A stretch of DNA of 64,000 nt. It comes from Gemmatimonadota bacterium. GTDB lineage: Bacteria > Gemmatimonadota > Gemmatimonadetes > Gemmatimonadales > GWC2-71-9. A program made the position numbers and the translations under genes. Within the stretch, counting starts at the first letter, position 1. The number at the start of each line of letters is the position of its first letter. The DNA lies in contig JANYLJ010000019.1 of the NCBI GenBank assembly GCA_025357945.1, positions 1-64,000 of the forward strand, read 5' to 3'. Of this stretch, positions 1 to 64,000 are shown piece by piece. The notes under the pieces are model-generated. The model was not told where the DNA came from and did not search any database. It worked only from the letters and a program-made list of their open reading frames with translations.

Positions 1-1
1 G

Positions 2-565
2 GCGTTCCATATCGACGAAGCGCGGCAAGTCTTTTCGGCGGCCCAGGCTGCCGGTCTCCGCGTCAAGGCACATGTCGATCAGTTCCACGCCATCGGCGGC
101 GTGGAGTTGGCCGTGGAGTTTAACGCGCTGTCGGCCGATCACCTCGAGGCTTCCGGTGCGGCACAAATCGCCGCACTTGCCGCAAGCGATACGATCGGCG
201 TCCTCCTCCCCGGCGTCACCCTCCATCTCGGCATCCCGGCCGCTCCGGGGCGAGCGCTGATCGACGCCGGCGCCGCCGTGGCCGTGGCAACCGACCTCAA
301 CCCGGGATCGTCGCCGCTCTTCTCCACCCAATTGGCCATGGCGCTCGCGGTGCGGATCAACCGGCTCAGTGTCTGCGAGGCACTCACCGCCGCCACCGCC
401 AACGCCGCGGCGGCCCTGGGCTTGCGCGACACCGGCCGGCTGCGAGCGGGCCAGCGCGCCGACTTCATCATCACCGACTACCCCGATTGGCGCGACATCG
501 TGTACACTCTTGGGGGTACGCCGGTCGAACGAATCTACATTGGCGGCAAGGAGCTGACATTCTGA
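2..565 (+). CDS. hutI: Imidazolonepropionase, C-terminal part (5' truncated by window)
   Basis: Open from window start: AFHIDEARQVFSAAQAAGLRVKAHVDQFHAIGGVELAVEF...TDLNPGSSP...AADFIITDYPDW-type amidohydrolase C-terminus; adjacent to hutH. Confidence 0.9.
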   Translation, partial: AFHIDEARQVFSAAQAAGLRVKAHVDQFHAIGGVELAVEFNALSADHLEASGAAQIAALAASDTIGVLLPGVTLHLGIPAAPGRALIDAGAAVAVATDLNPGSSPLFSTQLAMALAVRINRLSVCEALTAATANAAAALGLRDTGRLRAGQRADFIITDYPDWRDIVYTLGGTPVERIYIGGKELTF

Positions 566-576
566 CGAACGCGGAG

Positions 577-2103
577 ATGAAACCGGTCCTGATCGGGACG
601 CTCCTCACGCTCGCCGACGTGATGCGTGTCGCGAACGACGCCGCGCCGGTGCGACTCGCCGACACCGCCCGCGAACGGGTTCTCGCCAGTCGTCGCTACA
701 TCGAGCGCGTGGTCGCCGAAGGACGCACCGTGTACGGCGTCACGACCGGGTTCGGCAAGCTCGCGAACATCCGCATTGCCCCGGCCGATGTCCAGCAACT
801 CCAGCGCAACCTGATCCGCTCGCACGCCATGGGTGTCGGTGAACCATTGTCCCAGGAAGTGGTGCGTGGCATGCTCCTCCTCCGCGCGCAGTCACTCTCC
901 CTCGGCTACAGCGGTATCCGCGTCGAAGTCGTTGAGCTCCTGCTGGCGATGCTGAATCATGGCATCCACCCGGTGATCCCGTCGCAGGGATCGGTTGGCG
1001 CGAGTGGCGATCTCGCCCCGTTGGCGCACATGGCCCTGGCACTCATCGGCGAGGGCAAGGTCGAAGTCGGGGACGCGCTTATCCCCGCAGCTGGCGCGCT
1101 CGCCGAGGTTGGCCTGACGCCGGTGACGCTCGAAGCGAAGGAGGGTCTCGCGCTCATCAACGGTACCCAGGCGATGACCGCCATTGGTGCCCTCACGGTG
1201 TTCGACGCCCTTGAGCTCGCGACGGCGGCGGATATCGCGGCGGCGATGTCGCTCGAAGCGCTCAAGGGCTCGCGGGCGCCGTTCGATCCCCGTGTGACGA
1301 TGGTGCGCAGCCACCCCGGTGCGGCCGAGACCGCCGCGAACGTGCTCGCCGTGTCGGCCAGTTCGCCCATTCACGCAGCGCATGCCGATTGTGACAAGAT
1401 CCAGGACGCCTATTCCCTCCGCTGCGTCCCGCAGGTACACGGCGCCTCCCGCGACGCCTTGCGTCACGCCGCCGAAGTGCTCACGCGCGAGATCAATGCG
1501 GTCACCGACAATCCGCTGGTCTTCGCCGACGACGACGCGGTAATCTCGGCCGGCAACTTCCATGGCCAGCCGGTCGCGCTGGTGATGGACTACGCCAAGA
1601 TCGCCGTCGCGGAACTCGCGAACATCGCTGAACGACGCATCGAACACATGATGGACCCGGCCGTGTCGGGGCTGCCAGCGTTCCTGGCCCATCAGGGCGG
1701 GCTGCACTCGGGGTTGATGATTTCGCAGTACACCGCGGCATCGCTGGTGAGTGAGAACAAGGTGCTCGCGCATCCCGCCAGCGTGGATTCAATCCCGACC
1801 AGCGCCAACCAGGAAGATCACGTCTCGATGGGCACCATCAGCGCGCGTCAGTGCGCGATGATCCTGGAAAACGCGCGTTGGGTGATCGCAATCGAGGTCC
1901 TCAGTGCCACCCAGGCGCTCGAGTTCCACAAGCCGCTTGAGGCCGGGCCCGGCGTCAGCGCCGCGGTCAACCTGGTACGCAGTGTCGTCCCGCCGCTCGA
2001 AGCCGATCGGATCATGACCGGCGATCTCGCTGCTGTACGCGACCTGATCGTCTCGCGAAGCCTGCGCGATGCGGTGGAACTTGCGGTGGGGCCGCTGCAC
2101 TGA
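577..2103 (+). CDS. hutH: Histidine ammonia-lyase
   Basis: MIO-forming motif GSVGASGDLAPLAHMAL, GTQAMTA, full length; ATG at 577 preferred over ORF start 487. Confidence 0.95.
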   Translation: MKPVLIGTLLTLADVMRVANDAAPVRLADTARERVLASRRYIERVVAEGRTVYGVTTGFGKLANIRIAPADVQQLQRNLIRSHAMGVGEPLSQEVVRGMLLLRAQSLSLGYSGIRVEVVELLLAMLNHGIHPVIPSQGSVGASGDLAPLAHMALALIGEGKVEVGDALIPAAGALAEVGLTPVTLEAKEGLALINGTQAMTAIGALTVFDALELATAADIAAAMSLEALKGSRAPFDPRVTMVRSHPGAAETAANVLAVSASSPIHAAHADCDKIQDAYSLRCVPQVHGASRDALRHAAEVLTREINAVTDNPLVFADDDAVISAGNFHGQPVALVMDYAKIAVAELANIAERRIEHMMDPAVSGLPAFLAHQGGLHSGLMISQYTAASLVSENKVLAHPASVDSIPTSANQEDHVSMGTISARQCAMILENARWVIAIEVLSATQALEFHKPLEAGPGVSAAVNLVRSVVPPLEADRIMTGDLAAVRDLIVSRSLRDAVELAVGPLH

Positions 2104-2151
2104 CCTGACCTGGCACGCCGTGTGTCCTTTGGGAGTACCGCTATCCCTCGA

Positions 2152-2769
2152 TCAATCTGGTCCGGCGGTGGTCGAACCGCCGACCGTGATCGGCCGCCAC
2201 GCAATCGCTTCCCACGCTGCATCCAGCGTGGCCAGAGCATGGGGATGGCTCGCGCTCCATTCGCGGCTCGCAACGCGCTCGGTCGCGAACGCCACCAGGG
2301 TCAGCCACACTGACGTCCAGAGTTCGACCACCCCGGCCCGCACACTCCCTTCCTGCTTGCCATGCGCGATCAGGTGTTCGAGCCCGTGTCGCAGTTCAGC
2401 GGCCGCGGCTCGCGACGGATCATCGAGCTCGCGCGTGTGCCGCCAGCCGAGGAGCAGGCGGACCCGGGCCGGATCCTTTTCGGCGCACTCCAGCCATTTT
2501 CGGCCAAGCCGGTTCAGTCGTTCGCCCACTGATCGACCGGTCCCCGAGCTCACCTCTCGCACGCCGGCGATACCCCACCGTTGCATGTCCTGGTACGCCG
2601 CATTCAATAGCGCATGCTTGCTGGGGAAATGCCGATAGATCGTGCCTTCGGCCACCCCCGCCCGCTTGGCCAGGATCGGCGTGGTGGTGGCGTGGTACCC
2701 GGTGGTGGTAAAGAGCTCCCGCGCCGCCTCGAGCAGCCGATCGCGGGTGGTTTGTCCGGCTTCCGGCAT
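2152..2769 (-). CDS. TetR/AcrR family transcriptional regulator
   Basis: N-terminal HTH: TRDRLLEAARELFTTTGYHATTTPILAKRAGVAEGTIYRHFPSKHALL. Confidence 0.9.
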   Translation of the reverse strand: MPEAGQTTRDRLLEAARELFTTTGYHATTTPILAKRAGVAEGTIYRHFPSKHALLNAAYQDMQRWGIAGVREVSSGTGRSVGERLNRLGRKWLECAEKDPARVRLLLGWRHTRELDDPSRAAAAELRHGLEHLIAHGKQEGSVRAGVVELWTSVWLTLVAFATERVASREWSASHPHALATLDAAWEAIAWRPITVGGSTTAGPD

Positions 2770-2784
2770 CGATCCTCGTGTGTT

Positions 2785-2885
2785 GTCGTCCTGAGCGAAG
2801 CGAAGGACCAGCGTGATTGCGTACACCTGACGCCCTACGGCACGGATCAGCAGTTCCGTCTACGTTGGCCCTTCGCTTCGCTCCG
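2785..2885. repeat. CHPERSEG-type repeat fragment pair (inverted)
   Basis: gtcgtcctgagcgaagcgaaggacc and inverted ccttcgcttcgctc; 14-bp perfect arms gagcgaagcgaagg 2793-2806 / 2870-2883. Confidence 0.6.
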
Positions 2886-2897
2886 GGCGAAAGATCT

Positions 2898-2918
2898 GGC
2901 TCACGGCTCACGGCTCCC
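2898..2918. repeat. Short heptanucleotide tandem repeat (ggctcac x2, ggctccc)
   Basis: ggctcac|ggctcac|ggctccc read directly. Confidence 0.6.
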
Positions 2919-2960
2919 AGCTATTTTCCCTCCGCACCTAACGCCACACCAGGGTCAATC

Positions 2961-4103
2961 ATGAAGATGCTGGTACTCGGAGCGGGCTTACAAGGCTCCG
3001 CCTGCGCATTTGATCTGCTCCAGGATCCGGAAGTCACCCAGGTCACCCTGGCGGACATCCAGCCCGAACGGATGGCCCGGTTTCTCTCCTCGCGCAATGA
3101 CCCGAAGCTCCGCCCGGTCACGCTCGACGTGACAGATCATACCGCCGTTCGCAACCTCATGGCGGGCCATGCTGCCGTGATGAGCGCACTCCCGTACTAC
3201 TTCAATGGACCGATGGCCGCCCTCGTTGTGGCAACCGGCTGCCACTTCGCCGATCTCGGTGGCAATACCCAGATCGTCATGGAGCAGAAGCAACTCGACG
3301 CCGAAGCCCACGCCAAGGGGCTGTCGATCATGCCCGACTGCGGACTCGCACCCGGCATGGTCAACATTCTCGCCGCGGAAGGAATGCGGCGCCTCGACAC
3401 GGTCGACCGGGTACGGATCTACGTCGGTGGGCTGCCGCAGCATCCCCAACCGCCGCTCAACTACCAGATCGTCTACTCGCTCGAAGGGGCGCTCGATTAT
3501 TACACCACGCCGTCATGGATCCTGCGCGACGGCAAGCGCTGCACCGTAGACGCACTGAGTGAACTCGAACAGGTGGAGTTCCCCACGCCGATCGGCACTC
3601 TCGAAGCGTTCCACACCGGTGGCGGTATTTCCACCATGCCGTTCACGTGGCAAGGGAAGGTGCGCGAAATGGAATACAAGACGCTGCGCTATCCCGGTCA
3701 CGTCGCCATCATGAAGCCGATCCGCGAGCTCGGCCTGCTCAGCCTCGACCCGTTGATGGTAAAGGGCCATCCAGTGATCCCACGCGACCTCTTCATCGCC
3801 GCGGTCTCACCCCAACTCACCAAGCCGGAAGGGCGCGATCTCGTGGCACTCCGGATCATTGTCAGCGGGGACAAGCACGGCAAACCCGCGAGCACCACCT
3901 TCGACCTGATTGATCGCTTCGACGAGGTGCATCACGTTTCGGCAATGATGCGCACCACTGGCTACTCGCTTTCGATCACCGGCCTGGTCCAGGCCCGCCG
4001 CCAGGTGATCCGCTTCGGCGTCACCACGCCCGACGAAGGAATGCCGTTTGATCGGTATGTCGACGGATTGAAGCAGCGGGGGATCGTGATCCGGGAGAGC
4101 TGA
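2961..4103 (+). CDS. Saccharopine dehydrogenase-like NAD(P)-binding protein
   Basis: MKMLVLGAGLQGSACAFDLLQ Rossmann start; saccharopine-DH C-terminal-type sequence. Confidence 0.85.
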   Translation: MKMLVLGAGLQGSACAFDLLQDPEVTQVTLADIQPERMARFLSSRNDPKLRPVTLDVTDHTAVRNLMAGHAAVMSALPYYFNGPMAALVVATGCHFADLGGNTQIVMEQKQLDAEAHAKGLSIMPDCGLAPGMVNILAAEGMRRLDTVDRVRIYVGGLPQHPQPPLNYQIVYSLEGALDYYTTPSWILRDGKRCTVDALSELEQVEFPTPIGTLEAFHTGGGISTMPFTWQGKVREMEYKTLRYPGHVAIMKPIRELGLLSLDPLMVKGHPVIPRDLFIAAVSPQLTKPEGRDLVALRIIVSGDKHGKPASTTFDLIDRFDEVHHVSAMMRTTGYSLSITGLVQARRQVIRFGVTTPDEGMPFDRYVDGLKQRGIVIRES

Positions 4104-5177
4104 TTACCAACTCCACCCACTGCTGATGTACAGTCGCGTCGCATGCTCCCCGCGCGCGACGGTCGCCGTCAGGACGGAGTTCCGCAGCAGGCGGAGTGCG
4201 ACGCCCACGCCTGGCCCGACGGTCCATTCCATCGGCGCCGCGATGCCCGGCGTGTCGGCCAGGTAGGCACAATCGCAATACGCGCGACTCGCATCAACAA
4301 ACGCGAGTACCGCAATCGCCCCACCAGGGAAGACTTTCAGGTCGTGGCGAATTTCCGCGGCAAACAGCATCATGTTCTTGTTCACGCGGGCGCCGATCGG
4401 CAGTGCGCGATTCGACTCCGGGCCGCCGCCGAGTACGAAATCGTCCTCCCATGCCGGCAGCGTGCGCACGCCATTCGTCGTCAGGTGTGAGCCAGTGCGA
4501 ATGCCCGCGCGAGCGGTAACGCGGGTGCGTTCGCCCATCGATGCCCAGCCGCTCGCGAGCGCGTACGCTCCGAGCATACTGTTCATGGACCCGATAAATG
4601 GCCCGAACTGGAGAAGCGCGCCGCGGCGCGTGTCGTATTCCCGGTCGCGCAGGTCGATGACGAGCGCGAGCCGACCACGAACCTCCGACTCGGATGTCGC
4701 CGAACTTCCGCCCACGATGACATGCGTGGCGTCGCCGCGAAGCGCGACCGACACCGGTCCCTGTATTCGTCGCGTAACCTCGACACTTGCCACCTGACGC
4801 ATCGCTGGCGTGTCGCCGCCATACATCCCTTCTTTCCCAGCCTGCACGATCACCTGCAACCGCCAGCCATCCGCCAGCCGCGGGAAATCGCCCCGCGCGC
4901 GCAGCAGCCAGGAGTCCTTGGTGGAGTATCCACCCTCCACCGCCACCTGGTCGTGCACCGACACACGGTCATCCCAGCGCGACTGCCGGAACCACACCGC
5001 CCGCGCCATCGCCATCACGCCGTCGTTCGGTGACGCCGTGACGTACGGGAAATACGACAGCCGCCGTGGGTACGGTGGCGTGGAATCCTGCGCGGTCAAC
5101 GCAAGCGGCAGAACAAGCGCTGTCATCCCGAGCAACGCGAGGGATCGGCCGGCGCGAACGAGACGATTCTTCGCCAT
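4104..5177 (-). CDS. Outer-membrane beta-barrel protein, BamA/TamA-like (surface antigen D15-type)
   Basis: Signal peptide then barrel-like repeats, GPFIGSMNSMLGAYALASGW, C-terminal LYISSGWSW. Confidence 0.6.
   Translation of the reverse strand: MAKNRLVRAGRSLALLGMTALVLPLALTAQDSTPPYPRRLSYFPYVTASPNDGVMAMARAVWFRQSRWDDRVSVHDQVAVEGGYSTKDSWLLRARGDFPRLADGWRLQVIVQAGKEGMYGGDTPAMRQVASVEVTRRIQGPVSVALRGDATHVIVGGSSATSESEVRGRLALVIDLRDREYDTRRGALLQFGPFIGSMNSMLGAYALASGWASMGERTRVTARAGIRTGSHLTTNGVRTLPAWEDDFVLGGGPESNRALPIGARVNKNMMLFAAEIRHDLKVFPGGAIAVLAFVDASRAYCDCAYLADTPGIAAPMEWTVGPGVGVALRLLRNSVLTATVARGEHATRLYISSGWSW
5122..5146. repeat. CHPERSEG-type repeat fragment inside signal-peptide coding region
   Basis: gtcatcccgagcaacgcgagggatc; minus-strand translation RSLALLGMT. 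Confidence 0.5.
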
Positions 5178-5194
5178 GCACGGGCTAACAGCCC

Positions 5195-6253
5195 TCACGA
5201 AAACAGCACGGCGCAATCTTCCGTCCGGGCGCCCTTCTCGTCACACACCGCGAACGGCGACGCCGTCATCGCCGCCGCGCCATACACGCCGGCCTTGTTC
5301 ACGGCGTAATACTGCAGCTGAAACGTGGGCCGACCATTCGGGGCAACCCATCGCGCTGGAATCATCGCCATCACCCGCTTGAGCGTCGCAAGACACGCAT
5401 CCTTGGGGTGCATGCCGCGACGCATGTTGTCCACCACCGAGAAGCCACCGCACACCAGCATGTTGCACTCCCCCAGCCCGGTCGATCCCGCCGCTCCGAC
5501 GTCGTTGTCCGTGTATTGGCCGGCACCGACGATCCCGGAGTCCCCGACCCGCCCGGGGACCTTCCACGACAGTCCGCTGGTGGTGACGATCGACGAAACG
5601 TCACCGGCCTGGTTGACCAGCATCATCGGGCAGGTGCCCGTCGTGGTCTTCACCAGCTTTTCGCTCCCCGGGACGTCGATGTAGTTATCCGTCGCGCTCA
5701 TGTTGGCTCGCCAGTGCAGCCATGCTTCGCGCGACGCCGGCGTGAGCAGGTCCTCGATCGGATATCCGTACGATGTCGCAAATCGCTGCGCATCCCGGCC
5801 GACCAGCATGATGTGGTTGGTATACTTCATGACCAGCTGCACGATCTCGCTCGGCGTCTTGATCCCTTCCAGTGCCCCCACCGCACCCGCTCGCTTGGTC
5901 GGCCCGTGCATGCACGAGGCATCGAGCTGCACGACCCCGTCGGCGTTCGGCAACCCACCGTATCCCACGGACTGATCCGTCGGATCCAGTTCCTGGATCT
6001 TGACGCCCGCCACGCCGGCGTCGAGCGTGTCGGCCCCCTGGGTCATCATGTCGACCGCCTTCGCCACGCCGCGCAAACCGTTGGAGCTGGCCACCGCACA
6101 CAGGCGCGACGGCGACCGGCGGAGCACGTACGGCGCGGCTACCGCGTGACCGGGCGCCAGCGCCGCCCCGGCGAGGGCGGCACCGGCGGCGCCGAGAAAT
6201 GAGCGGCGGGAAACGGGAGTGTCGGCCACGAAATGGCTCCGGTGGGTGATCAA
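5195..6253 (-). CDS. N4-(beta-N-acetylglucosaminyl)-L-asparaginase (Ntn hydrolase), Tat-type signal
   Basis: RRSFLG Tat motif; KVPGRVGDSGIVGAGQYTDNDVGAAGSTGLGE, Thr nucleophile in TTGTCPMMLV. Confidence 0.9.
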   Translation of the reverse strand: MITHRSHFVADTPVSRRSFLGAAGAALAGAALAPGHAVAAPYVLRRSPSRLCAVASSNGLRGVAKAVDMMTQGADTLDAGVAGVKIQELDPTDQSVGYGGLPNADGVVQLDASCMHGPTKRAGAVGALEGIKTPSEIVQLVMKYTNHIMLVGRDAQRFATSYGYPIEDLLTPASREAWLHWRANMSATDNYIDVPGSEKLVKTTTGTCPMMLVNQAGDVSSIVTTSGLSWKVPGRVGDSGIVGAGQYTDNDVGAAGSTGLGECNMLVCGGFSVVDNMRRGMHPKDACLATLKRVMAMIPARWVAPNGRPTFQLQYYAVNKAGVYGAAAMTASPFAVCDEKGARTEDCAVLFS

Positions 6254-6279
6254 GGAAGGTAAGCTAGATTTCCCCGCCC

Positions 6280-7341
6280 ATGACCGCCCGCCCCAAGCGC
6301 CTAGACCCCGCGATCTTCAATCTCCCCGTTGAACGGATGCGCGCCGGGTACTACTCCGACAAGTACTTTGTCCGCGCCCGCGAGGTCCTCAACCGGGACG
6401 GCTACAACCCCAGCGTTACCGTGCAGATCTTCGGCAAGGCCGATGCCCTGCTCGGCGGGATCGACGAAGCGATCGCGATCCTCAAGCTCTGTAGCGACGA
6501 CTGGAGCGCGCTCGACGTCAAGGCGTTGTACGACGGCGATGCCGTCGCCCCTTGGGAAGTGGTACTCGAAATCGAGGGGCCGTACGCCCACTTTGCCCAC
6601 CTCGAAACACTCTATCTCGGCGTCCTCGCCCGTCGCACGCGTGTCGGCACCAACACCCGCCGGGTGGTCGCCGCCGCCGATCCCAAGCAGATCATGTTCT
6701 TCCCGGCACGCCACGACCACTGGCTGGTGCAGACCGGCGACGGCTATGCCGCCCATATCGCCGGGGCGATCGGCGTCTCCACCGATGCCCAGGCGTCGTG
6801 GTGGGGCAGCGAAGGAATCGGCACCGTCCCGCACGGATTGATCGCTGCCTACGGCGGCGACACCGTACTCGCGTCGCGCAAGTTCCTCGAGCACATGGAC
6901 CACGACGTGCGGCTGGTGACGCTGGTCGACTTCGAAAACGACTGCGTCCGCACCTCGGTCGACCTCGCCAACGCCCTCGGCAGTTCGCTCTACGGCGTCC
7001 GCATTGATACCAGTGAAATGTTGGTGGACAAGTCCGTCATTCCGATGATGGGGCATTCCAAGCCCACCGGTGTCACGCCGCAGCTCGTCCACAATGTTCG
7101 CGACGCCCTGGATCGCGCCGGTCACCGGCAGGTCCGGATTGTGGTCTCAGGCGGGTTTACGGTGGACAAGATTCTCGATTTCGAGGCGCGTCAGGTCCCT
7201 GTGGACGCGTACGGTGTTGGTTCTTCTCTCTTTCAGGGCCGTTTCGACTTCACGGCCGACGTGGTCATGCACGCGGGAAAGCCGTGCGCAAAGGTCGGGC
7301 GGGAGTATCGCGCCAGTCCTCGACTCGAGAAAGTGGTGTGA
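6280..7341 (+). CDS. Nicotinate phosphoribosyltransferase family
   Basis: GYYSDKYFVRAREVL, FPARHDHW, VVSGGFTVDKI, GVGSSLF motifs of NAPRTase. Confidence 0.9.
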   Translation: MTARPKRLDPAIFNLPVERMRAGYYSDKYFVRAREVLNRDGYNPSVTVQIFGKADALLGGIDEAIAILKLCSDDWSALDVKALYDGDAVAPWEVVLEIEGPYAHFAHLETLYLGVLARRTRVGTNTRRVVAAADPKQIMFFPARHDHWLVQTGDGYAAHIAGAIGVSTDAQASWWGSEGIGTVPHGLIAAYGGDTVLASRKFLEHMDHDVRLVTLVDFENDCVRTSVDLANALGSSLYGVRIDTSEMLVDKSVIPMMGHSKPTGVTPQLVHNVRDALDRAGHRQVRIVVSGGFTVDKILDFEARQVPVDAYGVGSSLFQGRFDFTADVVMHAGKPCAKVGREYRASPRLEKVV

Positions 7342-7967
7342 CCACGATCTGCTGGGACATCGACACCCAGGTCGACTTCATCATGGCCGCGGGCCTGCTC
7401 GCTGTTCCGGGCGCCGACGCGATCATCCCGAATCTCCAGCGGCTCACCGACTGGGCCCACCGCTCCGGAATCCGGATCGTCGCCACCGCCGATGATCACG
7501 ACGTGGGCCACGCGGAAATCACCGATCGCCCCGACTGGAGCACCACCTTTCCGCCACATTGCATGCGCGGCACACCGGGACAGCAGAAGATCGCGGCCAC
7601 CACGCTGCGCGATCCGTTGTTGTTCCAGCCGGTGCCACTTGATGCGGGCGACGTCGCGGCAGCAGTTCGCGCTCGTCGCGGTGACATCCTGCTCAACAAG
7701 CCGGGCACCGATGTCTTTCGCTGGAACCCGAATGCTGCCACGGTGCTTGCCACGCTGGCACCCGACCGGATCATCGTCTACGGCGTCGCCACGGATTTCT
7801 GTACTCGGGCGGCGGTCACCGGGCTGGCGCGGCGGCGGCCGGAGGCCGAGCTCGTCATCGTGCGCGATGCAATTCGCGGCATCGACGATGCCGTGAGTCG
7901 CGCGCTGGTCACGGAGTGGCGGGACGCCGGGCACCTGTTGATCACCACATCGGAACTCGTCGGGTGA
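7338..7967 (+). CDS. Isochorismatase-family cysteine hydrolase (probable nicotinamidase)
   Basis: GTG start overlapping pncB stop; DIDTQVDF...LLNKPGTDVF...YGVATDFCTRAAV. Confidence 0.88.
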   Translation: MTTICWDIDTQVDFIMAAGLLAVPGADAIIPNLQRLTDWAHRSGIRIVATADDHDVGHAEITDRPDWSTTFPPHCMRGTPGQQKIAATTLRDPLLFQPVPLDAGDVAAAVRARRGDILLNKPGTDVFRWNPNAATVLATLAPDRIIVYGVATDFCTRAAVTGLARRRPEAELVIVRDAIRGIDDAVSRALVTEWRDAGHLLITTSELVG

Positions 7968-9034
7968 CGCTGACGGGACGCTTCTTCAATCCCGGACCGG
8001 TCGAGGTCGACTCCGAGGTGGCCCAGGCGATGCTTCGTCCGATGATCGGACACCGCGGACCCGAAGCCCGCGCGCTGGTCGGGCGCTTGCAGCCCGGGCT
8101 GCAGGCGCTTTTCGGCACGGCACGTCCGGTGATGCTCACCACCGGGTCCGCCACCGCAATGATGGAGGCGGCGATTCGCTCGGGGGTTCGGGATCACGTG
8201 CTCTGTATCGTGAGCGGCACCTTTGGTGAGCGCTTCGCCGATGTCGCAGAGCGGTGCGATAAGCAGGTGATTCGACTGCACGTCGCCCGCGGCGCCGTGC
8301 TCGAACCCGAGTTGCTTGAGAGGATGCTCGACGGCCCGCCGGTCGATGCGGTCACCCTGGTCCATTCGGAGACATCCACCGGTGCGCTCGCGCCCGTGGA
8401 ACAGTTGATCGCGCGCCTGCGACGCCTCGACGACGTTGTTACCATCGTCGACGCGGTCTCTTCGGTGGGAGGGATCGCGATCGAGGCCGATCGCTGGGGC
8501 GCGGACTTTCTTTTTGCCGGTTCGCAGAAGGCGATCGGCCTCCCACCCGGACTCGCCTTCGCCGTCGCCAGCGAACGCTTTGTTGAACGCGCCGGTTCGA
8601 TCGACGATCGCGGCTGCTATCTCGATGTGCTGGACCTGCTCCAGGCCGCAGAGGAGTCGCGCTTTCCGCAGACGCCAGCGCTGCCCATCGTCTATGCGCT
8701 CGAGACCCAACTCGGCCGTATCGCTCGTGAGGGACTCGCCACCCGTTTTGCGCGGCACCGCACCATGCGCGAATGCGTGGAGGCCTGGGTCGCCCGCCAC
8801 GGTCGCTGCGGCATCCTCGCCCCACCCGGCCGCCGCTCCGATACTGTCACTGCGCTCACGCTCCGCCCCGACATGGCAGCCACCACCGTGGCACGGGACC
8901 TGGCGTCGCGGGGGTGGCAGGTCGCCGTCGGCATCGACGCCGACAAGGACCAGCTCATCCGGATCGGCCACATGGGCGACGTCAGGCCAGAACAACTGGA
9001 GGAACTGCTCGCCACCATCGAGCCGCTGCTGTAG
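7964..9034 (+). CDS. Class V aminotransferase (alanine-glyoxylate/serine-pyruvate type)
   Basis: FFNPGPVEV, HRGPEA, GSQKAIGLPPGLAFA PLP-Lys region; GTGA overlap with upstream gene. Confidence 0.88.
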   Translation: MTLTGRFFNPGPVEVDSEVAQAMLRPMIGHRGPEARALVGRLQPGLQALFGTARPVMLTTGSATAMMEAAIRSGVRDHVLCIVSGTFGERFADVAERCDKQVIRLHVARGAVLEPELLERMLDGPPVDAVTLVHSETSTGALAPVEQLIARLRRLDDVVTIVDAVSSVGGIAIEADRWGADFLFAGSQKAIGLPPGLAFAVASERFVERAGSIDDRGCYLDVLDLLQAAEESRFPQTPALPIVYALETQLGRIAREGLATRFARHRTMRECVEAWVARHGRCGILAPPGRRSDTVTALTLRPDMAATTVARDLASRGWQVAVGIDADKDQLIRIGHMGDVRPEQLEELLATIEPLL

Positions 9035-9221
9035 CGGCGAAGGTGTGCTAAAGTGTTTCTGCCAAAGCGCTTACGTAACGGTAACAGAGTCGCACTGGTG
9101 CCTGTGCGCCAAGGTGCCTGCAGCGGCGTCCCTTAACGCTGGCAAGCTGAACGCGTCCTTGCACTGTGCAGGGGCTGATCCGCGGCCCCGTGCCAGTCAC
9201 CCAACTTGAGAGGTTCACCCA

Positions 9222-10028
9222 ATGCTTCGCACTCGACTCATGGTCGCCGGGCTGTTCGTCGTTGCCGCGGCCTGCAACAGCAAAGACACGACGACCACCT
9301 CGGCAGGCGACCAGGCCGTGATCACCGCCGATGTCGCGGTCGCGGCCGCCGACGGCATGGCGGAGGATGTGGACGTGATGACCGGCATGGACGGCGGCAT
9401 CGGGAACTCGGCGTTCCTGGTCGGACCAGGTGATTTCCGCCCCGGACTCAGCGGCTGCACGTTCGCCGGCGGCATGTTCACCTGCCCGTCCACGACCCGC
9501 AACGGTCTCGTCGTCACTCGCACGATCACGTTGCTTGACGCGGGCGGCGTCGCCGAGTCGGCGTACGACGCTCTCCTGACCGCCTCCATTCATGTCGTAG
9601 CGAACATCTCCGGGGATGTAACGCACGGCCCGTGGAGCGCCACGGTCTTGCGCCATCGCGACTTCACCATCAGCGGCCTGGCCGGCACCGAGACCACCCG
9701 AACCGTCAACGGTAGCGGCACCGAAACGGTCACCCGCTCGCGGGTGACGCACAACGACGGCACGCGCACCTATGATATCACCGGTGCGAGCACGGTCACC
9801 AACGTCGTCCTCCCGGTACGCACCGCCGACGGCGGCAACGGTTGGCCGCTTTCCGGCACCATCACCCGGACGTTCACCGTCACGCTGACTTCTGGCCCGA
9901 ACGCTGGCAGGACTGAGACCCGGACCGTTGTCATCACGTTCAACGGCACCTCGAGCGTGACAGGCACGGTGAATGGCACGCCGTTCACAATCGACCTCGC
10001 GGGCCACACGGCGCTGCCGCGCGGCTGA
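9222..10028 (+). CDS. Hypothetical lipoprotein
   Basis: Signal peptide with lipobox VVAAAC; Thr-rich secreted body. Confidence 0.7.
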   Translation: MLRTRLMVAGLFVVAAACNSKDTTTTSAGDQAVITADVAVAAADGMAEDVDVMTGMDGGIGNSAFLVGPGDFRPGLSGCTFAGGMFTCPSTTRNGLVVTRTITLLDAGGVAESAYDALLTASIHVVANISGDVTHGPWSATVLRHRDFTISGLAGTETTRTVNGSGTETVTRSRVTHNDGTRTYDITGASTVTNVVLPVRTADGGNGWPLSGTITRTFTVTLTSGPNAGRTETRTVVITFNGTSSVTGTVNGTPFTIDLAGHTALPRG

Positions 10029-10044
10029 CGCCGTCGGTGGCGGG

Positions 10045-10070
10045 TGAGCCCAAGCGAAGCGAAGGATCGG
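10045..10070. repeat. CHPERSEG-type repeat fragment
   Basis: gagcccaagcgaagcgaaggatcgg. Confidence 0.45.
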
Positions 10071-10073
10071 CTT

Positions 10074-10137
10074 GCGACAGGCGAGAGGTAAGGGGGGCTC
10101 CGAAAGGGGCCCCCTTCTCTCTTCCCCCCTCTCTCCC
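10074..10137 (+). terminator. GC-rich hairpin with 7-nt-like low-complexity arms downstream of lipoprotein gene
   Basis: gcgacag gcgagag gtaaggg gggctcc gaaa ggggccccctt ctctctt. Confidence 0.5.
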
Positions 10138-10157
10138 ATCCGGCGATATTGGCCAGC

Positions 10158-12611
10158 ATGCCCGAAGAACGCACTCCCTACGACCCACATGACGTAGAAG
10201 CCAAATGGCGCGCCCGCTGGGCCGAACGCCGCACCAACGAGCCCGACCTCGATCACGCCGCCCGGCCATTCTACAACCTGATGATGTTCCCCTATCCCTC
10301 AGCCGAGGGATTGCACGTCGGCAACCTGTTCGCATTTACTGGCGCGGACGTGTTCGGGCGGTTCCAGCGGATGCAGGGGTGGCACGTTTTCCAGCCGATG
10401 GGCTTTGACGCGTTCGGCATCCACTCCGAGAACTTCGCGCTCAGGGTCGGCATCCATCCCGCGGACCTGATCCCACGCAACATTGCCAACTTCACCCGCC
10501 AGCTCACCGGGATGGGTGGCATGTTCGCCTGGGACCACGTGCTCGCGACCACCGACCCGGCGTACTACAAGTGGACGCAGTGGATCTTTCTGCAGCTGCT
10601 CAAGCGCGGTTTGGCATACAAAAAGCAGGGCGCGGTCAACTGGTGTCCCACCGACAAGACCGTGCTCTCCAACGAGCAGGTCATCGGCGGCGCCTGTGAG
10701 CGATGCGGCACCATGGTCGAGCAGCGAGTGCTCGAGCAGTGGTACTTCCGCATCGCCGATTACGCCAAACGGCTGCTCGACAATCTCGACGATCCGACCA
10801 AGATGGACTGGTCGCCAACAACGGTGATGGCGCAGAAGAACTGGATCGGCCGCTCGGACGGCGCCGAGATCCAATTCCGTGTCGCCGGCCACGAGGGCGT
10901 GACCGTTCCAGTCTACACCACGCGGCCCGACACCCTCTTCGGCGCCACGTTCCTGGTGCTCGCCCCCGAACATCCACTCGTGGGCCAGTTGACCACGCCG
11001 GCAGCGCGCGCATCGGTCGCAGGCTATCGCGCGCAAGCCGCCGCCAAGGATCTGGTGTCCCGCAAGGTGGGCGACAAGGAAAAGAGCGGTGTGTATCTCG
11101 GGGCCAGCGCGATCAATCCTGCGACTGGCCACGAGATCCCGATCTGGATCGCCGACTACGTCATGATGGAATACGGCACTGGTGCCATCATGGCAGTGCC
11201 GGGACACGACGAGCGCGATTTTGCGTTCGCGACCCGATTCAAGTTGGCCGTCGTACGTGTCGTCGCTCGCGACGGCGAGAGCGCCGACGACCCACTCGAC
11301 GCCGCGCTCGTGGACGTCGACGCGGGGCGCATGGTGAATTCGGGAGAATTCGACGGTATGGCGCCGCTCGATGCCAAGCGGGCGACCACCACCTGGATCG
11401 AGCGTGAAGGACACGGTAAGGGCTCGGTGCGGTACCGCCTCTACGACTGGTGCATCTCGCGCCAGCGGTACTGGGGCCCGCCGATCCCGATCATCTACTG
11501 CGACGCGTGCGGCGCGGTACCGGTGCCGGAGGATCAGCTCCCGGTGCTGCTGCCGTCGCTTGAGGACTTCCGCCCCGATGATTCCGGCGTCTCCCCGCTC
11601 GCCCGTCACACCGACTGGTATCATGTGCCGTGTCCGAGTTGCGGCAAGCCGGCGCGGCGCGAGACCGACGTGTCCGACACCTTCCTCGACTCGGCGTGGT
11701 ATTTCCTGCGCTATCCGAGCACCGAGTTCGCCGACCGCGCCTTCGATGCCGATCTCACCCGTCGCTGGTTGCCGGTGGCGAACTACATTGGCGGCAACGA
11801 GCACGCCGTGCTGCACCTGCTCTATTCCCGCTTCATCACCATGGTGCTGCACGACGCCGGCATGCTTTCCTTCGAAGAACCGTTCCGACGCTTTCGTGCC
11901 CACGGCCTGATCATCAAGGACGGCGCCAAGATGTCCAAGTCGAAGGGGAACGTGGTCAATCCCGACGACTACATCGCGCGCTGGGGTGCGGACACGCTGC
12001 GTACCTACCTGATGTTCCTGGGGCCCTACCAGGAAGGCGGCGACTTCCGTGACGCCGGGATCAGCGGCCCGCGTCGCTTCCTCGACCGGGTGTGGGACCT
12101 CGCCTCGGACGCGGCCAACCCGGATTGCCGCGGAGGCGAAATTCGCCGCGACGTGCTGATCAAGTGGCACCAGACCAAGAAGCGCGTCACCGCCGATCTG
12201 GCCGGGTTGCACTACAACACGGCCATTGCCGCACTCATGGAACTGGTCAACGCCCTCCGCGACCAGCATTGCAGCGAACATGCCGTCGTGAGCGAACTGG
12301 TACAGATGACGGCACCCTTCGCACCGCATTTTGCCGAGGAATGCTGGGAACGGCTCGGCCATACCACATCGGTGTTCGACTCCGCCTGGCCCAGCTTCGA
12401 CGACACGCTGACACTGAGCGACGACATCACAGTGGTCGTGCAGGTCAACGGCAAGGTGCGCAGCACGCTGACCGTGGTACGGGACGTCGCCGAAGCGAGC
12501 GTCCGCGCGTTGGCGGAACGCGACGAGAACGTCCAGCGACATCTGGCGGGAAAGACGATCAGAAAAGTCGTGTATGTGCCCGGGCGTTTGGTAAATTTCG
12601 TGGTGGGGTGA
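10158..12611 (+). CDS. leuS: Leucyl-tRNA synthetase
   Basis: PYPSAEGLHVGNL (HIGH), TTRPDTLFGATFLVLAPEHP editing domain, KMSKSKGN; possible TTG start at 10149. Confidence 0.96.
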   Translation: MPEERTPYDPHDVEAKWRARWAERRTNEPDLDHAARPFYNLMMFPYPSAEGLHVGNLFAFTGADVFGRFQRMQGWHVFQPMGFDAFGIHSENFALRVGIHPADLIPRNIANFTRQLTGMGGMFAWDHVLATTDPAYYKWTQWIFLQLLKRGLAYKKQGAVNWCPTDKTVLSNEQVIGGACERCGTMVEQRVLEQWYFRIADYAKRLLDNLDDPTKMDWSPTTVMAQKNWIGRSDGAEIQFRVAGHEGVTVPVYTTRPDTLFGATFLVLAPEHPLVGQLTTPAARASVAGYRAQAAAKDLVSRKVGDKEKSGVYLGASAINPATGHEIPIWIADYVMMEYGTGAIMAVPGHDERDFAFATRFKLAVVRVVARDGESADDPLDAALVDVDAGRMVNSGEFDGMAPLDAKRATTTWIEREGHGKGSVRYRLYDWCISRQRYWGPPIPIIYCDACGAVPVPEDQLPVLLPSLEDFRPDDSGVSPLARHTDWYHVPCPSCGKPARRETDVSDTFLDSAWYFLRYPSTEFADRAFDADLTRRWLPVANYIGGNEHAVLHLLYSRFITMVLHDAGMLSFEEPFRRFRAHGLIIKDGAKMSKSKGNVVNPDDYIARWGADTLRTYLMFLGPYQEGGDFRDAGISGPRRFLDRVWDLASDAANPDCRGGEIRRDVLIKWHQTKKRVTADLAGLHYNTAIAALMELVNALRDQHCSEHAVVSELVQMTAPFAPHFAEECWERLGHTTSVFDSAWPSFDDTLTLSDDITVVVQVNGKVRSTLTVVRDVAEASVRALAERDENVQRHLAGKTIRKVVYVPGRLVNFVVG

Positions 12612-12955
12612 TGACCGACGCTCCGCTGACCTTCGACCAATTTCTTGCCGTCGACATCCGGGTCGGCCGCGTCATTGCCGCACGCTTCAACCCCACCGCG
12701 ATCAAGCCGGCATTGCACCTCGAAGTGGATTTCGGCCCGGAGATCGGCGTCAAGCACTCGAGTGTGCAGCTCACGGTGCACTACACCGCGGAGTCACTCG
12801 TCGGACGTCTTGTCGTTGCGGTGGTCAACTTTCCGCCCAAGCGGATTGCCGGCGTGACGAGCCAGGTGCTGGTCCTCGCTGTGCCCGATCCGGCTGGAGC
12901 TGTCGTGCTGCTCCAGCCGGATCAGGATGTCCCGGTCGGTGGACGGATGTTCTAG
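12611..12955 (+). CDS. csaA: CsaA-type tRNA-binding domain protein
   Basis: FDQFLAVDIRVGRVIAA...NFPPKRIAGVTSQVLVLAVPD; ATGA overlap with leuS. Confidence 0.9.
   Translation: MTDAPLTFDQFLAVDIRVGRVIAARFNPTAIKPALHLEVDFGPEIGVKHSSVQLTVHYTAESLVGRLVVAVVNFPPKRIAGVTSQVLVLAVPDPAGAVVLLQPDQDVPVGGRMF
12887..12923. other. 14-bp perfect inverted repeat inside csaA coding sequence
   Basis: gatccggctggagc (9-nt loop) gctccagccggatc. Confidence 0.9.
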
Positions 12956-12957
12956 CG

Positions 12958-13548
12958 CTATTCCTGCATCGGCTTCCCTTCAAGCCGTGCCTTCAACCGC
13001 CGCAAGTCTTGCTCGGACATCAGGCGAAACACCGACACCAGCATCTTCGAACCGAAGTCGAGCACCGCGCCGCCTAACTTCCCGCCGGAATCGCCGCGCT
13101 CGTTCCGCATCGAATCGATAACCGGCGATCCGATCGTGCTCACCACGAGCGTTGAATCGCCCGCCCCGACCAGCGAGTCACGGCGGGTCGCGAAGATCTG
13201 GCGACTCGAATCGTTTCGCATCTGCAGCACGAGCAACCGCCCCGGCGTCACATCGCTGACCGTCCAGGTGTAATTCTGCTGCTTCGAACCGCGCGACATC
13301 ATCTCGATGTGGAGGGTGTCACCCACCGCCACGATCCCGTGGCGCGACGCGGTGACCTTGCTTCCAACGGCCATCCAGATCGACATCGAATCGGAATTGG
13401 CGAGCGATGCCCAGACGCGATCAGGTGAGGCGGCAACGGCCACCGTTACCGAGTCACCGCCTTCCATCAACTTGCGATAGCCGATGTAGCAGGTGGCGGC
13501 CAACGCCACGACCAGAAGCAGCAGGGCTCCGACGATCCACTTCCACAT
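12958..13548 (-). CDS. SRPBCC/START-like family membrane-anchored protein
   Basis: One N-terminal TM; VAASPDRVWASLANSDSMSIWM typical polyketide cyclase/SRPBCC start. Confidence 0.7.
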   Translation of the reverse strand: MWKWIVGALLLLVVALAATCYIGYRKLMEGGDSVTVAVAASPDRVWASLANSDSMSIWMAVGSKVTASRHGIVAVGDTLHIEMMSRGSKQQNYTWTVSDVTPGRLLVLQMRNDSSRQIFATRRDSLVGAGDSTLVVSTIGSPVIDSMRNERGDSGGKLGGAVLDFGSKMLVSVFRLMSEQDLRRLKARLEGKPMQE

Positions 13549-13655
13549 GCAGGGTTTCTCCGTGAGAAGGGGCAGCCGGCTACCCGCGGAACCTAACAGA
13601 CAGGTCTGGAGCCGGCCGCGACCCATTCGGCCCCTTCGGCATCTATACTGTTGCC

Positions 13656-14210
13656 ATGACCAGAGCCCTGACAATGCACGCCATGTCCCTCCCCGATGCC
13701 GATGCCGTGATTGCCAGGGCAAGGCTCGGCGATCCGGTCGCTCTGGAAGCCATCTACCGGGCCTACGCGACGCCGGTCTACAATCTCTCCCGGCGGATCT
13801 GCCGGACCACCGAAGATGCCGAAGACATCCTCCAGGAGACCTTCTTCGAGGTGTGTCGTAGCATTCGCAACTACCGTGGCGACGGCTCGATCTGGGGCTG
13901 GATCCGCAGCGTGGCCTCAAGCAAGGCGCTGATGCGGCTCCGCCGGAACAAGTACCGCGACACCGACGAGCTCAACGACGATCTTGCCCCCGCCCGCTCG
14001 GCCTCGTATGCCCTGCGGATGGACCTCGAGTCGGCGATGGCGCGCCTCTCCGATACCGCCCGGGCCGTGGTGTGGCTCCACGACGTCGAGGGCTACACCC
14101 ACGACGAGATCGCCGGCCAGATGGGGAAGACCGTTTCGTTCTCCAAGTCGCAGCTGGCGCGGGCCCATTCGCGGCTCCGCACCTGGCTCGGCGAGGAGGC
14201 GCCGGCATGA
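13656..14210 (+). CDS. ECF-type RNA polymerase sigma factor
   Basis: Sigma70 region 2 (YNLSRRICRTTEDAEDILQETFFEV) and region 4 (LHDVEGYTHDEIAGQMGKTVSFSKSQLARAHSRLR). Confidence 0.92.
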   Translation: MTRALTMHAMSLPDADAVIARARLGDPVALEAIYRAYATPVYNLSRRICRTTEDAEDILQETFFEVCRSIRNYRGDGSIWGWIRSVASSKALMRLRRNKYRDTDELNDDLAPARSASYALRMDLESAMARLSDTARAVVWLHDVEGYTHDEIAGQMGKTVSFSKSQLARAHSRLRTWLGEEAPA

Positions 14211-14812
14211 CCGCCCATCTCACGATGGAGCAGCTGCTGGCCCTCCGTGATGACGACCGGAGCGAACCGGGGCTGGCCGCCGGACGTGATCACTTTACAA
14301 CTTGTCGCCGCTGCCAGTCGGAGCTGGAACGACTGCACCAGCGCACGGCGCGGTTGCGGGCGCTTCCCCCGTTGGCACCGGCAACGGACGAGTTTCCGGC
14401 CGTCCACCAGCGGATCACCGTGGCACGCCAGCGCCGCGACCGTGCCGCCGCGTCGATCGGGTTGGCGGCGGCAGCAACGCTCGTGCTCACGCTGATCGGC
14501 CGCGACCTCGTGCATCCGCGTCGGCTCGACGCCGAACAGATGCTGCAGAACGAAGTGAGTCAGTCGCAGCGGCTCGAACAGGAGCTGCGCCGGTGGAATC
14601 CGGCCGAGCGCGTGATCGATGGATACACCGCCATCGTGGTGATTCAGCTCGAGAACAAGATCGCGGAACTCGATGGCCAGCTCGCGGCAGCCGCCAACAG
14701 CAAGCATGCCGCCCCGATCGAGAATGAGATCAAGCTGTGGCAGCAGCGCGTCGGCCTGATGAACGCACTGGTCGAGGTGCACCTGACCAAAGCAAACAAC
14801 GTGGGTCTCTGA
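14207..14812 (+). CDS. Putative anti-sigma factor (zf-HC2-like, one TM)
   Basis: HFTTCRRCQSELERL motif, TM, ATGA overlap with sigma gene. Confidence 0.75.
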   Translation: MTAHLTMEQLLALRDDDRSEPGLAAGRDHFTTCRRCQSELERLHQRTARLRALPPLAPATDEFPAVHQRITVARQRRDRAAASIGLAAAATLVLTLIGRDLVHPRRLDAEQMLQNEVSQSQRLEQELRRWNPAERVIDGYTAIVVIQLENKIAELDGQLAAAANSKHAAPIENEIKLWQQRVGLMNALVEVHLTKANNVGL

Positions 14813-14840
14813 ACAGACTCACCCGGAAGGAGTACGAGTC

Positions 14841-16004
14841 ATGCGTCATCTCTTTGCTCTGGGTCTTACCCTCTGCGTCGCCGGTTCGGCCGCGGCACAG
14901 ACCGAAGTCATCATCCGTCGGCCCGGCCAGCAGGACCAGGTCATCCGCCTCGACAGCGCCCGCACGAGAGAAGCGCTCGCGAAGGTGCAAGCCGAACTGC
15001 AGAAAGCGACCACCGCGATGTCGGGTCGGCTTGAGCTACTGCAGCACGACCCGAGCCACCAGGCGGCGTTCGAAGCGCCGATGCGCGTGAGCATGCTGGC
15101 GCTCAAGGACGCCGAGATCGCGGCCACCTCCTGGGCTCGTCGGCAGCCGCATCTCGGCATCCTGGTGGCGACGACGCCGCGGGAAACCGACAAGTACGGC
15201 GCCTACATCAGCGCCGTCACGCCAGGCAGCCCGGCCGACAAGGCCGGCATCATCTCCGGCGACATCATCGTGAAAATCGCCGGCAAGTCGTTGACTGAAA
15301 AGAACGCCAAGGACGATTCGGGTCCGGGAGTCCGGTTGATCAGCATCGTCGCGACGCTCACGGTGGGCAAGCCGGTTGACGTGGAACTCCGTCGCGGCAC
15401 GCAGAACAAAACCGTCAAGATCACGCCAACCGAGGACGAGGCGGGCGCGATCGCCCGGATGGCACCGAGTGTCACCGACCTCTCCCGACTGTCGCTCGAT
15501 CTCGCGCTGCGCGCGCCTGAGTTGCCGAGCCGCATGGCGTTTCTGGCGTCGCCATCGTTCAGTGTCTTCGGCAACGGTAACGGCGCCTTCAGTTACTCGT
15601 TCGGTAGCAACGGCCTGTTCGCCAATGTGGAGCTCGCGCCGCTCAACGAGAAGCTCGGCAGCTACTTCGGGACGAGCGAAGGCGTATTGGTCGTAAACAC
15701 CGGCGTGGATCGGCCAGCGCTCGTACGCGGGTTTCGGATCGACACCGCGCGCGCCGCGGCGCGGAGCGCACGGGTCCGGAGGATCGAGGCCGACTCGATC
15801 GATGCACCGGCTAACGGCCCGGTTCGCGCCGTCAACACCATCGGCCTCGAGCCCGGCGACGTGATCCTCTCAGTGGATGGCCGCAAGGTGACCAATCCAT
15901 CGCAGTTGATGCGAATCGTGGGCAGCTACGACCACAACGACCAGTTCAAGCTGCAGATCATGCGGCAGAAGCGCGCCGAGACGTTGACAGTCAAGATGCC
16001 CTGA
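14841..16004 (+). CDS. Secreted PDZ-domain protein (two PDZ-like regions)
   Basis: Signal peptide; GAYISAVTPGSPADKAGIISGDIIVKIAGKSL and GLEPGDVILSVDGRKV. Confidence 0.8.
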   Translation: MRHLFALGLTLCVAGSAAAQTEVIIRRPGQQDQVIRLDSARTREALAKVQAELQKATTAMSGRLELLQHDPSHQAAFEAPMRVSMLALKDAEIAATSWARRQPHLGILVATTPRETDKYGAYISAVTPGSPADKAGIISGDIIVKIAGKSLTEKNAKDDSGPGVRLISIVATLTVGKPVDVELRRGTQNKTVKITPTEDEAGAIARMAPSVTDLSRLSLDLALRAPELPSRMAFLASPSFSVFGNGNGAFSYSFGSNGLFANVELAPLNEKLGSYFGTSEGVLVVNTGVDRPALVRGFRIDTARAAARSARVRRIEADSIDAPANGPVRAVNTIGLEPGDVILSVDGRKVTNPSQLMRIVGSYDHNDQFKLQIMRQKRAETLTVKMP

Positions 16005-16027
16005 GTTTCGCCTCTCCTGGGCAAACG

Positions 16028-16063
16028 CGAACGGGGCACCGACCGATGTCGGTGCCCCGTTCG
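16028..16063. terminator. Perfect 16-bp stem/4-nt loop hairpin downstream of PDZ gene
   Basis: cgaacggggcaccgac-cgat-gtcggtgccccgttcg; weak T tract. Confidence 0.75.
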
Positions 16064-16077
16064 GTTAACTTGCCGAC

Positions 16078-16470
16078 ATGACTCGCCGAAACCTGCTCTT
16101 CGCCCGGGCGCTGGTGCTCCGCTGTCCGCATTGCGGCGGGCGTCACGTCCTGCGCCATTGGCTGGCGATGAAGGATGCGTGCCCGACGTGCGGCCTGTCG
16201 CTCGCTACTGGCAATCGCGCCGGCGCCTACATCCTCAACCTCTTCACGTCGGAAATGTTGCTGATGGTAGTGCTGGCGACCGTCGTCGTACGCAGCTGGC
16301 CCAGTCCGCCATACGACTTGCTGCAATGGCTCGCACCGCTGCTGATGCTCATCGCACCGCTGCTTTTTTATCCGTTTTCCAAGCTGGTCTTCGTCGCGAT
16401 CGATCTCGCAATGCACCCTGACGCGGCGCCGGATGCGTTGGTGCATGGGGAGGTCAAGAAGCCGCTCTAA
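16078..16470 (+). CDS. DUF983 family membrane protein
   Basis: CPHCGG...CPTCGL zinc-ribbon plus two TMs. Confidence 0.85.
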   Translation: MTRRNLLFARALVLRCPHCGGRHVLRHWLAMKDACPTCGLSLATGNRAGAYILNLFTSEMLLMVVLATVVVRSWPSPPYDLLQWLAPLLMLIAPLLFYPFSKLVFVAIDLAMHPDAAPDALVHGEVKKPL

Positions 16471-16475
16471 GCGTT

Positions 16476-16611
16476 GTCATCCTGAGCGGAGCGCACCGCA
16501 GGTGTGCGCAGTCGAAGGACCTCGGTGCCATGCACGAAGCGACTCCTCTGCGCTCGGGGCCGAGGTCCTTCGACTGCGCAACGGCCATGCCGTTGCTTCG
16601 CTCAGGATGAC
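16476..16611. repeat. CHPERSEG-type nested palindromic element
   Basis: gtcatcctgagc...gctcaggatgac ends; 21-bp perfect arms tgcgcagtcgaaggacctcgg 16505-16525 / 16560-16580; internal aacgg-ccatg-ccgtt mini-hairpin. Confidence 0.85.
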
Positions 16612-17180
16612 AGTTCCCTGGATCCCCATCTCCTCCAGACGACCGCAACCAGAAACCACCCCGCCACCGCCGCGACCGTCACGTCACTCAGGAAGTGCGC
16701 CTGCGCCTGCACCCGCGTCACCGCGCACCCCACCGCCATCGCGAGCCACACCGGCCATGCCCGCGGGTACATCCGGCACAACAACCACGCCGCGCTGAAC
16801 GCCACCATCGCGTGGCTGCTCGGCAACCCGAACTCGGCGCCGTGGAAGGGCCGGTCGCTGAACGCGCGAAATACGTACTGTCCGCCGTGCAGTGCCGGCC
16901 GTTCGCGACGGATCAGCACCTGGAGGAGCGCCGCGAGGGCGCCACCCGCCGTGGGGACCAGCGCGAGTAGCAAGGCGGTGCGGCGATCACGTGTCTGTGC
17001 CCACATCGCCATCGCGGCCAGCAGCCAGAGCGGCAGGAACCCGAACGTCCGCCACATCCGGCCAACGTCGTGTTCGTATATATCTGGCTGGACGAGGTGG
17101 CTGAACGCCCAGCCATCCGCGAGGTGTGCTGCGACGATGGCCAGTGTGGCGTACAGGGCGATTCTGACCGGTGGGCGCAT
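16602..17180 (-). CDS. PAP2-family phosphatase
   Basis: IRRERP, PSSHAMVAFSAAW, VQAQAHFLSDV motifs; alternative start 17210. Confidence 0.88.
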   Translation of the reverse strand: MRPPVRIALYATLAIVAAHLADGWAFSHLVQPDIYEHDVGRMWRTFGFLPLWLLAAMAMWAQTRDRRTALLLALVPTAGGALAALLQVLIRRERPALHGGQYVFRAFSDRPFHGAEFGLPSSHAMVAFSAAWLLCRMYPRAWPVWLAMAVGCAVTRVQAQAHFLSDVTVAAVAGWFLVAVVWRRWGSRELSS

Positions 17181-17201
17181 CGGTCCAATATATTCGTAAC
17201 C

Positions 17202-18167
17202 ATGCATCATATCTGTCGGTTGTCACTCGTTGCTGGCTTGCTGACGCCCTTCCGCGCGTCGGCGCAGGATATCCCGCCGTACGTTCCGGCCAATCCGCTG
17301 CTGGCATCGCGGAGCGCGCTGTACGCGCAACCGTTTATTTCCGCCGGCGTGGGCACGCAGCTGCGATTTGTTGCGGATTACTATAACGCCGTGGAAGTGG
17401 CGCAGAGTCCTGGCCCGTTCCCGCGCCAGACCATCTTCGATGCCGAAGTGCTGCAAGCCGATCTCTGGGTCACGCGAGACGTGTCGCGGCGAGTGTTCCT
17501 CGTCGCCGACCTCCCGATTCGCGGCGGGTACGACGGATTTCTCGATGGCTTCCTGAATTGGTATCACAAAGCGCTCGGGCTGTCGGTCCCGGCCCGCGAT
17601 CAACTGCCGGAGAACGTCTTTCAGTGGAGTTTCGTGCTGCCGGACTCGAACGTCGATCGCGTCAAGCCGGGGACCTTCATCGGCGATCTGCGAACCGGTG
17701 TGGGAATCCGCTTCGGTCGCGCTCAACTGGTCGCGAGCGTTACCCTGCCCACGGCGACCCTTGGCACGGACGGTTGGACCCGCCACGTCGTGGGCACGTC
17801 GATCGCCCTGACCGACGAGTTGCTGCGGAACTCACGCGTCGTGATCGACGCCAGTGCCAGCGCGGGTTTCACGCCGACACACGGGGCGCTGAGTCGATAT
17901 CAGCGGAGCACGTTCGCCAGCGCGCTGGTGAGCGGCAAGTGGCGTTTCGCCGGTCAACAGGCGGTGTTCAGCTCGGTGTGGATACAGTCAAGCAACTGGA
18001 AGAACACCAGGTTCACCGCCGTCGACGATCCCGAAGTCATCCTGGACTTCGGGTTCCTGCTGCACCTCAAGCGCCACTGGCCCGAACTGCAGCTTGGCAT
18101 GACCCAGGACCTGCTACCCAGGGGCCCCGCAATGGATGTCGGCTTTACCGCTGGACTGCGCTGGTAA
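17202..18167 (+). CDS. DUF3187 family outer-membrane protein
   Basis: Signal peptide; IPPYVPANPLLASR start and barrel-like repeats. Confidence 0.75.
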   Translation: MHHICRLSLVAGLLTPFRASAQDIPPYVPANPLLASRSALYAQPFISAGVGTQLRFVADYYNAVEVAQSPGPFPRQTIFDAEVLQADLWVTRDVSRRVFLVADLPIRGGYDGFLDGFLNWYHKALGLSVPARDQLPENVFQWSFVLPDSNVDRVKPGTFIGDLRTGVGIRFGRAQLVASVTLPTATLGTDGWTRHVVGTSIALTDELLRNSRVVIDASASAGFTPTHGALSRYQRSTFASALVSGKWRFAGQQAVFSSVWIQSSNWKNTRFTAVDDPEVILDFGFLLHLKRHWPELQLGMTQDLLPRGPAMDVGFTAGLRW

Positions 18168-18695
18168 TCAGGTACCCTGGTCGCTCGCACCGAGCGGTGT
18201 TTGCGAAATGAGGATGCGCAGCCGCGGGTGGCGCCGCCAGAGCCAGCCCGTCATCGCGGCGCCAGCCAGCGCGTTGGCCACAAGCACGCTCACGAACGGC
18301 AGCATCCCACGCACGATCTCGGAGCCGATCGACACCACCCCGTAGAAGAAGACCACGAACGCAACCAGCAGCTGAACCACCGCGTAGCGGGCCAGGCTGC
18401 TCGCCTCGGACGCCCGGGTCAGCACGGCGAGCAGGAAGCCGAAGGCGACGAACGCGATGACGTGGAAGATCGTGTACGCGAGCACCGCGACCGTGTCCGG
18501 TGCCGTCAGCGTAACCGGCCGGTGCAGGATGAACGCCTGTCCCAGCACGCTCGGCGTCATCAACGGGTGCCCGCGTGTCGCGTCGACGGCGAGGTAGAAC
18601 AGCGCGACGATGCCGGCCCCGAGCAGGCCGGTGATGATCCCGTCGCGAGGGATCGACTCCTCGCCCGTGGGACGAGACCCGAATGACTCGATCAT
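18168..18695 (-). CDS. Hypothetical polytopic membrane protein
   Basis: Four predicted TMs by inspection; ORF fully open. Confidence 0.65.
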   Translation of the reverse strand: MIESFGSRPTGEESIPRDGIITGLLGAGIVALFYLAVDATRGHPLMTPSVLGQAFILHRPVTLTAPDTVAVLAYTIFHVIAFVAFGFLLAVLTRASEASSLARYAVVQLLVAFVVFFYGVVSIGSEIVRGMLPFVSVLVANALAGAAMTGWLWRRHPRLRILISQTPLGASDQGT

Positions 18696-18744
18696 CGCTA
18701 ACTCCTCGACAAAGGCGCTGGGAGGGGGACGAACGAACCGGGAG

Positions 18745-18996
18745 TCACAGCACCTGGTCGGGGGCGCCGGTGCCAAACAGGAACTGCTCCATGTTCCGGA
18801 GCAGGAACTCCCGGGACTTGGGCTGGTGAGGAATCAGCGCGTAGTGGTTGATCAGCTGCTGTTGCGCCTTGAGCCATTCAGCCCAGCACGTCTTGCAGAT
18901 CGTGTCGTAGACCCGAGTCCCAAGGTCGTTTGGAAACGGCTTGAACGCCTGCCGTTCCCCTGCCAGCCCGCACCGGACACAATGAAGCGTTGCCAT
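18745..18996 (-). CDS. Fe(2+)-trafficking protein YggX-like, with two CxxC pairs
   Basis: HCVRCGLAGERQAFKPFPNDLGTRVYDTICKTCWAEWLKAQQQLINHYAL. Confidence 0.8.
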   Translation of the reverse strand: MATLHCVRCGLAGERQAFKPFPNDLGTRVYDTICKTCWAEWLKAQQQLINHYALIPHQPKSREFLLRNMEQFLFGTGAPDQVL

Positions 18997-19016
18997 CCGG
19001 TCAAATTAGCGTCGAG

Positions 19017-19334
19017 CTATTCGCCTCGCTTGAGCGCCTTCACGCCGCTGGCGGTGCCCAGGCCGGTCGCCCCACCGACAATCAACGCGGTCCCGAAACC
19101 GAACAGGCTGCCGATGATCGGCACAATGTGAATGAGCGCGACTGCCGGTGCCAGAATGACCGTTGCGAGGATTGCCACAACCCACGGCGCGATGGGATGC
19201 CGGACGCCGTCCACGAAGCGGAGCCGGTTCCGGACGTATTCCCGGGCGAGCCCGAACGAGAGCATTGCTGCGCCGACAGTAACCACGAACCCGACCAGCG
19301 TGAACAACGAAGCAAAAAAGTGGAACATGGCCAA
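19017..19334 (-). CDS. Small hypothetical membrane protein
   Basis: Hydrophobic segments and Gly-rich C-terminus. Confidence 0.55.
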   Translation of the reverse strand: MAMFHFFASLFTLVGFVVTVGAAMLSFGLAREYVRNRLRFVDGVRHPIAPWVVAILATVILAPAVALIHIVPIIGSLFGFGTALIVGGATGLGTASGVKALKRGE

Positions 19335-19388
19335 CCTGCCGGATGGAGGTGTGTTTCAGTACGGAACACACCCTGGGAAAGATTCACA

Positions 19389-21644
19389 CTATCGCCGGAA
19401 CCGATAGGCCACCTTCACGAAGAACCCGTCCTGTTCCCGCCTCAGGCCGCTGAAGGCCAGTGGCCGGTCGCTTCCCGATGTCGAGCCGTAGCCGAAAAAG
19501 ACGACGGTGCCCGGCTGCGGCTGATAAGAGGCCAGCCAATCGACTCGCAGTGAATCGCCACGCGTTGCCGCAACTGGTACCCCGTTTACGCCGAGCGGCA
19601 AGCCGGTTGCCGCATCCTTGAGGGCCGCCTGCCGTTGGGAACGATATTGCGCCACGACGCGAAAGAAGAGCGCGCGGGTTGGTTGGACTTCAACCTTCAG
19701 GCGCGGGATGACGGTGCGCCCGAACTCGCTGCCATCACTGGCGCGACGTAGCCGTGAGTAAGCCAGCGTGCCGAATACACGCACGGCGTGCGCCGGGCGA
19801 AGCGTGACACTCGCGTTGACGTTGAGGGCCGAACCGCGTGTCGCTTCCGGGAAAATCGTGGTGGCGCCACCGGACACGCCGAGTGACGCCTCGTAGTACT
19901 GAAACAACGGCGTGCCGACGGTGAAACTGCCACTCCACGCATCGAACACGCCACTCGGCGGTGTGAACGGAGTCGCCGGACCGACAACGGTGTACCGGGA
20001 ATAGTTGGCCGGGTCAAATCGCGCGAACGCATCAGTGGCAGCGCCACTGATGTTCCAGCCACCGCGCAAACGCAGCGACCAGTTGACGTCACCGTCCCCT
20101 TCGATCGGGCGGTGCGACAGGAACTCGTTGTACCGCCAGACCTGCGGCAGCCCACCGTAGACGGTGACCTGCTCGACCAGCGCATTACGGGCGCCGTACC
20201 ACGAGAACCGGTTGAACGCGTGCGCCGTGACCACGCCAGTGCGCGGGATGAAGCCGTCCTGGGCGGTAAAGTCGCCGTCGATTCCGGTCACCTTGTAGTT
20301 GAAGCCCCAGCCGCGACCGGTCCGGTCGTACTCCACGTCCCAGAGCGGCGCCGTTCGCGTTGCCCCGCCCGAGGAGTCGCGGGTGGCTGCTCCGGCGAGC
20401 TGCGCCTGCAGGTAGTACACGCCGCCAAAGAGCAGTCGCGTATCGGCCGAGGCGACGCGGTTGAACCCGCCGTTCTGCTCGCGGTCGGTGACGGTGAGGC
20501 CAGCGACGGAGTTGGCGCCGATGTCACGACGAACCCTGGTGATGCTGGCGAGCGCGTCGGGGGCCCCGCTCTCCTGGTCGACCGCGGTCAGGTGTGCCAC
20601 CGTCCACGACCCGAACTTGCCGGTGAGTTTCGCTCCGCCTGCCGGATTTGCGATGGTACGGGTGTAGACGAGGTTGTTGGGTGACGCAAACAATTCAATC
20701 CCTTCCAGAAAGAAGGGGCGGCGCTCCGGATAGAACAGCGCGAACCGCTGGTTGATGGTGACGAGGCCAGCGTCCGATTCCACCTGCGAGAAATCGGGAT
20801 TGATCGTTCCGTCGACGGTCGCGCTGGTGAAGCCGAAGCGGAAGTTGCCGCCGAGCTCCGGATGCAAGGCACCACGACTGAACGATCCATCCGCCAGTCG
20901 GTTTCCTGGTAATTGCGCGGTGACCTCGGGTTGCAGTTCAGTGACGACGCCGCGGTGGATGCCGTGGATCCCGGTGATCGTTCCCGACTGCCCCAGGAAC
21001 GACTCACTCGCCCGGCGGACATCGGTCCAGGTGTCTTCGTACCCGGTGCGCTGGGTCACGCGATCGATGTTAATCCCCCACGTCAGCTCGTCGCCACCGC
21101 CATAGCGGAGCGACTTGAAGGGAATCCGCATTTCGATCACATAGCCAAAGGCGGTGCGCCGACCCTTGGTCTGGTAGAGGAAGTCGGGATTCCGGTCCAC
21201 CGTGCCGGAAGAGAAGCTGCTGGCCGAGAAACCGCCTTCGCTCCGCACGCCGTCGTCCTGCACACCGAGTGGATTGCTGCCGAAGAAATATGCCCGGCGG
21301 CGATCATTGAACGTGTCGAGATACACGACAACCTCGTCCTCGCTGGCGAGGTTGTCGCGGTCAGCCGACGTCGCGTGGACCAGCTCCGGCTCCCGGTCAT
21401 AGGCGAGGATGCCAAAGTAGATCGCGGTCGGTGAATACCACACCAGCACGACCGTCGAATCCTCGGCCGGCCGCGAATCCACCGGGCGATACTGCTTGAA
21501 CCCGTCGAGTCGAGCGGCCTGGCGCCACACCGGTGCGTCGACCGAGCCGTCGAGCACGAGGTCGGTCTCGATCCGCGGAATGCGAACCGACTGAGCACCT
21601 AGCCCCGTGGTGAGGACAAATCCCAACAGAAGGGGGAGTTTCAT
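19389..21644 (-). CDS. DUF5916 outer-membrane protein with N-terminal CBM9-like domain
   Basis: IRIETDLVLDGSVDAPVW start; DGTINPDFSQVESDAGLVTINQRFALFYPERRPFFLEG motif. Confidence 0.88.
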   Translation of the reverse strand: MKLPLLLGFVLTTGLGAQSVRIPRIETDLVLDGSVDAPVWRQAARLDGFKQYRPVDSRPAEDSTVVLVWYSPTAIYFGILAYDREPELVHATSADRDNLASEDEVVVYLDTFNDRRRAYFFGSNPLGVQDDGVRSEGGFSASSFSSGTVDRNPDFLYQTKGRRTAFGYVIEMRIPFKSLRYGGGDELTWGINIDRVTQRTGYEDTWTDVRRASESFLGQSGTITGIHGIHRGVVTELQPEVTAQLPGNRLADGSFSRGALHPELGGNFRFGFTSATVDGTINPDFSQVESDAGLVTINQRFALFYPERRPFFLEGIELFASPNNLVYTRTIANPAGGAKLTGKFGSWTVAHLTAVDQESGAPDALASITRVRRDIGANSVAGLTVTDREQNGGFNRVASADTRLLFGGVYYLQAQLAGAATRDSSGGATRTAPLWDVEYDRTGRGWGFNYKVTGIDGDFTAQDGFIPRTGVVTAHAFNRFSWYGARNALVEQVTVYGGLPQVWRYNEFLSHRPIEGDGDVNWSLRLRGGWNISGAATDAFARFDPANYSRYTVVGPATPFTPPSGVFDAWSGSFTVGTPLFQYYEASLGVSGGATTIFPEATRGSALNVNASVTLRPAHAVRVFGTLAYSRLRRASDGSEFGRTVIPRLKVEVQPTRALFFRVVAQYRSQRQAALKDAATGLPLGVNGVPVAATRGDSLRVDWLASYQPQPGTVVFFGYGSTSGSDRPLAFSGLRREQDGFFVKVAYRFRR

Positions 21645-21663
21645 GGGTGGGGAAGATAAAGGG

Positions 21664-21746
21664 AGAGCGGAGAGACGAGAAACGAGGGGCTCCACATCGC
21701 GCGCGGCCTCTCGCTATGTTCGACCCGTCTCTCGTCTCTCCTACTC
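21664..21746. repeat. Heptanucleotide-armed palindromic intergenic element (copy C)
   Basis: agagcgg|agagacg|agaaacg|aggggct ... cgtctct|cgtctct|cctactc. Confidence 0.75.
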
Positions 21747-22952
21747 GTATCTCAACGCCTGGATCGGATCCAGTCCCGCCGCCCTCTTTGCCGGCCACAA
21801 TCCGAAAAACAGTCCGACCAAGCCGGAGAAAGCGAACGAGGCGACAATGGCAACCGGGGACAGCACGGTGGTCGTGCCGTACTGCTTGCTCACGAAGATC
21901 GACGCGGCGACGCCGATCGCGATCCCGAGGGTGCCGCCGGAAATGCACAGCACCAGCGCTTCGACCAGGAACTGCAGCATGATGGTGAGCTTGGTGGCGC
22001 CGAGTGCCTTGCGGATGCCGATCTCCTTGGTCCGCTCGGTCACCGACACCAGCATGATGTTCATGATGCCGATGCCGCCGACGAGCAGCGACACCGCCGC
22101 GATCCCGAGCAAGAGCGTCGAGAATGTCTGTGCCGTCTGCGCCTGAGTCGCGAGAATGTCCCGCGGTGAACGAATCTGGAAGTTGTTATCCTGGCCCGGC
22201 CGCAGCTTGTGCTGCTTGCGGAGCACTCGCTCGATATCGACCATCCCCTGTTCCAGTGGCGTCTTGTCGCGAACGATCACGGAGATGGAGCGCAGCCGGT
22301 CGGTGCCGACGACGCGGTATCGGGCGGTGCTCAGCGGAATCAGGATCTGCTCGTCCGGGTTCTGGAATCCCAGGGCGCCCTTCGCACTCAGGATGCCGAT
22401 GATTTCGAACGGGATCTGCCGGATCGTGATCGTCTGGCCGATCAGCGCCGCCGGGTTGGCGTTCAGCAGCTTCGGCACATCCGCGCCGATCACGGCGTAG
22501 CGTTGGCGGGCGGCATCGTCGCCGTCGGTGAAATTGCGGCCGTTGGTGATGGTGTAATTGTGTGACGCGGCGTAGTTGGCCGTGGTCCCGACGATACTGG
22601 TGTTGATGTTGCTGTTGAGGTAGATGACCTGCTGGTTTCGCGACAATTCGGGCACCACGTCCGTGAGTGTGGTCGCCTGAGCCTTGAGCGCGTCCGCGTC
22701 CGCCACATACATCGCGGCACGATCCTGGGTGGCGGCGCCCATGCTGAAACCCTGGCCCGGATTGATCGTCACCAGATTGGCGCCGAGGGAGTTGATCCTG
22801 TCCTGCACCGACTTCTGCGCGCCGCTGCCCATCGCGACGACGGTGATGACGGCCGCGACGCCGATGATGACGCCGAGCATGGTCAATGCGGCGCGCAATT
22901 TGTTGGCGCGGATACTCCCGAACGCGACGCGGATCGTTTCGCCGAGCAGCAT
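21741..22952 (-). CDS. MacB-type ABC transporter permease
   Basis: ALTMLGVIIGVAAVITVVAMGSG and KEIGIRKALGAT; ends LRYE. Confidence 0.93.
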   Translation of the reverse strand: MLLGETIRVAFGSIRANKLRAALTMLGVIIGVAAVITVVAMGSGAQKSVQDRINSLGANLVTINPGQGFSMGAATQDRAAMYVADADALKAQATTLTDVVPELSRNQQVIYLNSNINTSIVGTTANYAASHNYTITNGRNFTDGDDAARQRYAVIGADVPKLLNANPAALIGQTITIRQIPFEIIGILSAKGALGFQNPDEQILIPLSTARYRVVGTDRLRSISVIVRDKTPLEQGMVDIERVLRKQHKLRPGQDNNFQIRSPRDILATQAQTAQTFSTLLLGIAAVSLLVGGIGIMNIMLVSVTERTKEIGIRKALGATKLTIMLQFLVEALVLCISGGTLGIAIGVAASIFVSKQYGTTTVLSPVAIVASFAFSGLVGLFFGLWPAKRAAGLDPIQALRYE

Positions 22953-24319
22953 TACGGGCCGCCTCTCCCACCGCGGGTACCACCACCGCCGGCGGCGCCC
23001 GCAGCGGCGGCTCCGGCCGCCGGCCTCGCTTGCCCGGGCAAGCCGGAGTTCTGGCTCATGCGCGCCTGCATCTGCGCCTGCTGCTGCACCAGCGACGCGC
23101 TCGGCAGCAACAACACCGAGTCGCTCTCGAGCAGACCCAGCTTGACCTCGGAGTAATCGAGATCGGTAAGGCCCGTCTGAATGTAGACCGGCATCGGTTT
23201 GCCATTCCGTATCGCGAACACGATGAAGCGCCCGCCGAAGCTGAAGTCGCTCTTGCCGCCACGCCCGCCGCCCTTGCCACCCCGGCCGCCGTTCGGGAGC
23301 GGCACGCCAGTGCCGGTGTCAGCCTTCTGCGCGGTTGCGTCGGCCATGACCTTCTTGGCGTCGGCGAGCATCTGGGTCAGGTCCGCCGGCGCGATGCCGA
23401 GGACCGACGCCGCGCTGGCGACGTCGCGTTCGGTGCGGAGTGCCGCGTTGGGGATCGCGAGCACTCCACTGCGCGAACCGACGGCCATCTTCACGTCAGC
23501 GTTCATGCCCGGCTTGAGCAGATTGTCGCGGTTGTCGATGTTCACCAGCACCGGGAACATTGTCACGTTCTGGATCGTGTCCGCCTGCGGCTCGATCTTG
23601 GCCACGGTGCCGCGAAAGGGGCGATTCGGGAATGCCGCCACCGTGACGTCGGCGTCCATCCCCTGATGGATCTTGCCGATGTCCGTCTCGTCGACCCAGG
23701 TCTTCACCTGGACCTGCGACAGGTCCGCCATCGTCAGCAGCGCAGTGCCGCCGCTGGCGCTGTTGGTCGGCGACGAGATCACGCTGCCGCGCTGCACCGT
23801 CTGTTCGATCACCGTCCCGGTGATCGGCGCACGCACTTCGGTATCACCCATCGAGATTGTCGCGTCATCCAGGGCGATGCCGTCGCGCACGACCGATGCG
23901 TTCGCCTGGGCCACGGCCAGCTGTGCCTGCTCCAGCTCCTGCTGCGTCACCGCCCGGGCGGCAAAGAGCTCCTGCTGCCGCTTGAGCTGTGAGCGCGCGT
24001 TGGCGAGCTGGGCGCTGTCGACCTGCAACGTCGCCCGAGCGGTCGCCACCTGGTTGGCCGGAATGCGCTGGTCCACCTGCAGCATCAGCGTGCCGCGCTT
24101 GACCAGGTCGCCGGTCTGGACCTTGATGTCGAGGATTTCGCCGGACGCTTTTGATTTCACCTGCACCACCGTGTCAGCGTTGATCGCGCCGGAGGCCTGC
24201 GCCGTGACGATGATGTCCCGCTTCTGCACCGCGACGGCCTGGTAGACGGGCAGTGGCGCCGGCTTGTGGCACGCGCCGAGGAGTACGAGAAGGAACAGGA
24301 AACGTGGACCCGACCTCAC
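22952..24319 (-). CDS. MacA/RND-type periplasmic adaptor (HlyD family) with RGG-rich insert
   Basis: Lipobox-like [38 protein letters not shown] biotinyl-lipoyl motif. Confidence 0.9.
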
Positions 24320-25077
24320 GAGACAACCTCCGCCGAACTGGTATCGCGCGCCACCTTGCCGTCCCGCAGGATGATCTGGCGGTGGGCGTGCGCGGCAATA
24401 TCGGTTTCGTGGGTGACGAGAATGATGGTTTGGCCTTCGGCATGCAACGTCTTGAAGAGGTTCATGATCTCCTCGGACGTGGCAGAGTCCAGGTTCCCCG
24501 TCGGCTCGTCGGCGAGCAGGATCGACGGATTGTTGACGAGGGCCCGCGCAATGGCTACGCGCTGGCGCTGACCGCCGGACAACTCGTTCGGCTTGTGGTC
24601 CATCCGGTCCGCCAGGCCGACCGCGGTGAGCGACGCGATAGCGCGCTCGCGGCGCAACTTGCTCGACGCCCCGGCATAGACCAGCGGCAGCTCCACGTTG
24701 GCCAGCGCCGAGGCGCGCGGCAACAGGTTAAACGTCTGGAACACGAAGCCGATTTCCTTGTTGCGGATCCGGGCCAGCGCATCGTCGTTCAGCTCGCTGA
24801 CGCGATACCCGTTGAGCCAGTACTCGCCCTCGCTCGGCGTGTCGAGGCAGCCGATGAGGTTCATCAGCGTCGACTTACCCGAGCCCGACGGGCCCATGAT
24901 GGCGACGAATTCGTTCTTCCGGATCACGATGTCGACGCCCTGCAACGCCCGCACCCGTTCGGTGCCCATCTGGTATTCCCGCTGCAGGTTGCTGGTAACG
25001 ATCACCGCGTCTCGCGGGATGTCCGCCGGGAGTGCCGCCATCCGCTCGGCGGTGGTCTTGATATCGTCGCGTGCCAC
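24316..25077 (-). CDS. MacB-type ABC transporter ATP-binding protein
   Basis: [40 protein letters not shown]. Confidence 0.95.
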
Positions 25078-26411
25078 TAGAGCTTCCTCCCCAGGATCTG
25101 TTCGAGTTGTGCCTTCGCCAGCAGGTAGTTGTACCGGGCGCTGACCTGCGCGGCCGACGCACTCACCGCCTGCGTCTGGGCGGTGAGCACCTCGGTGATC
25201 GTGGCGACACCGATACGGTAGCGTTCGGTCACCACGCGCAGGTTTTCCTCGCCCGCGTTGCGGGCAGCTGCCGAGACGGTGATCGTCTCCTGCGCGGTCG
25301 CCAGCGAGGCGTACGCCTGATTGATCTGTGCCGCGAGCGCGTTCCGCTGATCGACGAGGACGGCCGCGATGTTGTCGACCGCCAGCGAGGCGTTCTCGAT
25401 CTGCCGCTCACGGGCGAAGCTGGTCCACGGCGTGATGCTCAGGGCGAGATTCAGGCTCCGACGGACCGTCACCGCCGTTGGTGTCGTCGGTTGAGTGCCA
25501 CCGGCCCAGTACCCGGTCCAGCTCTGACCTGCCTGCGCGGTGAGCGTCGGGAAGTACTGTGCCTTGGAGGCCCGATATGCGTCTTGGCTTGCGATCAGGC
25601 TCGCTTCGAGGCTCTTGATGCTCGGCGCGCTCGTCAGCACTTCGTTCCGGATCGCGGTCGTGTCGAGCGATGGCGGTACCTGATAGAACGCGGAATCGTC
25701 GATCGCAGCGACCCGTCCGGCGATGCCGACGAGTCGGCCAAGGTTCGCCTCATTGACCACGAGCGCGTTCTGCGCCGACAGCAGGTTGAGCCGGACCTGG
25801 AGGTAATTGCCGAGGGCAGTGAGCGAATCCGACAACTGGCCGGAACCAGCATGCAGTTTTGCGGACGCGAGACGGAGTTGGCTTTCCGCCGCGTCCAGGT
25901 TGCTCTGCGCCACCGCAACCAACTGGTTCTGCGCCAACGCCAAAAAAAATGCGGTGGTCGTATTGAAGTCACTGGCGAACTTCGCCGTCGTGAGCGTTGC
26001 GTCTGCCCCGGCCTGCTGCGCACGATTCTGCTTCAGCGTGTAGTTGCGGGCGAATCCATCGAAGATCGTGTACGACGCCTGCAGCCCCACCGTGTAGCTC
26101 GGCACATGCGAGTTGCCGCTGATGATTTCGCCGGTGACCGGATCGAGGCGCGACTGGCCTGAGGACAACGCCACGTTCATCGACGGCGTGAGGTTCAGCG
26201 CCGGAATGAACGACCAGAGGGCGGAACGCGTGTTCAATTCGGCGGAGCGAATTCCGTTCGTTGCACTCACCACCGATGGCGCAAATCGCTGCGAGAGCCG
26301 CAGCGCATCCGCGAGCGTCACGGTGGTAACGGCCCGCTGCTGACCCGCCAGCGGGTTGGTGAAAACGAACGCGGCAAACGCGGCGCTCAGGAGATGCTTA
26401 TCGCGACCCAC
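25077..26411 (-). CDS. TolC-family outer-membrane efflux protein
   Basis: Two OEP repeats; [18 protein letters not shown]-type alpha-helical repeats. Confidence 0.9.
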
Positions 26412-26931
26412 GATCGAATCCTCCTCGCGGACCCGACCCGCCGGGGCTGCCGGAGCAGGGTCCGCCGCCACCACCGTTCAGTGACGAGCCCCCCTGATCA
26501 CGCATCTTCTTCCGCTGTTCATCGTCGGCGCGATTCATGGAATCGTACCGCTCCCGTTGCGGCGGTGTGAGCAGCGAGCGGATCTCGGTACGGGCCTGCG
26601 CCCGGCGAAGTTCCACCACCGGGCGGATGGTCTGGAATAGCGAATCAATCGGCTGGCGCAGCGGGGTGCGCAGAGAATCCATCGCCGCAAGCCCGCGACA
26701 CGCGATCGCCGTAATCGAATCCTGCTTGGCGGGCTCGAGGTTGAGATGAAGCTTGCGATCGAGCGACGCACCGTAGCTGCCGGAGCCCGGACGCCCGCCG
26801 GAGTGGCCCCGCCAGGCCCAGCCTGCGTTACCGCTACGGACCGTCTGGACGATGACCCCGCCGCCCACGATCAGCCCGAGGACAAACGCCAGCCCGAGCA
26901 GCGTCATCGCTCGCGACCGTGAGGCGATCAC
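26398..26931 (-). CDS. Spy/CpxP-like periplasmic protein, Gly-rich C-terminus
   Basis: N-terminal TM; RSLLTPPQRERYDSM LTxxQ-like motif. Confidence 0.6.
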   Translation of the reverse strand: MIASRSRAMTLLGLAFVLGLIVGGGVIVQTVRSGNAGWAWRGHSGGRPGSGSYGASLDRKLHLNLEPAKQDSITAIACRGLAAMDSLRTPLRQPIDSLFQTIRPVVELRRAQARTEIRSLLTPPQRERYDSMNRADDEQRKKMRDQGGSSLNGGGGGPCSGSPGGSGPRGGFDRGSR

Positions 26932-27275
26932 GGGGTCTCCGTCGACGTCATCGATGCGAGCAGCACGTTGGTCCCTGGGGTTGACCCTTCGAGGAGCTGG
27001 GAGGCAACCGACGTGATACCGGTGTCGGACTCGTCAGCGACGGCAGCGGACCTGCTCAGGCCCCATCCCGCCAACACCGTCACCAGCACCGCGGCAACCA
27101 GCCCCTGCCAGAACCATCCGGCCAGCTCTTCGTCCCAGCTGCGCGGGCGATTCCGGCTGAGTCGCGCCCGGAGACGGTTGACGAAGGCCCCGCCAAACGG
27201 CATGGCCAGCGCCTCGCGCAGCGCGGCACCCAGCTCGACATCCCGGGCCGAATCCAACGGCAAATGTTCAGGCAT
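26928..27275 (-). CDS. Hypothetical single-TM protein, candidate anti-sigma factor
   Basis: Between ECF sigma gene and efflux operon; overlapping reading frames; one TM. Confidence 0.6.
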   Translation of the reverse strand: MPEHLPLDSARDVELGAALREALAMPFGGAFVNRLRARLSRNRPRSWDEELAGWFWQGLVAAVLVTVLAGWGLSRSAAVADESDTGITSVASQLLEGSTPGTNVLLASMTSTETP

Positions 27276-27822
27276 CCCACTCCTCCTTCACGGTACTCAG
27301 GACGCGACGCAGCGCGCGGCGGCCATGGAACACGTCCGATTTCACAGTGCCTTCAGGAATCCCCAGCAGTGCCGCGATTTCCGCCTGGGCGTATCCTTCC
27401 GCGTCGAACAGGACGACGGCCAACCGTTGCCGCTCCGGTAGCGTCGCGAGCGCCGCCCGCAACCGCTCGCCGAGATCCAGATCGCCAGCCTCGCGGGCCG
27501 GGTCGTCCCGGGCAGCCGGCGAGATCTTGTCCAACGGCTCCGCCGCGCGCACCCGGCGCCGGCGACGCAGGTCCCGGGCTGCGTTCACCACGATCTGCAT
27601 CAGCCACGGCCGAAACGCCTTGTTCGGATCGTAGCGCGCGATCGCCTTCCACGCGGACAAGAACCCCTCCTGAGCGGCGTCGTCGGCGTCCTCGCGATCC
27701 TCGAGGATCGCGTAGGCGACGCGGCGGGCCATCGCCTGGTGCAACTCGATCAACGCCCCAAACGCCTCAGCGTCGCCCTTGCCGGCCCGGCCAGCGAGGT
27801 TCGCCTCGTCCACGCCCGTCAT
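27268..27822 (-). CDS. ECF-type RNA polymerase sigma factor
   Basis: EDREDADDAAQEGFLSAWKAIARYDPNKAFRPWL; VVLFDAEGYAQAEIAALLGIPEGTVKSDVFHGRRALR. Confidence 0.93.
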   Translation of the reverse strand: MTGVDEANLAGRAGKGDAEAFGALIELHQAMARRVAYAILEDREDADDAAQEGFLSAWKAIARYDPNKAFRPWLMQIVVNAARDLRRRRRVRAAEPLDKISPAARDDPAREAGDLDLGERLRAALATLPERQRLAVVLFDAEGYAQAEIAALLGIPEGTVKSDVFHGRRALRRVLSTVKEEWDA

Positions 27823-27850
27823 ACGCGGCCGGCCGGAGGCACGTTGAGGG

Positions 27851-29269
27851 TCATCCGCGGGCCCGGTGGCCCACCGCACGGACCAGCATCGCCGCCCCGA
27901 ACGCGGCAGCCAGGGCGGATGCGGTCCAAGCCATCGGCCTGGGGAAGACGGCAAATAGCACGGCGACAACCAGCAGTATGAGGGCCAACGGGCCAAAAAT
28001 TGCCGCCCGGGCTCCCTGAATCACGCTCCCGAGCACCACGCTCGCCCGGATCCGCCGCTCCCGGAACGACCGGGAGTGGCGCTCGGTGGCGGCATCGACC
28101 GGCGCCTGCCGGGAGAGGGCGGGATAGACCTCCCGCCCCATCACGGTCGGGATTCGCCGGGCCCGAAGTAGCACTTCGCTGGACGCTGCCAGATCCTTGA
28201 GAAACTGCTGTTCCATCTGGTGTGCCAGGATCTCGCCATAGGCGAAGAGATCGATTTCCCAATTGGCGAGCAGCGACGACGGATTGAGGTTGCTCGACCC
28301 CACCCGTACCCATCGCCCGTCTGCCACGATGGTTTTGGCGTGCAGCATCGGGCCACCCCACTCCCAGATCCGTACGCCGGCCCGCAACAATCCACGGTAG
28401 CCCACCCGCGACAGGTTCCGGACTGCCCGGATGTCGCTGCTGCCAGGCAGGAGCAAACGAACGTCTGCCCCGTCCCGGGCGGCGTCCTTGAACGCCTGGT
28501 ACATCCGCTGCGGCGCCGAGAGGTACGCCTCGGTCACCCAGATCCGCGACGCGCTCACTCCAAGGAGGAGGTCGATCGTCCGGAAGCCGCGCTCGCGGCC
28601 CGGCTCGGTCGCGACCACCCGCACGTCCATCTCGCCTGACCGTGGCGGCGCCCGCCCGCTGAGTTCGACCGCGTCGTCCGGTGCCTTCCCGCCGTTGAAG
28701 GTCCACGCTCGGGTGAACGCGGCATCCAGGTCGGCGGCAGCCGGGCCGTGAAGCACGACGGCGGTATCGCGCCACGGTTGGCGATGCTTGCGCGGATCGC
28801 CGAGCCATTCATTTCCGATGCACAAACCACCGGTAACGGCGTGCTCGCCATCCACCACCAGCACCTTGCGGTGGTCCCGGGCGAAGATGAGCAGCGGATC
28901 AGCGGCGCGGAATCTCCCGAACGCCCGCACGTCGATCCCCGCTTCTCGCAGGCTGCGCCAGAATCGTCGCGCCGTGGCGATCGAACCAATCCAGTCGTAC
29001 ATGACGCGCACGGTGACGCCGGCCCGGGCGCGCTCGACCAGGCGATCGGCGAACTCCTGGCCGCAGGCGTCGCTGTGGATGATGTAGTTCTCGAGGTGGA
29101 TCCGATGCTGCGCGCCCTCGATCAAGGCGAACATCGCGGCGTACGTGGCCGGTCCGTCGATCAGCAGTCCGACGCGGTTGCCCGGGATCACCCCCGAGCC
29201 GGCCGCCCGGCTGAAGGCTCGCTGCAGCGCCGCCAGGGCGGGCTGTGCCGCACCTTCGGGTGCTGTCAC
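27851..29269 (-). CDS. Phospholipase D family / cardiolipin synthase-like
   Basis: Two HKD motifs: FARDHRKVLVVDGEHAVTGG and MLHAKTIVADGRWVRVGSSNL; GTG start. Confidence 0.9.
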   Translation of the reverse strand: MTAPEGAAQPALAALQRAFSRAAGSGVIPGNRVGLLIDGPATYAAMFALIEGAQHRIHLENYIIHSDACGQEFADRLVERARAGVTVRVMYDWIGSIATARRFWRSLREAGIDVRAFGRFRAADPLLIFARDHRKVLVVDGEHAVTGGLCIGNEWLGDPRKHRQPWRDTAVVLHGPAAADLDAAFTRAWTFNGGKAPDDAVELSGRAPPRSGEMDVRVVATEPGRERGFRTIDLLLGVSASRIWVTEAYLSAPQRMYQAFKDAARDGADVRLLLPGSSDIRAVRNLSRVGYRGLLRAGVRIWEWGGPMLHAKTIVADGRWVRVGSSNLNPSSLLANWEIDLFAYGEILAHQMEQQFLKDLAASSEVLLRARRIPTVMGREVYPALSRQAPVDAATERHSRSFRERRIRASVVLGSVIQGARAAIFGPLALILLVVAVLFAVFPRPMAWTASALAAAFGAAMLVRAVGHRARG

Positions 29270-29856
29270 CCGGCGCCGAGGCCGAGCTCGGCCTGGTGCG
29301 GCCGCAGCGCGGTGATCACCTCGGCGATCAACTCGTCGAGCGGGACGCCGAGCTCTGCCGCACCGAGCCGGACATCGTCGCGGCTCACGCCGCGCGCAAA
29401 CGCCTTGTCCTTGAGCTTCTTGGTCACCGAGCGCGGCTCGAGGTCGTTCAGCGACTTGCCGGGCCGCACGAGCGCACAGGCGACGACGAACCCGCACAAT
29501 TCGTCCACCGCAAAAAGGGCCCGTGCCATGTCGGTCGTCCGCGCCACGCCGGTGAACGCCGCATGACCAAGAATCGCGACGCACGCGTCATCTGGAAATC
29601 CTGCCGCACGCAGGTGACGGACACCTTCGCTGGGGTGTTCCTGGTCGGCGGCACGGGCGTCGTTTGGGAAGCGTTCGTAGTCGAAGTCGTGCAACAGGCC
29701 AACCGTGCCCCAAACGTCGGGGTCACCGCCGTACTTGGGCGCGAAGTGGCGCATTGCCAACTCCACCGAGCGCATGTGCGCACGCAGCGCCGGCGAGGTG
29801 GTCCAGGAGAACATCAGTTCCTCAGCGCGACGACGATCCCAAACGGATTCCGGCAT
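29266..29856 (-). CDS. HD-domain protein
   Basis: VGLLHDFDYERFP, HAAFTGV; HD hydrolase family. Confidence 0.82.
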   Translation of the reverse strand: MPESVWDRRRAEELMFSWTTSPALRAHMRSVELAMRHFAPKYGGDPDVWGTVGLLHDFDYERFPNDARAADQEHPSEGVRHLRAAGFPDDACVAILGHAAFTGVARTTDMARALFAVDELCGFVVACALVRPGKSLNDLEPRSVTKKLKDKAFARGVSRDDVRLGAAELGVPLDELIAEVITALRPHQAELGLGAG

Positions 29857-29882
29857 TGTTGAAAGGTAAGAGCGGAGGCTGG

Positions 29883-29967
29883 GAGAGACGAGAGACGAGC
29901 GACGAGAGAGACCTGCCGGAACGGCTGGGCGTCGGCCGTGCGGGAGGTTTCTCTCGTCTCTCGCCCT
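29883..29967. repeat. Heptanucleotide-armed palindromic intergenic element (copy B)
   Basis: gagagac|gagagac|gagcgac|gagagag ... gtttctc|tcgtctc|tcgccct. Confidence 0.75.
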
Positions 29968-29968
29968 T

Positions 29969-30388
29969 CTAGTGCAATTGTCCCGCCGGTCCGCCGACCA
30001 TCGTCGCCAGAAACGTGACCCTGGCCGCCTCGATCTGGTCGACCGTGATCACGAACGCGTATTCGCCGGCGGTCGCGAGCGGCAGGTCGAACACCAGGAT
30101 GGCCGGCGCCTCCAGGTCAACGACGCCGGCCGGTGGCTCATTGATCTGCATCATCCCGGTCTGTTCGAGGGCCGGGGTGCCCGACGGGTCGAGCATCTGG
30201 ACGCGGAGTTCGTGATTGCCAAGCTCGGTGCGTCGTCCCCGGAGATGCAGCACCAGGTGCGCCCGCGGGTGCATCGCCGGGAACTGCTGTACGGCGACGT
30301 GCCGCCAGATCCCGAGCACCGAGAGCTTGCCGCTCTGGTCGAGCAGGGCATAGTCGCACAGGAGCGCGAGGTCGACGCGCGTACTCAG
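29969..30388 (-). CDS. DUF6941-like protein with probable CTG start
   Basis: (M)[30 protein letters not shown] overlaps upstream TGA (CTGA); no ATG/GTG/TTG nearby in frame. Confidence 0.65.
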
Positions 30389-30834
30389 CTCACCCGGATC
30401 GTGCGCACGACGTCGCCCTGCTTGATCGCGTTGACGATGTCCATCCCGGTGGTCACCTGACCGAACACCGTGTGCACCCGGTCGAGATGCGGCTGCGGGG
30501 TGTGGCAGATGAAGAACTGGCTGCCACCGGTGTCCTTCCCCGCGTGCGCCATCGACAACGTGCCAGCCACGTGCTTGTGCGTGTTGCGGGACGTTTCGCA
30601 CTTGATGTGGTAGCCCGGTCCGCCGGAGCCGGCGCGCGGGTTGTTCGGCGTCTTTGACAGGGGATCACCGCCCTGGACCATGAAGTTGTTGATCACGCGG
30701 TGGAAGCGGGTACCATCGTAAAACTTCTCCTGGGCGAGCTTCTCGAAGTTGGCGACCGTGCTGGGCGCTTCGTCGTCGAACAGCTCGAGGACGATGGTGC
30801 CTTTGTCGGTGTCGAACGTGGCGATTTTTGTCAT
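30385..30834 (-). CDS. Cyclophilin-type peptidyl-prolyl isomerase
   Basis: [35 protein letters not shown]. Confidence 0.95.
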
Positions 30835-30859
30835 GGCTGGAAAATAACCCCTCGCGTAA

Positions 30860-30879
30860 GGGCGCTGCGCGCAGCGCCC
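30860..30879. terminator. Perfect 20-nt GC palindrome between nth and PPIase genes
   Basis: gggcgctgcgcgcagcgccc. Confidence 0.5.
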
Positions 30880-30884
30880 CTCCC

Positions 30885-31553
30885 CTATGTGCGACGCCCC
30901 ATGATGCCCGCCGACGGACAAATGTCGTTCAGCACACACGCTTCGCACTTCGGTCGATTGGCAATGCAGATCCGGCGCCCGTGCCAGATCAGCAGGTGGC
31001 TGACCACGGCCCAATCGTCACGCGGTACGAGGTGCATCAACTCCTGTTCCAGTTTCTCCGGGTCAGTTGCGCGCGAAATGCGGAGCAGCGCCGACAGGCG
31101 CAGCACGTGGGTGTCGACCGTCACTCCTTCGCTGGTATCGAACGCGTTGCCGAGGATCACGTTCGCGGTCTTCCGTCCGACACCGGGGAGGGGACGCAGT
31201 TCGGCCATCGTGCGCGGGATGCGGCCATCGTGGTTGGCCACGACCGCCTGGGCCATCCCGATCAGGCTCTTCGCCTTGTTGCGAAAGAAGCCAGTCGAGC
31301 GGATCACGTCCTCGACCTCGCTCGAGTTCGCCTGCGCCAAGGTGTCGGCATCGGGCCAGCGCCGGAACAGTTCCGGTGTGACCATGTTGACGCGCACGTC
31401 GGTGCATTGCGCCGACAGGATCGTGGCCGCCAACAGTTCAAATGCGTTGCCGTAGTTCAACTCGCAGTGTGCGTCGGGATACAACCGCTTCAGGCGAGCG
31501 ATGATGTCGAGCAGGCGGGCCTGGAGCGCCGCACGGGACTCCCTTCGACTCAT
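30885..31553 (-). CDS. nth: Endonuclease III
   Basis: [17 protein letters not shown], Hh[19 protein letters not shown], Fe-S loop C-X6-C-X2-C-X5-C. Confidence 0.96.
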
Positions 31554-31576
31554 GGGGCCGCCGTCCTTCGCTGCGG

Positions 31577-33301
31577 TCAGGACGACCCCCTGCGGGCTCG
31601 GGCAAATGCGAGGAACCCGTCGACGTCGCGACAATTCAGGACCGCGTCCGGGCCGAGGCCACCTTTGCGGGCGATACCGACACCGAACTCGACGTTGGCC
31701 AGCCCGGCGATATTGTGGGCATCGGCGCCGATCGAGATTGTCACCCCGCGCGCTCGGGCGTCGGTGAGGACGCGCCAGTCGAGGTCGAGCCGATGCGGGT
31801 CGGCGTTGATTTCGATCGCAACACCGGTCTCCGCCGCCTTCGCGAACACCCGGTCGAGATCGATCGGGTACGCCTCGCGCGATAGCAGCAGCCTCCCGGT
31901 CGGGTGGCCGAGGATCGTGAGATACCGTGAGTCCATGGCACGGCACACGCGCTCGGTCATTTCGTCGCGACTGAGGTTGAAGCGGGAGTGGATCGACCCG
32001 ATGATGAAGTCGAATCCGGCGAGCACCTCGTCGGGGTAGTCCAGGGCACCGTCGACCAGGATGTCGCTTTCGATCCCCTTGAGTACGCGAAATCCCGACC
32101 GCGTGGTGTTGACCGCGTCGATCTCCTGCCACTGCTTCCCCACGGCCTCGGCCGACAGGCCACCGGCATATGCGGCCGCACGCGAGTGGTCGGTGATTCC
32201 GACGTACTGATACCCGGCCGCCTGACAGGCCTGGGCGATCTGCTCGACCGAGTTGCTGCCGTCGGATGCACCGGTGTGACAGTGGAGAAATCCTCGCAGC
32301 TGGGCGCGCTCGACCAGATGCGGCACCGGACGGCCGACCTCCTCGCCGGTTTCGCGCAATTCGGGCGGGATCCACGGCAGGTCGAGTGCTGCGTACAACG
32401 ACTGTTCGGTCGGCGTCGGCACGAAACGACTCCCGTGCCAGAGCGCCGTACCGGCGAGGTTGAAGCCGTGGTCCGTCGCGTGCTTCGCCAGCGCCGCGAG
32501 ATGTGCCTCACTGCCGGTCGCCTGGAGCAGCACCGCGCCAAGATTTTGCGGCGGCGTGATCACCACTTGCACGCTGCCGCCGCCGGCGAAACGGAGCGTG
32601 ACCCGTCGCTCGTCGTCGCCGGCGATTTCGTTGACGCCCGGCATGGCGCCGAGCTGGCGAAAGACATCCTCGGGCGGGACATCCGCCACAAGCACCGTGA
32701 CCAGCTCGCGCACCACCTCGCAGCGACGGCGTACCTCGCCCGCGGTGTGCGCGGCGACGATGTGTGGCAGCCGGGCGAACGCCGCGCGGAAGGCCTCAGC
32801 TTCCTGTGCCGCGTGATGCGAGAGCCGCCACTGGCTTGCCTGGCGCAGGAATGCGATCCCCTGGAGGATCTTCTCGGCGGTGCGCTGGCCGAAGCGGGGC
32901 AACGCCGCAAGGCGGCCATCGCGCGCCGCGTCCTCGAGGTCGGGGAGCGTTTCGACGCCAAGGGTTTCCTGAATCTGCCGGATCTTGGCGACGCCGAGTC
33001 CGGGAATCGCGAGCATGTCGACGAGGCCGGGCGGAACATCGGCCCGCAACTCCTCAAGGACCCCGGCACGGCCGGTGGTCACCAGCTCGGTGACGATCTG
33101 GTGGATCGCCGGTCCGATTCCCTTGGTCTCTGCGAGTGATCCGTCGGCGATCCCGGCGGCGAGTTCGCCGGAAAAGCCGAGCACGCTGCGGGCGGCGGCG
33201 GTGAACGCCCGGACACGAAATGGGTTCTCGCCCTTGAATTCGAGATAGGAGGCGATCTGCTCGAGCGAGCGCGCCACGCCAGTGCGATCCATCATGGTCA
33301 T
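31577..33301 (-). CDS. PolX-family protein (HhH + degenerate Pol beta-like domain + PHP domain)
   Basis: N-terminal 8-kDa/HhH region, TGS motif, PHP motifs HCHTGASDGSN, ITDHS, GSIHSRF, LGHPTGRLL, SIGADAH; catalytic DxD and third Asp absent. Confidence 0.9.
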   Translation of the reverse strand: MTMMDRTGVARSLEQIASYLEFKGENPFRVRAFTAAARSVLGFSGELAAGIADGSLAETKGIGPAIHQIVTELVTTGRAGVLEELRADVPPGLVDMLAIPGLGVAKIRQIQETLGVETLPDLEDAARDGRLAALPRFGQRTAEKILQGIAFLRQASQWRLSHHAAQEAEAFRAAFARLPHIVAAHTAGEVRRRCEVVRELVTVLVADVPPEDVFRQLGAMPGVNEIAGDDERRVTLRFAGGGSVQVVITPPQNLGAVLLQATGSEAHLAALAKHATDHGFNLAGTALWHGSRFVPTPTEQSLYAALDLPWIPPELRETGEEVGRPVPHLVERAQLRGFLHCHTGASDGSNSVEQIAQACQAAGYQYVGITDHSRAAAYAGGLSAEAVGKQWQEIDAVNTTRSGFRVLKGIESDILVDGALDYPDEVLAGFDFIIGSIHSRFNLSRDEMTERVCRAMDSRYLTILGHPTGRLLLSREAYPIDLDRVFAKAAETGVAIEINADPHRLDLDWRVLTDARARGVTISIGADAHNIAGLANVEFGVGIARKGGLGPDAVLNCRDVDGFLAFARARRGSS

Positions 33302-33960
33302 CGCGCGACCTCCTCGCCGGCGGCTACGCGCCAGCCGAGCAACAGCAGTTCGTCAGGTCCGCTCACCGCGTGCAAGTGCGCGGCGTCGCCACCAGGCATC
33401 GTCGGCGCGAAGAGCGGTGTACCATCGTCGCGTTCGACCTTCGCCGGGTGCGGACCCGCGACGGCCACCACCGACACGCCCGGCCGTTGTTCGTGCACGC
33501 CAAAGCAGGCAACTACCCGCAATTCCGTATCGCCGGGAATCGTGAACCATCCATCGAGTGGTTCGAACGGTTCCTCGTCGGCCAGCTGGCCCCAGACCAG
33601 GCGCGGTGCGATCTGAATGTACCGCGTCGGCGTCGCTCCGAGCGGAGTTCGACCGGAGGGACGCCACCCAGGATGACAGAGCTGGCGTGTCCCGGATTCG
33701 TCGAGCGCGACCGTGTGCTCGCCATCCCGCCAGAACAGGTAGGCGGCATGTACGAGCGCAACGAAGTCGTCCACCGCGTCGCCGAACCCGTCGTCGGGCC
33801 GCAACTCGCGCATCAACTCGAGCGCGGCGGCGGCAAGCAGGAACGCGTGGCTGTCGGAGTCGTCACGAAGCTCCGTGCGGATGGCGGGGAAACGGGCCTC
33901 GCGAAATCCTCCGAACATCAACTCGAACGGATGCGGTCGCGGCGGCACGGCACGGCTCAT
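33298..33960 (-). CDS. Conserved hypothetical protein, translationally coupled to PolX-like gene
   Basis: ATGA overlap; fully open 220 aa. Confidence 0.65.
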   Translation of the reverse strand: MSRAVPPRPHPFELMFGGFREARFPAIRTELRDDSDSHAFLLAAAALELMRELRPDDGFGDAVDDFVALVHAAYLFWRDGEHTVALDESGTRQLCHPGWRPSGRTPLGATPTRYIQIAPRLVWGQLADEEPFEPLDGWFTIPGDTELRVVACFGVHEQRPGVSVVAVAGPHPAKVERDDGTPLFAPTMPGGDAAHLHAVSGPDELLLLGWRVAAGEEVAR

Positions 33961-33963
33961 CGC

Positions 33964-34779
33964 TCACGCCTTGCGGGGCAGGAACGGATCGAGCGCCGCA
34001 ACGAAGGCCCCAGCCGCCTCGACGTACGGCACGTGACCACATTCGGGTAGCACCACCAGTGGTGCCCGGAGTGCCTCGGCCGTCGCCCGCGCAGTCGGCA
34101 GTGGAATTGGATCGTCGTCACCGTGCACGACGATCGCCGGCACGTCGAGACGCGAGAGCGCTGGTCGCAGGTCGAAATCGTCGCCCAGTGAGTTCCATAC
34201 CTCCTGCTGGGTGCGCCCGGTGATCCGGAACGGTGTCAGCTCACGCGCCCGACGCGGGTCGTGGAAATAGCCGGAAACGGCAAGCTCGAACAATCGCTGG
34301 TTGTAGGCAGCGACGTCCTTCGAGCGGAGACCGCTCCCCTGCAGGGCTGCCCGCTCCGCGATCAATTCTGGCGTGGCGTTGCGGCGCGCCAGGTTCTGCT
34401 CGAACTCCAGCCGTTCACGCTGGGCGGCCGGCGCCGGCGATACCAATGCCAGCGACGCCACTCGCTCGGGGTACGTCACGGCAAAGAGCATCGCGAGCAG
34501 GCCGCCCCACGAATAGCCGCAGAGATGCAGCCGATCGAGCCGCCAGAGGTCGCGCAACGCCGCCAGGTCGTCGACATGTTCACGCCAGCCGACTGACACG
34601 TCGCGACCCACCGGCGACCGGCCACCGCCGCGTTGGTCGTAGTACACCAGGGTGCGGCCGGGCGCGAGTCGATCGAATCCGGGGAGCAGGTAATCGTGCT
34701 GTGCCCCGGGTCCGCCATGCAGCACGACCACCTCCGGGCCGTTGCCGCTGCGATACTCGTAGAGATCCACGCCACGCAC
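33964..34779 (-). CDS. Alpha/beta hydrolase, proline iminopeptidase-like
   Basis: LHGGPGAQHDYL, YYDQRGGGRS, GYSWGG nucleophile, GHVPYVE. Confidence 0.9.
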   Translation of the reverse strand: MRGVDLYEYRSGNGPEVVVLHGGPGAQHDYLLPGFDRLAPGRTLVYYDQRGGGRSPVGRDVSVGWREHVDDLAALRDLWRLDRLHLCGYSWGGLLAMLFAVTYPERVASLALVSPAPAAQRERLEFEQNLARRNATPELIAERAALQGSGLRSKDVAAYNQRLFELAVSGYFHDPRRARELTPFRITGRTQQEVWNSLGDDFDLRPALSRLDVPAIVVHGDDDPIPLPTARATAEALRAPLVVLPECGHVPYVEAAGAFVAALDPFLPRKA

Positions 34780-34787
34780 GCTGCGGA

Positions 34788-35243
34788 TCAGAGCAGCACC
34801 GCCAGTGCATCCGCGACCTGGCGCACGGCGAGCTCTTCCTCGGCCGTGAACGGATCGGGAACGTCAGAGTCGATATCGATCTGGCCAAGAATCCTGGCGC
34901 CGCGGCGGATCAACACCACCAGTTCCGAGCGGGTGAACAGGTTGCACGCGATGTAGTTCTCCCGGGCGCGCACGTCGCCGACATTCTGGTCCTCGCCGGT
35001 CGCGACGGCGGTGCCGCAGACGCCGTGTCCAACGGCAATCCGCGTGTGCTCGGTTTCCCGGCCGCTGAACGCTGCCAGCACCAACTCCTCACCGTGCAGC
35101 AGGTACAGGTAGACCGACGTGTACGGCGGACCCGCGCGCTGGATCAGCTCCGCGGCAAGTACCAGCAGCTGCGGCCCGATTGACCCGTGATTGAACGCGG
35201 CGCGCAACCGGGTGACGATTTTGTCGCTCTCGAGGACCGGCAT
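34788..35243 (-). CDS. GAF-domain protein, free-methionine-(R)-sulfoxide reductase-like
   Basis: VGHGVCGTAVATGEDQNVGDV, YIAC, SELVVLI, GQIDIDSDV. Confidence 0.8.
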   Translation of the reverse strand: MPVLESDKIVTRLRAAFNHGSIGPQLLVLAAELIQRAGPPYTSVYLYLLHGEELVLAAFSGRETEHTRIAVGHGVCGTAVATGEDQNVGDVRARENYIACNLFTRSELVVLIRRGARILGQIDIDSDVPDPFTAEEELAVRQVADALAVLL

Positions 35244-35304
35244 CGGGGAATCCTTTCGCCTGTGCAGGTACATTCTACCGACCCCGACACCGGCGAACCA
35301 CACC

Positions 35305-35880
35305 TTGCGCATCTCACCGCGTCTTTTCGCGCTCGTCCCGGCCGCCGTGGCGATCAACCTGGTGTTGGGTGGCGTGGTCAAGGAACTGTCGCTGCCCGTG
35401 TTCCTCGACACCGTCGGGACGGTGTTGGTCGCGGTGCTGGTCGGCTTTCCCGCCGGTGCCCTGGTCGGCACCGTCAGTCAACTCCTGTTGGGGCTATTGA
35501 CCGGGTATCAGTACCTGCCCTTCGTGGTGATCCAGTGGCTGCTCTCCCTGTTGGCCGCTGCGGCCACCAATCGACGCGGTTTCTCCTCGCTCCGGCGGAC
35601 GATCGCCTGGGGGGTAGCGGCCGGCCTCAGCTGCGGCGCCGCATCGGCGTTAATCTCCTATTTCCTCTTTCGCGGCGTCACCGGCGGCGGCGTGACCTGG
35701 GTGACGGCGGCGCTGCGATCGGTCGGGCTGCCGTTGCCCGTGGCCGTCGCGATCGGGTCGAGCGGCACCGACGTGCTCGACAAGACCATCGTAATCATCA
35801 TGGTGGGCGTCCTCCTGCGAGCACTCCCCAAGCGGATCCTCGGCCGCTTCCCGTTGGCCGCCCGCGCGGTGGCGCGATGA
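35305..35880 (+). CDS. ECF transporter S component (substrate-specificity subunit), substrate unknown
   Basis: Polytopic INLVLGGVVKELSLPVFLDTVGTVLVAVLVGFPAGALVG; upstream of T and A components; TTG start. Confidence 0.75.
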   Translation: MRISPRLFALVPAAVAINLVLGGVVKELSLPVFLDTVGTVLVAVLVGFPAGALVGTVSQLLLGLLTGYQYLPFVVIQWLLSLLAAAATNRRGFSSLRRTIAWGVAAGLSCGAASALISYFLFRGVTGGGVTWVTAALRSVGLPLPVAVAIGSSGTDVLDKTIVIIMVGVLLRALPKRILGRFPLAARAVAR

Positions 35881-36611
35881 GCTCGCTCGCCCAGCGCGCC
35901 CACCCGTTCACCAACGGTGCCGTGGCGATGGCACTCATCGCGTTGGCGCTGGTGTTGCCGTCCGCATCGCAGACCGCGGTGCTCTATCTCTGCACCATGC
36001 TCATCGCGTGGTCGACCGGCGCCGGCAGCGGCGTGCGCCGCGGCCTGGTCGCCGTGGTACCGATCTGGGTGCTGCTCTTCCTGCTGCAGGGTGTCCTCGG
36101 CGACGCGCCGCGAATCGCCGCTCCGTGGGGCGGCACCCTGTCCGAACCCGGACTGCAATGGGCACTCTCCCAGGGGAGCCGCCTGGCCGTCATCGCGACC
36201 GCGTCGCTCGCATTCGCCCGCGTGTTTGATCCGCACCGCTTCCTGCAAGCGGCGATCGCTCGGCGTTGGCCGTTCGGTTTCGCCTTCCTGTTGGTGGCCA
36301 CACTCGATGCCGCCCACCGACTCGGCGAACAGGCGCGACGCCTGCGCGAGGCACAGCGCACCCGCGGCGTGCGGGTCACGGGATCAGTGGCCGCTCGGAT
36401 GCGTGCGGTTCCGGCTCTGGTCTTCCCGTTACTCCTCGCATCACTCACCGAAGCGGACGACCGTGCCCTCGCGCTCGAAACGCGCGGCCTGATGATCACC
36501 GGTCCGCGTACCGTCATCGATCCGCCGCGAGACACGGCGATGGATCGCACCGTGCGTTGGCTGGTGTTGCTCGTCGTCGCTGCAGCCATTGCATGGCGCA
36601 TTCGCGGCTGA
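35877..36611 (+). CDS. ECF transporter T component (CbiQ/EcfT-like)
   Basis: Polytopic; EQARRLREAQRTRGVR and ADDRALALETRG coupling motifs; ATGA overlap. Confidence 0.85.
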   Translation: MSSLAQRAHPFTNGAVAMALIALALVLPSASQTAVLYLCTMLIAWSTGAGSGVRRGLVAVVPIWVLLFLLQGVLGDAPRIAAPWGGTLSEPGLQWALSQGSRLAVIATASLAFARVFDPHRFLQAAIARRWPFGFAFLLVATLDAAHRLGEQARRLREAQRTRGVRVTGSVAARMRAVPALVFPLLLASLTEADDRALALETRGLMITGPRTVIDPPRDTAMDRTVRWLVLLVVAAAIAWRIRG

Positions 36612-38326
36612 TGCGATTCGCTACCCGCGGCCTTCGCGTCCGCTATCCAGCCCAGGAACAGTGGGCCATCGACGGCGTGGACATCGACATCGCCCCGGGC
36701 GAGGTCACCTGGCTCACCGGTGCGCTCGGCAGCGGAACAAGCACGCTCTTGCTCGCATTCGCCGGACTCTCGCCGCGCCTCACCGGCGGCGACCGCGAGG
36801 GAACGGTCCTCTGCGACGACGCGGATGTGTCGCTGACCACGCCGCTGAGTCAGGGTATCGCCTATCTCGGTCCATCACCGTCACTCCAGATCAGCGGCAT
36901 CGCGAAGACGGTGCGCGACGAGATCGCCGTGGGCCCGATGAACCTCGGTCGACCGCGCGAACAGATCGTTCTCGCGGTGGCCAGTGCGATGCAACAGCTA
37001 CGCCTGGACCATCTCGCCGCACGAGCCCCCGACTCGCTGTCGGGCGGCGAAACGCAACGGCTGCTGCTGGCATCACTGCTCGCCGCGTCGCCTCGGGCAT
37101 GGTTGCTGGACGAACCGTTCTCCGCGCTCGATCACGCCAGCGCCCGCCACGTGCAACAGCTGCTTCGTGCCCGGGCTGCTGCCGGCGCGACCGTCGTGGT
37201 CGCGTGCGACGATGCCGACGCGATGCTCGAAGTTGCCGACCGGATGATCGTGATGCAACATGGACGCATCGTCCTCGATGGCGACCCGACGGATCTGCTC
37301 GCTGGCGACGCAATCCTCGCCACCGGGTCCGGCACCACGGACGCGGCAACACTTGCACACGATGCAGGAATCCCTGCCCTCCGACCGCTCACCCGCAGGC
37401 AACTGCTCCAAACGATTTCCGGCGCGCCAGCGCGCACGGCGGGAGCACCGAGGCTGGCGTCGGTGGGCGATACTGCGGTCGCCGCGGATGCGACCGGCAT
37501 CGCCACCGACGCCAGCCTCGGAGCGCGCCGCGTCCCCAGGCAGCCGTCCCTGCAGATGAGCAATGTCAGGTTCGCCTACGGCGACGGCCCGCGCGTCCTC
37601 GACGACGTCAGCTTCGAAATCCACCCGGGCGAGGCGGTCGGCCTCTTCGGCGCCAATGGCGCCGGCAAGTCCACCCTCCTGCGCCTCGGCATGGCGCTCG
37701 AGCAGCCGACCAGCGGTACGGTGACCACCCTTGGCGCACGGACCGCGGGTCGGCACCCCGAGGACTTCTCCCCACGGGCTGGCTTCCTCTTCCAGCAGCC
37801 CGAGCGCCAGCTCTTCGCGGCGTCGGTCCGGACGGAATGCGCCCTCGCCCCCCGGCTGGCTGGCTGGAGCGCTTCCCGGATCGAGGCCGCGGTCGCAGCG
37901 GTACTCGCCGAGCTCGGTCTGACCGAAACTGCAGAAGAGCACCCGTACGATCTCCCGCTGCCGCGGCGCCGGCTGGTCGCCCTGGCGGCGATTCTCGCGG
38001 CGGACCCGGAGCTGGTGTTGCTCGACGAGCCGACCGCGGCGCTCGATTTCACTTCGCGCGAGCTGGTCATTCGCGTCGTCAGGGAACGGGTCCGCCGCGG
38101 CAGGACGGTCCTGGCAATCACGCACGACGCGACCTTCGCGCACGAAGCGTTACAACGTGGTATGGTGCTCGAACATGGGCAGGTCGTGCATGACGGTCCG
38201 ATCCGGAGCGTCATAGATGATGAGCGAATGGTTCGGCCAGCGGCTCTGGCAGTCGCACTGGCACTGGGACTTTCCCCGGGCAGCGACCGTCGGGACGAGG
38301 TCGCCCGCACGCTGCGGTCACGTTGA
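36611..38326 (+). CDS. Fused tandem ECF transporter ATPase (EcfA1-EcfA2 type), asymmetric active sites
   Basis: NBD1: GALGSGTST (Walker A K to T), LSGGETQR, LLDEPFSALD; NBD2: GANGAGKST, FQQPERQLF, LPLPRRR at signature, LLDEPTAALD, THD. Confidence 0.93.
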   Translation: MRFATRGLRVRYPAQEQWAIDGVDIDIAPGEVTWLTGALGSGTSTLLLAFAGLSPRLTGGDREGTVLCDDADVSLTTPLSQGIAYLGPSPSLQISGIAKTVRDEIAVGPMNLGRPREQIVLAVASAMQQLRLDHLAARAPDSLSGGETQRLLLASLLAASPRAWLLDEPFSALDHASARHVQQLLRARAAAGATVVVACDDADAMLEVADRMIVMQHGRIVLDGDPTDLLAGDAILATGSGTTDAATLAHDAGIPALRPLTRRQLLQTISGAPARTAGAPRLASVGDTAVAADATGIATDASLGARRVPRQPSLQMSNVRFAYGDGPRVLDDVSFEIHPGEAVGLFGANGAGKSTLLRLGMALEQPTSGTVTTLGARTAGRHPEDFSPRAGFLFQQPERQLFAASVRTECALAPRLAGWSASRIEAAVAAVLAELGLTETAEEHPYDLPLPRRRLVALAAILAADPELVLLDEPTAALDFTSRELVIRVVRERVRRGRTVLAITHDATFAHEALQRGMVLEHGQVVHDGPIRSVIDDERMVRPAALAVALALGLSPGSDRRDEVARTLRSR

Positions 38327-38340
38327 AGACGGAGGACCCG

Positions 38341-39399
38341 ATGTCGGTACCAGTAGCGGCACTGTTCGCAGCCGCGATCTATCAGGTCCGCTCCTCACTC
38401 TCTGACGCCGAGGAAGTCGACCGCACGGTGGGCCTGTTGATCCGGGCCACTGAGGGCGCCGCCGTGAACTTTGAAGTGTTCGGCGACGACCTGCGGATCA
38501 ACGGCACCCCGCTCTCGCTCGAAGCCCCCGGCACCGCCGTGATCCGACATGCGCTGGTGGACCATCACACGGCCCGCCTCACGCTGCCACCGGCACTCAC
38601 GACGAGCCAGTGGCGCGACGTCGTCGAGCTGTACGCCTCGGCGCCCGGCCTCTACGGCTCGGTGGATGATCTCCGCGATGTACTGCGGTTCACCGTTCAC
38701 GAAGCCGTTGTTGCCGGCAGCAGTGGAGCGGCGGCCGAAGGGGATCTGCGCCAATCCCTGTTCGAGCTTCCTGGCCTGCGCGGGGGCTCGTCGAGTCTCG
38801 ACCCGGCACGCGTCACCGATCCGCACAAGGTGGCGCTCGCCGAACTCACCGCCCAGCTGGACCCGTTGCTGCAGGCGGCGGAACGCGCGCGCGGCCGCGC
38901 GGACTATCACGGACTGGCAGAGACGTTGTTGCAGATTCACGACTTGGCGCAAGACAAGGACAGCGAACTGCGCGCTATCGTCGTACGGGAGCGTCGTCGC
39001 GTCGTGCCCGCTGACGTCCTCGACACCATGGCGCGCCTGATCCCGAAGCCTGGCTCCCCCGCGATCATCTCCCGGGCCCTGGGCATCCTCAGCCACGACG
39101 GCGCCGCGGCACTCCTCGGCGCGCTCAACGGAGCACCGGGGCCGCACGAACGCCGCGCATACATCGATGCGCTCGTTGCCTGTCGCGATTGCGACGCGAC
39201 GATCGTCGAAGCCTTGGGCAACGAGCGCACCGAGCTGGTCCGAGACGCCGCTGAAGTAGTCGGGCGCAAGCGGATGGTACTGGCGGTGCCGCTCCTCGCC
39301 CATCTGCTTCGCCATGCCAAGGTCGACGTCCGAACCACCGCGTGGCACGCCCTGGAAATGATCGGCACCCCGGAAGCGATGCGGGCGCTTCGTGCCTAG
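38341..39399 (+). CDS. HEAT-repeat-like protein
   Basis: C-terminal armadillo/HEAT-like repeats; ggagg upstream of ATG 38341. Confidence 0.65.
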   Translation: MSVPVAALFAAAIYQVRSSLSDAEEVDRTVGLLIRATEGAAVNFEVFGDDLRINGTPLSLEAPGTAVIRHALVDHHTARLTLPPALTTSQWRDVVELYASAPGLYGSVDDLRDVLRFTVHEAVVAGSSGAAAEGDLRQSLFELPGLRGGSSSLDPARVTDPHKVALAELTAQLDPLLQAAERARGRADYHGLAETLLQIHDLAQDKDSELRAIVVRERRRVVPADVLDTMARLIPKPGSPAIISRALGILSHDGAAALLGALNGAPGPHERRAYIDALVACRDCDATIVEALGNERTELVRDAAEVVGRKRMVLAVPLLAHLLRHAKVDVRTTAWHALEMIGTPEAMRALRA

Positions 39400-39427
39400 C
39401 GCGTGGCGTGGCGGTTAGCTTTTCGCC

Positions 39428-40195
39428 ATGCCCGCCGCGTTGACAGCGCTTCGCAATGTGATCGCCGCCCTCTGGACCTGGTTCGTGCTCGCAGCCTGCC
39501 TCCTCCTGTTCATGCCGGTCATCTTGCTGTGGCGCATCGTCGGTTGGCCGTTTGACCGGATGAACTACGTCGGTGGGCGGCTCTTCCGGCAGGCCGGTGC
39601 GATGACTGTGCGCCTGACGCCGCGCTGGCATTTTGCCGTGCGTGGCACGTTGCCGTCAAACCCGCGATTGCCCTACATCGTCGTTGCCAACCATGAATCC
39701 TTTGCCGACATGCTCCTGCTCTGCCTCCTCCCGTGGGAGATGAAGTGGCTCAGCAAGATCGAGATCATGTGGATCCCGGTGCTTGGTTGGTCGATGTGGG
39801 GAGCACGAGATGTCGGCGTGAAGCGTGGTCGGGCGACGAGCGCCAAGCTGGCAATGGCGGCGTGCCGTGAACGGCTCGCCCACCATGTGTCGGTGATCTT
39901 CTTCCCCGAAGGAACCCGGTCGCCAACCCGCGAGCTGCTGCCGTTCAAGGATGGCGCGTTTCGACTCGCAATAGAAACCGGCGTCCCGATCCTGCCACTC
40001 GCGATTCACGGCACGCGCAACGCGATTGCGCGGCACGATTGGCGGATCAATGCTGCGACCGCGGTGGTCGAGGTGCTGGAGCCGATTCCGACGGCCGGCG
40101 TTAATCAGCAGGAGCTGAAGCAGCAAGTGAGGGCGACTATCGAGACGGCGCGGGCGAGGTTGCGGGCCAGCCAGCCGTCAGCGCCTAGCGTCTAG
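39428..40195 (+). CDS. 1-acyl-sn-glycerol-3-phosphate acyltransferase (PlsC family)
   Basis: NHESFADMLLL, FFPEGTRSPT. Confidence 0.93.
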   Translation: MPAALTALRNVIAALWTWFVLAACLLLFMPVILLWRIVGWPFDRMNYVGGRLFRQAGAMTVRLTPRWHFAVRGTLPSNPRLPYIVVANHESFADMLLLCLLPWEMKWLSKIEIMWIPVLGWSMWGARDVGVKRGRATSAKLAMAACRERLAHHVSVIFFPEGTRSPTRELLPFKDGAFRLAIETGVPILPLAIHGTRNAIARHDWRINAATAVVEVLEPIPTAGVNQQELKQQVRATIETARARLRASQPSAPSV

Positions 40196-40222
40196 CGTCT
40201 AGCACCCAGCTCCTAGCGCCTA
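40181..40222. repeat. Six-unit heptanucleotide tandem array (gcgccta gcgtcta gcgtcta gcaccca gctccta gcgccta)
   Basis: Read directly; spans plsC stop and the gap to the convergent gene. Confidence 0.9.
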
Positions 40223-40224
40223 AC

Positions 40225-40677
40225 TCACCGCTGCGCGTAGACCTTCGAGTGTCCCTGCGCATCAAACGAATAGATGGTGTAGTGCTGGCCCGGCATGTCC
40301 ATCCCCGGCGCACTCGCCGGCATGCCGGGTGCGGCGAGTCCCTTCACCCCTGCCGGTTTCTCCACCAACAGCTTCTTGACCAGGTCTGCCGGCACATGTC
40401 CCTCGATCACGTACCCGCCGACGAACGCCGTGTGGCATGATTCCAGTTCCTTCGTGACGCCGTTGGCGCGCTTGAGCGCGGTGAACTCGTCCTGGTTATC
40501 CACGGTGACCGTGAATCCGGCCTTTTGGATGTATTCGGTCCACTTGGCACAGCAACCGCACGAGCGTGACTTCACGACACGCATCGCCGGCAGTGGAGTG
40601 GACCCGCTCCGCCACGCCGTGAGCGTCACACCGGCGATGAGAACGATGACGGCGACACTGGAACGCAGCTTCAACAT
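40225..40677 (-). CDS. DUF411 family (putative metal-binding) protein
   Basis: MRVVKSRSCGCCAKWTEYIQKAGFTV...ESCHTAFVGGYVIEGHVPA. Confidence 0.92.
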   Translation of the reverse strand: MLKLRSSVAVIVLIAGVTLTAWRSGSTPLPAMRVVKSRSCGCCAKWTEYIQKAGFTVTVDNQDEFTALKRANGVTKELESCHTAFVGGYVIEGHVPADLVKKLLVEKPAGVKGLAAPGMPASAPGMDMPGQHYTIYSFDAQGHSKVYAQR

Positions 40678-40697
40678 GTGAACCTCTGAGACGTGAG

Positions 40698-40758
40698 AGG
40701 GGAAAAGTAAGAGGGAGCGCCCGGTCACCGGGGCCCCCTCTTACCGCTTACCTGTTAC
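40698..40758. repeat. Heptad-armed hairpin between DUF411 and lipoprotein genes (terminator-like)
   Basis: gtaagaggg ... ccctcttac 9-bp stem; ctcttac|cgcttac|ctgttac. Confidence 0.65.
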
Positions 40759-40770
40759 CGGAGGCGCTTC

Positions 40771-41676
40771 TCAGTCACGCACCAGGATCAGGTACTTCCC
40801 TGCATCCCAGAACGACGGCGACGTCACATGCAGGTCACCCTTCAGCCGGCCGTCGCGGAGTACATTCGTGGTCAGGTACGTCGGGCTCTGCCGGGTGACA
40901 ATCTTGTATTCCTTGGTCGGCTCCGGCACGGTCAGCACCGTATCGCGGCGACGATCGAGTCGCTGGAACAACTCGGGCTTGAGTTCGCGTGCCGGCTCGA
41001 TGGTCTTGGCACCGAACACCAGGAACTTGGTCCCTTCGCTCACGACGATGCCGCGCTTGAGCAACTCGTCCTTGGTACCAACCGCGTAGTACACCGTGTT
41101 GTCCTGATCGATCACGTGAGCCAGCGTGTCCTTCACGGCGGCCTTCTCGGTGCTGAGCACTGCCGATTCCTGCGTCAGCGTGTCGACCCGGCCCGCCAGC
41201 GTGGTGATCTGCTGCTTCTGCTGGGTGATCATCGCTTCCTGCTGCAGCGCGGCAGCCTTGAGGCCATCGATCGTTGCCTGGAACGAGTTGAGTTGATCAG
41301 TCAGCATCTTCTTCTCGGTCGCGTGCGCCGTCGACATCGACGCGATCCGCTTCTTGCCGGCGGTGACGGCCTGCTCGGCGGCGTTGAGGCGCGCGAGTAC
41401 TTCGCGAACCTTGCCAAGCATCACCGCGCGATCTTCGGCCTTGCCGCTCAGGGGGCGATCGCCGGTCGAGACCGGGCTCACGCCGAGACCCTTCACGGCA
41501 ACGAGATCCGAGTTGATGTCGGCCATCATCTGGGTGGTCGCCAGCACGTCGGTGACAAGCGAGTCCTTCTCCTGCGTGACCCGCTGCTGCTCGAGCACCA
41601 GGTCGTCATACTTCTTCTTGCTAACGCAGCCCGCGAGTGCGCCAGCGCCGAGCAGGGCCAAAATTGTCTTCCGCAT
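40771..41676 (-). CDS. Coiled-coil lipoprotein
   Basis: Lipobox LAGC; long coiled-coil then conserved C-terminal domain. Confidence 0.75.
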   Translation of the reverse strand: MRKTILALLGAGALAGCVSKKKYDDLVLEQQRVTQEKDSLVTDVLATTQMMADINSDLVAVKGLGVSPVSTGDRPLSGKAEDRAVMLGKVREVLARLNAAEQAVTAGKKRIASMSTAHATEKKMLTDQLNSFQATIDGLKAAALQQEAMITQQKQQITTLAGRVDTLTQESAVLSTEKAAVKDTLAHVIDQDNTVYYAVGTKDELLKRGIVVSEGTKFLVFGAKTIEPARELKPELFQRLDRRRDTVLTVPEPTKEYKIVTRQSPTYLTTNVLRDGRLKGDLHVTSPSFWDAGKYLILVRD

Positions 41677-41846
41677 ATGGATCCTCCGTTGGTCGGGTCG
41701 ACGCACTATTAGACGATTGGCGCCCCGAACGATGCACAGGCGGCCGCCGATCGGCCAGCCCCAGGCCGTCCGGGTCCTTCCGGTCCCCGACCCGGATCTC
41801 GTGCCGGCGGCGGCGACTTCCGGCTTTGGAACGGCCGGATCTGGCC

Positions 41847-42632
41847 GTGCGCAACCCCGGCGTGCCCGGCCACGTACATCGGAGGACGGCGCCTCGCGCG
41901 CCCCAGCAGATCATCGCCCCCGACGTACCGGTGTTGGAGGGGCTCCCCCATGCGGTCCGGATCGGCTCCACCGTTTACGTCTCGGCGATCGTCCCGCTCG
42001 ACTCCACTGGCACGCTGATCGGCGCGGGCGACCTCGCCGTCCAAACCCGGCAAGTCCTCGCCAATCCTGGCGCGGTCATGCGTGCCGCCAGGGGAGTGCC
42101 GGGAGACGTCGTCCGGGCCACTGTGTATGTGCGTGACCTGACGCCGGCGAAGGTCGCCGTAATCCGGCGGGAGGTCCTCGAGGGCCGCGATCATGCCGCA
42201 CCCCCCGCCCTCACCGTCGTGGGCGTGAGTGCCTTTGCGGAACCCGGCATTGAGGTGATGATCGAGGCGACCGGACAGCTGCGAAGCGACTATCCGGACA
42301 AGAGCCGGCTGGGGAAGCCCTGGCGGCTACTCGTCCTTCTCCTGCCAGAGCTCGATCCGGTTCCCTTCCGGATCGTCGAACCAGGCGTAGTCACCGTCGG
42401 CCGTTTCCTGGCGTTCGTCAACGGTGACACCGAGGTCGACGAGCTGCTCGACGAAGTCGTCCAGGTTGGCGACGCGCCAGGTGATCTCGACCAATCGGCG
42501 GTCGTGGCCCAGCGGATGCTTGGTCTGATGGATGGCGAACGCCGCGTTGCCCAGCTCGCACCACCACTCATGGCTTCCCGGCTCCCGAGTGAAGAAGATG
42601 CCGAGATGTTTTTCGTACCACTGGGCGAGTGA
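41847..42632 (+). CDS. RidA/YjgF-like protein with C-terminal extension antisense to VOC gene (start and end uncertain)
   Basis: LPHAVRIGSTVYVSAIVPLDSTGTLIGAGDLAVQTRQVLAN...VVRATVYVRDL...GIEVMIEATGQL. Confidence 0.55.
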   Translation: MRNPGVPGHVHRRTAPRAPQQIIAPDVPVLEGLPHAVRIGSTVYVSAIVPLDSTGTLIGAGDLAVQTRQVLANPGAVMRAARGVPGDVVRATVYVRDLTPAKVAVIRREVLEGRDHAAPPALTVVGVSAFAEPGIEVMIEATGQLRSDYPDKSRLGKPWRLLVLLLPELDPVPFRIVEPGVVTVGRFLAFVNGDTEVDELLDEVVQVGDAPGDLDQSAVVAQRMLGLMDGERRVAQLAPPLMASRLPSEEDAEMFFVPLGE

Positions 42633-42692
42633 GTCGGCGTGATCGGCGAAGAGCACCACACCACCGATCCCGTCTACGGTCTGCCGTTCCAT
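42327..42692 (-). CDS. VOC-family (glyoxalase/bleomycin resistance) protein
   Basis: GIGGVVLFADHADSLAQWYEKHLG...DYAWFDDPEGNRIELWQ. Confidence 0.9.
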   Translation of the reverse strand: MERQTVDGIGGVVLFADHADSLAQWYEKHLGIFFTREPGSHEWWCELGNAAFAIHQTKHPLGHDRRLVEITWRVANLDDFVEQLVDLGVTVDERQETADGDYAWFDDPEGNRIELWQEKDE

Positions 42693-42716
42693 TCAGTTGC
42701 TCCAGGCTCGAGGTCG

Positions 42717-43238
42717 TCAGTTACAGCGCACGGTGTCGGGGCGCGCACGGGTGGTAATTCGAAAGCCGGTCGGTGAACTGGGCACGGCGATCGCGACCGC
42801 AGGCGCGGTGAGCTCCTGTGTGACGCCACACCCCGCAGGGGGAGTGAACGCCGTGATGCCGATGAGTGCCGTGTCTCCGACAACGTGACCTTCGTCGAGC
42901 GCCAATCGGTAGCCACCCGTTGGGCGGCTCCCCGACGCCACGATGACTACGCGGTACTTGGCAAAATCGATCGCGGGAAGCGCCGGTCGCAGCGACGGCG
43001 CGGGAAACAGCTGCATCCACGCGCCGCGAAACGCTGCCGAATCTCGATAGACAAGGGTTTGCGGCGCGCTCCAATTGCTCCGCGGGCTGTGTCCGAGTTC
43101 CGAGGCGTGCCATGGGAAAGTGGCGACGGCGACCGTCACTACCAACAGTGCGGAGCGCCGGCAGGTTTGGCCCGCCCGGCGCAACTGCGGCGCCGTATGC
43201 GCGGCCAAACCGACCCATTCTCGCACTATGCGCGTCAT
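42717..43238 (-). CDS. Secreted protein, PrcB_C-like
   Basis: DFAKYRVVIVASGSRPTGGYRLALDEG. Confidence 0.6.
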   Translation of the reverse strand: MTRIVREWVGLAAHTAPQLRRAGQTCRRSALLVVTVAVATFPWHASELGHSPRSNWSAPQTLVYRDSAAFRGAWMQLFPAPSLRPALPAIDFAKYRVVIVASGSRPTGGYRLALDEGHVVGDTALIGITAFTPPAGCGVTQELTAPAVAIAVPSSPTGFRITTRARPDTVRCN

Positions 43239-43771
43239 GCGGCCCATTTGTTCCGCGTCCGGAGATTGGCGATGTGCGCCACGTGATGCGTGCTGTGCCA
43301 GGAGTACAGTGCCGCCGCCTGCCACAGGGTCATCGTGCGGCCATGTTCGGGGTGCACGAAGCCACGCTGCCATTCCGCCGATGTCATCGTATCGATCAGC
43401 GCAATCAAGCGGTTGTGCAGGCCGTCGAGAAGGCCAAGGGACGGAGCGACCGGCAACGTGCGGGCATCAGGGAGTTCGGCCCAGAGCGCTTGGAGGTACG
43501 GCTTGATCGTCGGCGCATCTTCGGTCAGCGCGAGCCGGAAACGACAGTATGCATTCAGGTGTGAATCGGCGACGTGATGCACCGTCTGCCGAACGGTCCA
43601 GCCGCCGTCGCGATATGGGGTGTCGAGTTGCTCGTCGGTGAGCCCGCTGACCGCCGCGCGCATTCGCGCCGGCAGCTCGGCCAGGTCGGTGCGCCAGCGT
43701 GGCACGTCGGCAGGATTCCACGCCACCGGGGCCGCGAATTTTCCAACGGGGTAGCGCAGGTCTTCGGTCAC
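43235..43771 (-). CDS. YfiT-like DinB-superfamily metal-dependent transferase
   Basis: YPVGKF, YRDGGWTVRQTVHHVADSHLNAY, YSWHSTHHVAHI. Confidence 0.9.
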   Translation of the reverse strand: MTEDLRYPVGKFAAPVAWNPADVPRWRTDLAELPARMRAAVSGLTDEQLDTPYRDGGWTVRQTVHHVADSHLNAYCRFRLALTEDAPTIKPYLQALWAELPDARTLPVAPSLGLLDGLHNRLIALIDTMTSAEWQRGFVHPEHGRTMTLWQAAALYSWHSTHHVAHIANLRTRNKWAA

Positions 43772-43876
43772 GGCGTTCTCCTTCCGTGGGTGTCAGGTCA
43801 CGGGTCGGTTTGGCTGCATCCCGCGCCGCAGTCGTATCGGGAGGCCATACCGAGCGCCGGCCTGACGCGCGACACA

Positions 43877-45007
43877 CTACGGTGAAACCGGTCGCCCGAC
43901 GATCCGCTGCCAACCGGCCGGATCGGTGGCACCCTCGGTGGACCAGACCAGTACTCGTGAATCCAATCCCAATCCAATATGCCTGCGGACGGCTTCATAC
44001 GCCGGATCCTGCATTAAGGCCATCAGCCCGGCGACGCTGGCAGCACCCGACTCGCCCGAAACGATCACCGGCTCATCAGGCCCCGGCGTTGCCAAGCGAC
44101 GCATTGCCCGCTCCGCCCACAGATCGGGAATGGCGACGAACGCATCGACACTCCGCCGAAGCACTTCGAACGCTGTCGTGGACGGATAGCCGCAGTTGAG
44201 CCCCGCCATGATGGTACGGAGCGAACCGGTCGCTCGGGTCGGGGCGCCCGCGCGCACGGACTCGAGCACGCACGCCGCGTCGGTCGGTTCGACGACAACG
44301 AGCCGCGGCCGTCGTGCCCCGTACCGGTGCCAATAGTACTGTACCATCGCCGCGGGCCAGGTACCCACGCCGGCGTGCAACAACACGATATCGATCTCGG
44401 CGCGCTCAGCGCCATGCACCGCCGGCTCGAGTTCGCGGGCCATCGTCCAGTACCCCGCGCCGATCCAGGCCGGCACGTCGCGGTAACTGTCGGTGGCAAT
44501 GTCCTGAATCACAATCCAGCCATGGCTTGCCGCGGCATTCAGCGCGAGTTGGACAGCGGCATCATACCCTTCGTCCACCAGCACCACCTTGGCGCCTTCG
44601 TTCTGGATCGCTGCGACCCGCGCAGGAACCGAGTACGTCGGCATGAAGATCACGGCACGAAACCCAAGCTGCCGCGCCATCCAGGCGACGGCGCGGCCGT
44701 GGTTGCCGTCAGTTGCGGTCGTGAACACCGCTGCGTCGGCCACCTCGTGCGTTGCCAGCCAGTGGTGCATCGCGAACGATGGGCCGAGCCCCTTGAAGGC
44801 GTTGAGCCCGAATCGCGACGATTCATCCTTGAGTAGCAGTGAGGCGAGCCCAAGTTCATGCGCGAATTGATCGAGTCGGCGGAGTGGGGTCGGGGCGTAG
44901 TGTCGGAAGGAGCGGTGAAACGCCCAAGCGAGGTCGGCGAGTGCCGCGATTTCGGTGATGCCGGGGGGAGGCACCGGGTCGCCGATCAGCACGAACGGAC
45001 CGTTCAC
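43877..45007 (-). CDS. Diaminopropionate ammonia-lyase (PLP-dependent)
   Basis: LLLKDESSRFGLNAFKGLG, TTATDGNHGRAVAW, SGESGAASVAGL. Confidence 0.9.
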   Translation of the reverse strand: MNGPFVLIGDPVPPPGITEIAALADLAWAFHRSFRHYAPTPLRRLDQFAHELGLASLLLKDESSRFGLNAFKGLGPSFAMHHWLATHEVADAAVFTTATDGNHGRAVAWMARQLGFRAVIFMPTYSVPARVAAIQNEGAKVVLVDEGYDAAVQLALNAAASHGWIVIQDIATDSYRDVPAWIGAGYWTMARELEPAVHGAERAEIDIVLLHAGVGTWPAAMVQYYWHRYGARRPRLVVVEPTDAACVLESVRAGAPTRATGSLRTIMAGLNCGYPSTTAFEVLRRSVDAFVAIPDLWAERAMRRLATPGPDEPVIVSGESGAASVAGLMALMQDPAYEAVRRHIGLGLDSRVLVWSTEGATDPAGWQRIVGRPVSP

Positions 45008-45303
45008 GCCAGAGTCCAGCTCTGCAGCTGCTCCCAGGTCTCCCGTGACAGCGCGACACCGTCGGGAAAGTGCTGGTGAAAGTGGCCACGCATCCGGTCG
45101 GCGTGTTCGGTGAGATAGCGATCAAGCTGCGGCTGGGACGCCGCTTGATATACGGTTCGAAAGCGGCCATCGGAGCGGTCGAAATGGATGGCGACAAAAC
45201 AGCCGGTATCGAGCATGTGCGGAATGTGGGTATTCCGCATCCACTGCTCGAGTGCCGGCGCGTTGCTCTCGGAGCACTCGAGGGTGACTTCGTAGCGTAT
45301 CAC
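45004..45303 (-). CDS. DUF4286 family protein
   Basis: VIRYEVTLECSESNAPALEQWMRNTHIPHML; start uncertain. Confidence 0.72.
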   Translation of the reverse strand: MIRYEVTLECSESNAPALEQWMRNTHIPHMLDTGCFVAIHFDRSDGRFRTVYQAASQPQLDRYLTEHADRMRGHFHQHFPDGVALSRETWEQLQSWTLA

Positions 45304-45337
45304 GGCGTGAAGCTGTGGGTCGGGGTCATGCCGCAAC

Positions 45338-45814
45338 TTAATGCCGAACCGGTGCCTCCGCCTCACGCAGAAATGCGATAAAGTCTGTTGCCAAGGGGGT
45401 GCCTCCCGCTTGCCGGACCCCGAGCGCCACCTGCCCGCGGTGATACATCCCGTGCATCACGACGTGGTGCAGGATCGCTTCCACCGTGTTGGTGAATGAC
45501 GCGCCCGTGGTGTTGGTATAGCTGATCGTCCGGGCCAGTTCGCCTGGCGTGAGCGACGTCGCGAGCGCGCGAAGTCCAGCGTGATTGCGTTCAGCCAATG
45601 CCTGGCAGCCGGCGACATCGAGCTCTGGCCAAGGCGAAACGTCGGCGGGCGCGCCGTTGATCCGCGCCAACCACACCGCCTCCGCACCGACGATGTGGGC
45701 GTACCGCCTGGCCAGGTCACCGTCAGGCGTCGCGAGTGACGCGAGCGCGCGTGCGGTCCGCTCGTCCGCCCAGAGGAGGTGGTTGAGCAAGCGAGCGAGC
45801 ATCGGATCAGGCAT
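45338..45814 (-). CDS. DinB family protein
   Basis: LNHLLWADERT, HVVMHGMYHRGQVALGVRQAGG. Confidence 0.9.
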   Translation of the reverse strand: MPDPMLARLLNHLLWADERTARALASLATPDGDLARRYAHIVGAEAVWLARINGAPADVSPWPELDVAGCQALAERNHAGLRALATSLTPGELARTISYTNTTGASFTNTVEAILHHVVMHGMYHRGQVALGVRQAGGTPLATDFIAFLREAEAPVRH

Positions 45815-46979
45815 CGAGCACCTGCGCCGCAACCTGATCGAGTGCCTCGCCCGACGCCGCCGTCCCCTGCGCCACCCGCGGTGACCCACCACCCCGGCCG
45901 CCCACCGTCGCGAGCGCCGGCTTGAGCCTCGCCCCGGCATCGATGCCGCTGTCGTTGCTGGTCGCGACGTAGATCGCCGGTGGCGACCGGCCAATCACCA
46001 CCAGAAGCGCCCGCTCGAGCGGCACGGTCGCCTGCACCATCGCGCGCAACAGGGCCGCCGATTCCTCCTGGCCACGATGCGCGATCCGCCGCACACCATC
46101 AGTGCCGGGAGCAGTCGCCTGGTACAGCGCGCGAACGCGCGATACCGCGACCTCCTGCTCCAGCTTGACCACCTGCTCGCGCGTCACCTTCGACTCCAGC
46201 TGTCGCGCCGGCACCAGCGTCTCGAGGTCGCCGACCGCACAGCCGAGTTCGCGCGCAAGCGCCGTGAGTGTGCTGTCGCTCGCGCGGGCGCGCGTCAGCA
46301 CGCGTTCGCCGGCCAGAAAACCGACGCGGCTGTTGCCGCGCACGCTCTCGACGCCGAGCAACAGCACCGAACCGATTTCGCTGGTGCGCGACACGTGGGT
46401 ACCGCCACAGGCACTGCGATCGATGTCGGTGATCGTGACCACGCGAATCTCGCCAGTGCGCCCCGACGTCTTGCGCAACCCGGCCTGATCCGCAGCTGCC
46501 GCGTCTTCAAAGCTGACTGTCACCGCCCGTGCTTCCGCCACCACGTCATTCGCCCATCGTTCCAGTTCGGTGAGTTGTCGATCGGAGATTGATGCAGTCG
46601 CGAACTCGATTGTCGAGTGTTCCGCGCCGAAGTGCACGCTGACGGTTTCCCACTTCAGGTGGTCCGCCGCCAGTGCCGAGAGAAGATGCTGCGCGCTGTG
46701 CTGTTGCATGTGGTCGCGGCGCCGCACCGCGTCCACCGCCCCGCGAACCGGCCCGAGTGGCACCGGTGCACTGGTGACATGGATGATTCGATCCGCTGCA
46801 TCGATGACGTCAACGACGCGTGCCGCGCCGAGCCCGCCGATGTCGTGCAGTTGTCCGCCGGACGTGGGATAGAACGCGGTGCGATCGAGGACGACATGCT
46901 GCGCGTCGCCCACGTGTTCCATCACGTTGGCCTGGAAATCGAGCAACGTGGCGTCGCGGTAGTAGAGCCGTTCCGTCAC
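45807..46979 (-). CDS. Alanyl-tRNA editing protein (AlaX-L type, DHHA1-containing)
   Basis: FYPTSGGQLHDIG, HMQQHSAQHLLSA, SACGGTHV; GTG start. Confidence 0.9.
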   Translation of the reverse strand: MTERLYYRDATLLDFQANVMEHVGDAQHVVLDRTAFYPTSGGQLHDIGGLGAARVVDVIDAADRIIHVTSAPVPLGPVRGAVDAVRRRDHMQQHSAQHLLSALAADHLKWETVSVHFGAEHSTIEFATASISDRQLTELERWANDVVAEARAVTVSFEDAAAADQAGLRKTSGRTGEIRVVTITDIDRSACGGTHVSRTSEIGSVLLLGVESVRGNSRVGFLAGERVLTRARASDSTLTALARELGCAVGDLETLVPARQLESKVTREQVVKLEQEVAVSRVRALYQATAPGTDGVRRIAHRGQEESAALLRAMVQATVPLERALLVVIGRSPPAIYVATSNDSGIDAGARLKPALATVGGRGGGSPRVAQGTAASGEALDQVAAQVLDA

Positions 46980-47776
46980 ATCAGCTCGACGGCATCGCCG
47001 ACGTGGAGCACACCCGTGCCGCGCGGCACGATGTTCTGCCCGAAGATGGCACCGAGACCGGGGATGGTGCGGAAGGTGGCGAGTGTGCGCAGTGGTTCCT
47101 GTCGCGCGTGGCGCGCGCCCGTGATCTGGTCGGTGGTGGTGACCACGCAGCGGGCACACGGCTTGACGGCGTCGCAGTCGAGCGGCCCAAGCGTCATCGC
47201 CATCCAGTCGTCTTCACTCCATGCCGGCGCGCCGCTGATCACCACGCTGGGCCGGAACCGCTCCATCGGCGCCGGTTCGGCGAGGCGCGCGTTCAGGTCA
47301 TCGAGCGATTCCTGCAATGCCGCCATGATCGGGTAGCCATCGGTAAACGCTGTTTCGGCCGCAGCGAGTAACGAATATTCCGGATCGATCGGGTTTCGTG
47401 CCTGGCTGCCGAACGCGACGAGCCGGCAGGGTGCACCGATCGCGGCGGAGAACCAGCGCGCCGCTGCGTCGCCCTGATCGGCAGCCATGATGCCGTGATC
47501 CCGCCAGACCCGCACTTCGCGCGGCGATCCATCAGGATCGATCGGGAGCTGGATCGATTCGCGGCCCGGTGCGGCCACCATGAGGGCACCGCCCTCAAGC
47601 GCCGGCACCAGTGTCGCCAGCGCGGCAACTTCTCGCTGGCTGATGAACCGATTCTCTGCATCGACCAGCATCAGGCGCCGATCGCCGACAAGACCGAGCC
47701 GATCGACCGCGGTGGCCGCGAGCGGCACACCGCGACATCCCTTGATCGGATAGATATTGAGAGCGGTGATGCGCAT
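46976..47776 (-). CDS. MOSC-domain protein with N-terminal MOSC beta-barrel
   Basis: LNIYPIKGCRGVPL...LGLVGDRRLMLVD...PCARCVVTTTDQ. Confidence 0.9.
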   Translation of the reverse strand: MRITALNIYPIKGCRGVPLAATAVDRLGLVGDRRLMLVDAENRFISQREVAALATLVPALEGGALMVAAPGRESIQLPIDPDGSPREVRVWRDHGIMAADQGDAAARWFSAAIGAPCRLVAFGSQARNPIDPEYSLLAAAETAFTDGYPIMAALQESLDDLNARLAEPAPMERFRPSVVISGAPAWSEDDWMAMTLGPLDCDAVKPCARCVVTTTDQITGARHARQEPLRTLATFRTIPGLGAIFGQNIVPRGTGVLHVGDAVELM

Positions 47777-47778
47777 GG

Positions 47779-48162
47779 CTACCTGGCCGTCGGATCGTCC
47801 TGCATCACACCGAAGCGGTTTCCCTCGGTGTCCTTGGCAAACGCCAACCAGCCCATCGCCGGAATGGCGTGCTTCGGCAGGGCGATCGTACCACCATTCG
47901 CGGTGATCGCGGCGACGGTCGCGTCACACGATGCGACCTTCATTGTGGTCGGGTAGGAGTTCACCGGCTGATCGTCGGCAGGAGCCGGCCCGCGACGGGG
48001 CACCATGCCGCCGTTAATCCCGGGTCCCTCACCCGTGTTGACCAGCCAGTACGGCATCGGGCCGTCCCACTTCTGGAACTGCCAACCAAACACCGTGGTG
48101 TAGAACTTGATCGCGCGCTCCGGGTCGCCGGCGTGGATCTCAAAGTGCGTTGGGCGATTCAT
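47779..48162 (-). CDS. VOC-family protein
   Basis: THFEIHAGDPERAIKFYTTVFGWQFQKW. Confidence 0.92.
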   Translation of the reverse strand: MNRPTHFEIHAGDPERAIKFYTTVFGWQFQKWDGPMPYWLVNTGEGPGINGGMVPRRGPAPADDQPVNSYPTTMKVASCDATVAAITANGGTIALPKHAIPAMGWLAFAKDTEGNRFGVMQDDPTAR

Positions 48163-48352
48163 CGTTGCGACTCCAGAAGAAGCGTTGATCAACGGTCCCG
48201 CGTGGTGGGCCAGTTCGACTACAGCCGGCGCCGACGTTGCGCCGGGCAGTCAAGCTGGCCTGCCGCCCGAGGTCGAAAGATATTCCGGTGGACCTTTCTC
48301 CTGGGACGCGCGACCGGCCATCTTTCGACCGTCCTTTTCAGTTGACCTGCCC

Positions 48353-50389
48353 ATGCGTGTTCTGATCCAGCTCGCCGCGGTTCTTGCCATCGCCCCGGCA
48401 TTGACTGCCCAGGCTCCCCTCGGCCACACCATGATGCCGGTGCCGGCGTCCGTCGCGCTCACGCCCGGGCGACTGCGACTGGACAGCAGCATCACCGTCG
48501 CCTTGGTGAATTACCGCGATCCGCGACTCGAGCGCGCCATCACCCGCGCGGTCACCCGCCTCGAGCTGCGGCTCGGCGTCCCGCTCCCGCGCCAGTACGG
48601 CAGCGATCGCAACGCCTCTCTCGTCATCGACGTCGCCGGCCAGGGGTTTGCCACGCCCGACCTGGCAGAAGACGAGTCGTACGAATTGAACGTTACGGCC
48701 AATCAGGCGACACTGGTAGCGGCGACGGTGGTCGGAGCAGTTCGCGGGCTCGAGACGTTGCTGCAGCTGCAGGACGCTGACTCGCACGGGTGGTACCTCC
48801 AGGGCGCCGAGATCCGCGACACGCCACGCTTTCGCTGGCGCGGTTTGCTGCTCGACGTATCGCGTCACTTCGAGGACACCGACGTCATCAAGCACCTCCT
48901 CGACGGTATGGCGATGGTCAAGCTCAACGTGTTTCACTGGCACCTGTCCGACGACCAGGGGTTCCGCGTTGAGAGTCGCATTTACCCGCGGCTGCAGCAG
49001 TTTGGTTCCGATTCGATGTACTACACGCAGGATCAGCTTCGTGAGATCGTGACGTACGCCGCGGATCGCGGCATTCGCGTCGTGCCGGAGTTCGACGTTC
49101 CCGGGCACTCGAGCGCCTGGTTCGTGGGCTATCCGCACCTCGCCGCGGGCGCCGGGCCGTTCGCCATCGCGCGCACATGGGGAACCTTCGAACCGACCAT
49201 GGATCCCACGCGCGAGTCGACGTACCAGTTTCTCGACGCGTTCATCGGCGAGATCTCCACGCTCTTTCCCGACCAGTACTGGCACGTCGGCGGCGACGAG
49301 GTGGACCCGAAGCAGTGGCGGGAAAGTGCCACGATTCAAGCGTACATGAGGGACCACGGCATCGCCAACGAAGTGGCGCTGCACACCGCGTTCAACAGGA
49401 GGCTCGTCGCGATCGTGCAGCAGCACGGCAGGATTCCGGTGGGCTGGGACGAAATCTTCCAGCCGGACCTGCCGACGTCGGCGGTGATCCAATCCTGGCG
49501 CAGTTCCACCGCGCTGGCCGCCTCGGCCAAGGCCGGCTTCCGCGGCATCCTGTCGGCGCCGTATTACATCGACCACATGAAGCCGGCGTCTGACTTCTAC
49601 CTGCCGGACCCGATTCCCGCGAACACCGACCTGACCCCGGAGCAGCAAGCGCTGGTCCTCGGCGGCGAAGCCTGCATGTGGGGCGAGTATGTCGTCACCG
49701 AAACGCTCGCCTCGCGCATTTGGCCACGTCTGGCCACAATCGCCGAGCGTTTCTGGTCACCTGGCAGCGTGGTCGACATCGCCGACATGTATCGCCGCCT
49801 CGACGTCACATCGCGGCGCCTCAGTGAGGTCGGTCTGCGCCACGAAGAACACGTCGTGCGCGCCGTGCGGCATCTGGGCGGCGATTCGACCGCCCTCTTC
49901 GAATCGCTGCTCGACTACATCCGCCCGCAGGACTTCGGCGGCAGTGGGCGCACTCAACCGGTACCGCACACGCGCCTGATCGACGCTGCGGTCGCCGATC
50001 CTCGCGCGACCTGGAACATGTCCGATCGGGCGCGTCGTGCGGCCGCAGGAGATGCCGCAGCCGCCGCCTCACTCCGGAACGATTTCACCCGGATGGCTGG
50101 CCTTCAGGCTCGGCTCGCCGCGATTCAGAATGAACTCCCGGCGGCAGGTGACGCCGCCGCCGTGGCTGGCGCATTGCGCCAACTCGGACAGATCGGCGGT
50201 CAGGCCCTCGACTTCATTGCCCGGAAGCAACCGCCGAGCGCGGCGTGGCAGGCGAGCACCGACTCGACGCTCGCCGAAGTGCGTCGACGCAGCGGTCGCG
50301 ACGGCTACGGTGGCCTGCGTCCGGTGCCGTTCGACGCGGTAGGGGTATTGGTAGACGCTGCGAAGGGCCTTCCGTCACCGCGCCACTGA
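48353..50389 (+). CDS. Beta-N-acetylhexosaminidase, GH20
   Basis: FRWRGLLLDVSRHF, KLNVFHWHLSDDQGFR, HVGGDEV catalytic DE pair. Confidence 0.95.
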   Translation: MRVLIQLAAVLAIAPALTAQAPLGHTMMPVPASVALTPGRLRLDSSITVALVNYRDPRLERAITRAVTRLELRLGVPLPRQYGSDRNASLVIDVAGQGFATPDLAEDESYELNVTANQATLVAATVVGAVRGLETLLQLQDADSHGWYLQGAEIRDTPRFRWRGLLLDVSRHFEDTDVIKHLLDGMAMVKLNVFHWHLSDDQGFRVESRIYPRLQQFGSDSMYYTQDQLREIVTYAADRGIRVVPEFDVPGHSSAWFVGYPHLAAGAGPFAIARTWGTFEPTMDPTRESTYQFLDAFIGEISTLFPDQYWHVGGDEVDPKQWRESATIQAYMRDHGIANEVALHTAFNRRLVAIVQQHGRIPVGWDEIFQPDLPTSAVIQSWRSSTALAASAKAGFRGILSAPYYIDHMKPASDFYLPDPIPANTDLTPEQQALVLGGEACMWGEYVVTETLASRIWPRLATIAERFWSPGSVVDIADMYRRLDVTSRRLSEVGLRHEEHVVRAVRHLGGDSTALFESLLDYIRPQDFGGSGRTQPVPHTRLIDAAVADPRATWNMSDRARRAAAGDAAAAASLRNDFTRMAGLQARLAAIQNELPAAGDAAAVAGALRQLGQIGGQALDFIARKQPPSAAWQASTDSTLAEVRRRSGRDGYGGLRPVPFDAVGVLVDAAKGLPSPRH

Positions 50390-50444
50390 CCCTAACCTTC
50401 GGCATCCCATCACGTTGGTTTCTTTGTCGATCCGAGGTCCTGCC

Positions 50445-51164
50445 ATGATTCGACGCGCGTTCGCGCCACTCGCCGCGGCCACCTTCGCGGTGTTGATTGG
50501 CGCGTGCGGTGGCAATACGCAGCGCACCCGCGACACCGGGGCGATCGGCCGTGACAGCACTCGCGGTGGCTGGATGCCCCTGTTCGACGGTCGCACGCTC
50601 GCCGGATGGCACACCTACAAGCAGGCCAACGGCGTGACGTCGGGTTGGACCGTTGACGCCGGGGCGGTGCGTACCGACGGCAGCGCGCACGACCTGGTGA
50701 GCGACCAGCAATACAGCTCGTTCGAGCTGGAGTTGGAATGGAAGGTCGCGCCGGGCGCGAACAGCGGCATCTTCTACTGGGCCAATGAGGGCACCGCCGA
50801 GATCTACGAGAACGCACCGGAGATGCAGTTGCTCGACAACACTGGCCATCCCGACGGCAAGTCGCCGCTCACCGCTGCCGGCTCGCTGTACGCCCTCTAT
50901 CCATCGCCGATCGAGCTGGTCAAGCCGGTCGGCGAGTGGAACCAGGTACGCATCGTTGCACACGGCGGCAAGGTGCAGCAGTGGCTGAACGGGGTGAAGG
51001 TGGTGGACGTCAACTTTGATTCCAGGGCGTTCAAGGCCAACGTGGCCGCCAGCAAGTTCAAGCAGTGGCTCACCTTCGGGAAGTCGCGCCGCGGCCACCT
51101 CGGCCTGCAATCTCATGGCGGCAGGGTCTGGTTCCGCGCTATCCGTATCAAGGATTTCTCATGA
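50445..51164 (+). CDS. DUF1080 / 3-keto-disaccharide hydrolase-domain lipoprotein
   Basis: Lipobox [53 protein letters not shown]. Confidence 0.92.
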
Positions 51165-52360
51165 GCCCGCGCCTTCGACTGCAGTTGATGATGTTCCTCC
51201 AGTACTTCATCTGGGGGAGCTGGTTCGTTACCATGGCGACATACCTCCTGCGCACACGGCAGTTCACGGGCCAGCAGGTCGGCTATGCCTACATGGCAAC
51301 GGCAATCGCGGCCCTGGTGAGCCCGTTCTTCGTCGGCATGGTTGCCGACAGGTTCTTCGCTTCGGAACGCATGTTGGCGCTGCTGCACCTGATCGGCGCA
51401 GGCCTCATGCTACTGCTGTCGATGCAAACCACGTTCAGTTCGTTCTATCCGCTGTTGATCCTCTACGCGCTCTGCTACATGCCAACGTTGTCGCTCACCA
51501 ACTCGATCGCCTTTCATCACGTCGCCGACCCGACCCGCGATTTTCCGATGATCCGCGTGCTGGGAACCTTTGGCTGGATCGTCGCCGGCGTCGTTGTGGG
51601 ATTGGTACTCCGTGCGGAGGCGCTTGCGACGCCGATGCAGTTGGCCGCCGGGGCGTCCCTGTTGATGGCGGGCTTCTCGCTCACGCTGCCACATACTCCG
51701 CCCAGGGCTGCCGGCACGCCGTTCACCGTGCGCGACGCCCTCGGCCTCGACGCGCTGGGACTGCTCAAGGACCGCTCGTTCCTGATGTTCTGCGTCGGCT
51801 CCTTCCTGCTCTGCATCCCGCTGCAGTTCTACTACAGCTTCGCCAATCCGTTCCTCACCGAGATCGGCGTGCAGCACCCAGCGTTCATCCAGAGCTTCGG
51901 GCAGATGTCGGAATTGCTGTTCATGCTGGCGCTGCCGCTTTTGCTGCGACGACTCGGTATCAAAGGGATCATGCTGGTGGGCATGGGCGCGTGGTCGCTG
52001 CGGTACTTTGCGTTCGCGCATGGCAATGCCGGTTCGTACTACTGGATGATCCTCCTCGGCATCGTACTGCACGGCATCTGCTATGACTTCTTCTTCGTCG
52101 CCGGGCAGATCTACACCGACGAACGGGCAGGTGTTCGCATTCGCGGCGCCGCCCAGGGATTCCTGAACTTCCTCACCAACGGCGTCGGGTACTTCATTGG
52201 GGCGTTCGTTTCGGGACGCGTGGTGGACGCCTACCTCGTCGGCCAGAACCAGCACAACTGGCACGCGATCTGGATGGTGCCGGCCATCGGGGCGGCTGCG
52301 ATCCTGGTGGTCTTTGCGGTGGCGTTCCGGCCCAAAACGGTCTCGGCCGCTAGCACATGA
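51161..52360 (+). CDS. MFS transporter, nucleoside/sugar-H+ symporter-like
   Basis: [28 protein letters not shown] overlap with DUF1080 gene. Confidence 0.88.
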
Positions 52361-52364
52361 TCGG

Positions 52365-52490
52365 GAAAGACGAGAAACGAGAGACGAGAAACGCGGCACA
52401 AGAGGGTTGCCTTGCCCGTGGCCTGGGCTGTCTCGTCTCTCGTCTCTCGTTTCTCGTCTCTCCTTCTTGCTCGTCTCTCGTCTCTCGTTG
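52365..52490. repeat. Heptanucleotide-armed palindromic intergenic element (copy A)
   Basis: Left gaaagac|gagaaac|gagagac|gagaaac; right gtctcgt|ctctcgt|ctctcgt|ttctcgt|ctctcct|tcttgct|cgtctct|cgtctct; 22-nt perfect arm match. Confidence 0.92.
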
Positions 52491-53216
52491 TTGATCGAAG
52501 CCTGCGTCGACACCCTCACCTCTGCGCTCAACGCCCAGGGCGGCGGGGCCGATCGTGTCGAACTCTGCGACAACCTCGCCGATGCCGGCACAACACCGAG
52601 TCACGGCACCCTGCTGCTCGCCTTGGAACAACTCACCATCCCGGTCTTCCCGATTATCCGGCCGCGCGGTGGCGGATTCGTCTACGACGCCGCCGACGCC
52701 GCAGTCACCGTCGCGGACCTGAGGCACGCCCGTGACCTGGGCGCCCCTGGTGCGGTGATCGGCGCGCTGACCGCCGATGGTGACGTGGACGACCGCCTGG
52801 TCGGAGCGCTCCGCGATACGGCACCGGACCTGCAGCTCACCTTCCATCGCGCGTTCGACGCCTGCCGTGATCCTGTCGCGGCACTGGAAGCACTGATCAA
52901 GCTCGGAATCAATCGCGTGTTGACGTCCGGGCAGGCTGCAACCGCGTGGGAGGGGCGCGAGCCGATCGCCGCGCTAGTGCGTCAGGCGGCCGGCCGCATC
53001 ACGATTCTTGCCGGCGGCGGGGTCAATGAAGAGAACGCGGCCGAACTCGTGCGCTTGACCGGCGTCACCGAGTTGCACGTCCGCGGCGCCATGCTCCGGC
53101 GCGACGCGGGTCCCACCCATGACATTCCGTTTCGGAAGAGGCTACCGAAGGACGAGTTGACGCGTGGGGTGACGGATGTGCGGCGGATTGCAGCGATACG
53201 GGCGGCGGTGTCATAG
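52491..53216 (+). CDS. cutC: CutC family copper homeostasis protein
   Basis: LIEACVDTLTSALNAQGGGADRVELCDNLADAGTTPS, FHRAFD, ILAGGGV; TTG start. Confidence 0.92.
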   Translation: MIEACVDTLTSALNAQGGGADRVELCDNLADAGTTPSHGTLLLALEQLTIPVFPIIRPRGGGFVYDAADAAVTVADLRHARDLGAPGAVIGALTADGDVDDRLVGALRDTAPDLQLTFHRAFDACRDPVAALEALIKLGINRVLTSGQAATAWEGREPIAALVRQAAGRITILAGGGVNEENAAELVRLTGVTELHVRGAMLRRDAGPTHDIPFRKRLPKDELTRGVTDVRRIAAIRAAVS

Positions 53217-54176
53217 GGCTCTCGCGAACGCACGAACAATCTCACCGGCTGGCTCGATACTGGTGATCCCCGCCACGCTCTTCCCCGCCTGCCAGTATTC
53301 GTCACCCCCCTTGGGGTCGAGCGAGGCCAGTTTGAGGCTCCGGATCGAGCGCAGGGCGTACCACATCCGCAGCCAGCGCTTCCGGCGCCGGCCCCGGAAC
53401 ATCCAGCGGGCAAACGGCCCGGCGTGGAGACCCATCCGCACGACCTTCGGCGTCCGGATCACGGCCACCGGAACGCCGGTGATCCGCTCGGAGAGCACGA
53501 TATCCTCCTCGTCCGCAGCGAGGATCGCGCGCTTGTAGTGCTCGCTGACGAGGCACTCACTCGTCGCGATGAACCGGGTGCCGCACTGAACCCCCACATA
53601 GCCGAGGTCGAGCATCGCCCGGAACTCCTCGGCAGTCCCAACCCCGCCCGCCGCCACGACCGGCAGGCCGAACGGGGACAGTTCGGCAAGGAGGGCGGCG
53701 GCATCCCGAGGCCCGGCGTGCCCTCCAGCCCGGCGATTCACTGCGATGAACCCCTTCGCCCCGGCGGCGGCCCCTTTCTCGGCCCACTTCCGTTCAGTGA
53801 CGTCGTGGTAGACGATGCCGCCAACCGGCTCCACCATTCGCACCACCCACCCGGGGTTGCCGAGCGACGTGACGAAGAATCGCACCCCCTCCTCGAGCGC
53901 AACGGCGATCCACTGCTCCATTCGCCGGCGGTAGATGCTCGAGGAATCCTCGATCAGCGCGTTCATCCCGAACGGCTTGGCGGTGACTGACTTGATCAGT
54001 CGCAGGCCGGCGCGAAACTCATGCCCGTGCACGTACGTGAGGGCGATCGGCTGGACGATGCCGATCGCGCCCGCCTCGCTCACGGCGGCGACCAGTTCAG
54101 GATTGGAGCAGGGATACATCGCACCGCAGATCAGCGGCACACGAATCCCGGCATCGCGGGTGAGTGGTGTTTCCAT
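53211..54176 (-). CDS. Nitronate monooxygenase / NPD-like FMN enzyme
   Basis: PLICGAMYPCSNPELVAAVSEAGAIGI, PVVAAGGVGTAEE, GVQCGTRF. Confidence 0.88.
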   Translation of the reverse strand: METPLTRDAGIRVPLICGAMYPCSNPELVAAVSEAGAIGIVQPIALTYVHGHEFRAGLRLIKSVTAKPFGMNALIEDSSSIYRRRMEQWIAVALEEGVRFFVTSLGNPGWVVRMVEPVGGIVYHDVTERKWAEKGAAAGAKGFIAVNRRAGGHAGPRDAAALLAELSPFGLPVVAAGGVGTAEEFRAMLDLGYVGVQCGTRFIATSECLVSEHYKRAILAADEEDIVLSERITGVPVAVIRTPKVVRMGLHAGPFARWMFRGRRRKRWLRMWYALRSIRSLKLASLDPKGGDEYWQAGKSVAGITSIEPAGEIVRAFARAL

Positions 54177-54676
54177 CAGGTGGGCGGCGCCAGGCGCCAG
54201 GTGGCCGTGGCGACCGCGACGATGTCGCCGACGGCATCAGTAATGTTCGCAGCGACCTTTACCTCAACCGGCTCGGTGACCACCGGTGGCGCGCAGCGGC
54301 ACTCGGCCAGCAGCAGGCCACGCGCTTTCTTGCGGTATTCCAGCTGCAGACTGACCAGGATGCTGCGGGCACCGGCGGCGGCAGTGAGCACCGCCAGGCC
54401 GGTGGCGACCTCGCCCAGGTTGGCGAGCGCAATGGCGTGGATGGAATCGAGGTGGTTGCGCACGGCGCGACGGTCACGCAGCGACACGCGCGCGTGTCCC
54501 GGTTCGAGTGTCTCGATTCGCGCGCCGATGGAGCCGGTATACGGCACGCTGCGACCGAGCATCCTGGCGAAGAGCCACTTGCCGCCCGGCACCGGCTCCA
54601 GCCGGCGCCAGAGCCGCAGCAGCCGTGCCGCTGCCGGCTCAGGCACGGTCAGGAGGAGCCGCCGCCTCTTCCGCAA
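54176..54676 (-). CDS. DUF4442 hotdog-fold protein
   Basis: [22 protein letters not shown]. Confidence 0.8.
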
Positions 54677-55019
54677 TCACTGCCGTGCCATAACAGAGCA
54701 CTTCCGCCACGCCGGACATGATTTCGGTCGCATCGTAGCGAACGCCGATTACCGCGTTGGCACCGACCGCCTGCGCGTGGCCAAGCATGATGTCAAAGGC
54801 GTTCTCGCGCGCCGTTTCGCACATCGACGTGTACAGCGTGATGTTGCCGCCGAACATCATCTGGATGCCGGCGCCGATGTTTCCGAACACCGAACGTGAT
54901 CGCACGACGATGCCGCGCACGAGCCCGAGCGACTGCACGATGGTGCACCCGGGAAGCTCGAACGCCGTCGTGGTGAGTTCGTGCGGGATCGTCTGACCCC
55001 GGTGCATCACGGTTGCCAT
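54639..55019 (-). CDS. YbjQ/DUF74 family protein
   Basis: [13 protein letters not shown]...[31 protein letters not shown]. Confidence 0.9.
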
Positions 55020-56251
55020 GTGCCCCTCGCAACCGCCGGGAGAAACACATCAAGCCCGCGCGGCGGAAACGCGAGCGTCTTGCCCTGTTCAGCGCTCATG
55101 TAGGCCGCCATCAGCAACTGCATCACCTCGACGCCGTCCTGCCACGTCAACAACGGCGCCTCCCGGCCGAGAAACGCCCGGACAAAATGTCGATCCTCGG
55201 CCACGTAGCCGTAGGTCGCCGCCTCATCAGGCACCACCGGCATCAGCCCAATCTCGGCGTTCTGTTTCTCCACCAGGTCCTCGCCGGCCGCCCCTTGCAC
55301 TACGCGCGAGAAGAAGCAGCTCAGTTCGGAATTGAGCGTGTTCCAGTTCATCGAGTACTCGGGGCCGAGCAACTCGCCGGACAGTCGCAGGCCCGGGCCC
55401 ACGAAGCTCCACGACGTGGTCGCTTCGCCGATTGCCGTGAGCCCTTCGGGTGTTTCGTACCTGACGGTGACCGAGGCGAAATCCTCTGACGGCCGCTTGG
55501 CGTAGTCCACGTTCTTGCCGAATCGCGCCTTGAGCTGCTTGACGTACGCTGGCCGACTCCACTTGAGTGACGCGATCCGCCCATCGACCGATACCGGCCG
55601 CAACGTCGATCGCGCCGCTCCCGGCTCGGTGAGCAGGAAGCGCACGACTTCAATCGAGTGACACATCATGTCGCTCAGCACACCACCCCCCTGCTTCTCG
55701 CCCTGCCAGAACCAGGCGTTGTGCGGGCCGGAGTGCTCTTCGGCTGCGCGAGCGAGATACGGGCGTCCCGTGGTGCGGGCACCGCGCGCCCAGATCAGCT
55801 CGCGGCCACGGACCACGCCTGGCGAAAAGAGCTGGTTCTCGAGATAGCCGTGGGCGATCCTGGCCCGCTGCACCAGCTTGAGCACCTGCTTCGCCTCGGC
55901 GACGCCGCGTGCCAGCGGCTTCTCGCAGGCAATGCCGCGCAGTTCACCCTTGCCGCGTGTGACGGCGTCGCAGATCTCCTCGACGTTCTCGATCCGCGCC
56001 TGATTCGGTCCGCAGAGCCAGATGGCGTGAATGTCCGGATCGGCCACCATCTCGGTAATCGACCGGTACGGCTTGGCGTCACCGACGCCGAGATCGCGGG
56101 CGAGCCTGGCCGCGCTCGCGGCGTTCCTGGCGTTCGGGCTCCACACGCCGCGCACGTCGCCGTCGCGGACGCCCTGCCAGCCCTGGATGTGAAAGCGGGT
56201 ATTGAAGCCGGAGCCAATGAAGCCGACGCCCAATCGCGCGGGTACCGTCAT
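55007..56251 (-). CDS. Gfo/Idh/MocA family oxidoreductase
   Basis: [47 protein letters not shown]. Confidence 0.92.
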
Positions 56252-56853
56252 CCCGTCACCCCCAACCTCCGGTAATTCTCCGCCGGACACCCGGTCCATT
56301 CCGGCAGCACGGTGTTCCCCTGGTATCCCAGATCGTGCACACCCAACTCCGACGTGAAGAACCCGGTCGCGGTGAAATCGCGAAACGAGTTGAACCACGA
56401 CGCGCCGGCCGCCATTTCCGGCCGGGCCCGACGCGGAAACGCGATGTCGTCGAGCAGCTGGCGACGCTGGGCGTCGGCGCAATCGATGAAATCCCGGCCA
56501 AACCGCAGGTGGCACTGATGGTCGATCCACGCCAGGCCGCCGCGGTTCGCGGTACGCATGCTGGCTTCGAGATCGAGCATCGTGTCCATGAATTCCGGCA
56601 CCGCAGCGTCCGTCGCCGAGCCGCTCCTGGCGTCCTTCGGAATCACATAATCCACCAGCGACTGCACCGTCGCCCACTCGTGCGCCGAGTACACCTTGGG
56701 CGTGTACGCGGCACCGGCGGCGGCCGCGAGACGACGGGCGTGCGTGGCAATCCGGCCGGCCTCTGTCGCCTGCGCGGGACGGGGGATCAGGAAGGCGCCG
56801 GCCGTCGCCGCCAGGGCGCCGACCACCTCGCGCCGGGTGAAGTCGCTGCTCAT
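56248..56853 (-). CDS. Gluconate 2-dehydrogenase subunit 3 family protein
   Basis: Tat-like N-terminus FTRREVVGALAATAGA; LVDYVIPKDARSGSATDAAVPEFMD. Confidence 0.88.
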   Translation of the reverse strand: MSSDFTRREVVGALAATAGAFLIPRPAQATEAGRIATHARRLAAAAGAAYTPKVYSAHEWATVQSLVDYVIPKDARSGSATDAAVPEFMDTMLDLEASMRTANRGGLAWIDHQCHLRFGRDFIDCADAQRRQLLDDIAFPRRARPEMAAGASWFNSFRDFTATGFFTSELGVHDLGYQGNTVLPEWTGCPAENYRRLGVTG

Positions 56854-58544
56854 AGCTTTCCCTCCTTCCGCTGCGCCGCGATGTAACGCGACGTCCGCAT
56901 CGACAGCGCCAGAATGGTCCAGGTGGGATTCTTGTCCGCCTGCGTGGTGAATGGTCCGCCGTCGGCAACGAAGAGATTCTTGCAATCCCACGCCTGGCAG
57001 TTGGCATTCAAGGCGCTGGTGGTGCTCGAGCTCCCCATCCGCACGCCGCCGACCTCGTGAATGATCGAGCCACCGGTAGCGATGCCGTAGTTCTGTTCGC
57101 GTGTCGGCATGCTCGACGAGACCACGGCACCCATCTCCTGCAGCAAGGTCCGGAAGGTCTCCTGCATATGCTTGACTTGCAGCAGTTCGTGATCGCTCCA
57201 CTTCCAGTGGAAGCGCAACACGGGGATGCCCCACTGGTCCACCGTTCGCGGATCGAGTTCGCAGTAGGAGTCTTCGTTCGGAATCATCTCGCCGCGGCCG
57301 GAGAATCCAACTGATGCGCCCCAGTACCGGCGGTAGTCGTTCTTCAGTGATGCGCCGTAACCGCCGCCGGGGGGATAGCCCTGGATCCCACCCATGAAAC
57401 CGTAGCCGGGCATCCCCATGCCACCCCAGATTTCGATGTGGTAGCCGCGCGGAAAGTCGAGCTTCTTGTTGTCGAGCCACCACGGCATGTACAGGTGTGC
57501 GCCGCCCACCCCGTCGCAATTGTGCCGCGGTTGGTCCACCAACGACGGGATGAACCCGCCCACGTCCGTGCCGGTGGTGTCGGTGATGTATTTGCCGACC
57601 ACGCCGCTCGAATTGGCGAGCCCATTGGGAAACTTCGCCGACTTGGAGTTGAGCAGGATCCGCGCGGATTCGCAGGCGCTCGCCGCCAGCACCACGATCC
57701 TGGCGTCGACCCGTTTCTCGGTGCGCGACACCTTGTCAATGTAGACCACACCGTTCGCCAGGCCATCGGCGCCGACCGTCACCTCGCGCACCATGGCGTC
57801 GGTGCGAAGCGCCAGCTTGCCGGTTCGCATCGCCGGCTGCAGCAATACGTTGGTCGAGGAAAAATTTGCGTTCACCTTGCATCCGCGATTGCACTGGCCG
57901 CAGTAATGACAGGCAGGCCGGTCGTTGAGCGGTTTGGTCAGGATCGAAAGTCGCGACGGAATGCAGGTAACGGCGTGCTTGTCCGCGGCCTTCTTCACCA
58001 GCATCTCCCAGCAACGCGGCCGCGGAGGTGGCTGGAAGACGCCGTCGGGGTGATTGCGAAGCCCTTCATGGCTCCCGAAGATCCCCACCAGGCGATCCAG
58101 ATCGTCGTAGTACGGCGCCATCTCGTCGTACGAGATCGGCCAGTCGTCGCCGAGTCCGTCCGCCGTCTTGTGCTTGAAGTCGTCGGGGCCGAATCGCAGC
58201 GAGATGCGCCCCCAATGATTCGTGCGCCCGCCCACCATCCGTGCGCGCCACCACTGAAACTGGGTGCCGGGTGCCGTCGTAAACGGCTCGCCCGGGACGG
58301 TCCAGCCACCGAGGCAGGCGTCGTGTTCGCCGAACGGCCGCTCCGCCGTGCTGCGCCCGCGGCGCGGCGTGTCCCAGGGCTGGACAAACATGTCCGAATC
58401 CGTGGTGTTATCCCACATCCCGCCGGCTTCGAGCAGGATTACCTTGGCACCGGCCCTGGTGAGCTCGTGGGCGGCCATGCCGCCACCCGCTCCTGAGCCG
58501 ACGATGCAGACGTCGTAGACATCCTGTCGCGTTCGGATTGGCAT
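56850..58544 (-). CDS. GMC-family oxidoreductase (FAD)
   Basis: DVCIVGSGAGGGMAAHELTRAG, NHWGRISLRF, CHYCGQCNRGCKVNANFSS, HEVGGVRMG. Confidence 0.93.
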   Translation of the reverse strand: MPIRTRQDVYDVCIVGSGAGGGMAAHELTRAGAKVILLEAGGMWDNTTDSDMFVQPWDTPRRGRSTAERPFGEHDACLGGWTVPGEPFTTAPGTQFQWWRARMVGGRTNHWGRISLRFGPDDFKHKTADGLGDDWPISYDEMAPYYDDLDRLVGIFGSHEGLRNHPDGVFQPPPRPRCWEMLVKKAADKHAVTCIPSRLSILTKPLNDRPACHYCGQCNRGCKVNANFSSTNVLLQPAMRTGKLALRTDAMVREVTVGADGLANGVVYIDKVSRTEKRVDARIVVLAASACESARILLNSKSAKFPNGLANSSGVVGKYITDTTGTDVGGFIPSLVDQPRHNCDGVGGAHLYMPWWLDNKKLDFPRGYHIEIWGGMGMPGYGFMGGIQGYPPGGGYGASLKNDYRRYWGASVGFSGRGEMIPNEDSYCELDPRTVDQWGIPVLRFHWKWSDHELLQVKHMQETFRTLLQEMGAVVSSSMPTREQNYGIATGGSIIHEVGGVRMGSSSTTSALNANCQAWDCKNLFVADGGPFTTQADKNPTWTILALSMRTSRYIAAQRKEGKL

Positions 58545-58625
58545 TGCAATTCCGGATCTGTTGGTGGGAAGGACTGCCGAACGAAAGCTATGCGGCTCGC
58601 GGGACGCGGTGAAGTAGCGGCGTCT

Positions 58626-59246
58626 TCAACCGACCTCAAACCGGCATGTTGGCGTGCCATCGTGGTCGCATCGGGTCGCCACCGGAACGCCAGTCGCGTG
58701 CGCGAGTAGCGAGCGAACCAGTTCACAGCTCTCCGGGCAAATGCGCACCGTCGCCGCCAGCGGACACGCGACGCCTTGCACGACGGCGCGGCCATGACCG
58801 GAGTGGACGGTCGCCGCCCCGCCGAGCGACTCGAGTAGCGATTTCGCGACGGCGGCCGCGTCGCCGCGCGCCGATCGGTCAACCTGCGCCGCCAGCCGCG
58901 CCCCCGCCGCACCAAAGAACAAGCGCAGCTCGTCAGGCGATAACCGGTCCGCGAGCGTCTCGGCGACGGCGGTCAGCGCCGGCATGTACGCCCGTGAAAA
59001 CTGCGTCTGGGCGTATTCGGTGACCGCATAAAGCGCTGGCGGTTTCCCGGCCGCTTCGCGGTGACGAACGCCCTGGCGGCGAACCAGACCGTCACGGCCC
59101 AACGCGGCAAGCTGGGACCGGATGGCATTGGGCGTCAGACCTGCTACCACGGCCAGTTCGGCCACCGTCCGCGGCGCTAACCGGAGCAACGCTACCAGGA
59201 GGGCGTGGGTCGGCTGGTCAGCCTGAGGCCGGTCAGCGGAATTCAT
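58626..59246 (-). CDS. HTH regulator with C-terminal Cys cluster (SufR-like)
   Basis: APRTVAELAVVAGLTPNAIRSQLAALGRDGLV; ACPLAATVRICPESCELV...ATRCDHDGTPTCRFEV. Confidence 0.75.
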   Translation of the reverse strand: MNSADRPQADQPTHALLVALLRLAPRTVAELAVVAGLTPNAIRSQLAALGRDGLVRRQGVRHREAAGKPPALYAVTEYAQTQFSRAYMPALTAVAETLADRLSPDELRLFFGAAGARLAAQVDRSARGDAAAVAKSLLESLGGAATVHSGHGRAVVQGVACPLAATVRICPESCELVRSLLAHATGVPVATRCDHDGTPTCRFEVG

Positions 59247-59298
59247 GGCAGTCAATCAACACGGGTAGCGGCATTCTGACAATATAACAAATAACCAC

Positions 59299-59327
59299 TT
59301 GACATATTGCGGTTTATCGCGATGTTA
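59299..59327 (+). promoter_or_regulatory. Candidate sigma70-like promoter in AT-rich divergent intergenic region
   Basis: TTGACA -35 box 59299-59304, 17-nt spacer, weak -10 (atgtta). Confidence 0.35.
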
Positions 59328-59404
59328 CTGGCGCCGGGTCAGTTCACGCCCGCTCAAACGGCGGATCCCGGCGTCAGCCACGGAATTCTCACCTCGGAGA
59401 AAAA

Positions 59405-59959
59405 ATGCAGTTCACCATCCTCGCAACGCTCGCCGTCCTGATCGCCCCACTGCCGGGCACGTCGGCCCCGCCAATCGCCGCTCCGCGCGACGCCGTCGTG
59501 GTTCGTATCGCGCTCGACGATCCGACCATTGTGGCGATCTACGATGCGGCGAATACCTATGACATCGCGACCGGCGCGCTCGGTGCCAAAAGGGCAACCA
59601 CGGCGGCGATCCGCGACTACGCCACCATGCTGGTGACAGTCCACACCAGTGCCCGCCAGCAGGGACGGGATCTCGCCAAGAAGCTCGGCGTAACGCCGAC
59701 GCCCCCGAAGGTGAACCCGCTCGCCGCAGACCACTTCGCCGCCATGAAGACGCTGAATGGCCTCTCCGGGAAGGCATTTGATAAGGCGTTCCTGGAAAAC
59801 GAAGTTGCGTATCACAAGGCGGTCATCGCTGCGATTCAGACGACACTCGCGCCGGCAATCCAGAACGCCGAACTCAAGGCACTGGTGGCGACGGTTTCCC
59901 CCGTTTTCGTCCAGCACCAGCTGGCGGCCGAGCAGTTACTGGCCAAGATGACGATGTAA
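59405..59959 (+). CDS. DUF4142 family secreted protein
   Basis: IYDAANTYDIATGALGAKRATTAAIRDYATMLVTVHTSARQQGRDLAKKLG. Confidence 0.9.
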   Translation: MQFTILATLAVLIAPLPGTSAPPIAAPRDAVVVRIALDDPTIVAIYDAANTYDIATGALGAKRATTAAIRDYATMLVTVHTSARQQGRDLAKKLGVTPTPPKVNPLAADHFAAMKTLNGLSGKAFDKAFLENEVAYHKAVIAAIQTTLAPAIQNAELKALVATVSPVFVQHQLAAEQLLAKMTM

Positions 59960-60081
59960 TATCGGGCCGGCTTCCGAGGGTGTAGCCACGCTATTGCGAA
60001 GTGACCCGCGTGTAAGTTAGGGCGGCAGGGCCGTCTCCCTCCCTGGCACAACGGTCACTTCTACTCGGGCGGGGCGGATTC

Positions 60082-61176
60082 ATGGGACCTTTCAAGCGTT
60101 TGATCGACATCCTCACCCTCGGATCCGATCGACCGATCCGGCGGCTGTTCGCCTACTACGTGATCGTCGCCGCCGTGGTCGTTGTCATCTTCCAAGTTGT
60201 CCCCACGGCCGGCACCCTGATCAAGGGCGACCATGTCAGGACGCTGACCACGAACTCACAGCTGCTGCAAGACGGACTGTCGGCGACCAAGGACAAGGAC
60301 AAGGCGACCGAAGCTCCCCGTGAAACGGGCATCGACCTCGCGCTGACGACCGTCATCGTGATGCTCAGTACGCTGGCGTTGATGCTTCCTGTGAGCTGGG
60401 TGTTCATGTCGGCACGACGCGCCCACGACTTCAATCAGGGCGTGGTACAAACGCTGATCATCCTTCCCATCGTCGTCGCCGGCATCGTCCTGGTGGTGCG
60501 CACCAGCCTGGCGCTGGCGTTCAGCCTGGGCGGCATCGTCGCCGGCCTCCGCTTCCGGACGACCCTGCGGGACGTCCGCGACACCGTGTACATCTTTCTT
60601 GGCATCGGCGTTGGTCTTGCGGCAGGAGTACAGTCGCTCATTGTGGCCGCTGTGCTCTCGGTGACATTCAACTTCGTCGTGCTCCTGATCTGGCGGTACG
60701 ACTTCGGCCGCAACGTGCTCGAGCCGACGGCGGCGTCGCAATGGGCTGAACCCCTGGGCGACCTGGCGGAGCGGAACACCGATGACAGCGTACCGGATCG
60801 CGATCTGGTACTCGCCCTCTCTCCCAAGAAGGCCGCGGTGCTCGCGAAGCGATTCAACCGCGTTCGCAAGATGCTCGGCCCAACCAAGAAGAAGCCCCGC
60901 TTCAATGCGATCCTTACGGTCAGCACCGAATCGCTCAGTGAGGCCCAGACTCGCGTCGAAACGGTGTTGAACGCGCTCGCGCGTCGTTGGCGCCTGGATC
61001 AGGTGACCACGACCGAGGGCAAGCCGGCGGAACTCTATTATCTGGTGGGCATCCGCAAGAACGTCACCCGGGATCGCTTCCTGACGGCGATACGTGAGAG
61101 CGCTGGCGACAAGATCCTCACCGCGACCATGGAAATCGGCGATGCCGTGGCCCAGGAGAAGCAGGAAGCAAAGTGA
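60082..61176 (+). CDS. DUF4956 family membrane protein
   Basis: SLGGIVAGLRFRTTLRDVRDTVYIFLGIGVGLAAGV. Confidence 0.88.
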   Translation: MGPFKRLIDILTLGSDRPIRRLFAYYVIVAAVVVVIFQVVPTAGTLIKGDHVRTLTTNSQLLQDGLSATKDKDKATEAPRETGIDLALTTVIVMLSTLALMLPVSWVFMSARRAHDFNQGVVQTLIILPIVVAGIVLVVRTSLALAFSLGGIVAGLRFRTTLRDVRDTVYIFLGIGVGLAAGVQSLIVAAVLSVTFNFVVLLIWRYDFGRNVLEPTAASQWAEPLGDLAERNTDDSVPDRDLVLALSPKKAAVLAKRFNRVRKMLGPTKKKPRFNAILTVSTESLSEAQTRVETVLNALARRWRLDQVTTTEGKPAELYYLVGIRKNVTRDRFLTAIRESAGDKILTATMEIGDAVAQEKQEAK

Positions 61177-62087
61177 CGCGCCGTCCGATCCTGGTCGCAC
61201 TGCTGGCCGCACTCGGAGCCGGCACGGGATGCGCGAAACCCGCGACACGCGACACCCTCGCCAGCGACAGCCTGTTACTCAACCAACGCCAGGCCAGACT
61301 CGACCGCGCCCTCGCCAACCCGGACAGCGTCGCGGCAGGCACGCCGATCGCACTCTGGCAGCTTCCCGACCAGCTCAAGGAGATCTCCGGCCTCGCGCTC
61401 ACCGCGAATGGCCGGCTACTGACACACGGAGACGAGCGGGGCAAGGTGTTTGAGGTCGACTACCGACAGGGCATCGTGGTCAAGGAGTTCACTGTTGGAT
61501 CTCCCGCGGTGCGCGGTGATTTCGAGTCGATCGCGATCGTCGGAGACACGGTGATGCTGCTCACCAGCGACGGCGTGCTCTACCGCTTCGCGGAAGGATC
61601 CAATGGCGCCGTCGTGGAATACACCGTTCGCGACACCGGGCTTGGCGTCGAATGCGAGTTCGAGGGCATGGCATTTGACGCGTCATCCCGGTCGCTCCTG
61701 CTCGCATGCAAGAGGACGCACGACAAGGCGCTGAAGGATTCCCTGGTCATCTTCCGCCTGCCCGTCGAGCCCGGCAAGGACGGCAAGGTCCAGAAGCCGT
61801 CGCACTTGTCGGTTCCGCTGACCAGGGTCATCGGCGCGAACGGATGGGGCGGCTTTCATCCGTCCGACATCACGGTCAACCCATTCAACGGCGACTACGT
61901 GCTGGTGGCCTCGCGCGAGAAGGCGCTACTCGAGATCACCCCGACCGGAGAGGTGGTCTTCGCCCGTCCACTTCCCGCAGGCCACGACCAAGCGGAGGGC
62001 GTCGCGATCACCAAGGACCATATCCTCATTGTCAGCGATGAGGCCAAGGGCGGCCCGGCCCTGCTCACGCTGTATCGGTGGCCCTGA
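61173..62087 (+). CDS. SdiA-regulated-like / esterase-like beta-propeller lipoprotein
   Basis: LKEISGLALTANGRLLTHGDERGKVFEVD...CEFEGMAFDASSRSLLLACKR; GTG start, overlap with DUF4956. Confidence 0.72.
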   Translation: MTRRPILVALLAALGAGTGCAKPATRDTLASDSLLLNQRQARLDRALANPDSVAAGTPIALWQLPDQLKEISGLALTANGRLLTHGDERGKVFEVDYRQGIVVKEFTVGSPAVRGDFESIAIVGDTVMLLTSDGVLYRFAEGSNGAVVEYTVRDTGLGVECEFEGMAFDASSRSLLLACKRTHDKALKDSLVIFRLPVEPGKDGKVQKPSHLSVPLTRVIGANGWGGFHPSDITVNPFNGDYVLVASREKALLEITPTGEVVFARPLPAGHDQAEGVAITKDHILIVSDEAKGGPALLTLYRWP

Positions 62088-64000
62088 TGACAATCGTATC
62101 CGGCAGTGCCAGGGCGGCGTCCACAACGCGACGCGTTGCTGCCGCGTTGCTGACGTTGGCGCCGGCCGCCGCACCGGCCCAGAAGCCGGCGCGCGATCTG
62201 CTCAGTACCGACAGCGTCACCGTCTCGGCCGGTGCGGAGTACAAGGCAGGTGGGATGCATCGATTCCTCCTGGGCGGTACTTACCGCGACCTCTGGCTCA
62301 TGCCGATCCGGGCACCGGTGTTGAACCTGCGCACATTCGACGGCGGGTTGAAGCCCGAGAAGGCCGGCGGCGGCTTCGAGACAAAATCCCTGCGATTGAT
62401 CGCGCCGGACGGAGTGGAGTACACCTTTCGCTCGGTGGACAAGACCCACGGCCCGATCCCGGCGGGACTGGCCGACGTGGCAATGGCGAACAGCATCGCG
62501 AGCGATCAGACCAGCAGCAGCCACCCGGCGGCGAACGTGATCGTCGCGGCATTACTCGAGGCCGCCGGCGTGCTGCACGAATCGCCCGTGCTGGTCGTGA
62601 TGCCGGACGACACCTTGCTGGGAAAGTATCGCAAGGGGTTCGCGCACCGGCTTGGTTTACTCCAGCTTTATCCCAGGAAAACCAAAGGTGACACGCCCGG
62701 CTTCGCCGACGCGATCGATATCATCGATAGCGACACGTTGCTGCATTTGCTCGATCGCGATCCGGCGGAACGGGTCGATGCGCCTGCGTTCCTCGCGGCG
62801 CGCCTCATCGACATGCTCGTCAACAACTGGGATCGCCATCCGGGACAATGGAAGTGGGCACGGCTGCAGCCCGCGCCGATGGGGGCTTGGGAGCCGATCT
62901 CGCGGGACTACGACAAGGCGTTCATTTCGGTGTCAGGGTTCCTCCCGGGTGTGGCCCGGCACGCGTTCGCGAACCTCATCACGTTCGACAGCACGTACCC
63001 GAGCGTGCATGCACTGACGTGGAACAGCGTTTCGCTGGATCGGCGCCTCCTCGGCGGTCTTGCGAAACCGGTGTGGGACTCGGTCGCGCGCGCCGTGGCG
63101 CAACGGATCACCGACTCGGTGATCGACGCGGCGCTCCGGGCAATGCCGGTGGAATATCGACCGTCGGCACCGGCGCTGACCGCGAAGCTCCGGGTGCGGC
63201 GTGATTCGTTGCCGGCGATCGCCGACCGAGTCTACCGCTACCTGACAGGCGTTGTTGACATTCACGCAACCGACGCTGCCGATCACGCCACGATCACCCG
63301 GGTGGATGACCGATATGTCGAGGTTCGCCTCGAAGCCCGCGACAGCATGCCGTATTTCCTCCGCCGGTTTGACGCCAACGAAACCAGCGAAATTCGCGTC
63401 TACCTCCACGGCGGCGACGACCAGGCACGCGTGATCGGTGACGTGCCCAGCAGTATTCCGCTGTGGATCGTTGGCGGCAACGGTACCAATCGCCTGGCCG
63501 ATTCTTCCAGCGTCGGCGGCCGGCACAACACGACCCGTTTCTACGATGTCGGCACCGTGAGCGGCGTTACTTACCCGCCTGACACGCTGTTCAACCGACG
63601 ACCAATGGTCAACAGATTCGGTCACCTGGTCCCGCCCGGCAAGGACTACGGCGTCGGCACGTCACCGATCATCGGCCTCAGCATCACTCACGACATGGGC
63701 ATCCAGCCACGTCTCGGCATGACGTGGTACCGCTACGGCTTTCGTCATGACCCCTACGCCAGCATGGTAGCGCTGGAGGGACGCTATTCGTTCAAGATCG
63801 GTGGATACCGGCTCGCGCTTACCGCCGACCAACGGCGGGAGAGCTCACCACTTCACTTCACCGAGCTCGCGCGAATGTCGCAACTTGAGTTGGTCAACTT
63901 CCACGGCTTTGGCAATTCGTCGCCGCAGAGCCCCGGGCTGGTTCCTAACGTATCGGCGCCGCGGACCGACTATTACGCGCTCAATCAGCGGGAGTGGCTA
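62087..64000 (+). CDS. Secreted protein with kinase-like (HipA/FAM20-like) domain followed by probable outer-membrane barrel (3' truncated by window)
   Basis: Manual translation stays open over the parts followed; GGGFETKSLRL, YTFRSVDK, LIDMLVNNWDRHPGQWKW, ISRDYDKAF; C-terminal barrel-like repeats. Confidence 0.7.
   Translation, partial: MTIVSGSARAASTTRRVAAALLTLAPAAAPAQKPARDLLSTDSVTVSAGAEYKAGGMHRFLLGGTYRDLWLMPIRAPVLNLRTFDGGLKPEKAGGGFETKSLRLIAPDGVEYTFRSVDKTHGPIPAGLADVAMANSIASDQTSSSHPAANVIVAALLEAAGVLHESPVLVVMPDDTLLGKYRKGFAHRLGLLQLYPRKTKGDTPGFADAIDIIDSDTLLHLLDRDPAERVDAPAFLAARLIDMLVNNWDRHPGQWKWARLQPAPMGAWEPISRDYDKAFISVSGFLPGVARHAFANLITFDSTYPSVHALTWNSVSLDRRLLGGLAKPVWDSVARAVAQRITDSVIDAALRAMPVEYRPSAPALTAKLRVRRDSLPAIADRVYRYLTGVVDIHATDAADHATITRVDDRYVEVRLEARDSMPYFLRRFDANETSEIRVYLHGGDDQARVIGDVPSSIPLWIVGGNGTNRLADSSSVGGRHNTTRFYDVGTVSGVTYPPDTLFNRRPMVNRFGHLVPPGKDYGVGTSPIIGLSITHDMGIQPRLGMTWYRYGFRHDPYASMVALEGRYSFKIGGYRLALTADQRRESSPLHFTELARMSQLELVNFHGFGNSSPQSPGLVPNVSAPRTDYYALNQREWL

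Follow-up and report, generated by a model that had tools for sequence, protein, structure and literature searches.

The window, i.e. the whole stretch of 64,000 nucleotides that was analysed, carries a polX-like gene, which lies between a gene for a 220-aa protein and nth, the gene for endonuclease III. The respective features are as follows.

33298..33960, minus strand: gene for a 220-aa protein, 4-nt overlap with the polX start (ATGA)
31577..33301, minus strand: polX-like gene, noncanonical PolX, 574 aa
33050..33301, minus strand: N-terminal 8 kDa (HHH_8) domain, residues 1-84 (Pfam PF14716)
32831..33049, minus strand: helix-hairpin-helix region, residues 85-157 (Pfam PF14520)
32531..32830, minus strand: palm, residues 158-257, full length, catalytic triad lost (alignment and model strands)
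32735..32737, minus strand: codon of E189, position of the dNTP-binding Ser of GSxRR (alignment)
32705..32707, minus strand: codon of E199, position of catalytic Asp 1 (alignment)
32699..32701, minus strand: codon of V201, position of catalytic Asp 2 (alignment)
32567..32569, minus strand: codon of Q245, position of catalytic Asp 3 (alignment)
32360..32530, minus strand: fingers (Pfam label 'DNA_pol_B_thumb'), QATGSEAH in place of YFTGSKxH
31580..32299, minus strand: PHP nuclease domain, residues 335-574, metal ligands complete
30885..31553, minus strand: nth, endonuclease III, 222 aa (TIGR01083, 244 bits; PF00730)

The polX-like open reading frame (31577-33301) scored 427.7 bits against the PolX equivalog NF006375 (cut-off 426), matched the thumb, HHH_8, HHH_5 and PHP families of Pfam and was aligned to Thermus PolX with an E value of 2e-103. 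Its product has the domain set of bacterial PolX (PolX1), consisting of the 8 kDa and HhH domains, palm/fingers and a C-terminal PHP domain, and is 35% identical to Thermus PolX (PDB 3au2) over the full length. It shares the domains and the PHP active site of canonical bacterial PolX, such as the B. subtilis and Thermus enzymes, but lacks their Asp triad, and their YFTGSK and GSxRR motifs read QATGSE and GEVRR. For the 220-aa protein (33298-33960) no Pfam or NCBIfam match was found; its gene is conserved upstream of polX in many divergent-polX loci, at about 27-66% identity and across several families in the phylum.

Altered polymerase site and intact PHP site

In the alignment, the catalytic triad D, D, D of Thermus PolX corresponds to E199, V201 and Q245, with GDLD aligned to RELV and VDL to VQV, which agrees with the initial annotation in that DxD has become ExV and that the third Asp is changed. 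Its wording that all three aspartates are replaced is correct insofar as no Asp is left, but acidity is not lost altogether, since E199 represents a conservative D to E exchange. A one-residue gap in the HMMER alignment means that triad position 2 could also be T202; neither V201 nor T202 is acidic. The dNTP-binding residues are likewise substituted, namely the Ser of GSxRR by E189, the steric-gate Tyr by Q260 and K263 by E265.

Across the clade of 31 homologues that includes the window PolX, the triad mostly reads D/E-V/I-Q/R. Position 1 is D in 16 sequences, E in 14 and S in one (D/E in 30/31), position 2 is V, I, T or A in 30/31, almost always V or I, and E in the remaining one, and position 3 is Q, R or T throughout (31/31). 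The window protein does not carry the catalytic Asp triad of canonical PolX1 (E199, V201, Q245 instead), and its non-acidic V201 and Q245, its substitutions in the dNTP site (E189, Q260, E265) and its conserved PHP active site are those of a noncanonical PolX.

In PolX enzymes that have been characterised, the Ser of GSxRR contributes to the pocket for the dNTP (PMC9226535). This Ser is kept in all of the 78 PolX with an acidic triad, replaced in 53 of the 57 triad-altered ones and acidic in all 31 sequences of the window clade. In five to six independent pairs, Ser and triad changed in the same direction and never in the opposite one (sign test, median p 0.031). This joint loss of Ser and triad supports a real loss of polymerisation, and the coupled pattern suggests that the Asp-bearing sister PolX still use nucleotides.

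The C-terminal PHP metal motifs, already described as complete in the initial annotation, contain all ten ligands (H340, H342, D347, D371, H372, E411, H438, H466, D527 and H529), which are invariant across the 31-sequence clade. The same holds for R470, R475, N499, R504 and K546 along the DNA path, which match by position residues of B. subtilis PolX whose mutation cripples the nuclease activities (PMC6616362).

Distribution of triad loss and linkage to nth

The initial annotation had proposed to survey catalytic-Asp loss across the phylum. Matches to the PolX query (E ≤ 0.001) were obtained in 169 of the 201 sampled genomes, the weakest being partial matches only, and 137 sequences including outgroups were aligned, of which 78 have an all-acidic triad and 59 do not. 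The PolX of the phylum fall into two kinds: those with YFTGSK and the Asp triad, and divergent ones in which the motif reads (R/Q/W)ATGS. In a quick tree, which was built without the palm and fingers columns and includes no Bacteroidetes sequence, the window PolX belongs to the set of 31, all triad-lost (SH-aLRT 91, not starred), which is located among Asp-bearing sisters. The triad state requires 13 changes on this tree, at least eight of them on branches with good support. A common clade with the D. radiodurans and rhizobial noncanonical PolX was rejected (AU p 0.0097, no Bacteroidetes included), so that in this comparison shared descent with the main Bacteroidetes/Deinococcus noncanonical cluster was not found. 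Judged from these sequences, the window lineage appears to have lost the triad independently.

Further triad losses occur in Gemmatimonadota (GDR, ADR, TDR, RVE, EEQ, EDS, EVT and others; sequences L106-L111, L124, L131, L142, L143, L058, L092, L095, L101, L102 and L105), several of which are apparently independent on the tree.

As stated in the initial annotation, polX is encoded next to endonuclease III: nth is the next gene downstream and begins 23 nt past the polX stop. This arrangement is lineage-wide: of 73 distinct loci of divergent-motif PolX, 69 have nth immediately behind polX in the same orientation; the four loci without an adjoining nth comprise two distant triad-lost lineages, one Polyangiaceae locus and one fragment. 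Among YFTGS PolX loci, nth is adjacent in 2/35, both from Clostridia, and in none of the 25 canonical Gemmatimonadota loci. In the literature that was searched, no publication connecting PolX of Gemmatimonadota with nth was found. Relatives with a retained Asp triad share the polX-nth linkage, which therefore does not by itself explain the triad loss; it is probable that the repair context predates the loss of polymerisation. The two Clostridia sequences (L026, L027) are Asp-bearing YFTGS PolX encoded directly upstream of nth, which branch close to the root of the divergent clade, and the polX-nth pairing may accordingly be older than the triad loss.

Regarding other repair functions, the source genome encodes endonuclease IV, and no exonuclease III was found in it at the thresholds used. 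The presence of endonuclease IV rules out PolX as the sole AP endonuclease of the cell. Ku was not detected in this 99.8%-complete genome at the thresholds used, yet it is present in four of the five surveyed genomes of the same genus and in 125/201 genomes of the phylum sample; it was also not found in several other genomes with a divergent PolX.

Constraint on the palm and alternative explanations

Palm and fingers show none of the deletions that are frequent, although not required, in noncanonical PolX. The palm comprises 99 residues in the window PolX (98-99 in its clade), compared to 98 in Thermus, 85 in D. radiodurans and 21-77 in rhizobia, and the fingers comprise 51 residues in the window PolX, its clade and Thermus. 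With PHP identity about equal, the palms are 57% identical within the clade, 42% in the mostly Asp-bearing sisters and, for canonical PolX, 53%. The corresponding ratios of palm to PHP divergence are 1.25, 1.93 and 1.11, respectively; their jackknife ranges are non-overlapping, but the statistic is pairwise and not fully corrected for phylogeny. Against its two nearest relatives, the window PolX has a palm pN of 0.06 and a pS of 0.57-0.59; these are raw values, because synonymous sites are near saturation and dN/dS would be unsafe. The window PolX is under purifying selection, and the dead palm is strongly constrained rather than decaying, nearly as much as in canonical polymerases. Motifs kept in the palm region of the clade are DERR, GG, VTPP-N-GAVL-QATGS and ALW-GS-FVPT. 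The palm is also predicted to be folded, as the AlphaFold2 model (mean pLDDT 89) contains five palm strands (181-188, 200-206, 223-227, 233-238 and 243-249). In the PDB, the model best matches the PolX structures of Thermus and Deinococcus; the global TM is about 0.7 and the rmsd is high, probably owing to a different domain arrangement.

The replacement of catalytic residues alone could resemble the decay of a gene or domain, or an assembly artefact. However, the same pattern is common to 31 related sequences from separate genomes, which argues against an assembly error, and the palm, with pN far below pS, is more conserved than in the Asp-bearing sisters; pseudogene and assembly error were rejected on these grounds, and we give them hardly any credence. 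A full-length, constrained palm would also fit continued DNA synthesis, with E199, acidic like its counterparts (D/E) in 30 of the 31 clade members, and other acidic residues standing in for the Asp triad. PMC9226535 cites a report of polymerase activity for the D. radiodurans AEE enzyme, but found this enzyme inactive as a polymerase itself. In the window clade, moreover, position 2 is almost always V or I, position 3 is Q, R or T, the dNTP-binding Ser is acidic without exception, and both the steric-gate Tyr and K263 have given way to other residues, which makes an active palm very improbable.

A nuclease-only PolX could alternatively act mainly in the processing of double-strand break ends together with Ku and LigD. 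The published genome-level association of noncanonical PolX with Ku and LigD end joining (PMC9226535) and the frequency of Ku in the genus and the phylum speak for this role, but Ku was undetected in this nearly complete genome and in several others with a divergent PolX, and the neighbouring gene is nth, neither ligD nor ku. A Ku/NHEJ partnership was rejected for this genome, and we regard end processing as an unlikely main function.

Proposed function and relation to known PolX

The loss of the triad and the dNTP site, the invariant PHP ligands and the linkage to nth are best read as a nuclease-only PolX derivative, as the initial annotation had proposed from sequence. Endonuclease III (Nth) excises oxidised bases, and its beta-elimination step results in a blocked 3' end. 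Because polX is encoded directly with nth, cleaning of Nth products or cutting of AP sites is its likely job, and we infer that the protein has lost polymerase activity and probably works with Nth as a 3'-end trimmer and AP endonuclease in base excision repair. The 8 kDa and HhH domains together with the dead palm and fingers would bind gapped or nicked DNA, and the PHP domain with its metal ions (Mn2+ in characterised relatives) would cut AP sites or trim blocked or damaged 3' ends, the substrates being Nth products or AP sites. The gap would then be filled by another polymerase, e.g. Pol I. That no exonuclease III was found in the genome speaks for this role; on the other hand, since endonuclease IV is kept, the cell may be able to deal with AP sites without the PHP activity.

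The good conservation of a dead palm raises the question of why it is kept, and its strong constraint suggests a role beyond passive DNA binding, which the nuclease-only explanation does not specify. A tentative answer, which we consider possible rather than probable, is that the palm was repurposed and came under new strong constraint after polymerase loss, with the former triphosphate site becoming uniformly acidic, and that it now serves as a module for contact with the substrate or a partner, e.g. by passing the Nth product to the PHP nuclease.

Noncanonical PolX, in which the triad is partly or wholly missing, account for 809 PolX sequences (27.5% of prokaryotic PolX; Prostova et al. 2022, PMC9226535), including the enzymes of D. 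radiodurans (AEE) and D. gobiensis (ARE), which are polymerase-dead, Mn2+-dependent 3'-5' exonucleases. A 2026 publication confirms that conservation is higher in the PHP domain than at the polymerase site (PMC12926913). The term 'Gemmatimonad' is absent from the main text of both publications. The window PolX has the domain order, altered triad and dNTP site, and intact PHP domain of D. radiodurans PolX (PDB 2w9m), but its palm and fingers are untruncated, whereas Deinococcus and rhizobial forms have shorter palms and, according to the AU test, a separate triad loss. Actinobacterial PolX-like proteins (PMC12926913) likewise have a PolX-type PHP domain without a working polymerase, but lack the polymerase region; the window PolX has this region in full, and the model shows it as folded. 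The window lineage adds an apparently independent polymerase loss to the PolX family, and the steps of this loss can be read because the phylum still contains Asp-bearing sisters in which the gene order is the same. While the main study of noncanonical PolX tied such proteins chiefly to end joining and to ligD (PMC9226535), the constant pairing with nth points to a concrete role for a nuclease-only PolX, i.e. 3'-end cleaning in base excision repair. The protein class is already described; new are this variant and its nth context.

Follow-up and report, generated by a model that had tools for sequence, protein, structure and literature searches.

Heptad arrays behind stop codons in Gemmatimonadota: candidate two-way 3'-end hairpins without a classical U-tract

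The gap between a gene for an MFS transporter and cutC in a Gemmatimonadota genome holds two inverted arrays of seven-nucleotide repeats (heptads). This locus raises the questions of what such an element is, which of the two genes it belongs to and whether it is peculiar to its lineage. Over-abundance of heptamers in bacteria has been noted since 2007 and, to our knowledge, no function has been accepted for it. No publication on repeats of this kind in Gemmatimonadota was found in the open-access literature. The window referred to below is the whole stretch of 64,000 nucleotides that was analysed, and its genome is designated G000.

The initial annotation had described a single palindrome filling the entire gap. 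The four consecutive heptads of the left array and the 22-nt perfect inverted match between the arms were found exactly as described there (Table 1). The right array is also present, with 7.9 copies at period 7 and 11% indels according to TRF, but it is not unbroken because a phase slip or indel occurs near 52463-52470. The palindrome itself is not continuous as the two arms are separated by a spacer of 38 nt, and only the inner part of the right arm is predicted to pair with the left arm, its outer ~25 nt being left unpaired. The predicted RNA fold of the element has a z-score of -5.9 against dinucleotide shuffles. No Rfam family reached its gathering score over 20000-54000, where the top match was a sub-threshold miRNA model (RF03792).

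Table 1. Positions of the element in the MFS-cutC gap, its neighbouring genes and two further copies in the window
Feature	Position	Strand	Evidence
Upstream gene, MFS / nucleoside-H+ symporter family transporter	51065..52360	+	Pfam PF03825 Nuc_H_symport E 2.2e-122, MFS_1; ORF list
Left arm, four purine-rich heptads GAAAGAC GAGAAAC GAGAGAC GAGAAAC	52365..52392	+	sequence, TRF, motif search
22-nt perfect inverted match, left side	52368..52389	+	
Spacer/loop, 38 nt, weak inner hairpin	52393..52430	+	sequence, fold
Right arm, pyrimidine-rich heptads (GTCTCTC/GTTTCTC class)	52431..52487	+	sequence, TRF, motif search, fold
22-nt perfect inverted match, right side	52438..52459	+	
cutC family gene, start uncertain	52488..53216	+	Pfam PF03932 CutC E 1.4e-70
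Second element copy, between two minus-strand genes	21669..21742 (gap 21645-21740)	.	motif search; fold z -4.3
Third element copy, between two minus-strand genes	29882..29964 (gap 29815-29968)	.	motif search; fold z -6.4

The emphasis had previously been placed on the 5' region of cutC, where the array was said to run directly into a TTG start. A TTG at 52488 does lie at the edge of the array and no purine-rich Shine-Dalgarno sequence is found ahead of it, but the start of the gene is uncertain as further in-frame TTGs occur at 52467 and 52491. Since all three are located within or at the border of the array, the heptads may supply the first residues of CutC. In G009, a second species of the genus, the MFS-cutC gap carries GGCTCAT heptads that contain the in-frame ATG of cutC, and in G008, where the MFS neighbour was not recognised by the search used, ACGACCA heptads directly follow the in-frame ATG. 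Judging from these sequences, the 5' end of cutC varies among species and CutC appears to have a variable N-terminus encoded by the arrays. The element itself is instead anchored at the stop codon of the MFS gene, whose 5' end is approximate and whose TGA occupies 52358-52360; the purine arm begins 5 nt 3' of this codon.

The element is one of many. The motif CGAGARACGAGARAC, with up to two mismatches allowed, was matched 16 times in the window against 0.53 expected, a number reached in none of 100 shuffles, and an 18-mer of the array was matched 366 times across the window genome while its reversed control gave no matches. An artefact of assembly is excluded by the presence of similar arrays in other, independent assemblies. 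Several contigs of the window genome start inside heptad arrays (C1:1-123, C6:41-65 and C7:62-79), and long arrays therefore probably break the assembly, with array lengths underestimated as a consequence. Two more arrays of period 7 in the window, at 40180-40222 (AGCGCCT) and 2898-2916 (GGCTCAC), are not purine-rich, and the latter sits in a divergent gap.

Unit lengths and spellings were compared over 1.84 Mb from three species of the genus, namely the window genome (604 kb), G009 (840 kb) and G003 (400 kb), where coding DNA was masked with a simple codon-usage gene caller written for the analysis and non-coding tandem arrays with units of 3-24 were counted. In G009, 50 arrays were observed at period 7, 33 at 14 and 19 at 21, with none or one at all other lengths. 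The corresponding numbers in G003 were 54, 36 and 12, again with none or one elsewhere, and the window genome was similar. The lag-7 enrichment by which the initial annotation proposed to check its claim is thus borne out, as the non-coding arrays are almost solely of period 7 and its multiples. First-order Markov shuffles gave no period-7 arrays, and none were found in 200 kb of G043, a relative of the same order. Raw lag-7 identity over all intergenic DNA rises only slightly (0.279-0.295); the elements occupy little of this DNA, which makes the measure too blunt and the array counts the informative one.

The spelling of the heptads is far less constant than their length. GAGAGAC is the chief heptad in the window genome and is accompanied by GTGAGAC, GAGAGGT, GTGAAAC, GTGGCTA and others in G009, while AGAGACT (equivalent to TAGAGAC), GATGACA, GGGTGAT, GGGAGAA and CGAGAAG are found in G003. 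Spelling can also drift in phase inside a single array, for example from GAGAGAC through GTGAGAC to GTAAGAC. The general anatomy consists of a purine-rich heptad array, a spacer of 10-150 nt and a complementary pyrimidine-rich heptad array. What is conserved is the unit length, the purine-first order and the pairing rather than the identity of the bases. Another repeat that is dispersed between genes, TCATCCYGAGC, which has a complementary arm, is often located in the loops of these elements, as in the fetched stretch of G003 at 195303-195417; it was matched 21 times in the window genome (604 kb), 41 times in G009 (840 kb) and 26 times in G003 (400 kb), and not at all in G043, G059 and G316, of which 200 kb each were searched.

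A period that is independent of spelling favours neutral microsatellite growth, in which polymerase slippage prefers 7-nt units that are tolerated in intergenic DNA and serve no function. Over-representation of heptamers is known from many bacteria and has been tied to the contact size of the polymerase (Mrazek 2007, as reported in PMC4692102 and PMC4679880). The rapid turnover of array length and spelling, together with the poor conservation of presence at a given gap, also speaks for neutral growth. Retention of a hairpin with both arms respelled, which is evidence for the hairpin reading favoured below, is seen between the 21645-21740 gap of the window genome and the orthologous gap of G009 (GAGARAC vs GTGAAAC). 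At position 226190 of G009 the purine arm reads GAGAGAC and its counterpart in G003 reads TAGAGAC, with a clear pyrimidine array only in G003. In most conserved gaps with an array in one species, none was found above threshold in the other species, and any function must therefore be readily replaced.

Arrays were oriented by their purine strand for the analysis of position. A stop codon was found within 20 nt in 71 of the 75 arrays that have a stop on the 5' side, compared with 5-7% of random non-coding positions. Across 49 tandem gaps, arrays followed the upstream stop at a median of 9 nt, whereas the start of the next gene lay a median of 64 nt away (p = 0.001). The polarity was observed to be absolute: neighbouring arrays were arranged as purine-then-pyrimidine in 34 pairs and in the opposite order in none, and single arrays in tandem gaps had the purine array near the stop in 18 cases and near the start in none. 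Per kb of non-coding DNA, convergent gaps contain 1.07 arrays, tandem gaps 0.54 and divergent gaps 0.25 (convergent vs divergent, p = 0.01), and an array is present in 11 of the 201 gaps called divergent. In convergent pairs, a stop codon often lies directly at both arms.

The 36 paired elements are predicted to form stable structures with a median dG of -72 kcal/mol, a median z-score of -7.8 and a median loop of 50 nt; some arrays have no detectable partner arm. When arms were swapped, each arm was observed to pair better with its own partner than with the partners of other elements in the same genome, both in G009 (p = 3e-4) and in G003 (p = 5e-4). In the window genome the arms are too uniform to give this test any power (p = 0.38). 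Neutral growth alone predicts neither this partner-specific complementarity nor the stop anchoring nor the absolute purine-first order, and passive avoidance of promoters would not place arrays within 20 nt of stops. As a full account we consider neutral growth to be unlikely, while a mixed form, where neutral growth takes place on top of existing terminator stems, is compatible with these observations, and slippage may well be the source of raw material.

We favour, with a probability of roughly 0.55, the reading that the element is a bidirectional, stop-anchored 3'-end hairpin which would act as a terminator, as a barrier to 3' exonucleases or as both, has no classical U-tract and is lengthened by 7-nt slippage. 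Going by position and predicted structure, the hairpins after stop codons in these soil bacteria most likely mark the ends of transcription. Transcription from either side would produce the purine arm first and the pyrimidine arm second, and the folded RNA could then have a stem some 15-40 bp long. The pyrimidine 3' arm would leave a weak rPy:dPu RNA-DNA hybrid from which the forming hairpin may release the RNA. The hybrid of the pyrimidine arm is calculated to be the weaker one (-1.30 vs -1.60 kcal/mol per step, using nearest-neighbour parameters) and might be regarded as a diluted U-tract, with the purine-first palindrome being what a two-way terminator would require. The purine bias of 3'-end stems that are not built from heptads was observed to be weak and uneven. 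Protection of mRNA 3' ends would call for an identical anatomy.

As expected of a terminator, the elements have a predicted stable stem directly past the stop of a gene and are enriched in tail-to-tail gaps. The GC-rich hairpin with a short loop and a T-run that defines classical Rho-independent terminators was not found at 52200-52700, and a scan of this region, which covers loops of 3-8 nt only and is blind to an element of this size, gave no terminator-like site and no U-tract. Termination, if there is any, would therefore proceed without a U-tract. The long loops (median 50 nt) are unlike those of typical intrinsic terminators and count against the terminator reading. The arrays would grow as units of 7 nt, or of 8 nt in some lineages, are duplicated, and the likeness of the arms may be maintained by selection for pairing, by fold-back template switching or by both. 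The integrity of the stem could also result from mutation through template switching instead of from selection.

Termination could in principle also depend on Rho, with the pyrimidine arm acting as its loading site, as this arm would give a regular, YC-rich and G-poor RNA and one such arm lies past the stop from either side. Each of the four genomes checked encodes Rho, as judged by two PF07497 matches per genome. However, the predicted pairing with the purine arm would conceal the pyrimidine arm from Rho, and G043 has just as many matches although no arrays were found in 200 kb of it. We regard a role as a Rho loading site as improbable.

Heptamer arrays of Xanthomonas and Nostoc have so far been approached through G-quadruplexes. 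A function at the level of DNA structure, either G-quadruplex or triplex, as proposed for those heptads, would fit the purine-rich strand asymmetry and some G-rich heptads in relatives (GGGTGAT and GGGGAAG). The dominant heptads GAGAGAC, TAGAGAC, GTGAGAC and GATGACA, however, have no G-tracts and yet share the same layout, so that DNA structure is a very improbable basis for the function. The G-quadruplex is not the common denominator, given that GAGAGAC contains no G-tract, and it can be ruled out as a general cause.

A mobile palindromic repeat of the REP/MITE type, copied by a Y1 or other transposase, is hardly credible: many dispersed intergenic palindromic copies and one PF01797 protein in the window genome would suit it, but spacer and arm spelling differ between copies, which are therefore not copies of one sequence, and PF01797, with two matches in G003, has none in G009 (98% complete), even though 840 kb of this genome contain at least 49 purine/pyrimidine arrays in non-coding DNA. 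RAYT-type mobility is largely refuted by this array-rich genome. DNA uptake sequences (USS/DUS) were also rejected as there is no single dominant sequence and several unrelated heptads occur within G009 and within G003.

The element had been proposed to represent a heptad-based class belonging to this lineage. It does belong to a genome-wide intergenic class, but many more Gemmatimonadota, as well as Chloroflexi, have arrays of the R6Y pattern, and a repeat private to the lineage was ruled out by searches across the phylum and in sequence collections. In a search of 61 relatives, the fixed spelling GAGARAC did not occur outside the genus, an apparent restriction that follows from the use of one spelling in the search. 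The spelling-free pattern (R6Y)x4 was found in 124 of 300 Gemmatimonadota genomes; this is an upper bound because the matches examined in family f6 (G071, C1:200001-600000) were all in coding DNA (9/9), unlike in other families, and the counts of f6 are not taken as members. Chloroflexi genomes contain the pattern at up to 106 places. A period-6 control was near zero in most genomes with (R6Y)x4. G298, from another genus of the same family, and G108, from another family of the same order, have several non-coding arrays located 2-45 nt past a stop, in small samples with weak gene calls. Eight viral contigs from IMG/VR were also observed to contain GTTTCTC/GTCTCTC heptad arrays.

In a few lineages, units of eight nucleotides take the place of heptads or are found next to them. 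They are abundant only in one genus, represented by G059 and G119, and occur to some extent in G242, G315 and G316. The octads read GAGAAGAC in G059 and G119, GGAAGGAC in G242 and AGGGAAAC in G316. Some octad arrays in G059 lie directly at stop codons.

The short tandem repeats (STRRs) of cyanobacteria had been suggested as the known comparison. Those of Calothrix/Anabaena and the GGGGA(C/T)T arrays of Nostoc are similar in being intergenic heptanucleotide tandem arrays that are numerous in some genomes. The Nostoc heptad is unrelated in sequence to the heptads found here, and the STRRs are set apart here by their described features. We know of no account in which inverted pairing and stop anchoring are defining features of the STRRs. 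The nearest relatives are instead the convergent GGGAATC arrays of Xanthomonas, which number about 185 per genome with 70-75 convergent (inverted) pairs of heterogeneous units (PMC4692102). They are intergenic, lie near the stop of the 5' gene and favour convergent over divergent gaps. In Xanthomonas citri, the ends of assembled transcripts, either start or stop, fall more frequently in arrays that have this layout and can form a G4 than in control repeats (PMC4692102). The arrays described here likewise consist of tandem 7-nt units in high copy number between genes, form inverted pairs close to stops and are few in divergent gaps. They differ in that the Xanthomonas unit GGGANTN is capable of forming a G-quadruplex whereas GAGAGAC, TAGAGAC and GTGAGAC have no G3 tracts. 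In addition, they belong to another phylum and are spelled in many ways, both within a species and from one species to another. Arm complementarity and the turnover at orthologous gaps were tested here.

Other systems share single features with the element. The TAACTGA repeats of Beggiatoaceae are also intergenic 7-nt direct repeats, but they use one fixed heptad, are direct only and lie mostly just upstream of start codons (PMC4679880). The uptake-sequence terminators of Neisseria and Pasteurellaceae, in which inverted copies of a short repeat fold into hairpins that are enriched between tail-to-tail genes, appear by analogy to be the best functional counterpart; they carry a fixed, species-wide signal of 9-11 nt with one copy per arm and a U-tail (PMC1852404), in contrast to the tandem heptads of many spellings with no U-tail seen here. 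Canonical bidirectional intrinsic terminators (A-tract, stem and T-tract) have the same purine-first symmetry, 3'-end position and hairpin, whereas the present elements lack the U-tract and have long loops and a stem with heptad periodicity.

The kind of repeat has thus already been described, though it was left unexplained, and what is new here is a variant that is diverse in spelling and has no G-tracts. A more speculative and, in our judgement, doubtful extension is that the heptad arrays of Gemmatimonadota, Chloroflexi and Xanthomonas form one convergent class of terminators, where a pyrimidine 3' arm would replace the U-tract and duplication of 7 nt (8 nt in some lineages) would rewrite both arms at once, such that unit length and purine/pyrimidine pattern are conserved and base identity is free. 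The occurrence of the same layout with no G-tracts, with diverse spellings, strict polarity and stop anchoring separates G-quadruplexes, slippage and 3'-end hairpins as explanations, and recoding can test them. The arrays also bear on how transcripts may end without U-tracts in genomes of this GC content, and, as a natural experiment, they could help to show why duplication works in units of 7 (or 8) nucleotides.
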